Below the pieces are notes generated by a model, which did no database searches, was not told the origin of the DNA, and worked only from the letters and a program-made list of their open reading frames with translations. The position numbers and the translations under genes were made by a program. From a virus: a stretch of DNA of 34,482 nt. Of this stretch, positions 1-34,482 are shown piece by piece (the first letter of the stretch is position 1; each line of letters begins with the position of its first letter). Location of the stretch: IMG/VR virus record IMGVR_UViG_3300048835_000554, positions 1 through 34,482 of that record. One strand, 5' to 3'.

Positions 1-723
1 GGCGTCCTGGTAGCGCACCCACATGTACTCCCACCCCTTCTTATTGATCCCGCCGATGTCGCCGACCTGCAGACCGCTGACGTTGGGGCTGCCGGCGAAG
101 CGGAAGGTGATCTCCCAATCGTCGTCGGCGCTGGTGCCGCGGCGCGAGCCTGAGGCACCCAGGAACAAGCACTCGCCGGGCTGCAGGCCCCGGAACGCGC
201 CGCTGTTGACCTTGCCGGTGAGGTAGAACAGCGTTCCCCGGTAGGACGGGGTGACGACGGAAGCGGGCAGGTAGTGCGTCTCGGAGAACTGGTAGACGGG
301 GATGGTGATGTCCACGCCCTCGACGTTGTCGTGGGTCACGCCGATCGCGCCGCCGAAATCGGGCGCGTTGTTGGGATAGCGCCCGATGGTCTGGAGGCTC
401 TGGGTGATGTGCTGAGTCCCGCCGCCGGTGTCGAAGGCGAAGGAGGATTCGCCGGGTTCGGACTGCTGGTTCTCGGCCTTGCCGTAGCGGACGACGCCTT
501 CCCACATGTCCGGTCCCAACGGCTCGATCTGCAAGGTCTGGCGCACCAGGCCGCCGTACAACGTGGGTGTCGCGGCCGCCAAGGAACTCTTGGCGACGAT
601 GTCATCATCGGTGCCGGAGACGATGTATGCCCGCTCGACTTGAGAGGGCAATACTCCCACATCGGGGTCCTGCTCCGAAGTGGATTGGCGGCTCTCGAAC
701 TTTTCCAGCACGGTCACGGGCAT
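1..723 (-). CDS. Phage protein downstream of tape measure, probably distal tail (partial)
   Basis: The reading frame starts with ATG at 723 and stays open for 241 codons to the left edge, so the C-terminus is missing. A GGAGG Shine-Dalgarno lies 10 nt upstream; a second ATG at 730 is in another frame that gives an unconvincing protein. The start is 21 nt after the stop of the tape measure gene, the place where siphophages encode distal tail or baseplate proteins. The protein has no signal peptide or membrane segment. It is rich in G, T, S and aromatic residues with alternating hydrophobic positions, suggesting beta structure as in tail-tip or fibre proteins. I do not recognise a named family, so the tail role rests on gene order alone. 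Confidence 0.75.
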   Translation of the reverse strand, partial: MPVTVLEKFESRQSTSEQDPDVGVLPSQVERAYIVSGTDDDIVAKSSLAAATPTLYGGLVRQTLQIEPLGPDMWEGVVRYGKAENQQSEPGESSFAFDTGGGTQHITQSLQTIGRYPNNAPDFGGAIGVTHDNVEGVDITIPVYQFSETHYLPASVVTPSYRGTLFYLTGKVNSGAFRGLQPGECLFLGASGSRRGTSADDDWEITFRFAGSPNVSGLQVGDIGGINKKGWEYMWVRYQDA

Positions 724-744
724 CGGTCATGCACCTCCGGGGGG

Positions 745-2742
745 TCAATCGAATGTCGCTTCATCGGCGTCCTGCTTATTCAGGAGCTTCTTGGTGTTCT
801 TGGCGGTCTCCTCGGTGGCCTTGGCGATGCGGTCGGCGACGGGACCGCCTGCCAGCCCGCGCGCCTCCATCGCATTGAAAGTGCCGGCCACGCCGATCGT
901 CTTCTGCTTGGCTTGCTCAATGGTCGGCCCCAGCCCCTCGAGGTAGTCGCCGATGTCCGGCGGCGCTTTGAGGCGCTGCGGCCCCTCGGCATTCTTCATC
1001 TGCCGCTTCTTCCTGGCCTCCCCGATGGCGTCCTTCCACTCTTTCTTCGCGGCGTCGAGTTCTGCTTGGGCGGCGTCGATCTTCTTTTGCGCTTCGGCGT
1101 CGAGCTGGTTCTCTGCGTCAATGGACGCCTGGCCGATGCGGGCCAGGTTCTGCTCGTGTTCCTGCTGCAACTGCTTGAGTGCCTCGTCGCGCTCCCCGGC
1201 GATCTGCTGGACGTTCTGGTCCTTCTCCTTGTTGCGCTGGCCAATGCGCTGCTGTGCGTCTTCGTCCAGCCCCTTCTTCACCGCGTCGGTGTCGAGCGTG
1301 TCGTCCACCAGGCCCCACAGGTCCACGATCCGCTTGGCGACCCAGTTGACCGCGCCGTCCCAGACGTTCATCACCCCGGTGGACAGGCGCTCCCACACGT
1401 CCAGCACGCCGTAGTAGAGCTTGAGCATGACCTCGGCGACGGAGGCCACGCCGATCTCCCAGGCCGCCTGCACGCCGTACCACATGCCGTAGACGATCTT
1501 CATGGCCCCGGACTTGAGCCCCTCCCACAGGCGGGTGAGTTCCAGCACGCCTTTCTGCCAGAGGACCTTGAGCGACAGCCAGAGGATCTTGGCGGCCAGG
1601 GCGATGTCGCCGGCCATGAGGGCGTCAGAGATGCCTTGGAACGATTCGGAGGCGAAGTCGGAAAGGTCGGCGAAGCGGTCCCCCAGCCACGAAAGGGCCT
1701 GACCGCCCGCGCCGGACACATATATAAGGTATGCGCCCAGCGCCGCGATGGCGGCGACAGCCAGGCCGATGGGCGAGACCAGCCAGGCAATGATCGAGCC
1801 CAGCACGCCCACGGCCGTGCCTACGCCGGCGATGATGCCCGCCAGCGCGCCCATAACAGTTCCAATCGTCGTAATCGCGTAGCCCAGCGCCATCAGCGCC
1901 AGCCCGCCAGCGAGAATCCCGGCGGCTACCTTGAAGATGGTCACCACCAGGTCCTTGTTCTGCTTGATCCACGCCGTGGTGGTGACGACGGTGTTGATGA
2001 TCCATTCGCAGACGCTCTTGAGCGTGGGGGCGAGCGCCGAGCCGATGATGAAGACCCCTTGCTTGAGCACCTTCCAGAGCGTGTCGAAGGTGTCGTTGAG
2101 CGCTTCGGCGGCCTTGGCGTCCTCGGTGGACATGGTCAGGCCCAGGTCGCGGGCCTGCTGCTGCAGCGCCTCGATCCCCTTGGCCCCGTCGGCCATCAGC
2201 GGCAGAAGCTGCGTGCCGGACTTGCCGAAGAGTTCCATCGCCAGCGCCGCCCGCAACGCCGGGCTCTTGATCTGCGACAGGCGGTCGGCGATGAGCTTGA
2301 ACTGCTGGTCCGGGGAGAGACCGCGCAGGTCTTCCACCGTCAGCCCCAGCTTGGCCAGGGCGTCGGTGGCACTTTCCGACCCCTCGGCCGCCGCGACGAT
2401 GGCCTTCTGCATCTTCCGCAGCGAACCTTCGAGGATTTCCAGATTCGCGCCGGAGAGGTCGGCGGCGTAGGCCAGTTCCGAAAGCGTCTCGACGGAGACG
2501 CCCGTGCGCGCCGACGCCTTAGCGATCCGGTCGCCCATCTCGCTGAAAGCTTTGGCGCTGCCGACCAGTGGCGCGGTGACGGCCGCGCCAATGGCCGTCA
2601 TCTTCTGGCCCCAGCCGGTGATGGCGTCGCCGAAGGCCTTGAGCTTCTTGCTCGCCTTCTCCAGGCCGCGCACCAGCTTCGAGTCGCTCACGAACAACTC
2701 GACGTAGGCCGCCCCGGCCCGGATGCCGCGTGCGTTGGCCAT
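745..2742 (-). CDS. Tail tape measure protein
   Basis: This 665-residue protein sets tail length and is threaded through the tail tube. Residues 1-230 resemble the TP901-type tape measure N-terminus, with a run of AKAFSEMGDRIAKAS-like helices and an ATxxxLGL-like repeat region. Residues 270-343 form a long glycine/alanine-rich hydrophobic stretch with several possible membrane segments, typical of these proteins and thought to help DNA pass the host membrane. Residues about 490-600 are a charged Q/E/K/A coiled coil. It starts 3 nt after the stop of the upstream membrane protein, suggesting translational coupling, and it is the longest tail gene, as expected. Length is moderate, implying a fairly short tail. 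Confidence 0.93.
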   Translation of the reverse strand: MANARGIRAGAAYVELFVSDSKLVRGLEKASKKLKAFGDAITGWGQKMTAIGAAVTAPLVGSAKAFSEMGDRIAKASARTGVSVETLSELAYAADLSGANLEILEGSLRKMQKAIVAAAEGSESATDALAKLGLTVEDLRGLSPDQQFKLIADRLSQIKSPALRAALAMELFGKSGTQLLPLMADGAKGIEALQQQARDLGLTMSTEDAKAAEALNDTFDTLWKVLKQGVFIIGSALAPTLKSVCEWIINTVVTTTAWIKQNKDLVVTIFKVAAGILAGGLALMALGYAITTIGTVMGALAGIIAGVGTAVGVLGSIIAWLVSPIGLAVAAIAALGAYLIYVSGAGGQALSWLGDRFADLSDFASESFQGISDALMAGDIALAAKILWLSLKVLWQKGVLELTRLWEGLKSGAMKIVYGMWYGVQAAWEIGVASVAEVMLKLYYGVLDVWERLSTGVMNVWDGAVNWVAKRIVDLWGLVDDTLDTDAVKKGLDEDAQQRIGQRNKEKDQNVQQIAGERDEALKQLQQEHEQNLARIGQASIDAENQLDAEAQKKIDAAQAELDAAKKEWKDAIGEARKKRQMKNAEGPQRLKAPPDIGDYLEGLGPTIEQAKQKTIGVAGTFNAMEARGLAGGPVADRIAKATEETAKNTKKLLNKQDADEATFD

Positions 2743-2745
2743 GCG

Positions 2746-3351
2746 TCACCCGGCCTTTCCGGCGTCGGCGCTGGCCCGGCGCGAGAGAATCCAGTCCCGC
2801 ACCCAGCTGAAGGGGTTCATCAGCGGCACAAGGCGGGTGATTTCCTTGCCCATCCGCCAAGTCAGCGACAGCGGATTGCCCATGCCCAGCACCACCGACG
2901 CAGCGCCCAGCACCAGCCACGAAATGCCGATGATCCACAGCGCCCGCTCGATCCACCGGCCCCAGCGGACGTACCAGCGCGATTCGAGTTTCGTGTAGTC
3001 GGCCTGCACGGCCATGACCTGCCCCTCCAGCGCCGTGATCTCTTTCGCTGTGGCATCCAGGGCCTGCTTGGTCTCGGCCGCGTCGGCGACCACTTCCTTG
3101 TGTTCATCCGTCGCGGCCGCCAGATGCACCTTGCCGGTGTCATCCGCGTGCGGGATGGCCTGCTCGACATGACGCTGGGCGGATTCGGTGTGGGCCACAA
3201 CGCCGGCGACGCCGGAAACGGCATCGCTGACCGTGGCGCGGGCCGCGTCTGCGGGCTTGAACTGTCCGGTGCAGCCCACCCCCGGAACCACGGTCAGAAT
3301 CGTGCTGATCACGATGAAGACTTCCTTGATGTGGCGGGCGGGCGTGGTCAT
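2746..3351 (-). CDS. Membrane-anchored coiled-coil protein in tail operon
   Basis: This 201-residue protein begins with a hydrophobic N-terminal segment (residues 10-27) ending in GVGC, which could be an atypical signal peptide or lipobox; the usual Leu at -3 is absent. Residues 50-125 are alanine-rich, charged and helical. A clear membrane helix spans about 136-158 (WIIGISWLVLGAASVVLG), followed by a basic tail. The gene sits between the tail chaperones and the tape measure, 3 nt after the chaperone stop. Shape (lipid anchor or signal, coiled coil, membrane helix) recalls lysis proteins such as spanins, but the position suggests a tail-associated membrane protein. No family is recognised. 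Confidence 0.75.
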   Translation of the reverse strand: MTTPARHIKEVFIVISTILTVVPGVGCTGQFKPADAARATVSDAVSGVAGVVAHTESAQRHVEQAIPHADDTGKVHLAAATDEHKEVVADAAETKQALDATAKEITALEGQVMAVQADYTKLESRWYVRWGRWIERALWIIGISWLVLGAASVVLGMGNPLSLTWRMGKEITRLVPLMNPFSWVRDWILSRRASADAGKAG

Positions 3352-3354
3352 GGT

Positions 3355-3741
3355 TTACATACTTGCGTTTCCGGGGTTGTCGATAAATACGGTCTTGAGC
3401 ATTCCAATGTCGCCCTTGAGGGGCGGGGCCGCAGCACGCTTGGCGACCTGGATCGGGTGGAAGTCCGCGGGCTTGTAGGCACGGCTCTTCTTGGGGTCCC
3501 GATTCACGTTGGCGAGCATCGCCAGCACGGAGGCCGTGTGGTTCCAGCCGTCCTGCTGACGGGCCTCGGTCATTGCGACCAGCTCCCTCAGGGTGAAGCC
3601 GCCGGGGTCGAGGCCGAGGATTCCGGCGCACTGCCAGATGAGTTCTCCAGCTGCGCCAGCCGCGCCGCCATCTGCCTTTCCAGTTCGGGGGAGTCCAGCC
3701 GCGTCTCCACCGCCGCCAGCGCTGCCGTCTCGAGCTTCCAC
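3355..3741 (-). CDS. Tail assembly chaperone, T-like segment (probable -1 frameshift product)
   Basis: The open frame runs from a GTG at 3741, but the recognisable domain begins near GELIWQCAGILGLDPGG and includes the FTLREL and WNHTASVLAMLANVNRD motifs seen in lambda gpT-like tail chaperone segments. It overlaps the upstream chaperone gene by 154 nt and lies exactly in its -1 frame, as gpGT does in lambda. The GTG has no good ribosome site, and the first residues look non-natural (glycine/alanine rich), so production as a frameshift extension of the 3588-4076 gene is more likely than independent initiation. In the cell it would hold the tape measure protein soluble while the tail tube polymerises. 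The coordinates give the open frame; the true N-terminus is uncertain. Confidence 0.8.
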   Translation of the reverse strand: MEARDGSAGGGGDAAGLPRTGKADGGAAGAAGELIWQCAGILGLDPGGFTLRELVAMTEARQQDGWNHTASVLAMLANVNRDPKKSRAYKPADFHPIQVAKRAAAPPLKGDIGMLKTVFIDNPGNASM

Positions 3742-4076
3742 AGTTTGGCCAGCGCCTTGCTCAGTACCCGGCGCTTGGCCTGCGGGAAAAAATCGACCAG
3801 TTCCTCCAGCAGCGCCGTCGTCGCGCCGTCGATGGCGTCGCCGCCCATCGCCTTGCCGAAGTCCACGTCGCTGACGCTCTTGGCATCAGCCTCCGGCTTG
3901 CAGAGGCTGTAGATCACGTCGCACAGCAGAACGGGGTCGGAAATCAGCCGCTCCAGCAGCTTTCCTTCGACCACCTCCAGCAGGTTCATCTGGGCCAGGT
4001 CGCGGACGCGTCTGATCGCATCGACGTTGACCTGCACGGTCCAGACTCGTCCGGCGTTATCGGTGAATGTTTTCAT
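3588..4076 (-). CDS. Tail assembly chaperone, G-like
   Basis: The start is set at ATG 4076 because AGGAGA lies 6 nt upstream and the protein then begins MKTFTDNAGRVW; a longer open frame upstream is a shadow of the tail tube gene. The 162-residue product lies directly between tail tube and tape measure, where lambda-like phages encode gpG. Its first half looks like a small beta-rich domain, followed by helices (KRRVLSKALAKLWKLE) and an acidic S/P/A-rich tail. It would bind the tape measure protein during tail assembly. The last 154 nt overlap the T-like frame, and a C-run within the overlap could serve as the slippery site. Confidence 0.85.
   Translation of the reverse strand: MKTFTDNAGRVWTVQVNVDAIRRVRDLAQMNLLEVVEGKLLERLISDPVLLCDVIYSLCKPEADAKSVSDVDFGKAMGGDAIDGATTALLEELVDFFPQAKRRVLSKALAKLWKLETAALAAVETRLDSPELERQMAARLAQLENSSGSAPESSASTPAASP
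3686..3692 (-). other. Candidate -1 ribosomal frameshift site
   Basis: On the minus strand the sequence TCCCCCG is read in the chaperone frame as TCC CCC G. A tRNA reading CCC can slip back one base and re-pair fully because the preceding base is also C, which joins the G-like and T-like frames. It is not the canonical X-XXY-YYZ heptamer of lambda (GGGAAAG). A second, weaker possibility is CTG GAA AGG six bases downstream. The frame relationship is certain; the exact slip point is inference. Confidence 0.45.
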
Positions 4077-4087
4077 GGCATCTCCTG

Positions 4088-4525
4088 TTAGCTCTTCCAG
4101 ATGGGCGGGTTGGCCGAGTACGTCGGCTTGGCAGTCACCTTCACGCTGATCGCGTCCTCCAGCGGCTCGTCGCGGCTGAAATCCGTGATCATGCAGTCGG
4201 CCCACAGACCCTGACTTCCGGGCGTGGCGACTGGTCCGTCCATCGCCGCCAGGCCGATGAGCGTGTTGTCGAAGTAGGCGTTCTTGATGGCGGTGAACCC
4301 GGCGTCGGCCGTATCCCACACCATCTCGAACTCGATGCTGCCTTCCTTCAGCGTGCCCGCCGTGGCTTTCCACCCGTTGTTGGCACGCGTGGTCACGTCG
4401 GCCTCGCCTTTCTGCAGTGAGAGCGTGACGTTCTTGACGTTGGTCAGCTCCGTCCAGGTGGGCGAGCCGCCGATGCCGGCGACGCAGAAGTACAGCTTGG
4501 CGTCGAGGCCGAGTTTGACACTCAT
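4088..4525 (-). CDS. Major tail tube protein
   Basis: The 145-residue product matches the size and pattern of siphophage tail tube proteins that stack as hexamers to form the conduit for DNA. It begins with a short strand region (GLDAKLYF), carries the WTELTNVKNVTLSLQKGEADVTTR segment typical of this fold, and continues with GSIEFEMVWDT and DEPLEDAISVKVTAKPT, all alternating beta strands. AAAGGA lies 7 nt upstream of the ATG at 4525. It follows the tail completion gene and precedes the chaperone pair, the standard order. It should be among the most abundant virion proteins. Confidence 0.9.
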   Translation of the reverse strand: MSVKLGLDAKLYFCVAGIGGSPTWTELTNVKNVTLSLQKGEADVTTRANNGWKATAGTLKEGSIEFEMVWDTADAGFTAIKNAYFDNTLIGLAAMDGPVATPGSQGLWADCMITDFSRDEPLEDAISVKVTAKPTYSANPPIWKS

Positions 4526-4529
4526 GGCT

Positions 4530-4925
4530 TCATCCTTTCACGCTGCCCGCCCACATCGGGGGCAGGCGGTCTTTGACTTTCTCCAGCGCCGGACCCATGA
4601 ACGGGCGCTTGTCGTAATTCTCATTGCGGAAGCGACCGCCGAACTCGTGCGCAGCGCCCGCATCGGCAGCGACCTCGTAATCCGGCCCGATCACCACCGA
4701 TTGCTTGCCGGGCGTGACGGCGTATTTGATGGCGTTGCGCAGCCGACCCTTTCTCGTGTGCGGCGGCGTCCCGGCCGCCGACTTCTTCGAGCTCTTCCTG
4801 ATCGAGTGCCGAGCCTGGAGACGAATGGCCGCGCCGGCGTGGCCAAGATTGGTGATGTTGGCGCGTTTGGTCGCCGCCATCACCTTCTTGCCGTCGAATT
4901 TCGTCTTGGCCTTCGCCTTGACCAT
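4530..4925 (-). CDS. Tail completion / HK97 gp10-like protein
   Basis: The 131-residue protein is very basic at the N-terminus (KAKAKTKFDGKK) and has the HK97-gp10 / Mu gpG-like pattern: an N-terminal helix, an APRKTGxLRxS-like segment here written PPHTRKGRLRNAI, strands with VVIGPDYEVAADAGAAHEFGG, and the C-terminal RPFMGPALEKVKDRLP. This family sits at the head-tail or tail-terminator interface. It lies 4 nt before the tail tube gene and just after the terminator-like gene. The ribosome site is weak (GGTGAG), so coupling to the upstream gene is likely. Confidence 0.88.
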   Translation of the reverse strand: MVKAKAKTKFDGKKVMAATKRANITNLGHAGAAIRLQARHSIRKSSKKSAAGTPPHTRKGRLRNAIKYAVTPGKQSVVIGPDYEVAADAGAAHEFGGRFRNENYDKRPFMGPALEKVKDRLPPMWAGSVKG

Positions 4926-4929
4926 TGGC

Positions 4930-5367
4930 TCACCTCACCACGCGGAACGTGAACGTCAGGACACTGGTGAACACCTGCTTCTGTTCCAGGTGCTCGGGGG
5001 CGTACACCGGCACGTTCTCGGTCTTCGTCCACAGCGCCGTGGGCAGCGCCGTCAGTCGCCGCAGACGGAAGTAGTCGGCGATCTGCTCGACGAGCGTCAT
5101 CAGCCCGTCGAGTTCGGCGCTATCTGTCGGGTTGACCTTCTTCTGCACCGCCACGTCGATGCTGACATCGTGCTGGTTGGCGATGCGCATCAGGCCCGTG
5201 ATGGCGATCCCCTTGGGCACCACCGACACGCGCAGCGTCTTGAGCTCCGCCAGATCGAACTGCGGGCGGTAGTGCCGCGCCGCGGTGAACGTCTGAGCGA
5301 ACGTGCCGGCGGCAGCGCCATTGAGGTCGGTGACGACGGCGTCGGCGATGGAGGTGATCAGGCTCAT
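4930..5367 (-). CDS. Tail terminator-like minor protein
   Basis: This 145-residue protein has the predicted helix-strand layout of tail terminator or head-tail joining proteins: SLITSIADAVVTDLN helix, a strand around LRVSVVPKG, ISIDVAVQKK, a helix LDGLMTLVEQIADYFR, and a final strand region VFTSVLTFTFRVVR. Position before the gp10-like and tail tube genes supports a role in capping the tail tube. Its ATG at 5367 overlaps the upstream stop as ATGA, with GGAGAG upstream. Family assignment is by position and overall pattern. Confidence 0.75.
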   Translation of the reverse strand: MSLITSIADAVVTDLNGAAAGTFAQTFTAARHYRPQFDLAELKTLRVSVVPKGIAITGLMRIANQHDVSIDVAVQKKVNPTDSAELDGLMTLVEQIADYFRLRRLTALPTALWTKTENVPVYAPEHLEQKQVFTSVLTFTFRVVR

Positions 5368-5651
5368 CGCGGCTCTCCATCAGCACTGGGTCCATCGGCA
5401 GCCGGGGGCGCAGGCGGGGTGCGCTCCGGCGGGCGGCGGGGCTTCTTGGGCTTGAGCTTCAGCCGGGCGATCTCCACCTCGATCTCTTCTTTCGTGCCGA
5501 CGAGCATCTTGTTGCCTGGGTGCGTCCCGACCTTGCCACTTCCGGGGGCGGCCAGTTCGATCACTTGCTGGCCGTCATGGACCAGCACGTGCTTGTCCTC
5601 GTTGCCGTCGGAGAGTTTGACCTGCACGGTAATGGGTTGGATTTCCTGCAT
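5364..5651 (-). CDS. Small phage protein with proline-rich tail
   Basis: The 95-residue product has a short beta-like N-terminal part (residues 1-50, with TVQVKLSDGNEDKHVLVHDGQQV), a charged helix (KEEIEVEIARLKLKPKK) and a disordered C-terminus rich in Pro, Arg and Ala. GAGG lies 5 nt before the ATG at 5651. It sits between the leucine-rich-repeat gene and the tail terminator gene and overlaps the latter by 4 nt, so it belongs to the structural operon. I do not recognise a family. Confidence 0.7.
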   Translation of the reverse strand: MQEIQPITVQVKLSDGNEDKHVLVHDGQQVIELAAPGSGKVGTHPGNKMLVGTKEEIEVEIARLKLKPKKPRRPPERTPPAPPAADGPSADGEPR

Positions 5652-5658
5652 GCGAGCC

Positions 5659-6231
5659 TCAGTTTGTATAGACCGACCAGCCCCGGCTGATCAGGATGTT
5701 CTTCAGCGCGATGCCATCGGGATTCGAGGGCGGCGAGTTGTATGGTCCGTTCATCTGGAGGTAGCCACCCGTGTTGCCGTTGGCCACAAGGTCAGCGAGA
5801 ACCTGATCCACCGCTGCTTGCGGCAATGCGCAGCCGTAGGCATAGAGGTAGTAGAAGTTTGTGCAGCCCAGCAGGTTGATCGACACCAACGACTGGCAGT
5901 AGTACACGTCAAGGTCGGACAGGTTGGTATTGCCATGCGCGTCAACCTCGATCAGGTTGTAGTTCTCACCCGCCCAGCAGCTATAGAGGTTCGGCAGTCG
6001 CCACAGTTCGAGCATCTCGAATGCGCAGTTGTAGACGCCCAGGTAGTTCAGAGTCCTCAGGTCGTTCCACGGCAACGTGGTCAGCGGCTGATAGTCGCAG
6101 TACAACTCGGTCAGGTTGGGCATGTTGATGCCGTCGATCCGCTCGACGAAGCCCCACCACGGCAGATTGAGCATGGGCCACTGCTCCATCGGCGGGTGCG
6201 TGATCAGGGATTCGGCTTTCCACGCGGGCAT
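5659..6231 (-). CDS. Leucine-rich-repeat phage protein
   Basis: The start is ATG 6231, which overlaps the stop of the upstream gene as TGATG; the longer open frame is not protein-like. The 190-residue product contains about six irregular repeats with the L..L...N/C....L..L pattern (for example LRTLNYLGVYNC, LPNLYSCWAGENYNL, LSDLDVYYCQSL, LLGCTNFYYLYAYGC). It ends in the NPDGIALKNILISRGWSVYTN-like motif seen at the end of leucine-rich-repeat proteins of some phages and environmental bacteria. It is unusually rich in Tyr, Trp and Cys for this operon. Such surface-like repeat proteins often bind ligands, so a decoration or receptor-binding role is possible, but this is inference. Confidence 0.8.
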   Translation of the reverse strand: MPAWKAESLITHPPMEQWPMLNLPWWGFVERIDGINMPNLTELYCDYQPLTTLPWNDLRTLNYLGVYNCAFEMLELWRLPNLYSCWAGENYNLIEVDAHGNTNLSDLDVYYCQSLVSINLLGCTNFYYLYAYGCALPQAAVDQVLADLVANGNTGGYLQMNGPYNSPPSNPDGIALKNILISRGWSVYTN

Positions 6232-6563
6232 CAGCGCACCTCCACGAACAGGTCGGAGAAGCTCACGCCGGCGACGAGGTTCTTCGCCACAATGCGAGCA
6301 CCGACGGGAACGCCGCCGGGGACCACGATCTCGCGCCAGTAGTTGGGCGGGACGAGGTACGGTTTCTCCTGCCCGGCGGCGTCGTTGATTGAGACCAGAG
6401 CGCCGCCGGAACCGACGCGGATGAACACGAGCTTGCCCTCGTGCGTGACGCTGCCGGAGGTCGCGGTGGAATAGGTGTCGGTGCCATAGGACCATGCGAG
6501 CAGGTCCGGCTTACCGCCGCCTTCGAGGGCCTTTCCGCCGATGTCCACCTGCATGATGCTCAT
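6231..6563 (-). CDS. Small beta-rich structural protein
   Basis: ATG 6563 is chosen because GGAG lies upstream and upstream codons in frame are a shadow of the next gene. The 110-residue protein has many short strands and glycine turns (YSTATSGSVTHEGKLVFIRVGSGGALVSI) and a PPNYWREIVVPGGVPVGARIVAKNL segment. It resembles short virion decoration or fibre-base proteins in composition only; no family is recognised. It lies between the membrane mini-proteins and the leucine-rich-repeat gene and is coupled to the latter by a one-base stop/start overlap. Confidence 0.7.
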   Translation of the reverse strand: MSIMQVDIGGKALEGGGKPDLLAWSYGTDTYSTATSGSVTHEGKLVFIRVGSGGALVSINDAAGQEKPYLVPPNYWREIVVPGGVPVGARIVAKNLVAGVSFSDLFVEVR

Positions 6564-6565
6564 GG

Positions 6566-6814
6566 CTATTGCTTCTCCAGCGTCTGGCGAATCCACCGCA
6601 CATCGGCGGCGATCTCGCCGGTCTGCTTCTCCAGGACCCGAAGGCGGGCCTCGTGGTCGATCAGCGCCGACTTCTGCTCGCGCAAATCGTGGCGCACGTC
6701 CGCCCGCTCGGCCGAGGCCGCCCACACCGCTCCGATGACCGTCAGCGACCAGGTCACCAGCACAGCGATCTCCGGCACCCAACGGAGGAGGCGTTTGTTG
6801 GATCGGTCCGTCAT
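6566..6814 (-). CDS. Small membrane protein with coiled coil (holin-like shape)
   Basis: The 82-residue protein has a basic N-terminus (residues 1-11), one membrane helix (about 13-33, VPEIAVLVTWSLTVIGAVWAA) and a charged heptad region from 40 to the end (LREQKSALIDHEARLRVLEKQTG). The ATG at 6814 overlaps the upstream stop as ATGA. A single membrane helix followed by a cytoplasmic or periplasmic coiled coil is a common form of class III holins and of phage hemolysin XhlA-like proteins, but there is no endolysin beside it. Function is undecided. Confidence 0.7.
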   Translation of the reverse strand: MTDRSNKRLLRWVPEIAVLVTWSLTVIGAVWAASAERADVRHDLREQKSALIDHEARLRVLEKQTGEIAADVRWIRQTLEKQ

Positions 6815-7098
6815 GGCTGTAAGTCCTTGTCGATGGGCTTGGCCTGGATGTCCGTTAGCGCACCCGCACGGAGAGTGTTGGCACCCTTGGGGCGGGCCTG
6901 CTCTTCCAGAGCGTCGATCCGCTTCTCCAGTTCGACCATCCGGCCTGCGTTGTTCCGTGTGTCGACGACCGTCTCCGCAGCCGTGAAGCAGGCCAACGTA
7001 ATGCCGATGCCGATGAAGCCGCAGAAGATCACGAACCCCACCGCTTCTACGGCGGTCCCGATCCAGGCGAAGCGGCTCTTGGTCACGTTGGTGCTCAT
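6811..7098 (-). CDS. Small membrane protein with coiled coil, paired with next gene
   Basis: The 95-residue protein has a membrane helix at about 15-41 (TAVEAVGFVIFCGFIGIGITLACFT) followed by a heptad-like segment (MVELEKRIDALEEQ) and a flexible tail. It has the same design as its 82-residue downstream neighbour, with which it overlaps by 4 nt (ATGA). It also overlaps the upstream gene by 4 nt. AAGGAGAACCAGAC precedes the ATG. The tandem arrangement suggests a two-part membrane device, perhaps holin/antiholin, but that is inference from shape only. Confidence 0.7.
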   Translation of the reverse strand: MSTNVTKSRFAWIGTAVEAVGFVIFCGFIGIGITLACFTAAETVVDTRNNAGRMVELEKRIDALEEQARPKGANTLRAGALTDIQAKPIDKDLQP

Positions 7099-7481
7099 GT
7101 CTGGTTCTCCTTGTCAACCTGTTTCGTGTGAATCCTCAACGTCATGCGGTACGGGTCGCTGTAGCGCCACACCGGCTCATCGCCCGGGGCCATCACCTCG
7201 TAGATGAAGATCACGCCGTTCTGCAGTTCGTGGATCTGGTCGCCGCGCCGCGGGTCGACCCGCCCAGCGCCGAAGTTCAGGTGCGCTGCGCGGATCAGGT
7301 AGTCCCGCGCCTCCACCCGAATCGCCGCTCCGTCGCCGTTGTCCACGGCAAAGAGCGTCTGCCCGATGGTCGCCGTCACCTCGACGGTGTCTGTGCCGCG
7401 CTGGTAGATGACCGTGCGGGACATGAACTTCTCCCGCTGGTCTTCCAGCCAGGCCGAGGATCGCTCGAGCAGGTCCGCCAC
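7095..7481 (-). CDS. Head completion / neck protein candidate
   Basis: Translation probably starts at GTG 7481, with GGGAGG 6 nt upstream. An internal ATG 57 nt later (MSRTVIYQRG) also has a good GGGAGA and cannot be excluded. The 128-residue protein is beta-rich, with TVEVTATIGQTLF, AIRVEARDYLI, LNFGAGRVDPRRGDQI and PYRMTLRIHTKQV segments, consistent with head-tail connector or stopper proteins. It follows the capsid and DUF2190 genes, where neck proteins are encoded. The specific family is not certain. Confidence 0.75.
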   Translation of the reverse strand: MADLLERSSAWLEDQREKFMSRTVIYQRGTDTVEVTATIGQTLFAVDNGDGAAIRVEARDYLIRAAHLNFGAGRVDPRRGDQIHELQNGVIFIYEVMAPGDEPVWRYSDPYRMTLRIHTKQVDKENQT

Positions 7482-7496
7482 GGCGTTGCCTCCCGG

Positions 7497-7829
7497 TTAC
7501 TGCGCCAGCCGGACACGCACCGTGGCATCGGCGTCGGCAGCGGCCTTGGTGGTCTTGCCGAGGAGCTTGTTGCCGGCGGACGTGGCCGTGGCTTGCTGGG
7601 CCGCGACGTTCCAATACACGGTGACGCCCGCACCGATGGCGCTGCCGGCGGCGGTGGACTTGGGGAAGTCGAAGACGCCGGTCACTGCCAGGCTGCCCAG
7701 CGTGTTGGCGGGGATGGCGCGCTTGGAGACGCCGACCAGATCGTTCTGCACGACCACCGCCCCGGCGGCAACATCCGCGCCGGGGGTGTAGTCGATGCTG
7801 TCGCCTTCATGGATGTAATTCACGGGCAT
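7497..7829 (-). CDS. DUF2190 family capsid-associated protein
   Basis: This 110-residue protein starts MPVNYIHEGDSIDYTPGADVAAGAVVV, the typical opening of DUF2190 proteins, which are found directly after major capsid genes and are thought to decorate the capsid or form head fibres. The rest is A/G/T-rich with repeated short strands and ends with ATVRVRLAQ. AAGGAGA lies 6 nt before the ATG at 7829. It follows the capsid gene by about 60 nt. Role in virion surface is family knowledge. Confidence 0.85.
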   Translation of the reverse strand: MPVNYIHEGDSIDYTPGADVAAGAVVVQNDLVGVSKRAIPANTLGSLAVTGVFDFPKSTAAGSAIGAGVTVYWNVAAQQATATSAGNKLLGKTTKAAADADATVRVRLAQ

Positions 7830-7889
7830 GTTGAGTTCTCCTTGAGACTCGAAGGTTTAAGTTCACTGATCCGAGAGCCGGTGCGGGGA

Positions 7890-9419
7890 TTACGCCTCGC
7901 CCTTGTTCTTCACGCCGCCACGGGGGTCCTGCAGCGCGACGCCGAAGTCGTGGTAGCCGCGCATCTTGATGCCGAGGTTGTTGAAGTCCGCCTCGGACGA
8001 GTCGATGGTGGGCGACTCGTTGCCGTTGAGGAACGCGACCTCGATCACCGGCAGGTCGCTGGGGTCGGCCAGCAGATACCAGGCCTTCTGGCTGTTGCCG
8101 GTGTACTTGGCGTTGCCCAAATAGCGGCTGACCTCGACCCGGAACTTGCCTTGGTGCGGGTTGGCGATGGGGTACTTGGTGGCGCTGGTGGTGTCGCGGA
8201 TTTCCACGCTCTTGTAGAGTTGGGTGCCGGTCGCCGACAGCGCCGTGGGCACCAGCATGATCGCCGGTAACACGCCGATGGGTTTGCCGTCGGAGTCCAC
8301 CTGATCCGAGAACGTCTGCTCGGCGACGCTCAAGGCGTCGATGCCCAGCGCCGTGGCCGCGCCGGCGAGGTAGTTCTTGTTGCCGACGCTGAAATACGCG
8401 GCGTTGTTCAGGAAGATGGTCCAGAACACGTCGTTGATCTTCAGGCCGCTGCCGCGTCCGAGCTTGCGGGGCACAGTGGTGATCGCGCCCAGATCGTCGT
8501 TGATGATCGCTTGGCGGTTGATCGCCAGCATCAGGCCGTAGGTGTCGGCCTTGTTGGTGTAGGTCTCATTGCCCAGGGTGCCGTGCTTGAGCTCGCCATC
8601 CGGCGACACCTGCTCGTACTGGTCGGTGCCAATGAGGCGGTAGCTGGTGACGGTCTTGAAGTCGCCGACGCTGCGGATGGCGCAGATGTTCCGCCAGGTG
8701 CGTTCCACCGAGAAGAACCCCTCTAGGAGGAACTTGTTGGCGACATTGGAGAGGATGCCGCCAATGTCGATAGTGGAGAACCCGGCCTGAATCTGCTCGC
8801 GCGTCGGGAACGCCATGCGCATGATGTTGTGCGGGTCAGACCGGAAGGAGTGTCCGACGTAGCCGTTGGCCAGCGCGCCCTCGATCATCAGTTCCTGCAG
8901 GCTGATCCCGTGGCGGAACCGCTTGCTGGCCGCGTCCAGATGCTGGGCGTCGCAGTGCTGTTCCGGCTTGGCCAGGCCCGCCGAGAGCAGACACGCGGCA
9001 TGGAGCACGTCGTGGCTCACCGGGCCGGGGCCGGAGAAGGCGAAGCCCATCGGTGCCCCCGCAATGGTGCCCTGCACACCGCCGGTGCCGCCGGGTTGGG
9101 GAACCCGCGGGCGGCTGGCGCGCAGGACTTCCAGTTCGGTCTTCGTGGCGTCCCAGCCCTCGGCGATGGCCTTGGCCTCGATGTCGGCGAAGTGTCGCCC
9201 GCCGGGAGCTGTCGGCGCGCAGAGTTTACGGATGGAGGTGATGCGGTTGGTCTCGACCAGGGCGTCGGCGCGCACCTGGTCCGCCGTCGGCTCGTGGGCG
9301 GCGGGCTCGCCGGGGGCCGGCGCGGACGCCTGGACGGGCGGGGCGCTCGGCGCGGCGGGGCTAGCGGTCTGCGGGTTGGCCTGGGTCTGGGTCGCGCTGG
9401 TCGAAGCATTGCCTTCCAT
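7890..9419 (-). CDS. Nested scaffold - major capsid product from internal start
   Basis: Inside the fusion gene, ATG 9419 (Met200, product MEGNASTSATQ...) is preceded by AAAGGAGA with an 8-nt spacer, one of the best Shine-Dalgarno sites in the window. The start falls at the border between protease and linker. The predicted 509-residue product contains the linker/scaffold helices and the complete capsid domain. It would supply capsid subunits in excess over protease, as lambda does with Nu3 inside C, although there the nested product is only scaffold. Seen directly: frame, start codon and ribosome site. Inferred: use in the cell. Confidence 0.7.
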   Translation of the reverse strand: MEGNASTSATQTQANPQTASPAAPSAPPVQASAPAPGEPAAHEPTADQVRADALVETNRITSIRKLCAPTAPGGRHFADIEAKAIAEGWDATKTELEVLRASRPRVPQPGGTGGVQGTIAGAPMGFAFSGPGPVSHDVLHAACLLSAGLAKPEQHCDAQHLDAASKRFRHGISLQELMIEGALANGYVGHSFRSDPHNIMRMAFPTREQIQAGFSTIDIGGILSNVANKFLLEGFFSVERTWRNICAIRSVGDFKTVTSYRLIGTDQYEQVSPDGELKHGTLGNETYTNKADTYGLMLAINRQAIINDDLGAITTVPRKLGRGSGLKINDVFWTIFLNNAAYFSVGNKNYLAGAATALGIDALSVAEQTFSDQVDSDGKPIGVLPAIMLVPTALSATGTQLYKSVEIRDTTSATKYPIANPHQGKFRVEVSRYLGNAKYTGNSQKAWYLLADPSDLPVIEVAFLNGNESPTIDSSEADFNNLGIKMRGYHDFGVALQDPRGGVKNKGEA

Positions 9420-10016
9420 GATGGAGGTCTCCTTTGCATGTGCGGGATTCTGGGCCGAGGACGCGGCCGCCACTTGGGCGGAAGTGTTCCCGTCGGCACC
9501 GAGGTCCACGAAACTGATTTCACCGAGCGTCGCCTTGCGGACGACGTTCACCGGGCCGTCGAAGGTGCGGCCGTTGACGATGACTGTCTGGTTCTCCTTG
9601 ACGAACTCGAACTCCTCGACGCTGGCCCCGATGGAGGCCTGCCAGGGGAATCCGTTCTTGCTGGAGACGACGATCTCCTTGGCCGCCGCCGTGTCGCGCG
9701 AGATGACGCCCGTGGCGACCAGTTGCCCGGCTTCCACGCGGATCGCGTCGGTGTGGCCCACGCCCGTGCTGGCGTCGTGGCCGAAGCGGATGGGCCGGTT
9801 CTGGCTGGGGATCGCAAGGCCTGCCAGATCGACGACCACCGGGTAGCGCCAGCCGGCGATCCGCATCGGGCCGCCGGTGTAGGCGACCATGCGGAACTTC
9901 GGCAACGCCGGCGCGCCGCCCGTTTCGTTGCCGGGGGCGGCCTCGATTTGGAAACTGGCCGTGAGTGCCAGTGGCCCCGCCTCAGGCGGCGCGTTGGTTT
10001 TGAGCGGTTGGCTCAT
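7890..10016 (-). CDS. Prohead protease - major capsid protein fusion
   Basis: The 708-residue polyprotein joins two functions normally encoded by separate genes. Residues about 20-180 are a prohead protease with candidate catalytic His80 (RFGHDAS) and Ser128 (WQASIGASV). Residues about 190-330 form an A/P/Q/T-rich linker followed by a charged helical segment, suited to a scaffold. Residues about 370-708 form a Mu gpT-like major capsid protein (GFSTIDIGGILSNVANKFLL, QAIINDDLGA, FRVEVSRYLG). The protease would cleave the scaffold from the capsid during maturation. GGAGA lies upstream of the ATG at 10016, and the gene overlaps the portal gene by 35 nt. An internal start at 9419 (separate entry) would yield scaffold-capsid without protease. 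Confidence 0.92.
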   Translation of the reverse strand: MSQPLKTNAPPEAGPLALTASFQIEAAPGNETGGAPALPKFRMVAYTGGPMRIAGWRYPVVVDLAGLAIPSQNRPIRFGHDASTGVGHTDAIRVEAGQLVATGVISRDTAAAKEIVVSSKNGFPWQASIGASVEEFEFVKENQTVIVNGRTFDGPVNVVRKATLGEISFVDLGADGNTSAQVAAASSAQNPAHAKETSIMEGNASTSATQTQANPQTASPAAPSAPPVQASAPAPGEPAAHEPTADQVRADALVETNRITSIRKLCAPTAPGGRHFADIEAKAIAEGWDATKTELEVLRASRPRVPQPGGTGGVQGTIAGAPMGFAFSGPGPVSHDVLHAACLLSAGLAKPEQHCDAQHLDAASKRFRHGISLQELMIEGALANGYVGHSFRSDPHNIMRMAFPTREQIQAGFSTIDIGGILSNVANKFLLEGFFSVERTWRNICAIRSVGDFKTVTSYRLIGTDQYEQVSPDGELKHGTLGNETYTNKADTYGLMLAINRQAIINDDLGAITTVPRKLGRGSGLKINDVFWTIFLNNAAYFSVGNKNYLAGAATALGIDALSVAEQTFSDQVDSDGKPIGVLPAIMLVPTALSATGTQLYKSVEIRDTTSATKYPIANPHQGKFRVEVSRYLGNAKYTGNSQKAWYLLADPSDLPVIEVAFLNGNESPTIDSSEADFNNLGIKMRGYHDFGVALQDPRGGVKNKGEA
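9428..9436 (-). promoter_or_regulatory. Internal ribosome binding site in capsid gene
   Basis: The minus strand reads CAAAGGAGA here, complementary to the 16S rRNA 3' end, and the ATG follows 8 nt later at 9419. In a coding region such a match at the ideal distance from an in-frame ATG is unlikely by chance, and the codons used (GCA AAG GAG ACC) are less GC-rich at this point than the neighbouring ones. Confidence 0.7.
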
Positions 10017-11445
10017 CGTCGTTCTCCGTGTTGGGGTCTGCCGGTGCGGCGGGCGTGGCCTGCGCGACCGCGAGTCCCAGTTCGTTCATCAGCGCCACTT
10101 CCTTGGCCCGCTGGCGAAGTTCGGCTTCCCAGTCGCGGCCTTGGCGGGCGTACTCGTAGGCGAGGGTGGTGGTGTGGCTGGTGAGGCGCGTCGCTTGGGC
10201 AGACGCCTCCTTCGCGGGATCGACATGCTCCATCCCGTCCCAGAACCACTGGTGGGTGAAAGTCGCGTCGCTGGTGCGCAGGGCTTGAGGGAGCAGCCCC
10301 TCGACCAATACCGCCTCCCGCAGCCAAGCGGTCAGGATGCGGTCGAGGATCGCGTTTTCGATGTGGGACTGCTCGACCCGGATGGCTTTGTAGTACGTTT
10401 GATGGTCGAGGCGGCCGGAGGAATAGTTGTAGCCGCTGCTGTTGCAGGCCGCGATGTTGAACGGCATATTCAGGCAGCGGGCGATTTCATTGAGAATCTC
10501 CCGCTTGAACATCTCGTAGGTGGTCGCGGGCTGCTCGGCTTTGACCTGCGACGGTTCCCAACCCTCAGGCGTGAAGACCGCCATATTGGGAACGAACTCC
10601 ATCTCCGTCATGGGCTCGACCTCGGCCGCCTCGCCGCCGGCCGGGGCGTTCGTCTTCATCAGGATCGCGATGTTGGCCGCGCTTTCGGCGGCTGCAATCA
10701 CCGCCAGCGTGTAGCGCCGCAGCTGTGCAAAGAGCGGCAGGGCCGGCGTGATGTCGGGGATTCCACGGCGCTGCCCCGGTCGGTCGGCACGGAAGTAGTG
10801 GATGACCGAACTGGCGGGCAGGCGGTCGAATGCGAACGGATCGCCTGCGGCCATCGCCGACTCGCCGGGGTGTCGGCGCAGAATGTGGTACTCGAGCGGA
10901 TTGCCGAACGAATCGAAGATGATGCCGTCGACGTGCCCTCCGCTGGCTGGCACAACAGACGGCGAAGCCACCTGATCGGCCTCGATCAGCTTGAGATCGA
11001 GCGAGACGGGGGAGTTGAGCTTCGGATTGTTCGTCAGGAGCGCGAACGCCTCGCCCGCGTCAGCGCGGGCCATTCGCATCGTTCGCAGCTTCTCGGCCAG
11101 ACCGACCGCATCAGCCCAGTCGGCGAAGAGGCTCTCGGCGATCCTGTTGGCCTCCTCATTGGCCGTGAGCATCTGCAATCGCGGGCCGGTGCCGATCGTG
11201 TCGTTGGCAAGGGTCAGCACGATCCCGCGGGCATAGGAGTTGTTGGCGACTTCGTAACGAGCCCGGTTGCGCAGCACCTGGCGAACCTGCGGGCTGACCG
11301 CCGCCGTCGGCGAGAGTCCGTCAGCCGACGCCCAGTGCCGGCGGTTGTCCGCCGTGGTCTGCGCGGCATCATAACGCCCGCGCACGACCAGGGGCGGCCG
11401 CTGCGCCTTCACCTGCTTCTGTTTGGACCAGGGCCAGAATCCCAT
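9982..11445 (-). CDS. Portal protein, lambda family
   Basis: The 487-residue product forms the dodecameric ring through which DNA enters and leaves the head. It shows lambda portal family features: VVRGRYDAAQTT near the N-terminus, RNRARYEVANNSYARGIVLTLANDTIGTGP, LIEADQV, GIIFDSFGNPLEYHILRRHPGE, VIHYFRADRPGQRRGIPDITPAL, and LNMPFNIAACNSSGYNYSS with the following helix. Length is normal for the family. It lies between the 65-residue gene and the capsid fusion, and its last 35 nt overlap the capsid gene. Confidence 0.95.
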   Translation of the reverse strand: MGFWPWSKQKQVKAQRPPLVVRGRYDAAQTTADNRRHWASADGLSPTAAVSPQVRQVLRNRARYEVANNSYARGIVLTLANDTIGTGPRLQMLTANEEANRIAESLFADWADAVGLAEKLRTMRMARADAGEAFALLTNNPKLNSPVSLDLKLIEADQVASPSVVPASGGHVDGIIFDSFGNPLEYHILRRHPGESAMAAGDPFAFDRLPASSVIHYFRADRPGQRRGIPDITPALPLFAQLRRYTLAVIAAAESAANIAILMKTNAPAGGEAAEVEPMTEMEFVPNMAVFTPEGWEPSQVKAEQPATTYEMFKREILNEIARCLNMPFNIAACNSSGYNYSSGRLDHQTYYKAIRVEQSHIENAILDRILTAWLREAVLVEGLLPQALRTSDATFTHQWFWDGMEHVDPAKEASAQATRLTSHTTTLAYEYARQGRDWEAELRQRAKEVALMNELGLAVAQATPAAPADPNTENDDEPTAQNQRAA

Positions 11446-11448
11446 GCG

Positions 11449-11646
11449 TTACACCGTTCCTGGGGGGACGATCTTCGCGCGGGTGAACGCCTTGGCCGGG
11501 TTCTTCCGCGCTTCCTTGGCCGCGAGGTACTTGTCCGCCGCGATCTGATCGGGCAGCGAATGCTGCTCCATCTCGGCACTGTCGCCCTTGGCCCGCTTGG
11601 GTCCCAGGGCGTTGTCCTTGATCGCGTCGTTCAGGTCTTCAGCCAT
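11449..11646 (-). CDS. Small head-associated protein
   Basis: The 65-residue protein is charged and mainly helical (DLNDAIKDNALGPKRAKGDS, LPDQIAADKYLAAKEARK) and ends in KIVPPGTV. It occupies the place of lambda gpW, between terminase and portal, but does not look like gpW; comparable small proteins are found at this spot in related high-GC prophages. AAGGAGAG precedes the ATG at 11646. Its start is 11 nt after the GGTAGGTAGT element. Function unknown; a head-completion or portal accessory role is plausible. Confidence 0.75.
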   Translation of the reverse strand: MAEDLNDAIKDNALGPKRAKGDSAEMEQHSLPDQIAADKYLAAKEARKNPAKAFTRAKIVPPGTV

Positions 11647-11656
11647 CGCGTGCCTC

Positions 11657-11693
11657 TCCTTGACTACCTACCGGCGCGCGCGGCGAAGTGTCC
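11657..11693 (-). repeat. 37-nt upstream element, copy 1 (GGTAGGTAGT)
   Basis: On the minus strand this reads GGACACTTCGCC, a GC-only stretch, then CGGTAGGTAGT and AAGGA, directly before the 65-residue gene. It matches the copy at 26139-26175 in 32 of 37 positions without gaps. An imperfect stem (CCGgCGC with GCGaCGG) encloses a CGAAGTGTCC loop, as in copy 2. Nature unknown: 5' leader element, processing site or mobile miniature repeat are all possible. Confidence 0.6.
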
Positions 11694-11743
11694 TGCGACG
11701 GGATGTGTGTGACGGAGTGGGTTTCCAGATATGGAAAAGAAGT

Positions 11744-11962
11744 TCACCGATCCGGTGAAATCGGGCGTTCGCAGGTAGTCACCCGCTGCCCGCAGTTCCG
11801 GCAGCGGCGATAGCGGATGATCATGCGGCTGGCCTTGCGGGTGTTGTCGACGAAGAAATGTCGGCACCCGCACCGGCGACACTCCAGCCCGCGCGATTCG
11901 CCCTGCGCCTCCGGTGAGTCGGGGAGCGGTGGCCACACCTTGCGTTGGGGCACGGGTTCCAT
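11744..11962 (-). CDS. Zinc-ribbon protein, NrdR/Ogr-like
   Basis: The start is ATG 11962, overlapping the terminase stop as TGATG, with GGAGG 7 nt upstream. The 72-residue protein has a Cys4-type zinc ribbon: C28-x2-C31 (plus C33) and C54-x2-C57, followed by C64. The second knuckle RYRRCRNCGQRVTTCE is strikingly like the NrdR N-terminal ribbon (RRRRCxxCxxRFTTYE) and resembles Ogr/Delta activators of late phage transcription. It is coupled to the large terminase. A role as late-gene regulator or packaging accessory is inference. It lacks the ATP-cone of true NrdR. Confidence 0.8.
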   Translation of the reverse strand: MEPVPQRKVWPPLPDSPEAQGESRGLECRRCGCRHFFVDNTRKASRMIIRYRRCRNCGQRVTTCERPISPDR

Positions 11963-14235
11963 CAATCATTCCTCCGCAGGTCCACCTGCGTGTAGCGTTT
12001 CCGTTCGCGGGCTGGCCCCGTCTCGCCGGGGGACTTCACGCCGCACAGCGACGCCGCCGCGCAGCAGCCCACGAGGCAGTCGAACCAGTGGTTGTCCGGA
12101 CGGATCGGGCGCGGCGACCATTCATGCACCACCCGCCCCAGGCCGGTGGTCTCGACCCAGGTTTCCGAGCGGGCGACATGCTCGGCGAAGAGTTCGTGCT
12201 CATGTCCGTCGCTGCCGAAGATGCTCAGGCACCCGCGATCCCCGGCGGCGGTGCCCAGGGCGGCGTGGGCGAAGGTCTTCCAGTAGTTCACGTCCACCAG
12301 GACGTGCGGGAACTCACCTGTCTTGCGCACGTTGGGGATGTACCAGAAGTGGCCATGCACCTCGCCGGGATGGCGAGAATACCCCGACAGGGGTTTGCGG
12401 CTGGCGCGAATACCCAGCCCCTTGGAAGCCATCAGCGCCGTTCCGCCGACTCTGCGCTTCACGTCGGCGATGATGCCGGGCTTGTAGCCCATGTCCACGA
12501 GGAGGCGGTCGATCTTCATCAGGCCATCGCCACGCTTCCACTCACGATTCAGGTATGTGGAGACGAGCTTTTCCAGGCCCGCGTGGATCGCGCCGTCGCT
12601 GCCGGTTCCCGGAAAGGCCCGTCCCAGCGTGTGCGACGCCGTGGCCAACGTGAATCCCGGCCGCTTCTGCTGCGGGAACGTGCCGTAGTCGATGACGTGG
12701 CCGGTGAAATCCTCCTGCCACGCGCAGACGCAGTAGAACAGCATCCGGTCGTGAACGTCGATGAACATCGTCAGCTTCGTGCAGGCCGCCGGCACCATGC
12801 CGCGCGCGTAGCCGTTGGTCTTGGCGCACACCTGTTCGGGCGTGAGGATCTGGTCGTTGATCTGCTCGAGCACCGGCTCGTTCTGGTACTCGCTGGCGAA
12901 GGCCTCGGGGCCGACCTTGAACTTGAGGTTCATGGCGTGCTGGATGGCCGACGCCTCGGTCTTGTGGTCGTAGCGCTCGGCCCAGGCGACGATCGCGCCC
13001 ACGTCCATCTCCGACTGGTTGCGGCGGTAGAAGGCCGTCGCGGCGGCATGCCCCTGCGCCTCGCGGATGTGGCGGTATTCGGTCCAGAGTTTTTCATGGG
13101 TCGGGAACGCATACACGAGCTTCGTGCATTCGCTCTCCCACTCGGGGTTCTTCTCGCGGTCGAGCACCTGGTCGGCCAGGTCGCCGTCGTAAATCTTCGT
13201 GCAGGTCAGCACGGCCGCAATCTGCTCGCCGGGACCGGCCATGCCCAGCACGTCGCCGTTGAGCAATTCCATGCGGCGCTTGGTCTGCGTGGGTGACGCG
13301 GCGGACTGGCGGGTCTGCGGGTCGTCCAACAGCACCAGCGACGGCCGGATGATGGAACCGTCGGCGCGCGTGTGCTGCTGGCCGCGCATGTTCGCGTCGA
13401 GGCTGGTGGTCGTGATGATTGACCCGCACGACGGGCTGACCTCATACCCGTCATCGCGCAATGCCAGCGGCAGGTGATCGCCTTCGATGGTCGGGAAGAC
13501 GAGCTTCTCCTGGCCCCAGTGAACGTGCGTCAAACGCCCTTCGATGTGCTGTTGAAGCTGTCGCTTCGAGCTGTTCTCCAGCGCCCGCAGGGGATGCACC
13601 GCCTCCGGGAAGTCCGCCAGCAGCAGCGGGTTCTCCAGGATGTGCTTCTTCACCGGGATCAGCAGTTCCTTCGCCCGGTCGTCGGCCGCACCGATCAGGC
13701 ATACAAACGGACGGTAGCCGTACAGGATCGCCCACAGCGCCGAACAGCGCGCCAGCGTGGTCTTGCCACTGCCGCGCGGCATGGCGAACGCGAACAGCCC
13801 GCCCTCGCGCACAGCCTTCTCGATGCGACCGATCACACGCAGATGGTCGTCCGACCAGTTGCGATGGAACGCGGCGGGGAAGTAGGTGTCACAGAACGCC
13901 CGGAACGATTCGCCGCATTGCTTCCGGCGCGGGTAGTTGTCGATCTGCGGGATCGGGTGGATGTCCTGCGACGACTTGGTCGCGGCGCGGTTGCGCTCGG
14001 CCTGCCTCCGTCGCGCCTCGGCATAGTCGGCCTTGGGCGGGCGCGGACGTTCCACCTCGTCCATGAGCCATCGCACGTAACGCACCAGATGGATGTGCGT
14101 GCCGTCACCGAACTTGAGGCCCCCGGCGTCCATCTGCCGGCGCAGCCGCCCCCGCGTCAGCACCGCGCCCTGGGGCGTGGCGTTGATGATCTGGAGCAGT
14201 TCGCTCTGCGAGAGTTTGGCCGGGTCAATCGCCAT
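11962..14235 (-). CDS. Terminase large subunit
   Basis: The 757-residue protein is the motor that packages DNA. After an N-terminal domain (residues 1-62) resembling the small terminase neighbour, the ATPase domain has Walker A PRGSGKT at 153-159 and Walker B VLLDD at 301-305. The C-terminal nuclease region starts with TMFIDVHDRMLFYCVCAW around 495-515, providing a first acidic residue, and ends with RPDNHWFDCLVGCCAA, where the final Asp is expected. This arrangement fits the GpA-like terminase group. The start at 14235 overlaps the small terminase stop by 11 nt. Confidence 0.95.
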   Translation of the reverse strand: MAIDPAKLSQSELLQIINATPQGAVLTRGRLRRQMDAGGLKFGDGTHIHLVRYVRWLMDEVERPRPPKADYAEARRRQAERNRAATKSSQDIHPIPQIDNYPRRKQCGESFRAFCDTYFPAAFHRNWSDDHLRVIGRIEKAVREGGLFAFAMPRGSGKTTLARCSALWAILYGYRPFVCLIGAADDRAKELLIPVKKHILENPLLLADFPEAVHPLRALENSSKRQLQQHIEGRLTHVHWGQEKLVFPTIEGDHLPLALRDDGYEVSPSCGSIITTTSLDANMRGQQHTRADGSIIRPSLVLLDDPQTRQSAASPTQTKRRMELLNGDVLGMAGPGEQIAAVLTCTKIYDGDLADQVLDREKNPEWESECTKLVYAFPTHEKLWTEYRHIREAQGHAAATAFYRRNQSEMDVGAIVAWAERYDHKTEASAIQHAMNLKFKVGPEAFASEYQNEPVLEQINDQILTPEQVCAKTNGYARGMVPAACTKLTMFIDVHDRMLFYCVCAWQEDFTGHVIDYGTFPQQKRPGFTLATASHTLGRAFPGTGSDGAIHAGLEKLVSTYLNREWKRGDGLMKIDRLLVDMGYKPGIIADVKRRVGGTALMASKGLGIRASRKPLSGYSRHPGEVHGHFWYIPNVRKTGEFPHVLVDVNYWKTFAHAALGTAAGDRGCLSIFGSDGHEHELFAEHVARSETWVETTGLGRVVHEWSPRPIRPDNHWFDCLVGCCAAASLCGVKSPGETGPARERKRYTQVDLRRND

Positions 14236-14437
14236 CGCGTTCCTTGAGCCTCCGATTCAGCCATGCCCCGAAATGCACCAGGTTGATCGTGCCGTCTTTC
14301 CCCGTCGGCGCTCCGTCCGCCACATGGCGCTGGACCTTGTCTTCCGCCATCCCCAGCGCCCGCGCGAGCTGCGCCGTGGTCAGCGACGCCGGATTGGCGG
14401 CGGGCTGGACCGGGGTTTGCCTGTCGGGATCGGCCAC
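14225..14437 (-). CDS. Small terminase-like DNA-binding protein
   Basis: The 70-residue protein starts at GTG 14437 with AGGA upstream; nearby ATG codons are out of frame. Residues 19-66 form a winged-helix-like domain of the Nu1 type (LTTAQLARALGMAEDKVQRHVADGAPTGKDG, then LVHFGAWLNRRL). It is the first gene of the leftward structural operon and overlaps the large terminase. It likely recognises the packaging site. Its DGTINLVHFGAWLNRR motif closely parallels DGTHIHLVRYVRWLMDE in the N-terminus of the large subunit. Shorter than typical small terminases. Confidence 0.75.
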   Translation of the reverse strand: MADPDRQTPVQPAANPASLTTAQLARALGMAEDKVQRHVADGAPTGKDGTINLVHFGAWLNRRLKERDGD

Positions 14438-14548
14438 AGTTTCACCATCCTAACATATTGAAAATAAGCGACTTATGATCGAATTGCGCTTGATGTCCCC
14501 GCGAACGCATGGCACTGTGTGCATGTTCAAACGCAAAGGAGAAACACG
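14438..14548 (+). promoter_or_regulatory. Divergent promoter/operator region
   Basis: This 111-bp gap separates the leftward structural operon from the rightward small-gene cassette and is the most AT-rich spot nearby. It holds the dyad ATAAG-CGA-CTTAT at about 14464-14476, and TTGAAA at 14459 that could be a rightward -35. No convincing paired -10 is visible for either strand, so a non-standard sigma factor may be used. The dyad would suit a repressor or activator controlling both directions. Confidence 0.5.
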
Positions 14549-14788
14549 ATGAAGAACGACGCCAGAACCAACGCCCGCGACGCCTATCAGACCCGCGCCA
14601 ACGACATCGCCCGCCTGATCGATGTCCTTCAGATGGAACTCGACAAGCACGCCACGGCCGCGAAGGCGGACGCGAAGTGCTGGGGCAAGGTCGGCGACCT
14701 CGGAAAGGTCCGCAGCGACCTGATCGATCTGGTCGGCTTCATGAGCGGGATGGACCGCGAGGCCATCGAAGGCTTCCTCGCCGAGTAA
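14549..14788 (+). CDS. Small helical protein, first gene of rightward cassette
   Basis: ATG 14549 follows AAAGGAGAAACACG, a strong ribosome site; an upstream ATG at 14525 has none. The 79-residue protein is charged and helical: ARDAYQTRANDIARLIDVLQMELDKH, then KVGDLGKVRSDLIDLVGFMSG and an acidic end DREAIEGFLAE. It resembles small early phage proteins of unknown function. It is the first of six genes read rightward. Confidence 0.8.
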   Translation: MKNDARTNARDAYQTRANDIARLIDVLQMELDKHATAAKADAKCWGKVGDLGKVRSDLIDLVGFMSGMDREAIEGFLAE

Positions 14789-14821
14789 CGCCCCGGACCC
14801 CGAACCGAAAGGACGACGACC

Positions 14822-15091
14822 ATGCGTACCACGCGAATCGAACTTGACGGAGATGCCGGGCACGTCGCCATCGCGCGCAAGGCCGGCGAGACAACCATCC
14901 GCATCGACAGCATCATCCGCGACCCCAAGCGCGGGCAGCAGGCATGGAAGACGTGGGAACTGCCCGCCCGGATCAGCGACGAGGACCTGTTCAAGGTCGC
15001 CATCGAGGTGCAATTCCGTTGCGACGGATGCACCGGCACCAACAGCATGATCCACGATTACTACCGCGAGATGCAGCGGTTTCAGGACTGA
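14822..15091 (+). CDS. Small protein with CxxC
   Basis: The 89-residue protein starts at ATG 14822, after GAAAGGACG. It has an N-terminal beta-like half (TTRIELDGDAGHVAIARKAGETTIRI) and a CDGC pair at residues 67-70 that could hold a metal or form a disulfide. The C-terminus is helical (SMIHDYYREMQRFQD). Unrecognised; second gene of the rightward cassette. Confidence 0.78.
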   Translation: MRTTRIELDGDAGHVAIARKAGETTIRIDSIIRDPKRGQQAWKTWELPARISDEDLFKVAIEVQFRCDGCTGTNSMIHDYYREMQRFQD

Positions 15092-15103
15092 ACGGAGGAC
15101 GCC

Positions 15104-15388
15104 ATGACCACGAAGCACGACCTCTTCACGCAGATCGCCCGCCGGCACCTGGGCATCGAGACGCTCGAGCAGCGCAACCGCGATAGCCTCGACTTTCACG
15201 ATGTCGGAGTGATCGGGGTGCAGCGGGCGCTCGACGCCGCCTACCGCGCCGGGCAGGCCGAACTCCTTGCCGCCGCCGAGGCGCTGCTGGCCGCGAAGGA
15301 CAACCAGATGGAGACAGCGGACGAGTGGCGACGCCTGCGGCGGGCCATACGCCACGCCAAGAAGCAGAACGCACTCCCGAAGCCCTGA
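15104..15388 (+). CDS. DUF6900-like small protein
   Basis: The 94-residue protein has the segment HLGIETLEQRNRDSLDFHDVGVIGVQRALDAAYRAG (residues 15-50), which I recognise as similar to the DUF6900 domain found in conjugative and phage accessory regions. The rest is an alanine-rich helix and a basic tail. CGGAGGACGCC precedes the ATG at 15104. Its stop codon lies in the loop of a 9-bp hairpin. Function unknown. Confidence 0.8.
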   Translation: MTTKHDLFTQIARRHLGIETLEQRNRDSLDFHDVGVIGVQRALDAAYRAGQAELLAAAEALLAAKDNQMETADEWRRLRRAIRHAKKQNALPKP

Positions 15389-15401
15389 AAAAGGGCTTCG
15401 G
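15377..15401 (+). terminator. Hairpin over stop codon, possible attenuator
   Basis: CCGAAGCCC (15377-15385) pairs perfectly with GGGCTTCGG (15393-15401), with a 7-nt loop TGAAAAA that contains the stop codon of the preceding gene. The following bases (TGGTTTCTGG) are not a clean U-tract, so this is more likely a weak terminator or mRNA-stability element that lowers expression of downstream genes than a full stop. Confidence 0.5.
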
Positions 15402-15421
15402 TGGTTTCTGGAGATCCCACC

Positions 15422-15730
15422 ATGACCAAGAACACGATCAGCAGGTTGGGTATCGGAAAGCGGACGGGGCGGAACATCCCGCCGAACACCGTGGTGAGGC
15501 AGGCCTGCGACCGCTGCGGCCGGGTTCTCGGCCACTTCGCCTCCGCGCACGACGGCACGCCCGAAGGCATGGTCGCCGCAGCGAAGCGGGCATCCGACGA
15601 GATGTTCCTCGCCTTCGACGAGGTGTCGAACATCAACAGCGCGATCCTCGCCACAGACGAAACCGGTGCGCCGCGGTGGACCATCTCGCCCAACTTCCGG
15701 GTCATCGAAGAGGTCGGCCCGGTCAGATGA
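15422..15730 (+). CDS. Small protein with CxxC zinc-like knuckle
   Basis: ATG 15422 is preferred over an upstream ATG because GGAGATCCCACC precedes it. The 102-residue protein has a basic N-terminus, C29-DR-C32 followed by H38, then helices (DGTPEGMVAAAKRASDEMFLAFDEV). One CxxC pair is insufficient for a full zinc finger by itself, but a dimer could complete it. The fourth gene of the rightward cassette; no family recognised. Confidence 0.75.
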   Translation: MTKNTISRLGIGKRTGRNIPPNTVVRQACDRCGRVLGHFASAHDGTPEGMVAAAKRASDEMFLAFDEVSNINSAILATDETGAPRWTISPNFRVIEEVGPVR

Positions 15731-15829
15731 AACGCTATCGACGGGGCATGTCGCCCCACGGGACCCCGCCCCCAGAAGACGCGGGACACGGGCTTGGCCA
15801 GCCCCAACACGGCCAAAGGAGACACGGTT

Positions 15830-16396
15830 ATGAAGAAGGACCAGATCAAGCTCGGCGGAACCTATCTCGCCAAGGTCACCGACAAGGTGGTGCCCGTCCG
15901 CCTCGACGCGGAGAACCGGCACGGCGGGTGGGACGCGACCAACCTCGTCACCAACAAGAAGGTCCGCATCAAGAGCGCCCAGCGCCTGCGCGGGCCGGCC
16001 CCGGACCGCGAGGCAAAACAGCGGGCCAAAGCCGTCGCCGAGGCGCAGGCGACGGACGTCGCCAACGCCGATGCGATCAACCCCGACGTGGTGCCGCTCT
16101 CCGAAGCGATGAAAACGACCAAGGCAGCCAAGGCGAAGAAGACGCCGGCGGAACCGAAGGAGAAGAAGACCAGCGGACTGGACGCCGCCTACGACGTGCT
16201 CAGGGCCAAAGGCGAGCCGATGACCTGCAAGGCCATCGTGGAGGAGATGCTCGCCAAGGGCATGTGGACGACCAACGGCAAGACGCCCGCCGCGACCATC
16301 TACAGCGCCATGCTCCGCGAGATCGACGCCAAGCCCGGCGAGAGCCGCTTCGCCAAGACCGCGCGGGGCCTCTTCACCGCCAACACCGGGAAGTGA
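15830..16396 (+). CDS. HARE-HTH domain protein
   Basis: ATG 15830 follows AAAGGAGACACGGTT. The 188-residue protein has a small N-terminal beta domain (KLGGTYLAKVTDKVVPVRL, KKVRIKSAQRL), a lysine/alanine-rich linker (residues about 60-112) and a C-terminal HARE-HTH winged-helix (residues about 115-188) with LDAAYDVLRAKGEPMTCKAIV, EEMLAKGMW and TPAATIYSAMLREI. HARE-HTH domains occur in chromatin proteins and bacterial restriction and DNA-repair systems. It could bind phage DNA or RNA polymerase as a regulator. Confidence 0.88.
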   Translation: MKKDQIKLGGTYLAKVTDKVVPVRLDAENRHGGWDATNLVTNKKVRIKSAQRLRGPAPDREAKQRAKAVAEAQATDVANADAINPDVVPLSEAMKTTKAAKAKKTPAEPKEKKTSGLDAAYDVLRAKGEPMTCKAIVEEMLAKGMWTTNGKTPAATIYSAMLREIDAKPGESRFAKTARGLFTANTGK

Positions 16397-16405
16397 GGTC
16401 ACGCC

Positions 16406-16762
16406 ATGCGCCGCAGCATCAGAGACCGCGACATCACCTTCCGCCACGAGGACGGGTGTCTCGTCCGCACGGTAGCGGGCGCGGACGGGCGCACCTACAC
16501 CCACCGCTGCTCGCTGGATGTGTTCGAGAAGGTCGCCTGGGTTCTGGAGGAAACGCCCGCCGAAGGTAATGGCATCGCCATCGGCCAGATCGCCAGCACC
16601 GAACACCTCCCGCACACCCAGGTGGACGTCACGCTGGCGTTCCTCCACGAGCGCGGAATCATCGACCGCCGGCACCGGCGGAACTATCCGGCCAGCCCCA
16701 GCGTCCATCTCGACGCGATGGTCGAGTGGCACGCACTCCGCGAAGAACCCAGACCCGCCTGA
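16406..16762 (+). CDS. Winged-helix-like protein, last gene of rightward cassette
   Basis: The 118-residue protein starts at ATG 16406, 9 nt after the previous stop, with GAGG upstream. Residues 1-35 form a small beta region (DITFRHEDGCLVRTVAGADG). The rest suggests a winged helix: CSLDVFEKVAWVLEE, IAIGQIASTEHLPHTQVDVTLAFLHERGIIDRRHRRNY, where the helix before ERGII would be the recognition helix. It ends just before a rho-independent terminator and is convergent with the cytosine methyltransferase gene. Probably a DNA-binding regulator. Confidence 0.8.
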   Translation: MRRSIRDRDITFRHEDGCLVRTVAGADGRTYTHRCSLDVFEKVAWVLEETPAEGNGIAIGQIASTEHLPHTQVDVTLAFLHERGIIDRRHRRNYPASPSVHLDAMVEWHALREEPRPA

Positions 16763-16764
16763 AA

Positions 16765-17433
16765 TCATCTCACCACCTCCGCTTCTCCCACCCCGGCCCC
16801 CGCAACAGCGGCCGGGGTTTCTCCGGTGTGAGCCGCAAGCCCACCCGGCCGATTCGCCTCGAACGCCGCCCGTGCGAACCCCATCGGCGTCTCACTGCGC
16901 AGGTTGCCGCGCTCCGGCGACGGCGGCATGCGATGGATGATGTTGCCGAGCACCGGCTCGACCCGGCGCTTGGGCGGCATGATGAACCCGCCGCCTGTCC
17001 ACAGGCATGTTTTCTTCGTCCAAGGATCGCCGTAATCACAGGGGTCGAACGTGTGGTCGGGTCGACGGAAGTGGCTGGCGATCACGGACACGGGGTTCTC
17101 GACCATCCACGGCGCACCGGTCCACTGGCATCGCTGCACGCACGCGCCGAAGATGTCGATGGCCTCCGACAGCGCCCTCAGCCCCTTGCCCCGGAACCAC
17201 CGTGCCCCGGAGACGGCCAGATGCGTGCAGGGCGGAAAGGCGAAGGCGATGACGTAGTCCCGCCTCGGCGGCAGCCAGTCGCGCACGTCCGCCCCGACGC
17301 GGACCAGCTGGCCGTCACGGTGCTCTCCCGGCTCATGACGCGTGTCCACTATCCAGCACTCATAGCCCGCCTCCAACCAGGGGCGGACCATGTTGCCGGT
17401 GTAGTCGCAGAGACTCAGCACGATCCGGTCCAT
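16765..17433 (-). CDS. Dcm-like DNA cytosine methyltransferase
   Basis: ATG 17433 overlaps the upstream methyltransferase stop as TGATG with GGAGG upstream. The 222-residue protein keeps cytosine-5 methyltransferase hallmarks: FPPC at 66-69 (catalytic Cys in motif IV), then HLAVSG, and VENP at 111-114 in place of the motif VI ENV. SLCDYTGNMVRPWLEAGY replaces the usual FAGxGG SAM motif. It is short and lacks an obvious target recognition domain, as in a subgroup of phage and environmental Dcm-like proteins whose activity is not always shown. The last 40 residues are A/G-rich and overlap the terminator of the facing operon. Likely modifies phage DNA; specificity unknown. Confidence 0.82.
   Translation of the reverse strand: MDRIVLSLCDYTGNMVRPWLEAGYECWIVDTRHEPGEHRDGQLVRVGADVRDWLPPRRDYVIAFAFPPCTHLAVSGARWFRGKGLRALSEAIDIFGACVQRCQWTGAPWMVENPVSVIASHFRRPDHTFDPCDYGDPWTKKTCLWTGGGFIMPPKRRVEPVLGNIIHRMPPSPERGNLRSETPMGFARAAFEANRPGGLAAHTGETPAAVAGAGVGEAEVVR
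16790..16820 (+). terminator. Intrinsic terminator of rightward cassette
   Basis: CCCCGGCC (16791-16798) pairs with GGCCGGGG (16810-16817) around an 11-nt loop and is followed by TTTCTCC; A16790 can pair with T16818. It lies 28 nt after the stop of the last rightward gene and inside the 3' end of the opposing methyltransferase gene. Confidence 0.65.
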
Positions 17434-18830
17434 CAGTTCACCTCCGCGGGCGTCGCTGCCGCGCCCCCCGGAATACCCGGAATGCGCTCGGCCTTCTTCC
17501 CGGTGAACTTCTCCCACCGCTGCACGATGACATCGCAGTAGAGCGTGTCGAGTTCCATCAGGAACGAGTGCCGTCCGGACTGTTCGGCGGCGATGAGCGT
17601 GCTGCCGCTGCCGCCGAAGAGATCGAGCACGTTCTCACCGGTCAGCGATGAGTACTGCATCGCGCGGACAGCCAGCTCGACCGGCTTCTCGGTCAGGTGG
17701 ACCATCGACTGCGGGTTGACCTTCTTGACCTCCCACACGTCGGTCGCATTGTTGGGGCCGTAGAACTTGTGGCCCGCGCCTTCGCGCCAGCCGTAGAAGC
17801 ACCACTCGTGGTTCCCCATGAAGTCCTTGCGCGTCAGCACCGGGTGTCCCTTCACCCAGATGATGGCCTGCGTGAAGTAGAGCGCGTTGGCCTTGAAGAC
17901 CGGCGGGTAGTTGGCGACGTTGGCGTAGCCGCCCCAGACGTAGAACGCCCGGCCGGGCTCCAGCACGCGGGCGATATTGCCGAACCACGCCTGAAGCATC
18001 TGGTCGAACGCTTCGTCGGAGACGAAGTCGTTGGCCAGGGGCCGGTCCTTGGCGCGGAGTTGCCGATGCGTGGCCTGTGCCTTCTCCGGGTGCCGGGCCA
18101 GGTCAAGCCCCTGGTGGTGCGTCAGGTCCGTGCCCTTGCGTCCGGCGCGGTGCCCGTCCTCGCCGCGATAGTCCACCTTCCTGGTGCCCTCGAAGCTCGA
18201 CAGCCCGGCGGCGATGGCGTTGTTGCTGCGCGGCTCGACCTTCACGTTGTACGGCGGGTCGGTATTCACCAGCTGGATGCGCGCGCCGTCCAGCAGACGG
18301 TCCACGTCCTCGGCCTTGCTGCTGTCGCCGCAGAGCAGGCGGTGGTTGCCGAGAATCCACAGGTCGCCGGGACGGGTGATGGCTTCGTCCGGGGGCGCGG
18401 GGATGTCATCGGGATCGGTCAGCCCGCCCTGCGCGCCGGGGTCAAGGAGCTGCGCCAGCGCCTCGGCGTCGAACCCCAACAGCGACAAGTCGTAGTTGGC
18501 TGCCTGGAGGTCTTTGATCTCGATCGGCAGCAGGTCGTAATTCCATTCGGCCAGCGTCGCGGTCTGGTTGTCGGCGATGCGGTACGCCTTGATCTTCTCC
18601 GGCGACAGGTCGCGCGCGACATGCACCGGCACCTGCTTAAGCCCCAGCTTCCGCGCCGCCTTCCAGCGCGTGTGGCCGACGATGATCACGTTCTGTTCGT
18701 CCACCACGATCGGCTGGCGGAATCCGAACTCCCGCAGGCTTGCCGCGACCGCGTCCACCGCGTCGTCATTGATGCGCGGGTTGGCCTCGTAGGGCCGCAC
18801 GTCTTCGATGTTCACCAGTTTCACATCCAT
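17433..18830 (-). CDS. ParB-N / N6-adenine DNA methyltransferase fusion
   Basis: The 465-residue protein has an N-terminal ParB/Srx-like domain (residues 1-95) with the VGHTRWKAAR signature at 51-60, then a beta-class amino-methyltransferase: DPPY at 191-194 and SAM-binding FGGSG at 405-409, with TEKPVEL before it. Between DPPY and residue 270 is a charged, His/Arg-rich insert (RGEDGHRAGRKGTDLTHHQG) of uncertain role. This fusion is common in phages and integrative elements and protects their DNA from restriction or marks it. GGAGAA precedes the ATG at 18830; the gene is coupled to the cytosine methyltransferase. Confidence 0.93.
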   Translation of the reverse strand: MDVKLVNIEDVRPYEANPRINDDAVDAVAASLREFGFRQPIVVDEQNVIIVGHTRWKAARKLGLKQVPVHVARDLSPEKIKAYRIADNQTATLAEWNYDLLPIEIKDLQAANYDLSLLGFDAEALAQLLDPGAQGGLTDPDDIPAPPDEAITRPGDLWILGNHRLLCGDSSKAEDVDRLLDGARIQLVNTDPPYNVKVEPRSNNAIAAGLSSFEGTRKVDYRGEDGHRAGRKGTDLTHHQGLDLARHPEKAQATHRQLRAKDRPLANDFVSDEAFDQMLQAWFGNIARVLEPGRAFYVWGGYANVANYPPVFKANALYFTQAIIWVKGHPVLTRKDFMGNHEWCFYGWREGAGHKFYGPNNATDVWEVKKVNPQSMVHLTEKPVELAVRAMQYSSLTGENVLDLFGGSGSTLIAAEQSGRHSFLMELDTLYCDVIVQRWEKFTGKKAERIPGIPGGAAATPAEVN

Positions 18831-18842
18831 GAATCGTTCTCC

Positions 18843-19214
18843 TCAAAAGGCCCGGCCGTGCCGGGGAGTCCGGGGGTTCGCCATTGCCAACAAACAAAAA
18901 CGCGCTTCCTGCCCGTTCCCCCGGCCATCAGGAGCGCCGGGGCCGGGGAAGGAACCATTGCCCCCCTGGGGGTCTGCCAGGTTGGCGGATTCGCCCCTTT
19001 CGCCCACGGCGGGCCGATCCTGGGGGTGGGGGTCGTTGGCCACCTCGCCGCGACCGACGCGACGTGGGCCAACGGGTGCGGACGGGTGGCCAACCGTTGC
19101 CACCTCCGACCGCACCCTCCCGCGCGTATGCGCGCGTTCGGGCGTATCGCGCGGGGGTGGGGGTGAGAGATGGGGTAACAGAGATGAGAGAGTTGTTGTT
19201 TCTTTACTATCCAT
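18843..19214 (-). CDS. Possible R/P/G-rich small protein (uncertain)
   Basis: A 123-codon frame from ATG 19214 (AAAGG 9 nt upstream) to a stop 12 nt before the methyltransferase start, with the next gene's ribosome site in the gap. The first 18 codons look natural (MDSKETTTLSSLLPHLS), but the rest is low-complexity Arg, Pro, Gly and Ala with partial repeats (VATVGHPSAP, RGEVANDPHPQ). The spacing favours a gene, while the composition favours a non-coding spacer. It could also be a leader whose DNA carries repeats. No family. Confidence 0.35.
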   Translation of the reverse strand: MDSKETTTLSSLLPHLSPPPPRDTPERAHTRGRVRSEVATVGHPSAPVGPRRVGRGEVANDPHPQDRPAVGERGESANLADPQGGNGSFPGPGAPDGRGNGQEARFCLLAMANPRTPRHGRAF

Positions 19215-19247
19215 GACTTACGACCTTTCCAGTTCCCGCATTCACCG

Positions 19248-19320
19248 ATGTGGCAACTCTGCGGTTTGTGGGGCAACCGACCGCCTTGCCACGCCAGTTA
19301 CCGCATGCGGATGCGGCAAC
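19248..19320. repeat. GGCAAC repeat cluster with dyad, candidate origin or operator
   Basis: The 10-mer RTGNGGCAAC occurs at 19248-19257 (ATGTGGCAAC), 19268-19277 (GTGGGGCAAC) and 19311-19320 (ATGCGGCAAC), spaced 20 and 43 bp, near whole helical turns. The third forms a 24-bp dyad with GTTACCGCAT at 19297-19306 around GCGG. A further inverted TTGCCAC is at 19286. The cluster lies between the primase gene end and the methyltransferase operon in the least coding part of the replication region. Confidence 0.5.
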
Positions 19321-19325
19321 TACAC

Positions 19326-19341
19326 GAGGCCTGCGGGCCTC
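19326..19341 (-). terminator. GAGGCC hairpin at primase stop
   Basis: GAGGCC-TGCG-GGCCTC is a perfect 6-bp inverted repeat overlapping the stop codon of the prim-pol gene. On the minus strand it is followed by GTGTAGTTG, which lacks a U-run, so it is at best a weak terminator or 3'-end stabiliser. Confidence 0.35.
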
Positions 19342-21634
19342 ACGCCGACAGGCGATAGCGCTGTCCAATGCGCCCTCCTTCGCTGGTTGAACCCACGTCA
19401 AACTCCAGCCGCCGCTGACCACGCAGGGCGTTGCGGACCTCCTCGATGTCCTTGTCGCTCCACTTCAGGCGGCGGGAGAGTTCCCAATGCGGCATCCACG
19501 CCTGACCGCGCCGCTGCCGCCAGCTCGTGAGCACCTCGATCATGCGTTTACAGCGGGCGTCGAACTCGCCCTCGGCGACATGCTGGCCGGCCATGAAGAG
19601 CATGCGGCGGGTCTGGTGGTCCACGAACCGCCAGGCCCAGCGCACGGCGGGTTCATCGATGCGGGGATTGCGATGGTTTTCGCTGACCGCGAAGTTGAGC
19701 GCCAGCTTGCGGGTCTTCTCATACGCCCGCGCCCAGATCGCCATCGCCGCCGGGTCGTCCTTTTCCTCGGCCTCGGCGTAGCGGTCGTCGGCGAAGGTGC
19801 GGCACTCCTCCATCGCGCCATCGGCGGCGGGCGTGGCCTCGACCAGCGCCGGCACCGGGTGCCAGTCCTGGAGATTGCCCGAGCCGCCGGGCCGGTAGTC
19901 GGCCCACCAGCGCGCGATGTCCAGAATGCTTGTCGGGAGCGGCCGCGTTACCGGCGTCTGCCCCCGTCCGCGCCGGCCCGCCTCCACGATCAGCAGGCGG
20001 GCGAAGAAGCCGTTGTTGAGCATGCGGATCGACAGCGCCCCGTAGTAGTACTTGGGCACCGCCGTTCCGAGCATGCACAGTGACGGCTGGTCGATGACGC
20101 CCGGGGCCGTCTTGCCGGCCTTCACCCGCATGGGGTAGACCGCGTTGCTGGAGGTGTAGAACTTCAGCAGCGCGTTCATGATGCTCTCGTGCCGGGCGTC
20201 GGAGGCCTGGTTGATGGCGTTCATCAAGCCGTCGATCTCGTCGGTCTGGAACAGCAGCGACGGCGTGAGGAACATGCGATCCTCGATCCCTTCGCCGCTG
20301 GCGAAACTGTCGCCGAGCGAATCCTGCAGCCCGGCCTCGATGCAGATGCGCTGATTGACCTTGCGCGGGTGGTCCTTGCCCGCCCCGGAGTTGGCCAGGG
20401 CCAGGACGTAGAGGCTGGTGCGGTTGTCGGCGGCGTCCCGGACCTTGCGCCCGGCCAGGAAGGATTGCAGCGTCAGCGCCGCCGCGAACGCCAGGACCGG
20501 CTGCGGGTACGGCGCGGTCGCCAGGGTGTGATCCATCACCTGCCGGATGAAGCCGGGCACATCGAGCAGCTCGTCGGGCATGGCCCCCGGATCGGGGATC
20601 TGCGGCTCAGAGGGTTCGGGCTCCGACTCGCCGCCCACGATGCCGGAGATGTCCACATCCCCCGCGCCATCGGCAGGACCACCATATCCCTCGGCGCGGA
20701 GCGCCCGGGCCGCCGCCGCGAAATCCCCGTTGTGTTCCAGGTGCGCGTAAACCGTGAACGGGCCATAGGCCTTGTTGGGCTCGAAGGGCGCGGCGCTGGA
20801 GGAGAAGACGTAGAAAACCCGGTCCCGCAGCGTGGCCGACCAGCCCGCGCTCCGGCCGGGCCTGCGCCAGTATTCATTCTCGCCCGGCCGAGCAAGGGTC
20901 CAGCCATGCTTGAGCAGCACGGCGCGGACGTCACCGCGCTGGGCATAATCATCCCCCGGCCGCAGGCCGCACGCCGGCGTGGCAGGGACCGGCTCGGGTT
21001 CAGGGCGCTGCTCGTTCAGGGTCCACGCCGCCGACAGCAGCATCTCCCGCTCGTCGGCCGTGACGACGGGCAGCGCGATGAGGGTGCCCTGGGTGATGCT
21101 GTAACCCTCGGAAGGCGCGCAGAGGAAGATGCCGCCCTCGCCGCGAGTTTCGATGAGGGTCAGCAGGATTGACCATGTGCCCTGCGCATCGCGCCGGGGC
21201 TGAAACGTCTTGCCGGCGACGCTGACGGGATTGCCGCTGGCCGTGACCAGCTTCCGCTGGGCGAGTTTGAGGTTACCGCAGACCGCGCCCTCACAGCGAT
21301 AGACGACATGCCGACCGCCGGAGGGGGTGGTTTCGATGACCAGGCGTTCCAGCAGGCCCGGGGCCGTCTCACGCACCAGGGCGCACCACGGCTCGAACGC
21401 CTCGCCGCCCAGGTCGAAGTCGATCATCTCCAGGTTGCCGGAGACCGCGCCGCACACCAGGCACAGCGCCTGGTGGTTGTTGGCGAACCACCCGCGCACC
21501 TCGGCGTCGGTCGGGAGTCGCTCCTGATAGGGCTTCCATGCGCGCAGCGCCACGCGCTTCTGTTCGCCCTCCCGCCACGCGGGAAGCACGCTCAGGCCGG
21601 CGCGGAGATATTCTTGAACCTGGTCCAGTTCCAT
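19340..21634 (-). CDS. Prim-pol / DUF3987-like helicase replication protein
   Basis: The 764-residue protein combines primer synthesis and DNA unwinding. Residues 1-200 are an archaeo-eukaryotic primase (prim-pol) domain with catalytic D72 and D74 in MIDFD and SGGRH ending in H109. Residues 210-320 form a linker with a small primase-associated region. Residues about 360-620 are a DUF3987-like P-loop ATPase with a variant Walker A NSGAGKD at 415-421 and Walker B LLFQTDEID at about 460-468. The end (residues 700-764) resembles a winged helix (MPHWELSRRLKWSDKDIEEVRNALR). It starts 12 nt after the upstream helicase stop. It is the likely replication initiator. Confidence 0.92.
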   Translation of the reverse strand: MELDQVQEYLRAGLSVLPAWREGEQKRVALRAWKPYQERLPTDAEVRGWFANNHQALCLVCGAVSGNLEMIDFDLGGEAFEPWCALVRETAPGLLERLVIETTPSGGRHVVYRCEGAVCGNLKLAQRKLVTASGNPVSVAGKTFQPRRDAQGTWSILLTLIETRGEGGIFLCAPSEGYSITQGTLIALPVVTADEREMLLSAAWTLNEQRPEPEPVPATPACGLRPGDDYAQRGDVRAVLLKHGWTLARPGENEYWRRPGRSAGWSATLRDRVFYVFSSSAAPFEPNKAYGPFTVYAHLEHNGDFAAAARALRAEGYGGPADGAGDVDISGIVGGESEPEPSEPQIPDPGAMPDELLDVPGFIRQVMDHTLATAPYPQPVLAFAAALTLQSFLAGRKVRDAADNRTSLYVLALANSGAGKDHPRKVNQRICIEAGLQDSLGDSFASGEGIEDRMFLTPSLLFQTDEIDGLMNAINQASDARHESIMNALLKFYTSSNAVYPMRVKAGKTAPGVIDQPSLCMLGTAVPKYYYGALSIRMLNNGFFARLLIVEAGRRGRGQTPVTRPLPTSILDIARWWADYRPGGSGNLQDWHPVPALVEATPAADGAMEECRTFADDRYAEAEEKDDPAAMAIWARAYEKTRKLALNFAVSENHRNPRIDEPAVRWAWRFVDHQTRRMLFMAGQHVAEGEFDARCKRMIEVLTSWRQRRGQAWMPHWELSRRLKWSDKDIEEVRNALRGQRRLEFDVGSTSEGGRIGQRYRLSA

Positions 21635-21645
21635 CGTGCCCTTCT

Positions 21646-23379
21646 TCAGAACGGGATGTCGTCATCCGCCGGCACGTACTCCGGCACCGCGTCCAGTCCG
21701 CTCTCGTCGGCGTCGCTGCGGACGTAGCCCGTGGCCGGAGGCCTCTCCCCAAGGGTGTGGCCGACGATGCGGTCGTACTTTTCGCCGGCGACGGTGCGCA
21801 CCTGGATCGCCTGCGTGGGCGCAAGCCCACCGGCCTGCGCGATGGCGACGGCGTCGTCCACGTTCTCCGGCGGCGGGTCATTGGAGCGCGTGCGCCACCA
21901 CGCCTCGGCCTTGGTGCGGGCGTAACTGCCGCGTGGATGATCGAAACAGACCCACTCGGAGACGTAGCGGTGCCAGCCGATCTGGTACTCGACCCGCATG
22001 GTCCGCGGATGATCAGGCGGCGCGTCGCGCTTGACGTGAACGCTGTAGAACACTTCCTGGACGTGGTGGTTGTTGGTTGTGGCCTGTCCCGACAGAATGC
22101 CGTCGGCCGAGGCCGTGGCCTCGTGCTTGGCCTTCTCGCGCTCCGGGAACACATGCCCGCACACCGGGCAGGCGGCGTATCCGGCGGCAACCAGCGCATG
22201 GCATTGCGGGCATTCCTTGGCCGGCGCTTCACCGCCACGGTTCTCGATCTCGGTCACGCGGATGGCATCGACGGGGCCGTGGCGCAGGACGTTGCCGCCG
22301 AAGTCCAGGACCAGGCAGTCGGGCTTGCCGTCGCAGAGCCGAAAACCCCGCCCCACCATCTGGTAATAGAGTCCGGGCGACATGGTCGGCCGCAACATCG
22401 CCACGCAATCCACGTTGGGCGCGTCGAATCCGGTGGTCAGCACGTTGACGTTGCAGAGAAACTTGAGCGGCTGGGCATTGCCGAAGAGTTCGCGCCCGCC
22501 CTGGCGGCGGAAGCGGGCGATGAGCACCTCACGTTCCGCGGGCGGGGTGTCGCCGGTGACGAAACCGCAGTCGACACCGTGGTCGCGCCGCAGCATGTCC
22601 ACGATGTGCTGGCCGTGCTGGATACCGGAGGCGAAGATCAGCACGGACTGCCGATCCCGCGCCTGCTCGACGATCTCGGCGCAGGCCGCGCGGACCAGAC
22701 CATCCTGATCCATGAGGTCTTCCACCTCGTTGGCGATGAACTCGCCTCCGCGCACATGCAGGTTTGACGTGTCGGCCTTGGTGATGCCCGCCTTGGTGCG
22801 CAGCGGGCACAGATAACCGTCGCGGATGAGTTCCTTGACACCCACCTCGTAGCAAACGTGGTTGAGGAAATGATCCGGTTGGCAGATCAGACCCGATGTC
22901 ATGCGGAACGGCGTGGCCGTCAACCCGATCACGCGGACGCGCGGATTCACGACGCGGGCGTCCTTGAGGAACGTCTGGTACATGCCCTCGCCCTCGGGCG
23001 GGATCATGTGCGCCTCGTCGATGATCACCAGGTCGAAGGCGTCGAGTTCGGCGGCGCGGCGGAACACCGACTGGATGCCCGCCACGATCACCGGGTGTTC
23101 GGTGTCGCGTCGCCCCAGGCCCGCCGAGTAGAGGCCGACGTGCAGTTGCGGGGCCATGCGATCCAGCGTGCCCGCGGTCTGCGCGAGCAGTTCCTTCACA
23201 TGCGCCAACACCAGGACGCGCCCGTTCCAGCGCGTCACCGCGTCGTCGCAGAGCGTGGCCATGACGGGCGTCTTGCCGCCTCCGGTGGGGATCACGACGA
23301 CGGGGTTGTCGTCGCGCTGCCGCAGGTGGGCGTACACCGCGTCGACGGCTTCGCGCTGATAGGGTCTAAGCGTCACCAT
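21646..23379 (-). CDS. SF2 DEAH helicase, RadD-like
   Basis: The 577-residue helicase has LRPYQREAV (Q-like motif), Walker A PTGGGKT at 31-37, DEAH at 121-124, GLTATPFR at about 155-162, TTGFDAPNVD and YYQMVGRGFR (motifs V and VI). A zinc ribbon CPQCHALVAAGYAACPVCG follows at about 400-420, as in RadD proteins. The C-terminal 150 residues are a less conserved extension ending in DDDIPF, an acidic hydrophobic tail like those that bind SSB. RadD-type helicases act in recombination and fork repair with RecA. The gene lies between the prim-pol and the small gene before RusA. Confidence 0.92.
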   Translation of the reverse strand: MVTLRPYQREAVDAVYAHLRQRDDNPVVVIPTGGGKTPVMATLCDDAVTRWNGRVLVLAHVKELLAQTAGTLDRMAPQLHVGLYSAGLGRRDTEHPVIVAGIQSVFRRAAELDAFDLVIIDEAHMIPPEGEGMYQTFLKDARVVNPRVRVIGLTATPFRMTSGLICQPDHFLNHVCYEVGVKELIRDGYLCPLRTKAGITKADTSNLHVRGGEFIANEVEDLMDQDGLVRAACAEIVEQARDRQSVLIFASGIQHGQHIVDMLRRDHGVDCGFVTGDTPPAEREVLIARFRRQGGRELFGNAQPLKFLCNVNVLTTGFDAPNVDCVAMLRPTMSPGLYYQMVGRGFRLCDGKPDCLVLDFGGNVLRHGPVDAIRVTEIENRGGEAPAKECPQCHALVAAGYAACPVCGHVFPEREKAKHEATASADGILSGQATTNNHHVQEVFYSVHVKRDAPPDHPRTMRVEYQIGWHRYVSEWVCFDHPRGSYARTKAEAWWRTRSNDPPPENVDDAVAIAQAGGLAPTQAIQVRTVAGEKYDRIVGHTLGERPPATGYVRSDADESGLDAVPEYVPADDDIPF

Positions 23380-23665
23380 GCTCGGCGTGTTCTCCGTTCT
23401 GATTGCGGTGCCTCTTCCTGGGGCGCTGGCGATACCACTGAAGGACGGCGTTGCGGTCGCGGATCGGCTGGGTGGATGCGATCAGAGCCTTGACGAAGCG
23501 CAGGGTCGGGTCGATTTCCGTGGCGTAGGACCGGTCGTAATAGATGTGGAAGGACCAAAGCCGGAACTTGGCCTCGATCTTCTTCCACAGCTCACCCGTC
23601 ACCGGTTCGGCAAGGCCCGCCGCACAAGAGGCAGCGCCGCAGCGGGAGTTGTTCGATTCGTACAT
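23366..23665 (-). CDS. Small unknown protein between RusA and helicase
   Basis: This 99-residue frame starts at ATG 23665 with GGAAGGAC upstream and overlaps RusA by 74 nt and the helicase by 14 nt. Residues 25-80 look like a real helical domain (GELWKKIEAKFRLWSFH, TLRFVKALIASTQPIRDRNAVLQWYRQR) with aromatic clusters, and the tail is basic. The long overlap with RusA covers its first 25 residues only, which are Cys/Ala rich and may be dispensable. No family recognised; context suggests DNA metabolism. Confidence 0.6.
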   Translation of the reverse strand: MYESNNSRCGAASCAAGLAEPVTGELWKKIEAKFRLWSFHIYYDRSYATEIDPTLRFVKALIASTQPIRDRNAVLQWYRQRPRKRHRNQNGEHAEHGDA

Positions 23666-23987
23666 AGGCCTGTCCTTCCGTCGCCGGGGGCATGCGCTTC
23701 GTGATCAGCAGATCGATCTGGCTGTCGTCGCCGTAGGCGTCGCCGGCCCCCAGCGCGTCCAGCAGTCCCTTTTGCACGTTGTCCAGGTCGCGCCGGCGGC
23801 GATCCGACGGCGTCACGTCCACCGCCAGCGCCAGCCTGCCGTCCAGCGGCCGAACCCCCGCGAGAGCGAGGATCGCCTGCACGCATTGCCGGTACAGGCG
23901 ACCCTCGCGGCTCAGCAGCATCCGGCCGTTGACCATCCGCCAGGCGCGGTTGACGGTCGGGGGATATGGCAGGCGCAGCTCCAGCAT
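23592..23987 (-). CDS. rusA: RusA-family Holliday junction resolvase
   Basis: The 131-residue protein matches RusA: N-terminal LRLPYPPTVNRAWR, the catalytic acidic cluster RRRDLDNVQKGLLDAL (D67, D69) and DDSQIDLLITKR (D87/D88, D92). It resolves recombination intermediates and removes branches before packaging. An unusual C-terminal CLLCGGPC (Cys 119, 122, 126) could bind zinc. It starts 7 nt after the DUF669 stop, within the recombination gene cluster. Confidence 0.93.
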   Translation of the reverse strand: MLELRLPYPPTVNRAWRMVNGRMLLSREGRLYRQCVQAILALAGVRPLDGRLALAVDVTPSDRRRRDLDNVQKGLLDALGAGDAYGDDSQIDLLITKRMPPATEGQAYVRIEQLPLRRCLLCGGPCRTGDG

Positions 23988-23994
23988 CCGATCC

Positions 23995-24450
23995 TCAGTT
24001 CCGCGCCCACGGCGGCGTGTTCGTGGTCGCCTGCTGCGGCTGCGCGGTCGCGGCTTCCTTCTTCGCGTAGCCCTTGATCTCGTTGGTCATCTCGCCGGTG
24101 TCGTCGCGCTTCTTGAGGCGGACGCTGATCTGCAGCGGCAGGTTGTGCAGGTCCTGGCTGTCGCGCGGCGTCATCACGCCCACGGCGCGGCACACCGCCG
24201 ACAACTCGCTCTTGGCGATCTTGACTGTCGTGGCGTTGGGGTTGTCCAGGTTGAGACGTGCCCACAGCACGCGGCCCTTGAACGGGCCGTCGAGCACCTG
24301 GAAGGTCAGTTCCAGGTAGTTGCCCACGCCGCTCTTGGTCGGCTTCATCTCCGACGCCGTGATGACGGCGAGATACTTGCCGGCGGGGATGGGCTCGAAC
24401 GCGCTGGCGGGATCGACTTCGTTGGCGTTGAAACCGTTCAGGTTAGCCAT
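23995..24450 (-). CDS. DUF669 single-stranded DNA-binding protein
   Basis: Start ATG 24450 is set by GGAGAACAG upstream; longer frames are shadows. The 151-residue protein shows the DUF669 pattern: F-EPIPAGKYLAVITASEMKPTKSGVGNYLELTFQVLDGPFKGRVLW, then TVKIAKSELSAVCRAVGV and a Q/T-rich acidic end (residues 130-151) ending PPWARN, which could bind partner proteins. DUF669 proteins substitute for SSB in phage replication and recombination. The start overlaps the ATPase stop by 8 nt. Confidence 0.9.
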   Translation of the reverse strand: MANLNGFNANEVDPASAFEPIPAGKYLAVITASEMKPTKSGVGNYLELTFQVLDGPFKGRVLWARLNLDNPNATTVKIAKSELSAVCRAVGVMTPRDSQDLHNLPLQISVRLKKRDDTGEMTNEIKGYAKKEAATAQPQQATTNTPPWARN

Positions 24451-25222
24451 GATTCTGTTCTCCGTTGTTGCGGGGATTGCTGTTGGCGGCGGCCACGCAC
24501 CGCGCGTAGCTCGCATAGTCCAGGGGAATCTCGTCGGGCAGGTTCAGGCGGTTCTTGGCGACGTGCGCCGGGCGCTCGGTCGTGTAGATGACGCGCTGGC
24601 CGTCGCCGATGGCGCGGGTCTTCTTGCGGTTGAAGCCCTCGTCGCTCTGGCGGGTGTAGACCTTGTAGGTGGCGAAGAGGACCTCGTCGCACCACTCGGT
24701 CACCAGCGCCGACGCCAGCTTGTGGAGCCGGGGCGAATAGCGGTCGTAGGCCTCGGTCGCCGGGTCGTCGAACTTTTCGATCTTGCAGTGGGCGACCAGG
24801 AGGACCGCCATGTTGCGGTCACGCCGCAGCGCGTCGAGGCCGGCCAGCACGTCGCGCCAGTGGTTGAGCGCGAAGACGTAGCCCTTCTGGTAGCCGATGT
24901 CCTCGATGCTCTCGACCATCTTCCGCTTGCACACCTCGGTCCAGATGAGCCGTTCGAGCCAGTCGAGCGTGTCGATGACGACGGTGCGGAAGTCGTGCTT
25001 CTCGGTGTAGAGCGTCGCCAGCGACTTGATCACGTCGTCGAAGGTCGTGGCCAGCGGGAACTTGGCGCAGTCGATCTGCCCGAGGCCATCCTCGGTCTGA
25101 ATGAAGATCGGATTCTCCGCGTGGGCCGCGAATTGGCTCTTGCCGATGCCCGGCGTGCCGTACAGCGTCGCCCGCCGGGGCGCGGCCTGCCTGCCGCGAT
25201 GAATCTGTTCCATGAGCGTCAT
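24443..25222 (-). CDS. Sak4-like RecA-fold ATPase
   Basis: ATG 25222 is preferred, with AAAGGA 5 nt upstream. The 259-residue protein has Walker A GTPGIGKS at 22-29, Walker B TVVIDTLDW at about 80-88, and AVLLVAHCKIEKF around 145-157 as a sensor-like strand. This is the AAA_24 / Sak4 type of small RecA-like recombinase that anneals or exchanges strands with the help of a phage SSB. The SSB-like DUF669 gene follows directly, and a RecB-like nuclease precedes, giving a complete recombination set. Confidence 0.9.
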   Translation of the reverse strand: MTLMEQIHRGRQAAPRRATLYGTPGIGKSQFAAHAENPIFIQTEDGLGQIDCAKFPLATTFDDVIKSLATLYTEKHDFRTVVIDTLDWLERLIWTEVCKRKMVESIEDIGYQKGYVFALNHWRDVLAGLDALRRDRNMAVLLVAHCKIEKFDDPATEAYDRYSPRLHKLASALVTEWCDEVLFATYKVYTRQSDEGFNRKKTRAIGDGQRVIYTTERPAHVAKNRLNLPDEIPLDYASYARCVAAANSNPRNNGEQNHG

Positions 25223-25266
25223 GTGCGTCCTTTCCGTGTCAGGGGTTTTGGGTTTGCCGCCGGGAA

Positions 25267-26073
25267 TCACAGGTAGTCGATGGTCCGCAGTTCCTCGTAG
25301 CCGGTCGGCCACAGGTTGGCGGTGCGGCACCGGGTCAGGCGTTCCATCGCCTGCTCGTTCTCCTTCTGCGCCGCCGAGAGCACGTCGGGCGCGATGACGA
25401 ACACGCCGGTGCGGAACGGCTCGCGCTTCTCCACGGCGATGATGTGGACGGGGACGACCTTGCCGGTGATCTGGTGGATCAGGGCGCGGTAGAAACTCAT
25501 CTGGTGCAGGTAGCCGAAGCCCCGGGCCTCGCCCTCCAGCCAGGTCAGGTGGTCGCAGGTCTTGAAATCCACCAGCCCGCGGGCGGCGTTCACCCAGTCG
25601 ACTCGCCCCTGGCAGGCGATGCCGCGATAGGTCGTGCGAACGACGCCCTCGGCCACGCCGCTGGCGAGCAGTTCCATCGCCAACTTGTGCCCACGCACAG
25701 AGTCGAAGAGCTTCTCGATCACCGCGGCGTCGTCGGTGGGGATGACCGGCTTGCCCTGTGCCGTCGCCCAGTCCTCAAAGGCCTGGGTGTAACGCCCGTA
25801 GGGCTGGCCGGTCTTGGGGTTGATGGGGCCGCCGAAGGCGTGCTGCTGCTCGTAGCGCTGCCGGCCTTCCAGCACCAGCACGTGCGCCGCCCGGCCGAGG
25901 ATGAACGCCGGGCGATCATCCTCGACCACCAGGCCCAGTTTCTTCTTGTGGTACAGGTACGGGTCCCGGCGGAAGTCCGCCAGCTCGTGGGCCGTGAGAT
26001 GGTCCTTCGCCTGGCGGCGATACTCCTCGTCGGATTCGCGCACGAGAAACGACAGATCGTCCAGCACGTTCAT
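25267..26073 (-). CDS. PD-(D/E)XK exonuclease, RecB/RecE-like
   Basis: The 268-residue protein carries the nuclease core: H64 in FILGRAAHVLVLEG, D159 in GRVDW, the D169-F-K171 motif in LVDFKT, and QMSFYRALI near 191-199, as in phage RecE/Cas4-like exonucleases (DUF3799 group). It would resect DNA ends to feed the Sak4-like ATPase. ATG 26073 has AAAGGA 6 nt upstream; a GTG at 26118 with AAAGGA 9 nt upstream would add 15 residues and is possible. It follows the 26139-26184 hairpin element. Confidence 0.9.
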   Translation of the reverse strand: MNVLDDLSFLVRESDEEYRRQAKDHLTAHELADFRRDPYLYHKKKLGLVVEDDRPAFILGRAAHVLVLEGRQRYEQQHAFGGPINPKTGQPYGRYTQAFEDWATAQGKPVIPTDDAAVIEKLFDSVRGHKLAMELLASGVAEGVVRTTYRGIACQGRVDWVNAARGLVDFKTCDHLTWLEGEARGFGYLHQMSFYRALIHQITGKVVPVHIIAVEKREPFRTGVFVIAPDVLSAAQKENEQAMERLTRCRTANLWPTGYEELRTIDYL

Positions 26074-26138
26074 GCGGGTTCCTTTCCAAAGGTTGAAGGG
26101 ATTGAGTCGATTGAGCACGGTCGAGTGTCCTTTCGTGT

Positions 26139-26184
26139 TCCTTCACTACCTACCGCCGCGCGGCGCGAGGTGTCCGCGCGGCGG
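26139..26184 (-). repeat. Upstream element, copy 2, with perfect 11-bp hairpin
   Basis: CCGCCGCGCGG (26153-26163) pairs perfectly with CCGCGCGGCGG (26174-26184) around the loop CGCGAGGTGT. On the minus strand the stem is followed by TAGGTAGTGAAGGA. Positions 26139-26175 match copy 1 in 32 of 37 bases. No U-tract follows, so it is not a standard terminator; it stands between the sigma factor gene and the nuclease gene. Confidence 0.65.
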
Positions 26185-26194
26185 CAGGCATGGT

Positions 26195-26767
26195 TCAGAC
26201 GTAGAGGTGGAGCCTGGCCCCGAGGAAGATGTCGCGGAGCGCGGCGATGCGCTGGTAGATGATGGAGCGGGCCATCCCGGTCTCGCGCGAGATCTCGGTG
26301 GGCGTCTGTGACTGCAGCTTCACGCACAGATCACGCTGTTCCGGCGACAGCGCCGCCAGCACCTCCGCCGTGTCCATTTCCAGGCTGCGCCGCTCTTCGT
26401 CGCTGCGCCGCGTGACGCCGAGGTGGGCGCGCCCGCGGGCTTCGTCAATGGTGGTGTCGCGCCGTGCCCAGGCCCCGGTGTCGTCGTGGACCCAGTCGTC
26501 CAGCGACGACTCGATGCGGCCGTGACCCCGGCTGGCGGCATCGCGGCTCTGGAGCATGTTGGCGATCTTGTTGTCGATGATGCGACAGATGAACGTCTTC
26601 ACGCCCGCGCGGTCGCCGTTGAACTTCGGCAGCCGCCGCAGCACGTCCTCGATCAGGTCATGCTGCACGTCCTCGAGGTCGCCGAGGGCGGGACACCTCC
26701 GCACGACTTGCTTGGCCTTGTAGTGGGTGCGCTTGCTGATGTACTCGATCAGTTCCGTGGGATACAT
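26195..26767 (-). CDS. Sigma-70 family (ECF-like) RNA polymerase sigma factor
   Basis: The 190-residue protein has a region 2-like part (residues about 20-85: LGDLEDVQHDLIEDVLRRLPKFNG, then VKTFICRIIDNKIANMLQSRDA) and a region 4-like HTH (residues about 135-182: EVLAALSPEQRDLCVKLQSQTPTEISRETGMARSIIYQRIAALR). Size is that of ECF sigma factors. AGGAGATCGCGA precedes the ATG at 26767. It stands between the replication operon and the upstream regulatory genes, so it may redirect host polymerase to phage genes, possibly the late operon. Confidence 0.88.
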   Translation of the reverse strand: MYPTELIEYISKRTHYKAKQVVRRCPALGDLEDVQHDLIEDVLRRLPKFNGDRAGVKTFICRIIDNKIANMLQSRDAASRGHGRIESSLDDWVHDDTGAWARRDTTIDEARGRAHLGVTRRSDEERRSLEMDTAEVLAALSPEQRDLCVKLQSQTPTEISRETGMARSIIYQRIAALRDIFLGARLHLYV

Positions 26768-26827
26768 TCGCGATCTCCTGGCCGGGGAGGTCGCTGCGGG
26801 TGTCGACGGAGAGAGCCGCGGGGCACG

Positions 26828-26881
26828 GGCAAACGAAAAGGCGTTGCGAGTTCGCGGTTTTCCGCGACACCCGCAACGCCT
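26828..26881 (-). terminator. Strong rho-independent terminator with nested stems
   Basis: AGGCGTTGCG (26839-26848) pairs with CGCAACGCCT (26872-26881), enclosing a second perfect hairpin CGCGG-TTTT-CCGCG (26853-26866). On the minus strand the outer stem is followed by TTTTCGTTTG. It ends transcripts of the 26935-27261 gene before the sigma gene. GCGGGTGTCG at 26796-26805 is exactly complementary to 26865-26874 and could compete for pairing. Confidence 0.8.
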
Positions 26882-26934
26882 CCGTGGTACGGCCGGTTAG
26901 TTGCCTGATGTCAAAAAGGTTTTGCCCTGTGCCC

Positions 26935-27261
26935 TTACGCTGCCTGGTGGTCGGTCTCGATGTCGATGGACGCGCCCGGGAGCCCGTGCGCGAACTTCAC
27001 GCGGACGCACTCGCCGTCGGGCAGCGTCTCGAGCGCCGCCAGGAGCGAGATCTGCTCCTTACGCAGTTCGAAGTCATCGCGCATGAGTTCGGGACGCGGA
27101 CCGTTGTCACCGCCGGCGATCCGCATCGTGCGAGACGTGTGGTGCGGGCGGCCGAGGTCCGGCTCGCCTTTGAGCGTGTAGAACGTGAGACTGCCGAAAT
27201 TGATCTGCTGGCCACGCTCGATCAGCCAGCGCTTCGGCTTGGAAAGATGCCGCTTGTCCAT
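26935..27261 (-). CDS. Small conserved phage protein with regulated start
   Basis: The 108-residue protein has a pattern I associate with small proteins of Planctomycetota phage-like regions: a RWLIERGQQINFGSLTFYTLKGEPDL start, then TMRIAGGDNGPRPELMRDDFELRKEQISLLAALETLP and VRVKFAHGLPG. Function unknown. The ATG at 27261 has AGGAG 8 nt upstream, but this site lies in a stem (27268-27323), so expression is probably controlled at translation. A strong terminator follows, making it a single-gene unit. Confidence 0.78.
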   Translation of the reverse strand: MDKRHLSKPKRWLIERGQQINFGSLTFYTLKGEPDLGRPHHTSRTMRIAGGDNGPRPELMRDDFELRKEQISLLAALETLPDGECVRVKFAHGLPGASIDIETDHQAA

Positions 27262-27267
27262 GTGCTG

Positions 27268-27323
27268 GACTCCTGTGAAGAAGGTCTTCGCAGTCGCTTC
27301 GGCGACCGCATTTCACAGGGGTC
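27268..27323 (-). promoter_or_regulatory. Shine-Dalgarno-sequestering hairpin
   Basis: GACTCCTGTGAA (27268-27279) and TTCACAGGGGTC (27312-27323) pair in 11 of 12 positions. Inside lies GTCGC-TTCG-GCGAC (27293-27306), a stem capped by a stable UUCG-type loop on the plus sense. On the minus-strand mRNA the AGGAG ribosome site of the next gene is in the distal arm and would be closed by the CCCCT of the proximal arm. Looks like a translational switch; ligand or protein unknown. Confidence 0.6.
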
Positions 27324-27372
27324 ATTGCACGAGAAATGAGCGCGTGCTTGCAGGACAAGTCTCAGCGCGCAT

Positions 27373-27435
27373 GCGACAGGTCTCCGCTGATATCCCGATG
27401 GAAACCAGCGGTTCGGAGGGCGATGGCGACAGGTC
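27373..27435. repeat. Direct repeats GCGACAGGTC
   Basis: The 10-mer GCGACAGGTC occurs exactly at 27373-27382 and 27426-27435, 53 bp apart (about five helical turns), with a third partial GACAGGT at about 27448. They lie in the 199-bp non-coding gap upstream of the 26935-27261 gene and may be operator sites. No convincing promoter pair is seen in the gap. Confidence 0.4.
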
Positions 27436-27460
27436 AAAGATTCTTCAGACAGGTTTGGCG

Positions 27461-28636
27461 TCAGCGTGGCTGGGAGGGACGAATTGCCACGCAGGTGGGG
27501 TTGATGCGATAGCCGCCGGACGTGTCGGCCTGGCCCTGCATCTTGCACGTCTGAACGATGTCTTCGCGGCCGATGGGGAGACCGAGCTTCTTCTTCACGG
27601 CGGTCTCGATGTCGTTCTGTAGGTTGTTGATCAGTTTGCGAAGCGAAGTCTCATCGCCATAGGAGTGGCCCGCGTCGGACATCGCCTTGAGCAACTTCTT
27701 CATGTTCATCGCGCCGAACGCGTCAACGGGCTTCTGCGCCAGCAAGTCAGCAATGAACTGCTTCCATAAGATTCCGAACAGCGCCAGTCGCGGGCCGGCT
27801 TGGGGATTGACGACGATCTCGCCGTTGACGCGCACGGTGCTTGCGTCGACTTCGACACAGAACAGGCGTTCGACGTGCGGGGCTTCCTCAGGCTGAACCA
27901 GAACATGGCCCTTGGCATACACCGGCACATCAACGGCCGCGACGTGCTGGGGAGGTCCGGCCGCAGCGCACTCCTCCAGCGCTTGGCGCAGGTCAACATT
28001 TCCGCAGACCAGGTCCAGAAGCCCGACGCGGCAAAGCCAGTCGTCCTTCACCAGGCGACCCACCGGCACATGCGGCGCGAGCACCACGTACAGGACCGGC
28101 GTGGAGGCCGCGACGGATCGCCGGTTGAGAGGCCCGTCGGCCAGCCCGTCCGCGTCGGCGACACAGACGCTCACGCCGCGTGGTCCGATTGCCGGGACAT
28201 GGAATGTGCCGTCGCCCGTATCCTTCGCGCCGGTGTCGATTTCCTTCAGCCGGGCATGGAGCCAGCGCAGCGCGCCTGGCCGCTGGAGGTGCGTCTGGAC
28301 CAATGGGTGTCGGTTCTTATGGTGTCGGGCGGGGTAGACGATTCGGCGGCAGCGCGGGCACTCGTAATCCTCGGCGTCCTCATCCTTGCCCGGATCGATG
28401 ACGATCTGGCCGTGGCAGGGCTGCCTGCCGCCGGAGAAATCGCGGTCGCGTGGATCGTGACATTTGACGTATTCGCCAAGGGAAAACGAGATCATGCCCA
28501 TCGACTGGAGCGCATCGGCCGTTGCCATCAATGCGCTGGCTGGGTTTTCGATGCGCGCACCGTCTTCGAGCAAAAGGCGCACATGATCGGGATCAAGCTG
28601 CCGCGCGCGTTTGGGTTGAGAGGATGGGGATGCCAT
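27461..28636 (-). CDS. Unknown zinc-binding protein of two-gene cargo operon
   Basis: The 391-residue protein is not recognised. Residues 58-97 contain a likely zinc site: CH at 59-60, CH at 74-75 and C93-PR-C96, so C59/C74/C93/C96 could chelate one metal. Residues about 150-240 have alternating strands and helices (SVCVADADGLADG, PVLYVVLAPHVPVGRLV). The C-terminal 90 residues look like a winged helix (MKKLLKAMSDAGHSYGDETSLRKLINNLQNDIETAVKKKLG). The first 44 nt overlap the upstream gene, so the two are co-translated. Base composition is less GC-rich than the phage modules. Possible sensor or regulator of a defence or exclusion system; inference only. Confidence 0.8.
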   Translation of the reverse strand: MASPSSQPKRARQLDPDHVRLLLEDGARIENPASALMATADALQSMGMISFSLGEYVKCHDPRDRDFSGGRQPCHGQIVIDPGKDEDAEDYECPRCRRIVYPARHHKNRHPLVQTHLQRPGALRWLHARLKEIDTGAKDTGDGTFHVPAIGPRGVSVCVADADGLADGPLNRRSVAASTPVLYVVLAPHVPVGRLVKDDWLCRVGLLDLVCGNVDLRQALEECAAAGPPQHVAAVDVPVYAKGHVLVQPEEAPHVERLFCVEVDASTVRVNGEIVVNPQAGPRLALFGILWKQFIADLLAQKPVDAFGAMNMKKLLKAMSDAGHSYGDETSLRKLINNLQNDIETAVKKKLGLPIGREDIVQTCKMQGQADTSGGYRINPTCVAIRPSQPR

Positions 28637-29834
28637 GCGTGTCCCTCATGAAATCTTCGAATTCCTTTCGCAGAGAAGCGTTCTTCAGACGCTGGTCCAC
28701 GTACCGCACGATAAACTCGTCCGCCACGCCGTGGGGGTCGAAGCGAAGCTCGACCCGCTTGTTCTTGTAGACGACCTCCATCTTGTGAATGCGGTCGATG
28801 TGTGCGGTCAGATCGCCGTGATCTCGCTCGATGCTGGCCACGGCGCGTCGAACAATGTCGGCGCTGGTATGGCACAGGTGCAGATCGACGCCGTCAACGG
28901 CCGAACTTGTCAAATCCAACTCCACGAGATCGAGTTCCTTGCAGTTGCCAGCCTTGAGCTGCTTGAGAAGGTTCTGAATCTGCTTGGCGTAGGTGATCTG
29001 GCATTCGTCGATGAACTCGACCTCCTTGCCGAAGTAGGCCGAGGCCAGGGCGTTGGCCATCGCCAGCGGGATGTCCCGACTGTCTGACGCTATGGCCACG
29101 CGCTGAGCATTCTCTGAGAAGTCCAGGATGATCCACTCGACACGATGGCCGTGCCGAATCTTGTCTCCCTGGATGATGTACTGCTCGCGCTCGGGCCGAC
29201 GAATGAAGACGAGATGATGGTGGTGATGCTGGACAATGTCCTTCAACTGGCTCGGACGGCGGTCGCGTTTCTTGCGGTCGCATGCCTCGATGACTTCCTT
29301 CCCCTTCTTCGTCGTCAGGAAGTCCACGAACTTCGTGTCGGGTTGCCGGACCTTCTGCTTCAGCACCATGCGGGCGAAACCGCGCTTATGAATCTTGTCG
29401 AGATGGAACAGCGTCTTGAGATGGTCCGGGCTGGCGTGGAAGAGCGCGTAGAGTAGGGCCTTCTTGTCGCAGGTGTCTTCGTCCTCGCTCAGACAGGTTT
29501 TGACGACGCGTTCCGCCAGTTTCGCGCGAGCAAGGTCCAGCGCCGCGAACTCGCCCTTCCCGTGCGCGAACTGGTCGATCAGATAGAAAGAAGCCAGTTG
29601 GCCGTTGCATTGCGCCAGCGCTGACCTCTGATCCTTGAGCCGGGTCGCATCGGTGATGCCCATCGCCAGGCAGAGGATGTCCGCCTGGCGTCCGGTGCGG
29701 GCATGCACCCACGCCTTCATCTGCTCCGGGTCTTGCACGCGAAGCAGCGAATCATCGATGTTAAGTTCAAGCTCGCTTTCCCAAAGGTCGCGGTTGACGG
29801 CCCCGGGGTTCCCATTGACAGACGCATCTGCCAT
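28593..29834 (-). CDS. Unknown 413-residue protein, first gene of two-gene cargo operon
   Basis: The protein is not recognised. Residues 1-195 are mainly helical (DILCLAMGITDATRLKDQ, LARAKLAERVVKTCLSEDED, KALLYALFHASPDHLKTLF). H203-H207 are five consecutive histidines, then LVFIRRPEREQYIIQGDKIRHGHRVEWIILDFSEN and SRDIPLAMANALASAYFGKEVEFIDE, an alternating strand/helix domain. The C-terminal third is charged, with VELDLTSSAVDGVDLHL and RVELRFDPHGVADEFI. No membrane segment, signal peptide or P-loop is visible. ATG 29834 has AAGGAC upstream, and a sigma70-like promoter lies 70 nt further up. Together with the zinc protein it forms a separate transcription unit between the regulatory and integration modules, a usual site for cargo genes. 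Confidence 0.82.
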   Translation of the reverse strand: MADASVNGNPGAVNRDLWESELELNIDDSLLRVQDPEQMKAWVHARTGRQADILCLAMGITDATRLKDQRSALAQCNGQLASFYLIDQFAHGKGEFAALDLARAKLAERVVKTCLSEDEDTCDKKALLYALFHASPDHLKTLFHLDKIHKRGFARMVLKQKVRQPDTKFVDFLTTKKGKEVIEACDRKKRDRRPSQLKDIVQHHHHHLVFIRRPEREQYIIQGDKIRHGHRVEWIILDFSENAQRVAIASDSRDIPLAMANALASAYFGKEVEFIDECQITYAKQIQNLLKQLKAGNCKELDLVELDLTSSAVDGVDLHLCHTSADIVRRAVASIERDHGDLTAHIDRIHKMEVVYKNKRVELRFDPHGVADEFIVRYVDQRLKNASLRKEFEDFMRDTHGIPILSTQTRAAA

Positions 29835-29873
29835 GAAACACCGTCCTTCCGTGGACTTCAGGCGTACCGGGCA

Positions 29874-29918
29874 CTCCGTTAAGCCCGTTCAGTCCAGCAT
29901 CCCACTATTTTAACGGAG
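29874..29918. promoter_or_regulatory. Operator-like inverted repeat over -10
   Basis: CTCCGTTAA (29874-29882) and TTAACGGAG (29910-29918) form a perfect 9-bp inverted repeat with a 27-bp centre; the right arm covers the -10 box and part of the spacer. A further CCGTTCA at 29885-29891 may be a third half site. A repressor bound here would block the promoter; the HTH protein encoded next to it is one candidate. Confidence 0.55.
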
Positions 29919-29935
29919 CTCAGCATTGGCGGCAA
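29907..29935 (-). promoter_or_regulatory. Sigma70-type promoter of cargo operon
   Basis: On the minus strand TTGCCG (29935-29930) and TAAAAT (29912-29907) are separated by exactly 17 nt, making this the best sigma70-like promoter seen in the window. Expected transcription start is near 29900, giving a leader of about 65 nt before the ATG at 29834. Confidence 0.7.
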
Positions 29936-30019
29936 TCAAAAGGGGAGCATGCGCTCTCCTGTCCACAGCCCGTAAACCCCTTGATGTGCATAAGTTGTCG
30001 TGAACGCGAACCGCTGACA

Positions 30020-30421
30020 CTATGTTGTCAGTGACTTCCATAGTCGGCGCTGCTTCCGCCAATCCGGGACGGCCGCGATCCGGCGCATGTCGTGCTCGGT
30101 AACCGGGTGCCGACCGGCGATGGTTCGCGGCAGGAACAACAGTTCTTCCTGAATGTCGGGGGCCAGCAGCAGCATGTTCATAATCTGTGTCAGGCGGGCA
30201 CGGGTGACGCCGCCGAGGCGGGCCAGGTCGGCGTAGTCGCGGGCGACACCGTCCCGCAGCAAGCGTTCCAGCCGAATCGCCAGCGCCATGAGCCGCGACA
30301 CCCGGGGCACCGTGCCGGGTTCCACGAGCGTCTCTTGGGCGGGTGGGGCCGCGCCCTCCGTGAGTTGCTTCCGCGTCTTGCGGCCGACCTCGAAGTGGAC
30401 CTTGTACTCGGTTGTCAGCAT
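30020..30421 (-). CDS. HTH protein of recombinase cassette
   Basis: Two ATGs, at 30427 and 30421, are in frame. GGAG is 2-3 nt from the first and 8 nt from the second, so 30421 is chosen, giving 133 residues. Residues about 45-85 contain an HTH of the KorB/ParB type (LERLLRDGVARDYADLARLGGVTRARLTQIMNMLLLAPDIQEELLFLP), a domain that I know as the usual companion of this class of large serine recombinases. The C-terminus ends PDWRKQRRLW. It follows the recombinase (stop 30424) within one base. Likely a cassette regulator or DNA-binding partner. A dyad CTGACA/TGTCAG overlaps its stop. Confidence 0.88.
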   Translation of the reverse strand: MLTTEYKVHFEVGRKTRKQLTEGAAPPAQETLVEPGTVPRVSRLMALAIRLERLLRDGVARDYADLARLGGVTRARLTQIMNMLLLAPDIQEELLFLPRTIAGRHPVTEHDMRRIAAVPDWRKQRRLWKSLTT

Positions 30422-30423
30422 GG

Positions 30424-32001
30424 TCATTTCTCCGTGCGCCCGGCCGGGTATTCCTCGGCCAGCGCCTTGATGCCCGTGGGCCGGAAGGTGATCGCCAGCG
30501 TCCCGTCCGCCCCGTCATACGTCACCCGTTCCACGAGCAGGCGCAGCACCCGCCCTTGTTCCCCCGGCGCGAGCGAGTCCCAAACCGGGTCGAACATCGA
30601 CAGCGCCCGCGACAGTTCCTTCTCGTCCACCGTCTTCTCCCCAATCGCGATGATCTGCTCCCGCACCTCCGTCGCCCGCTGTTCGGCGGCGCGTATGCGT
30701 TCCTGAAGGTCCGCCAGCCGCGCCGCCGTAGGCGTCTCGCCCGGCTTCCCAGCCTGGTCGATCAACTTCCGCACCTCCGCGCCGTGTTGCGCCAGCTCGC
30801 GTTCCAGGCGGCGATGTTCGCCCTGGAGGGCTTCCAGCCCGGCCTGGTTCTGCTTCCGCGCCTGCGCCAACGTCGCGGCCAGAACCTTGTTGTCCTTGCC
30901 GATCGCCCGGATGCGGTCCACCACGAACCGCTCGATCTCGGCGGCGGGAACCGACTTGGTCGGGCAATCCTCCCAGCCCCGCTTCTGGGCGTTCATGCAG
31001 ACGTAGTAGCGATAGCGTCGGTTGGCCTTGGAGGTGTAGGTGTGCATCATCCCGCAGCCGCACGGCTTGCACTGAAGGATGCCCTTGAGCAGCGCGCCGT
31101 ACTTGTTCCGCGTCACCGCCGACCCGGTGCCGCCGTTGCGTCCGTTGTGCCGCAGCGCGTCCTGTACGCGGTGCCAGAGCGACTCGTTGACGATGCCCGC
31201 ATGCTCGGCGGGGTGGATTTCCTCGTGGTAGCGCACCTTGCCGATGTAGACCACGTTGGTCAGCAGGCGGTAGAGCGCTTCCTTCGTGTACCGCCGTCCG
31301 CCGCGCACCTGCCCCTTCTTCGTCGTCCATTGCTTGGCTCGCCAGCCACGCTTGTCCAGGTCGCGGATCGTCGGGATCAGCGAGCCGTGGTGCAGGTACA
31401 ACTCGAAGATCTGCCGGACCTGCTTGGCCTCTTCCTCTTTGACGGTGACGCGCCCGCCCTGCGGTGTCGAGGCCAGGTCGTATCCCAGCACCGGGTGCCC
31501 GCCGGCCCATTTCCCCTTCCTCCGCGCGGCCGCGATCTTGTCGCGGGTGCGCTCGGAGATGATCTCCCGCTCGAACTGGGCGAACGACAACAGCACGTTG
31601 AGCATCAAGCGGCCCATCGACGTGCTGGTATTGAACTGCTGCGTCACCGAGACGAAGGAGACGTGGTTGCGGTCCAGCACGTCCATGATCTTCGAGAAGT
31701 CGATCAGGCTGCGGCTCAGCCGGTCCACCTTGTAGACCACGATGCAGTCGATCTTCCCGGCGTCGATGTCGGCCAGGAGGCGCTGGAGCGCCGGGCGGTC
31801 CATGTTGCCGCCGGTGAACCCGCCGTCGTCGTAGCGCGTCGGCAGGCACGTCCACCCCTCGTGCTTCTGCGCTGCGATGTACGCCTCGCCGCTTTCACGC
31901 TGGGCGTCAAGCGAGTTGAACTCCTGCTCCAAGCCCTCCTCGGTGCTCTTGCGGGTGTAGACGGCGCACCGCAGCGTCTTCTTGTCGGCGTCCTTACCCA
32001 T
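30424..32001 (-). CDS. Large serine recombinase (integrase)
   Basis: The 525-residue protein has the resolvase catalytic domain (residues 8-150) with nucleophile S19 in YTRKST, VYKVDRLSRSLIDF and QFEREIISERTRDKI. A Recombinase domain (about 160-270, GYDLASTPQGG, YRLLTNVVYIGKVRY) follows, then a zinc ribbon (CKPCGCGMM ... YYVC ... WEDC) and a long coiled coil (about 370-455) typical of serine integrases. It would integrate and excise the element at an att site. The gene overlaps the DUF2924 gene by 8 nt. No duplicated att core was found within the window, so the second end is outside. Confidence 0.95.
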   Translation of the reverse strand: MGKDADKKTLRCAVYTRKSTEEGLEQEFNSLDAQRESGEAYIAAQKHEGWTCLPTRYDDGGFTGGNMDRPALQRLLADIDAGKIDCIVVYKVDRLSRSLIDFSKIMDVLDRNHVSFVSVTQQFNTSTSMGRLMLNVLLSFAQFEREIISERTRDKIAAARRKGKWAGGHPVLGYDLASTPQGGRVTVKEEEAKQVRQIFELYLHHGSLIPTIRDLDKRGWRAKQWTTKKGQVRGGRRYTKEALYRLLTNVVYIGKVRYHEEIHPAEHAGIVNESLWHRVQDALRHNGRNGGTGSAVTRNKYGALLKGILQCKPCGCGMMHTYTSKANRRYRYYVCMNAQKRGWEDCPTKSVPAAEIERFVVDRIRAIGKDNKVLAATLAQARKQNQAGLEALQGEHRRLERELAQHGAEVRKLIDQAGKPGETPTAARLADLQERIRAAEQRATEVREQIIAIGEKTVDEKELSRALSMFDPVWDSLAPGEQGRVLRLLVERVTYDGADGTLAITFRPTGIKALAEEYPAGRTEK

Positions 32002-32503
32002 GCGATTTCCTCCCGGCCCCGAGGCCGAAGAAATAGTTGCCGTTCCAATGCGAGCCGGTGATCGCCTTGGCGACCGCCGACAGGCTGCCGTACACCGCGC
32101 CGAGGTACTCGAACCCGTTGTCCAGCACGGTGACTTGGATCATCTGGCCCTTGTACTGGCGGGTGAGGATGGTGCCGGGCATCGGCTGGCCATCCCTTTC
32201 ACTGAAGGTAATCTTGGCCGTGCGGGTGGTGGATGCCGGCGAGGGCGCGGGCGGGTCCGGGGGCCGGCGCATCCGCAGGTCCGCGTCGTTGGCCAGTTCC
32301 TCGGCCCGCCGCCGGGCGCGCTCGGTCAGGTCGCCGTTGGCGTTGGCCTGCATCCGCCAGGCGATTCGTTTCCAAAGCCAGTCCTTGTTCCTGGATCGCG
32401 CGGCCTCGCCGAAGACCACCAGGTAGCGGCCCCGCAGTTCTTTGACGGTCATCTGCTTGAGGGCGGCGACCTCGCGGACGATGTTGGTTTTCGTTTCGAT
32501 CAT
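31994..32503 (-). CDS. DUF2924 family protein
   Basis: The 169-residue protein has the DUF2924 pattern: VAALKQMTVKELRGRYLVVFGEAARSRNKDWLWKRIAWRMQ, a P/A linker, then PGTILTRQYKGQMIQVTVLDNGFEYLGAVYGSLSAVAKAITGSHWNGNYFFGL. The second half resembles an inner part of homing-endonuclease-linked DNA-binding domains (related to the RAMA-like fold). It is found beside large serine recombinases and may help target or control recombination. AGAGGACACGAGC precedes the ATG at 32503. Confidence 0.93.
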   Translation of the reverse strand: MIETKTNIVREVAALKQMTVKELRGRYLVVFGEAARSRNKDWLWKRIAWRMQANANGDLTERARRRAEELANDADLRMRRPPDPPAPSPASTTRTAKITFSERDGQPMPGTILTRQYKGQMIQVTVLDNGFEYLGAVYGSLSAVAKAITGSHWNGNYFFGLGAGRKSHG

Positions 32504-32530
32504 GCTCGTGTCCTCTGGCCTCTCTGGTCG

Positions 32531-32746
32531 TTAACGTGATGGACACAAGGGCGAGGTTTCCGAAAGATGGCAAGTCGATTCTGCCGGAATCTTCGAACTC
32601 CCGGCGCTCTCGCGTGTGGCGGGGTCGGGCGACGGGGGCAGGCAGGGGGTGCGGCGCTTCAGGCGTAGGAACCCGGCGGCCATGATCGCGGCCACTTCAT
32701 CCATGCGGTCGTCGGCGGACATGCGGGCGGGATCGTCGGGTGACAT
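32531..32746 (-). CDS. Small partner of the recombinase cassette
   Basis: ATG 32746 is preferred because GAGGAG lies 6 nt upstream; a longer frame from 32785 lacks a site. The 71-residue protein has a short helical part (SADDRMDEVAAIMAAGFLRLKRR) and a disordered P/S-rich C-terminus (PAESTCHLSET). Short proteins with the DRMDEVAAIMAAGFLRL-like motif often precede DUF2924 genes in such cassettes. Function unknown; it may stabilise or regulate the recombinase. Confidence 0.75.
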   Translation of the reverse strand: MSPDDPARMSADDRMDEVAAIMAAGFLRLKRRTPCLPPSPDPATRESAGSSKIPAESTCHLSETSPLCPSR

Positions 32747-32785
32747 GGGCGCTCCTCGCGCTGTCGCCCACAACGACCTTCCCAT

Positions 32786-33052
32786 CGGGACCGGCGGGTT
32801 GTCTGGCGGGGTTCAGGATTCCGAGGCCGTTGGTTAACAGCCTGCTCCTCTACTACCTACCGCGATCAATGCGGAAACGTCCGTAAAGCTCACATCCGCG
32901 CTGTCGCGGCTGGACGGTCGGCACCCGTCCGGGTCAAATACCGCCTATGCGCGAGGTTGGCCATCCAGCACCTCCTTGCAGGGAGCGTGATCAGGGGAGG
33001 CCGGGCGCACGTACCGAGCGAACCGTCCCGCTCAATCCGATGAGGTGCTCAT
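32786..33052. other. Non-coding boundary segment, possible element end
   Basis: No convincing gene lies here. Seen features: CGGTAGGTAGT on the minus strand at 32846-32863 (third, short copy of the upstream element); CCGCG-CTGT-CGCGG hairpin at 32896-32909; GGACGG/CCGTCC hairpin at 32912-32930; CCTCC ... GGAGG at about 32968-33000. Transcription diverges from it on both sides. It is the likely place of the recombinase attachment site and of the junction with flanking DNA. Confidence 0.5.
32846..32863 (-). repeat. GGTAGGTAGT element, short copy 3
   Basis: The minus strand reads GCGGTAGGTAGT, then AGAGGA, matching the last 18 positions of the elements at 11657-11693 and 26139-26175 except for two bases. 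The GC hairpin part is absent; GCATTGATC precedes instead. It lies about 100 nt upstream of the 71-residue gene. Confidence 0.5.
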
Positions 33053-34482
33053 GTGACAATCAATCGCATATCACGACTTCGGGACTGCGGCGTGTTCCGT
33101 GATTTCACATGGCCACAGCACCTGCCCGACTTCGCCCGGTACAACCTCATCTATGGATGGAACGGGTCCGGAAAGACCACCCTTAGCCGACTATTTCAAG
33201 CACTGGAAGTCAAGACGCCGCTGTCCGATGGACAGGCAGCCGTAAGGGTCAATGGTCGGGACTTGGCCCATACCGAGTTCGACCAAATGGACGTCCCGGT
33301 GCGGGTCTTCAACCGAGACTTCGTCTCGGCCAGTGTCTTCCCGACCAGCGGCGATGTCGCGCCGATCTTCATCATCGGCAAGCAGAACGTCGAGAAGCAG
33401 AAGCAGGTTGACCAGCTCAAGATCGAACGTGGCAAGGCGGTGGAGGCGGTCGATTCGGCCAGGCGTGCCAAGTCGCGGGCCGACGGTGCGCTCGACAAGT
33501 TCTGCATCGATCAGGCCAAGGTCATCAAGGATATGCTGCGTTCGGCCGGGTCCAATCCCTACAACAACTACAACAAGGGTGACTTCACCGATCGCGCCCA
33601 GAAGATGATTGCGGCCGACGATCAAAAGACCCACGCGCTGAACGACACGGCGCGGGACAAGTTGCTGGCCCAGCTTCGCGCGAGTCCCAAAGCCAAGCTC
33701 GCACCGATTACCTACCGGTTGCCTGACCTTAAGTCCATCGCCGATGCTGTGAGTGGGTTGTTGGCGAAGACGGTAGTCTCGGCTGCAATTCAGTCTTTGA
33801 AGGACGATGCGCAACTCTCGTCGTGGGTTCATACTGGGCTGGGGCTTCACAAAGCACACGGGGGCGAGAAGTGTCTGTTCTGCGATCAGCCAATGGCGAA
33901 GGACCGGCTGGCCGCTTTGGAAGCGCATTTCAGCACGGAATACGAGGACTTGCAGCGCAAACTGGGCGAGCAGATCGGTGCAATCCAAGCCGCCATCAGG
34001 ACGGGCGCGGACTTGGTGATTCCAAAGGCGGCAGAGCTCTACGATGAGCTGTCGTCAGAACTTGACGCGGCCGCTGCCGCTCTACGCGGCGAACGCGACG
34101 CAGCCAAACGAGTACTCGAAGCCCTGGTGAAGGCACTGGAGGACAAGAAAACGCGGGTGTTCGAGCAGGTCAAATCGGATGTGGCCGTGCCGACGCTCAA
34201 CGTCGGGGTCGTCGATGCCCTGAATCAGGTTCTCCTAAGGCACAACAGAATCTGTGACGAGTTCCAGTCCCGCATCGACGCGGCCAGGAAGCAGTTGGAG
34301 GCCGATTCCGTTGCCAACAACCTGGATGAGTTTATTAAGCTGCGGGACGCACTGAAGAGGGCAGAGGATGCGGTCACGAAGGCGGTCAACGAACAGAAAC
34401 GGCTTGATGATGAGATTGCCCGACTGGAACGCGAGATTGTCGAGCATCGCCAGCCCGCCGAGGAATTGAACACCGATCTGCG
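33053..34482 (+). CDS. AAA_13 / PrrC-RloC-like ATPase (partial)
   Basis: The frame opens at GTG 33053, with GAGG 6 nt upstream and an in-frame stop at 33041, and remains open to the right edge (476 codons). Residues 1-60 carry the ABC-type N-terminus with Walker A GWNGSGKT at 35-42, followed by VRVFNRDFVSASVF, a typical AAA_13 segment. Residues 110-470 form long coiled coils interrupted by CLFC at 274-277, resembling the zinc hook of RloC, though usually CxxC is at the coil tip. AAA_13 proteins include anticodon nucleases of the PrrC and RloC type, often next to restriction systems. The C-terminal half, which would show a nuclease or Walker B, is missing. The gene is on the opposite strand to the phage module and is less GC-rich. 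Confidence 0.85.
   Translation, partial: MTINRISRLRDCGVFRDFTWPQHLPDFARYNLIYGWNGSGKTTLSRLFQALEVKTPLSDGQAAVRVNGRDLAHTEFDQMDVPVRVFNRDFVSASVFPTSGDVAPIFIIGKQNVEKQKQVDQLKIERGKAVEAVDSARRAKSRADGALDKFCIDQAKVIKDMLRSAGSNPYNNYNKGDFTDRAQKMIAADDQKTHALNDTARDKLLAQLRASPKAKLAPITYRLPDLKSIADAVSGLLAKTVVSAAIQSLKDDAQLSSWVHTGLGLHKAHGGEKCLFCDQPMAKDRLAALEAHFSTEYEDLQRKLGEQIGAIQAAIRTGADLVIPKAAELYDELSSELDAAAAALRGERDAAKRVLEALVKALEDKKTRVFEQVKSDVAVPTLNVGVVDALNQVLLRHNRICDEFQSRIDAARKQLEADSVANNLDEFIKLRDALKRAEDAVTKAVNEQKRLDDEIARLEREIVEHRQPAEELNTDL

Follow-up and report, generated by a model that had tools for sequence, protein, structure and literature searches.

Locus organization

The analyzed stretch of DNA, in the following called the window, is a virus record of 34,482 nt in which nearly all recognised genes are found on the minus strand. 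At the head of its early gene cluster lie two overlapping open reading frames (ORFs) for proteins of 413 and 391 residues, which we name P1 and P2; their sizes and the 44 nt overlap agree with a first-pass annotation of the same sequence. The pair is placed between the LSR/DUF2924 integration genes on one side and the sigma-like, exonuclease, Sak4 and SSB genes on the other, i.e., between the regulatory and integration modules as annotated before. The gene order is DUF2924, LSR, s135, P1, P2, o108, sigma-like, DUF3799 exonuclease VIII-like, Sak4-like AAA_24 and DUF669/SSB, continued beyond SSB by RusA, helicase, primase, ParB-methyltransferase, terminase, portal, capsid and tape measure. The respective features are:

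31994..32503, minus strand: DUF2924 protein, integrase partner gene (Pfam PF11149, E 1.6e-44)
30424..32001, minus strand: large serine recombinase (LSR), the integrase (Pfam Resolvase/Recombinase/Zn_ribbon_recom; phrog_95 integrase)
30020..30427, minus strand: s135, small HTH-like protein (135 aa) after the integrase, upstream slot border (phrog_14161, E 4e-18; synteny)
29834-28593, minus strand: P1, ORF of 413 aa (phrog_21102)
28593-28636, minus strand: overlap of P1 end and P2 start, 44 nt
28636-27461, minus strand: P2, ORF of 391 aa (phrog_25990)
26935..27261, minus strand: o108, conserved small protein (108 aa), downstream slot border (synteny)
26195..26767, minus strand: sigma-factor-like protein (Sigma70_r2, E 4.5e-5; phrog_1740)
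23995..26118, minus strand: recombination genes, i.e., DUF3799/exonuclease VIII-like, Sak4-like AAA_24 and DUF669/SSB (Pfam and PHROG)

Within the window, no ORF of at least 45 codons is found between s135 and P1. For o108, Pfam provides no family match, such that it is identified by conserved synteny only.

The lower GC content that had been ascribed to the pair is confirmed. It amounts to 61.4% compared to 65.3% for the window (P1 alone: 59.3%), which is the 4th lowest value among 161 same-sized overlapping windows. Upstream of P1, two further elements had been proposed:

29935-29907, minus strand: predicted promoter-like site TTGCCG-17-TAAAAT (9/12 matches)
29874..29918, no strand: inverted repeat CTCCGTTAA/TTAACGGAG, formerly 'operator-like' (weak, non-conserved)

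The promoter-like site is present in the relative L034 as well, and shuffled sequences yield an expected number of 0.0 +/- 0.2 sites with 9/12 matches. The proposed sigma70 promoter is thus retained as a candidate, while calling it 'strong' overstates a site whose -35 box matches in only 4/6 positions. The inverted repeat was rejected as an operator, since it is equalled by chance in 15/300 shuffles (about 5%) and one of its arms is altered in L034 despite an upstream region that is about 94% identical.

Conservation and distribution of the pair

Both proteins show full-length matches to PHROG families of unknown function (P1: phrog_21102, E 1.3e-67; P2: phrog_25990, E 1.8e-42), while Pfam, NCBIfam, PADLOC and PDB sequence searches provided nothing credible for either of them. 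The earlier statement that they belong to no recognisable family therefore has to be amended, i.e., families do exist and phage WO genes are among the relatives, but all of these are without assigned function.

Relatives of the pair were found in viral contigs and in genomes of Phycisphaeraceae, Planctomycetales, Desulfobulbaceae, Magnetococcales, Acidobacteria, Nitrospirota, Gammaproteobacteria, Holospora, Wolbachia and others. The pair occurs in prophages of at least 8 lineages. Most relatives are metagenomic, and locus counts are not to be read as independent events since several viral contigs represent the same phage from different samples. P2 directly follows P1 in all loci except L026, which ends within P1, and L030, which holds a P1 remnant; looking for the pair as conserved neighbours, as had been suggested, thus shows both genes together throughout. 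Their overlap is the rule among relatives, too; for gp10/gp9 of phage WO, the annotation gives 35 nt. Close relatives share the order DUF2924-LSR-s135-P1-P2-o108-sigma-exonuclease-Sak4-SSB, and distant ones have the LSR in opposite orientation. Among the loci found, the pair is located only beside phage genes and none was seen in a defence island.

Among named phage records, P1 and P2 both match only Wolbachia phage WO (wKue WO gp10/gp9, WOVitA2, sr1WOdamA). Using tblastn against AB036666 gp10/gp9, we observe 26.6% identity for P1 (E 9e-47) and 22.7% for P2 (E 1e-24), covering 93-95% of each protein, as well as matches to HQ906663 and KY695239. In WOVitA2 and sr1WOdamA, the neighbour of the pair is a large serine recombinase; in phage WO of wKue and three Wolbachia loci (L024, L025, L042), it is a methylase/ParB gene instead of the integrase. 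Recombination genes of the window's type were not detected near the pair in WO-type phages. A conserved gene cluster of phage WO, WO-PC1, comprises WOCauB3 gp2-gp3 beside the recombinase, which were called hypothetical proteins (Bordenstein & Bordenstein 2022, PMC9203015). From the position beside the recombinase in WOVitA2 and sr1WOdamA, we strongly infer that the pair is homologous to WO-PC1, i.e., to WOCauB3 gp2-gp3. Like P1 and P2, WO-PC1 consists of two adjacent overlapping genes (about 410 and 370-390 aa), but is far more diverged and has no window-like recombination genes alongside. Neither for DUF2924 nor for WO-PC1 does the literature on them give a function, and apart from the integrase no lysogeny module was recognised in WO (Kent et al. 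2011, PMC3173496).

Exchange as a block

A direct comparison is possible with contig L034, which is nearly identical to the window except for one region:

27357..29769, minus strand: block exchanged relative to L034 (nucleotide identity 83-97% outside, about 50% inside)

The first 65 nt of P1 and the region before them are still about 94% identical in nucleotides, and an identity of 83-95% is reached again from 27357. Resolved per 100 nt, values fall from 95% to roughly 50% where P1 starts and recover to 97% at 27327. On protein level, LSR (98%), s135 (95%), o108 (94%), Sak4 (97%) and helicase (98%) are highly similar, in contrast to P1 (39%) and P2 (30%) inside the block. The promoter-like site is located outside of the block and is unchanged between the two alleles. 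The same pattern is found for L005 and L012 (LSR 89%, Sak4 88%, but P1 43% and P2 35%), where the exchanged block extends further downstream than in window/L034.

Over 21 loci (210 pairs), identities of P1 and P2 are strongly correlated (r=0.92), while P1 identities are related to those of Sak4 with r 0.13, helicase 0.11, s135 0.19 and LSR 0.51 only; control correlations are 0.90 for Sak4-helicase and 0.78 for LSR-s135. Given that pairwise identities are not independent, these correlations are descriptive, and the two close pairs window/L034 and L005/L012, whose P1-P2 alleles differ between sharply defined borders, provide the direct evidence. The two genes are inherited and exchanged as a single unit, independently of the genes on either side.

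Other occupants of the slot

We define the slot by its flanks, i.e., s135 upstream and o108/sigma downstream. In other phages, it is occupied by different genes. L089 and L090 carry QatC-like genes with a small partner (PADLOC QatC, E 1e-52 and 1e-50), L094, L096 and L167 an XRE+ImmA/IrrE pair, and L085, L092 and L156 single HTH proteins, which in L097 are joined by an AbiEi/AbiEii pair. An HNH nuclease gene precedes a look-alike pair (see below) in L101, and the slot is empty (79 bp) in L104/L105. Furthermore, repressors are encoded directly upstream of P1-P2 in L004, L014 and L026 (LexA-like) and in L006 (XRE+ImmA), where LexA, XRE and ImmA were assigned from sequence motifs read by eye; this is as expected near a lysogeny-control region. 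The data thus support an exchange site adjacent to lysogeny control with defence genes among its occupants.

The suggested cargo or defence slot is therefore partly borne out. Neither of the two counter-findings named in the earlier annotation applies, as the matching families have no known role and the two genes recur side by side in other phages. The slot is exchangeable and has QatC-like, AbiE and XRE-ImmA alternatives, but the pair itself is also long retained in several phage lineages (Wolbachia WO, Holospora, Magnetococcales and planctomycete phages) and is not matched by PADLOC. Likewise, the expected defence neighbours (AbiE, QatC-like, HNH) appear within the slot of other phages, while P1-P2 is accompanied by phage genes only. 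Two descriptions were rejected, namely unrelated cargo seen once, given homologous pairs in many phage loci, and strictly core genes, given syntenic relatives that carry other modules instead of the pair.

Some phages hold a further pair, here called P1'-P2', that is alike in slot, size and gene order. We located 24 copies in the slot, some of which represent the same phage in different samples (look-alike loci L099-L103, L107, L120, L123, L135, L175-L182). P1' has about 400 aa and is assigned to phrog_37634 for some copies. Profile comparison detects no sequence relation of P1' and P1, such that homology of the two could not be established on sequence level. For P2' with a zinc site, the profile resembles P2 residues 39-148 (hhalign score 34, P 0.0012, compared to 14-23 for 13 unrelated profiles), which is suggestive of kinship over these residues, being one test among several. 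The C-terminal HTH domains of P2' differ from that of P2 and are of several kinds, judged partly by eye. In phmmer searches (E<1e-6 each), the tails found in L107/L108 and L175 hit QatC-like proteins, namely those of L090 and L089, and the tails in L132 and L135 hit the single HTH protein from L092.

Predicted structures

The AF2 monomer model of P1 (25 sequences, pLDDT 86.8) consists of an N-terminal helical domain (about 15-150) and a mixed alpha/beta domain (about 154-400), in agreement with the alpha/beta domain annotated before. The run of five His residues in front of it, highlighted at the same time, is a local quirk: relatives show NHHH, DGHH, QNQV or QNRL, and we reject the run as a metal site for this lack of conservation.

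When searching the PDB with Foldseek, E. coli RdgC is the first match of P1 (E 7e-5, prob 1.0), with a superposition that is partial (TM 0.28-0.41, rmsd 7-11 A). Kinetochore CENP-N/CENP-L (Chl4) are next with prob 0.84-1.0, mostly 0.91-1.0, and several phage proteins annotated as RdgC are found among viral models (BFVD). The predicted fold of P1 is thus that of RdgC and CENP-N/L, which according to the literature is common to lambda RexA; RexA itself is absent among the best 50 Foldseek matches listed. In terms of sequence, none of the 25 P1 homologues matches the RdgC Pfam family (PF04381), and hhalign profile-profile comparison relates P1 neither to RdgC (prob 0.4%) nor to RexA (prob 0.5%). 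We thus reject P1 as a direct member of either family. Crystal structures show that RdgC and RexA have their fold in common, yet these two likewise show no relation when compared with each other, i.e., profile comparison cannot decide on fold kinship of P1. The net charge of P1 is not positive.

P2 was modelled from 27 sequences (pLDDT 83.9) and is predicted to comprise an N-terminal helical/winged segment, a four-Cys candidate zinc site, a middle alpha/beta domain and a C-terminal winged helix (about 281-386). The proposed site of C59, C74, C93 and C96 is well supported, as all four are invariant in the alignment of 27 homologues, with zinc itself being a prediction. The winged-helix-like end finds support in the model and in Foldseek matches to ToxR/EmbR (prob 0.90-0.96, E 0.06-0.14, no E-value <0.001), although Pfam does not match an OmpR/ToxR-type winged helix. 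P2 is therefore predicted to combine a candidate zinc site with an OmpR/ToxR-like winged helix. It has no membrane segment, with a best 19-residue hydropathy of 1.42 compared to 2.39 for lambda RexB. Searches with both proteins revealed no toxic effector domain, be it a nuclease, an NTPase, a membrane domain or another type.

Comparison with known systems

CENP-N, too, has an N-terminal helical domain. CENP-N and CENP-L (Chl4/Iml3) are eukaryotic kinetochore proteins and are likened to P1 by fold alone; Chl4/Iml3 in turn resemble RdgC (PMC4080450). RdgC (PF04381) is the best solved fold match of P1, and P1-P2 is located near recombination genes in this phage. It differs in that P1 has an extra N-terminal helical domain, a constant partner P2 and an evolution independent of recombination genes.

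Published work on lambda RexA (PMC11077077) describes a dimer of the RdgC/IML3/CHL4 fold that binds dsDNA non-specifically, contributes to phage exclusion and biases the switch between lysis and lysogeny. In P. putida, defence is provided by a system of the RexAB type (PMC12894663). Like P1-P2, lambda RexA/RexB and the related systems of Sbash, CarolAnn and P. putida are two-gene prophage modules in or near the immunity region, with the RexA fold predicted for P1, too. In contrast, P1 has no sequence similarity to RexA, and RexB is a small multi-pass membrane effector beside rexA, whereas P2 combines a four-Cys site and a winged helix in a soluble protein. Screening PADLOC-DB 2.0.0 provided no match at E<=1 for P1 or P2.

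Interpretation

Our preferred but tentative reading is that P1 and P2 bind DNA as a two-protein module for Rex-like exclusion or switching in temperate phages, with a soluble partner in place of RexB. P1 would probably clamp dsDNA as a dimer, irrespective of sequence. P2, whose synthesis would be coupled to that of P1 via the gene overlap, would be its soluble partner, whose metal-stabilised ribbon and winged helix could provide a sequence-specific contact and perhaps self-regulation. The coupled, stoichiometric production that was deduced earlier from the 44-nt overlap may apply. At an early stage of infection or induction, both proteins together may grip or watch phage DNA and determine its fate, such that a competing phage would be excluded and/or the resident phage's switch tipped, both activities being reported for RexA. 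In favour of this reading are the predicted P1 fold with the activities known for RexA and the P. putida system, the invariant Cys residues and winged helix of P2, the close pairing of both genes, their exchange as a block, the alternative occupants of the slot and the repressors upstream of P1-P2, as well as the low GC content. Of these elements, the genes with their conservation, pairing, block exchange and slot alternatives are observations, the folds, zinc and DNA binding are predictions, and a P1-P2 complex with its trigger and output is inferred. Against this reading stand the lack of a membrane segment in P2, the absence of RexA among the best 50 Foldseek matches listed, the missing net positive charge of P1, its missing sequence relation to RexA and RdgC, the partial RdgC superposition and the missing PADLOC match. 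By analogy, a role in defence is plausible given the slot with defence genes, the block mobility, the predicted RexA-like fold and the P. putida RexAB case. Which activity applies cannot be chosen from sequence, i.e., lambda RexA stands for exclusion and switch, RdgC for recombination. Retention in reduced endosymbiont phages and the position at the head of the early cluster suit a phage-own function equally.

Two other explanations are unlikely in our view, though both account for part of the data. Being the closest solved fold and accompanied by phage RdgC entries in BFVD, RdgC may suggest an early recombination or replication accessory, where P1 would ring dsDNA and modulate Sak4/SSB/exonuclease recombination or replication restart once loaded at a specific site by P2. 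The downstream exonuclease, Sak4, SSB, RusA, helicase and primase genes fit to this, and so does the pair being kept in reduced Wolbachia and Holospora phages. Its divergence, however, is uncoupled from that of Sak4 and helicase, it persists in WO-type phages where the window's recombination genes are undetected nearby, and phages with the same recombination genes have unrelated genes in the slot or leave it empty.

We regard it as similarly improbable that the pair mainly serves as a transcriptional or lysogeny regulator, with P2 binding an operator, P1 as DNA-clamping co-regulator and the slot as a regulator slot. Such a role would be in line with the P2 winged helix, with XRE+ImmA pairs and single HTH proteins among slot occupants, with the several kinds of HTH-like domains that end P2' (two of them also on the slot's QatC-like proteins), with the missing ORF between s135 and P1 and with RexA biasing the lambda switch. 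Yet L004, L006, L014 and L026 have a LexA-like or XRE/ImmA repressor in addition to P1-P2, such that the pair cannot just be the repressor itself, and the promoter is located outside of the exchanged block and is the same for different alleles. A dedicated anti-phage cassette unrelated in mechanism to Rex, with the RdgC-like part as DNA-binding scaffold only, would agree with QatC-like, AbiE and HNH genes as slot neighbours or alternatives, block-wise exchange and low GC, but is very improbable for two proteins in which no effector domain was recognised and which are encoded only beside phage genes.

Coming back to the preferred Rex-like reading, a wider generalization is conceivable but doubtful. 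That is, P1-P2 and P1'-P2' could represent one large undescribed class of the Rex zone, composed of a clamp with RdgC/CENP-N/L fold and a soluble adaptor with a DNA-binding domain at its C-terminus that is freely exchanged, even with the slot's QatC-like proteins. This would amount to modular superinfection control from planctomycete phages to Wolbachia phage WO.

For phage WO, the results provide a first structural and mechanistic lead on WO-PC1, a conserved cluster published without function. The predicted fold would add a prokaryotic virus branch to RdgC/RexA/CENP-N/L, with a partner unlike RexB. The slot is an exchangeable phage site with alternative control and defence modules that can be mined for new ones, and P1-P2 is a good candidate for a new module of the Rex type, acting in phage exclusion or as a switch.

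Gene content of the slot and its surroundings

The slot that holds the overlapping gene pair P1-P2 in the window is bordered by o108, which is kept at this position in many of the compared phages. The other window gene listed here encodes a 772-aa protein with no match in Pfam or PHROG, and its third-position GC of 0.63 is far below that of the other genes.

Window 26935-27261, minus: o108, small protein without known family, slot border
Window 14450-16768, minus: 772-aa protein
L097:8520-9923 and 9920-10783, minus: AbiEii/AbiEi pair, same phage slot
L011:667-1731, minus: ParA-like ATPase gene, between s135 (small HTH-like protein after the integrase) and P1
L089:4431-6230: QatC-like protein, within the phage slot
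L090:4730-6769: QatC-like protein, within the phage slot

For the AbiEii-like protein, a WYL domain was also scored; the end of this protein is zinc-finger-like. The ParA-like gene is accompanied by a small companion gene between s135 and P1, and the two together suggest that L011 is a plasmid-like prophage.

Variation of P1 and of C-terminal tails

At L023, L027 and L029, two of them Holospora loci and one from Nitrospirota, the P1 reading frame is interrupted and continues in another frame, possibly by decay or sequencing error.

Both QatC-like proteins carry C-terminal HTH-like tails. These recur on P2' (second protein of the look-alike pair P1'-P2') in the same slot of other phages (L175, L107/L108), i.e., the tail is predicted to be an exchangeable DNA-binding tail borne by a defence-type enzyme. 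The P2 tail is variable within the P2 family too, since the C-terminal domain in L005, L007 and L020 is unlike the winged helix of other P2 proteins (the profile match ends early).
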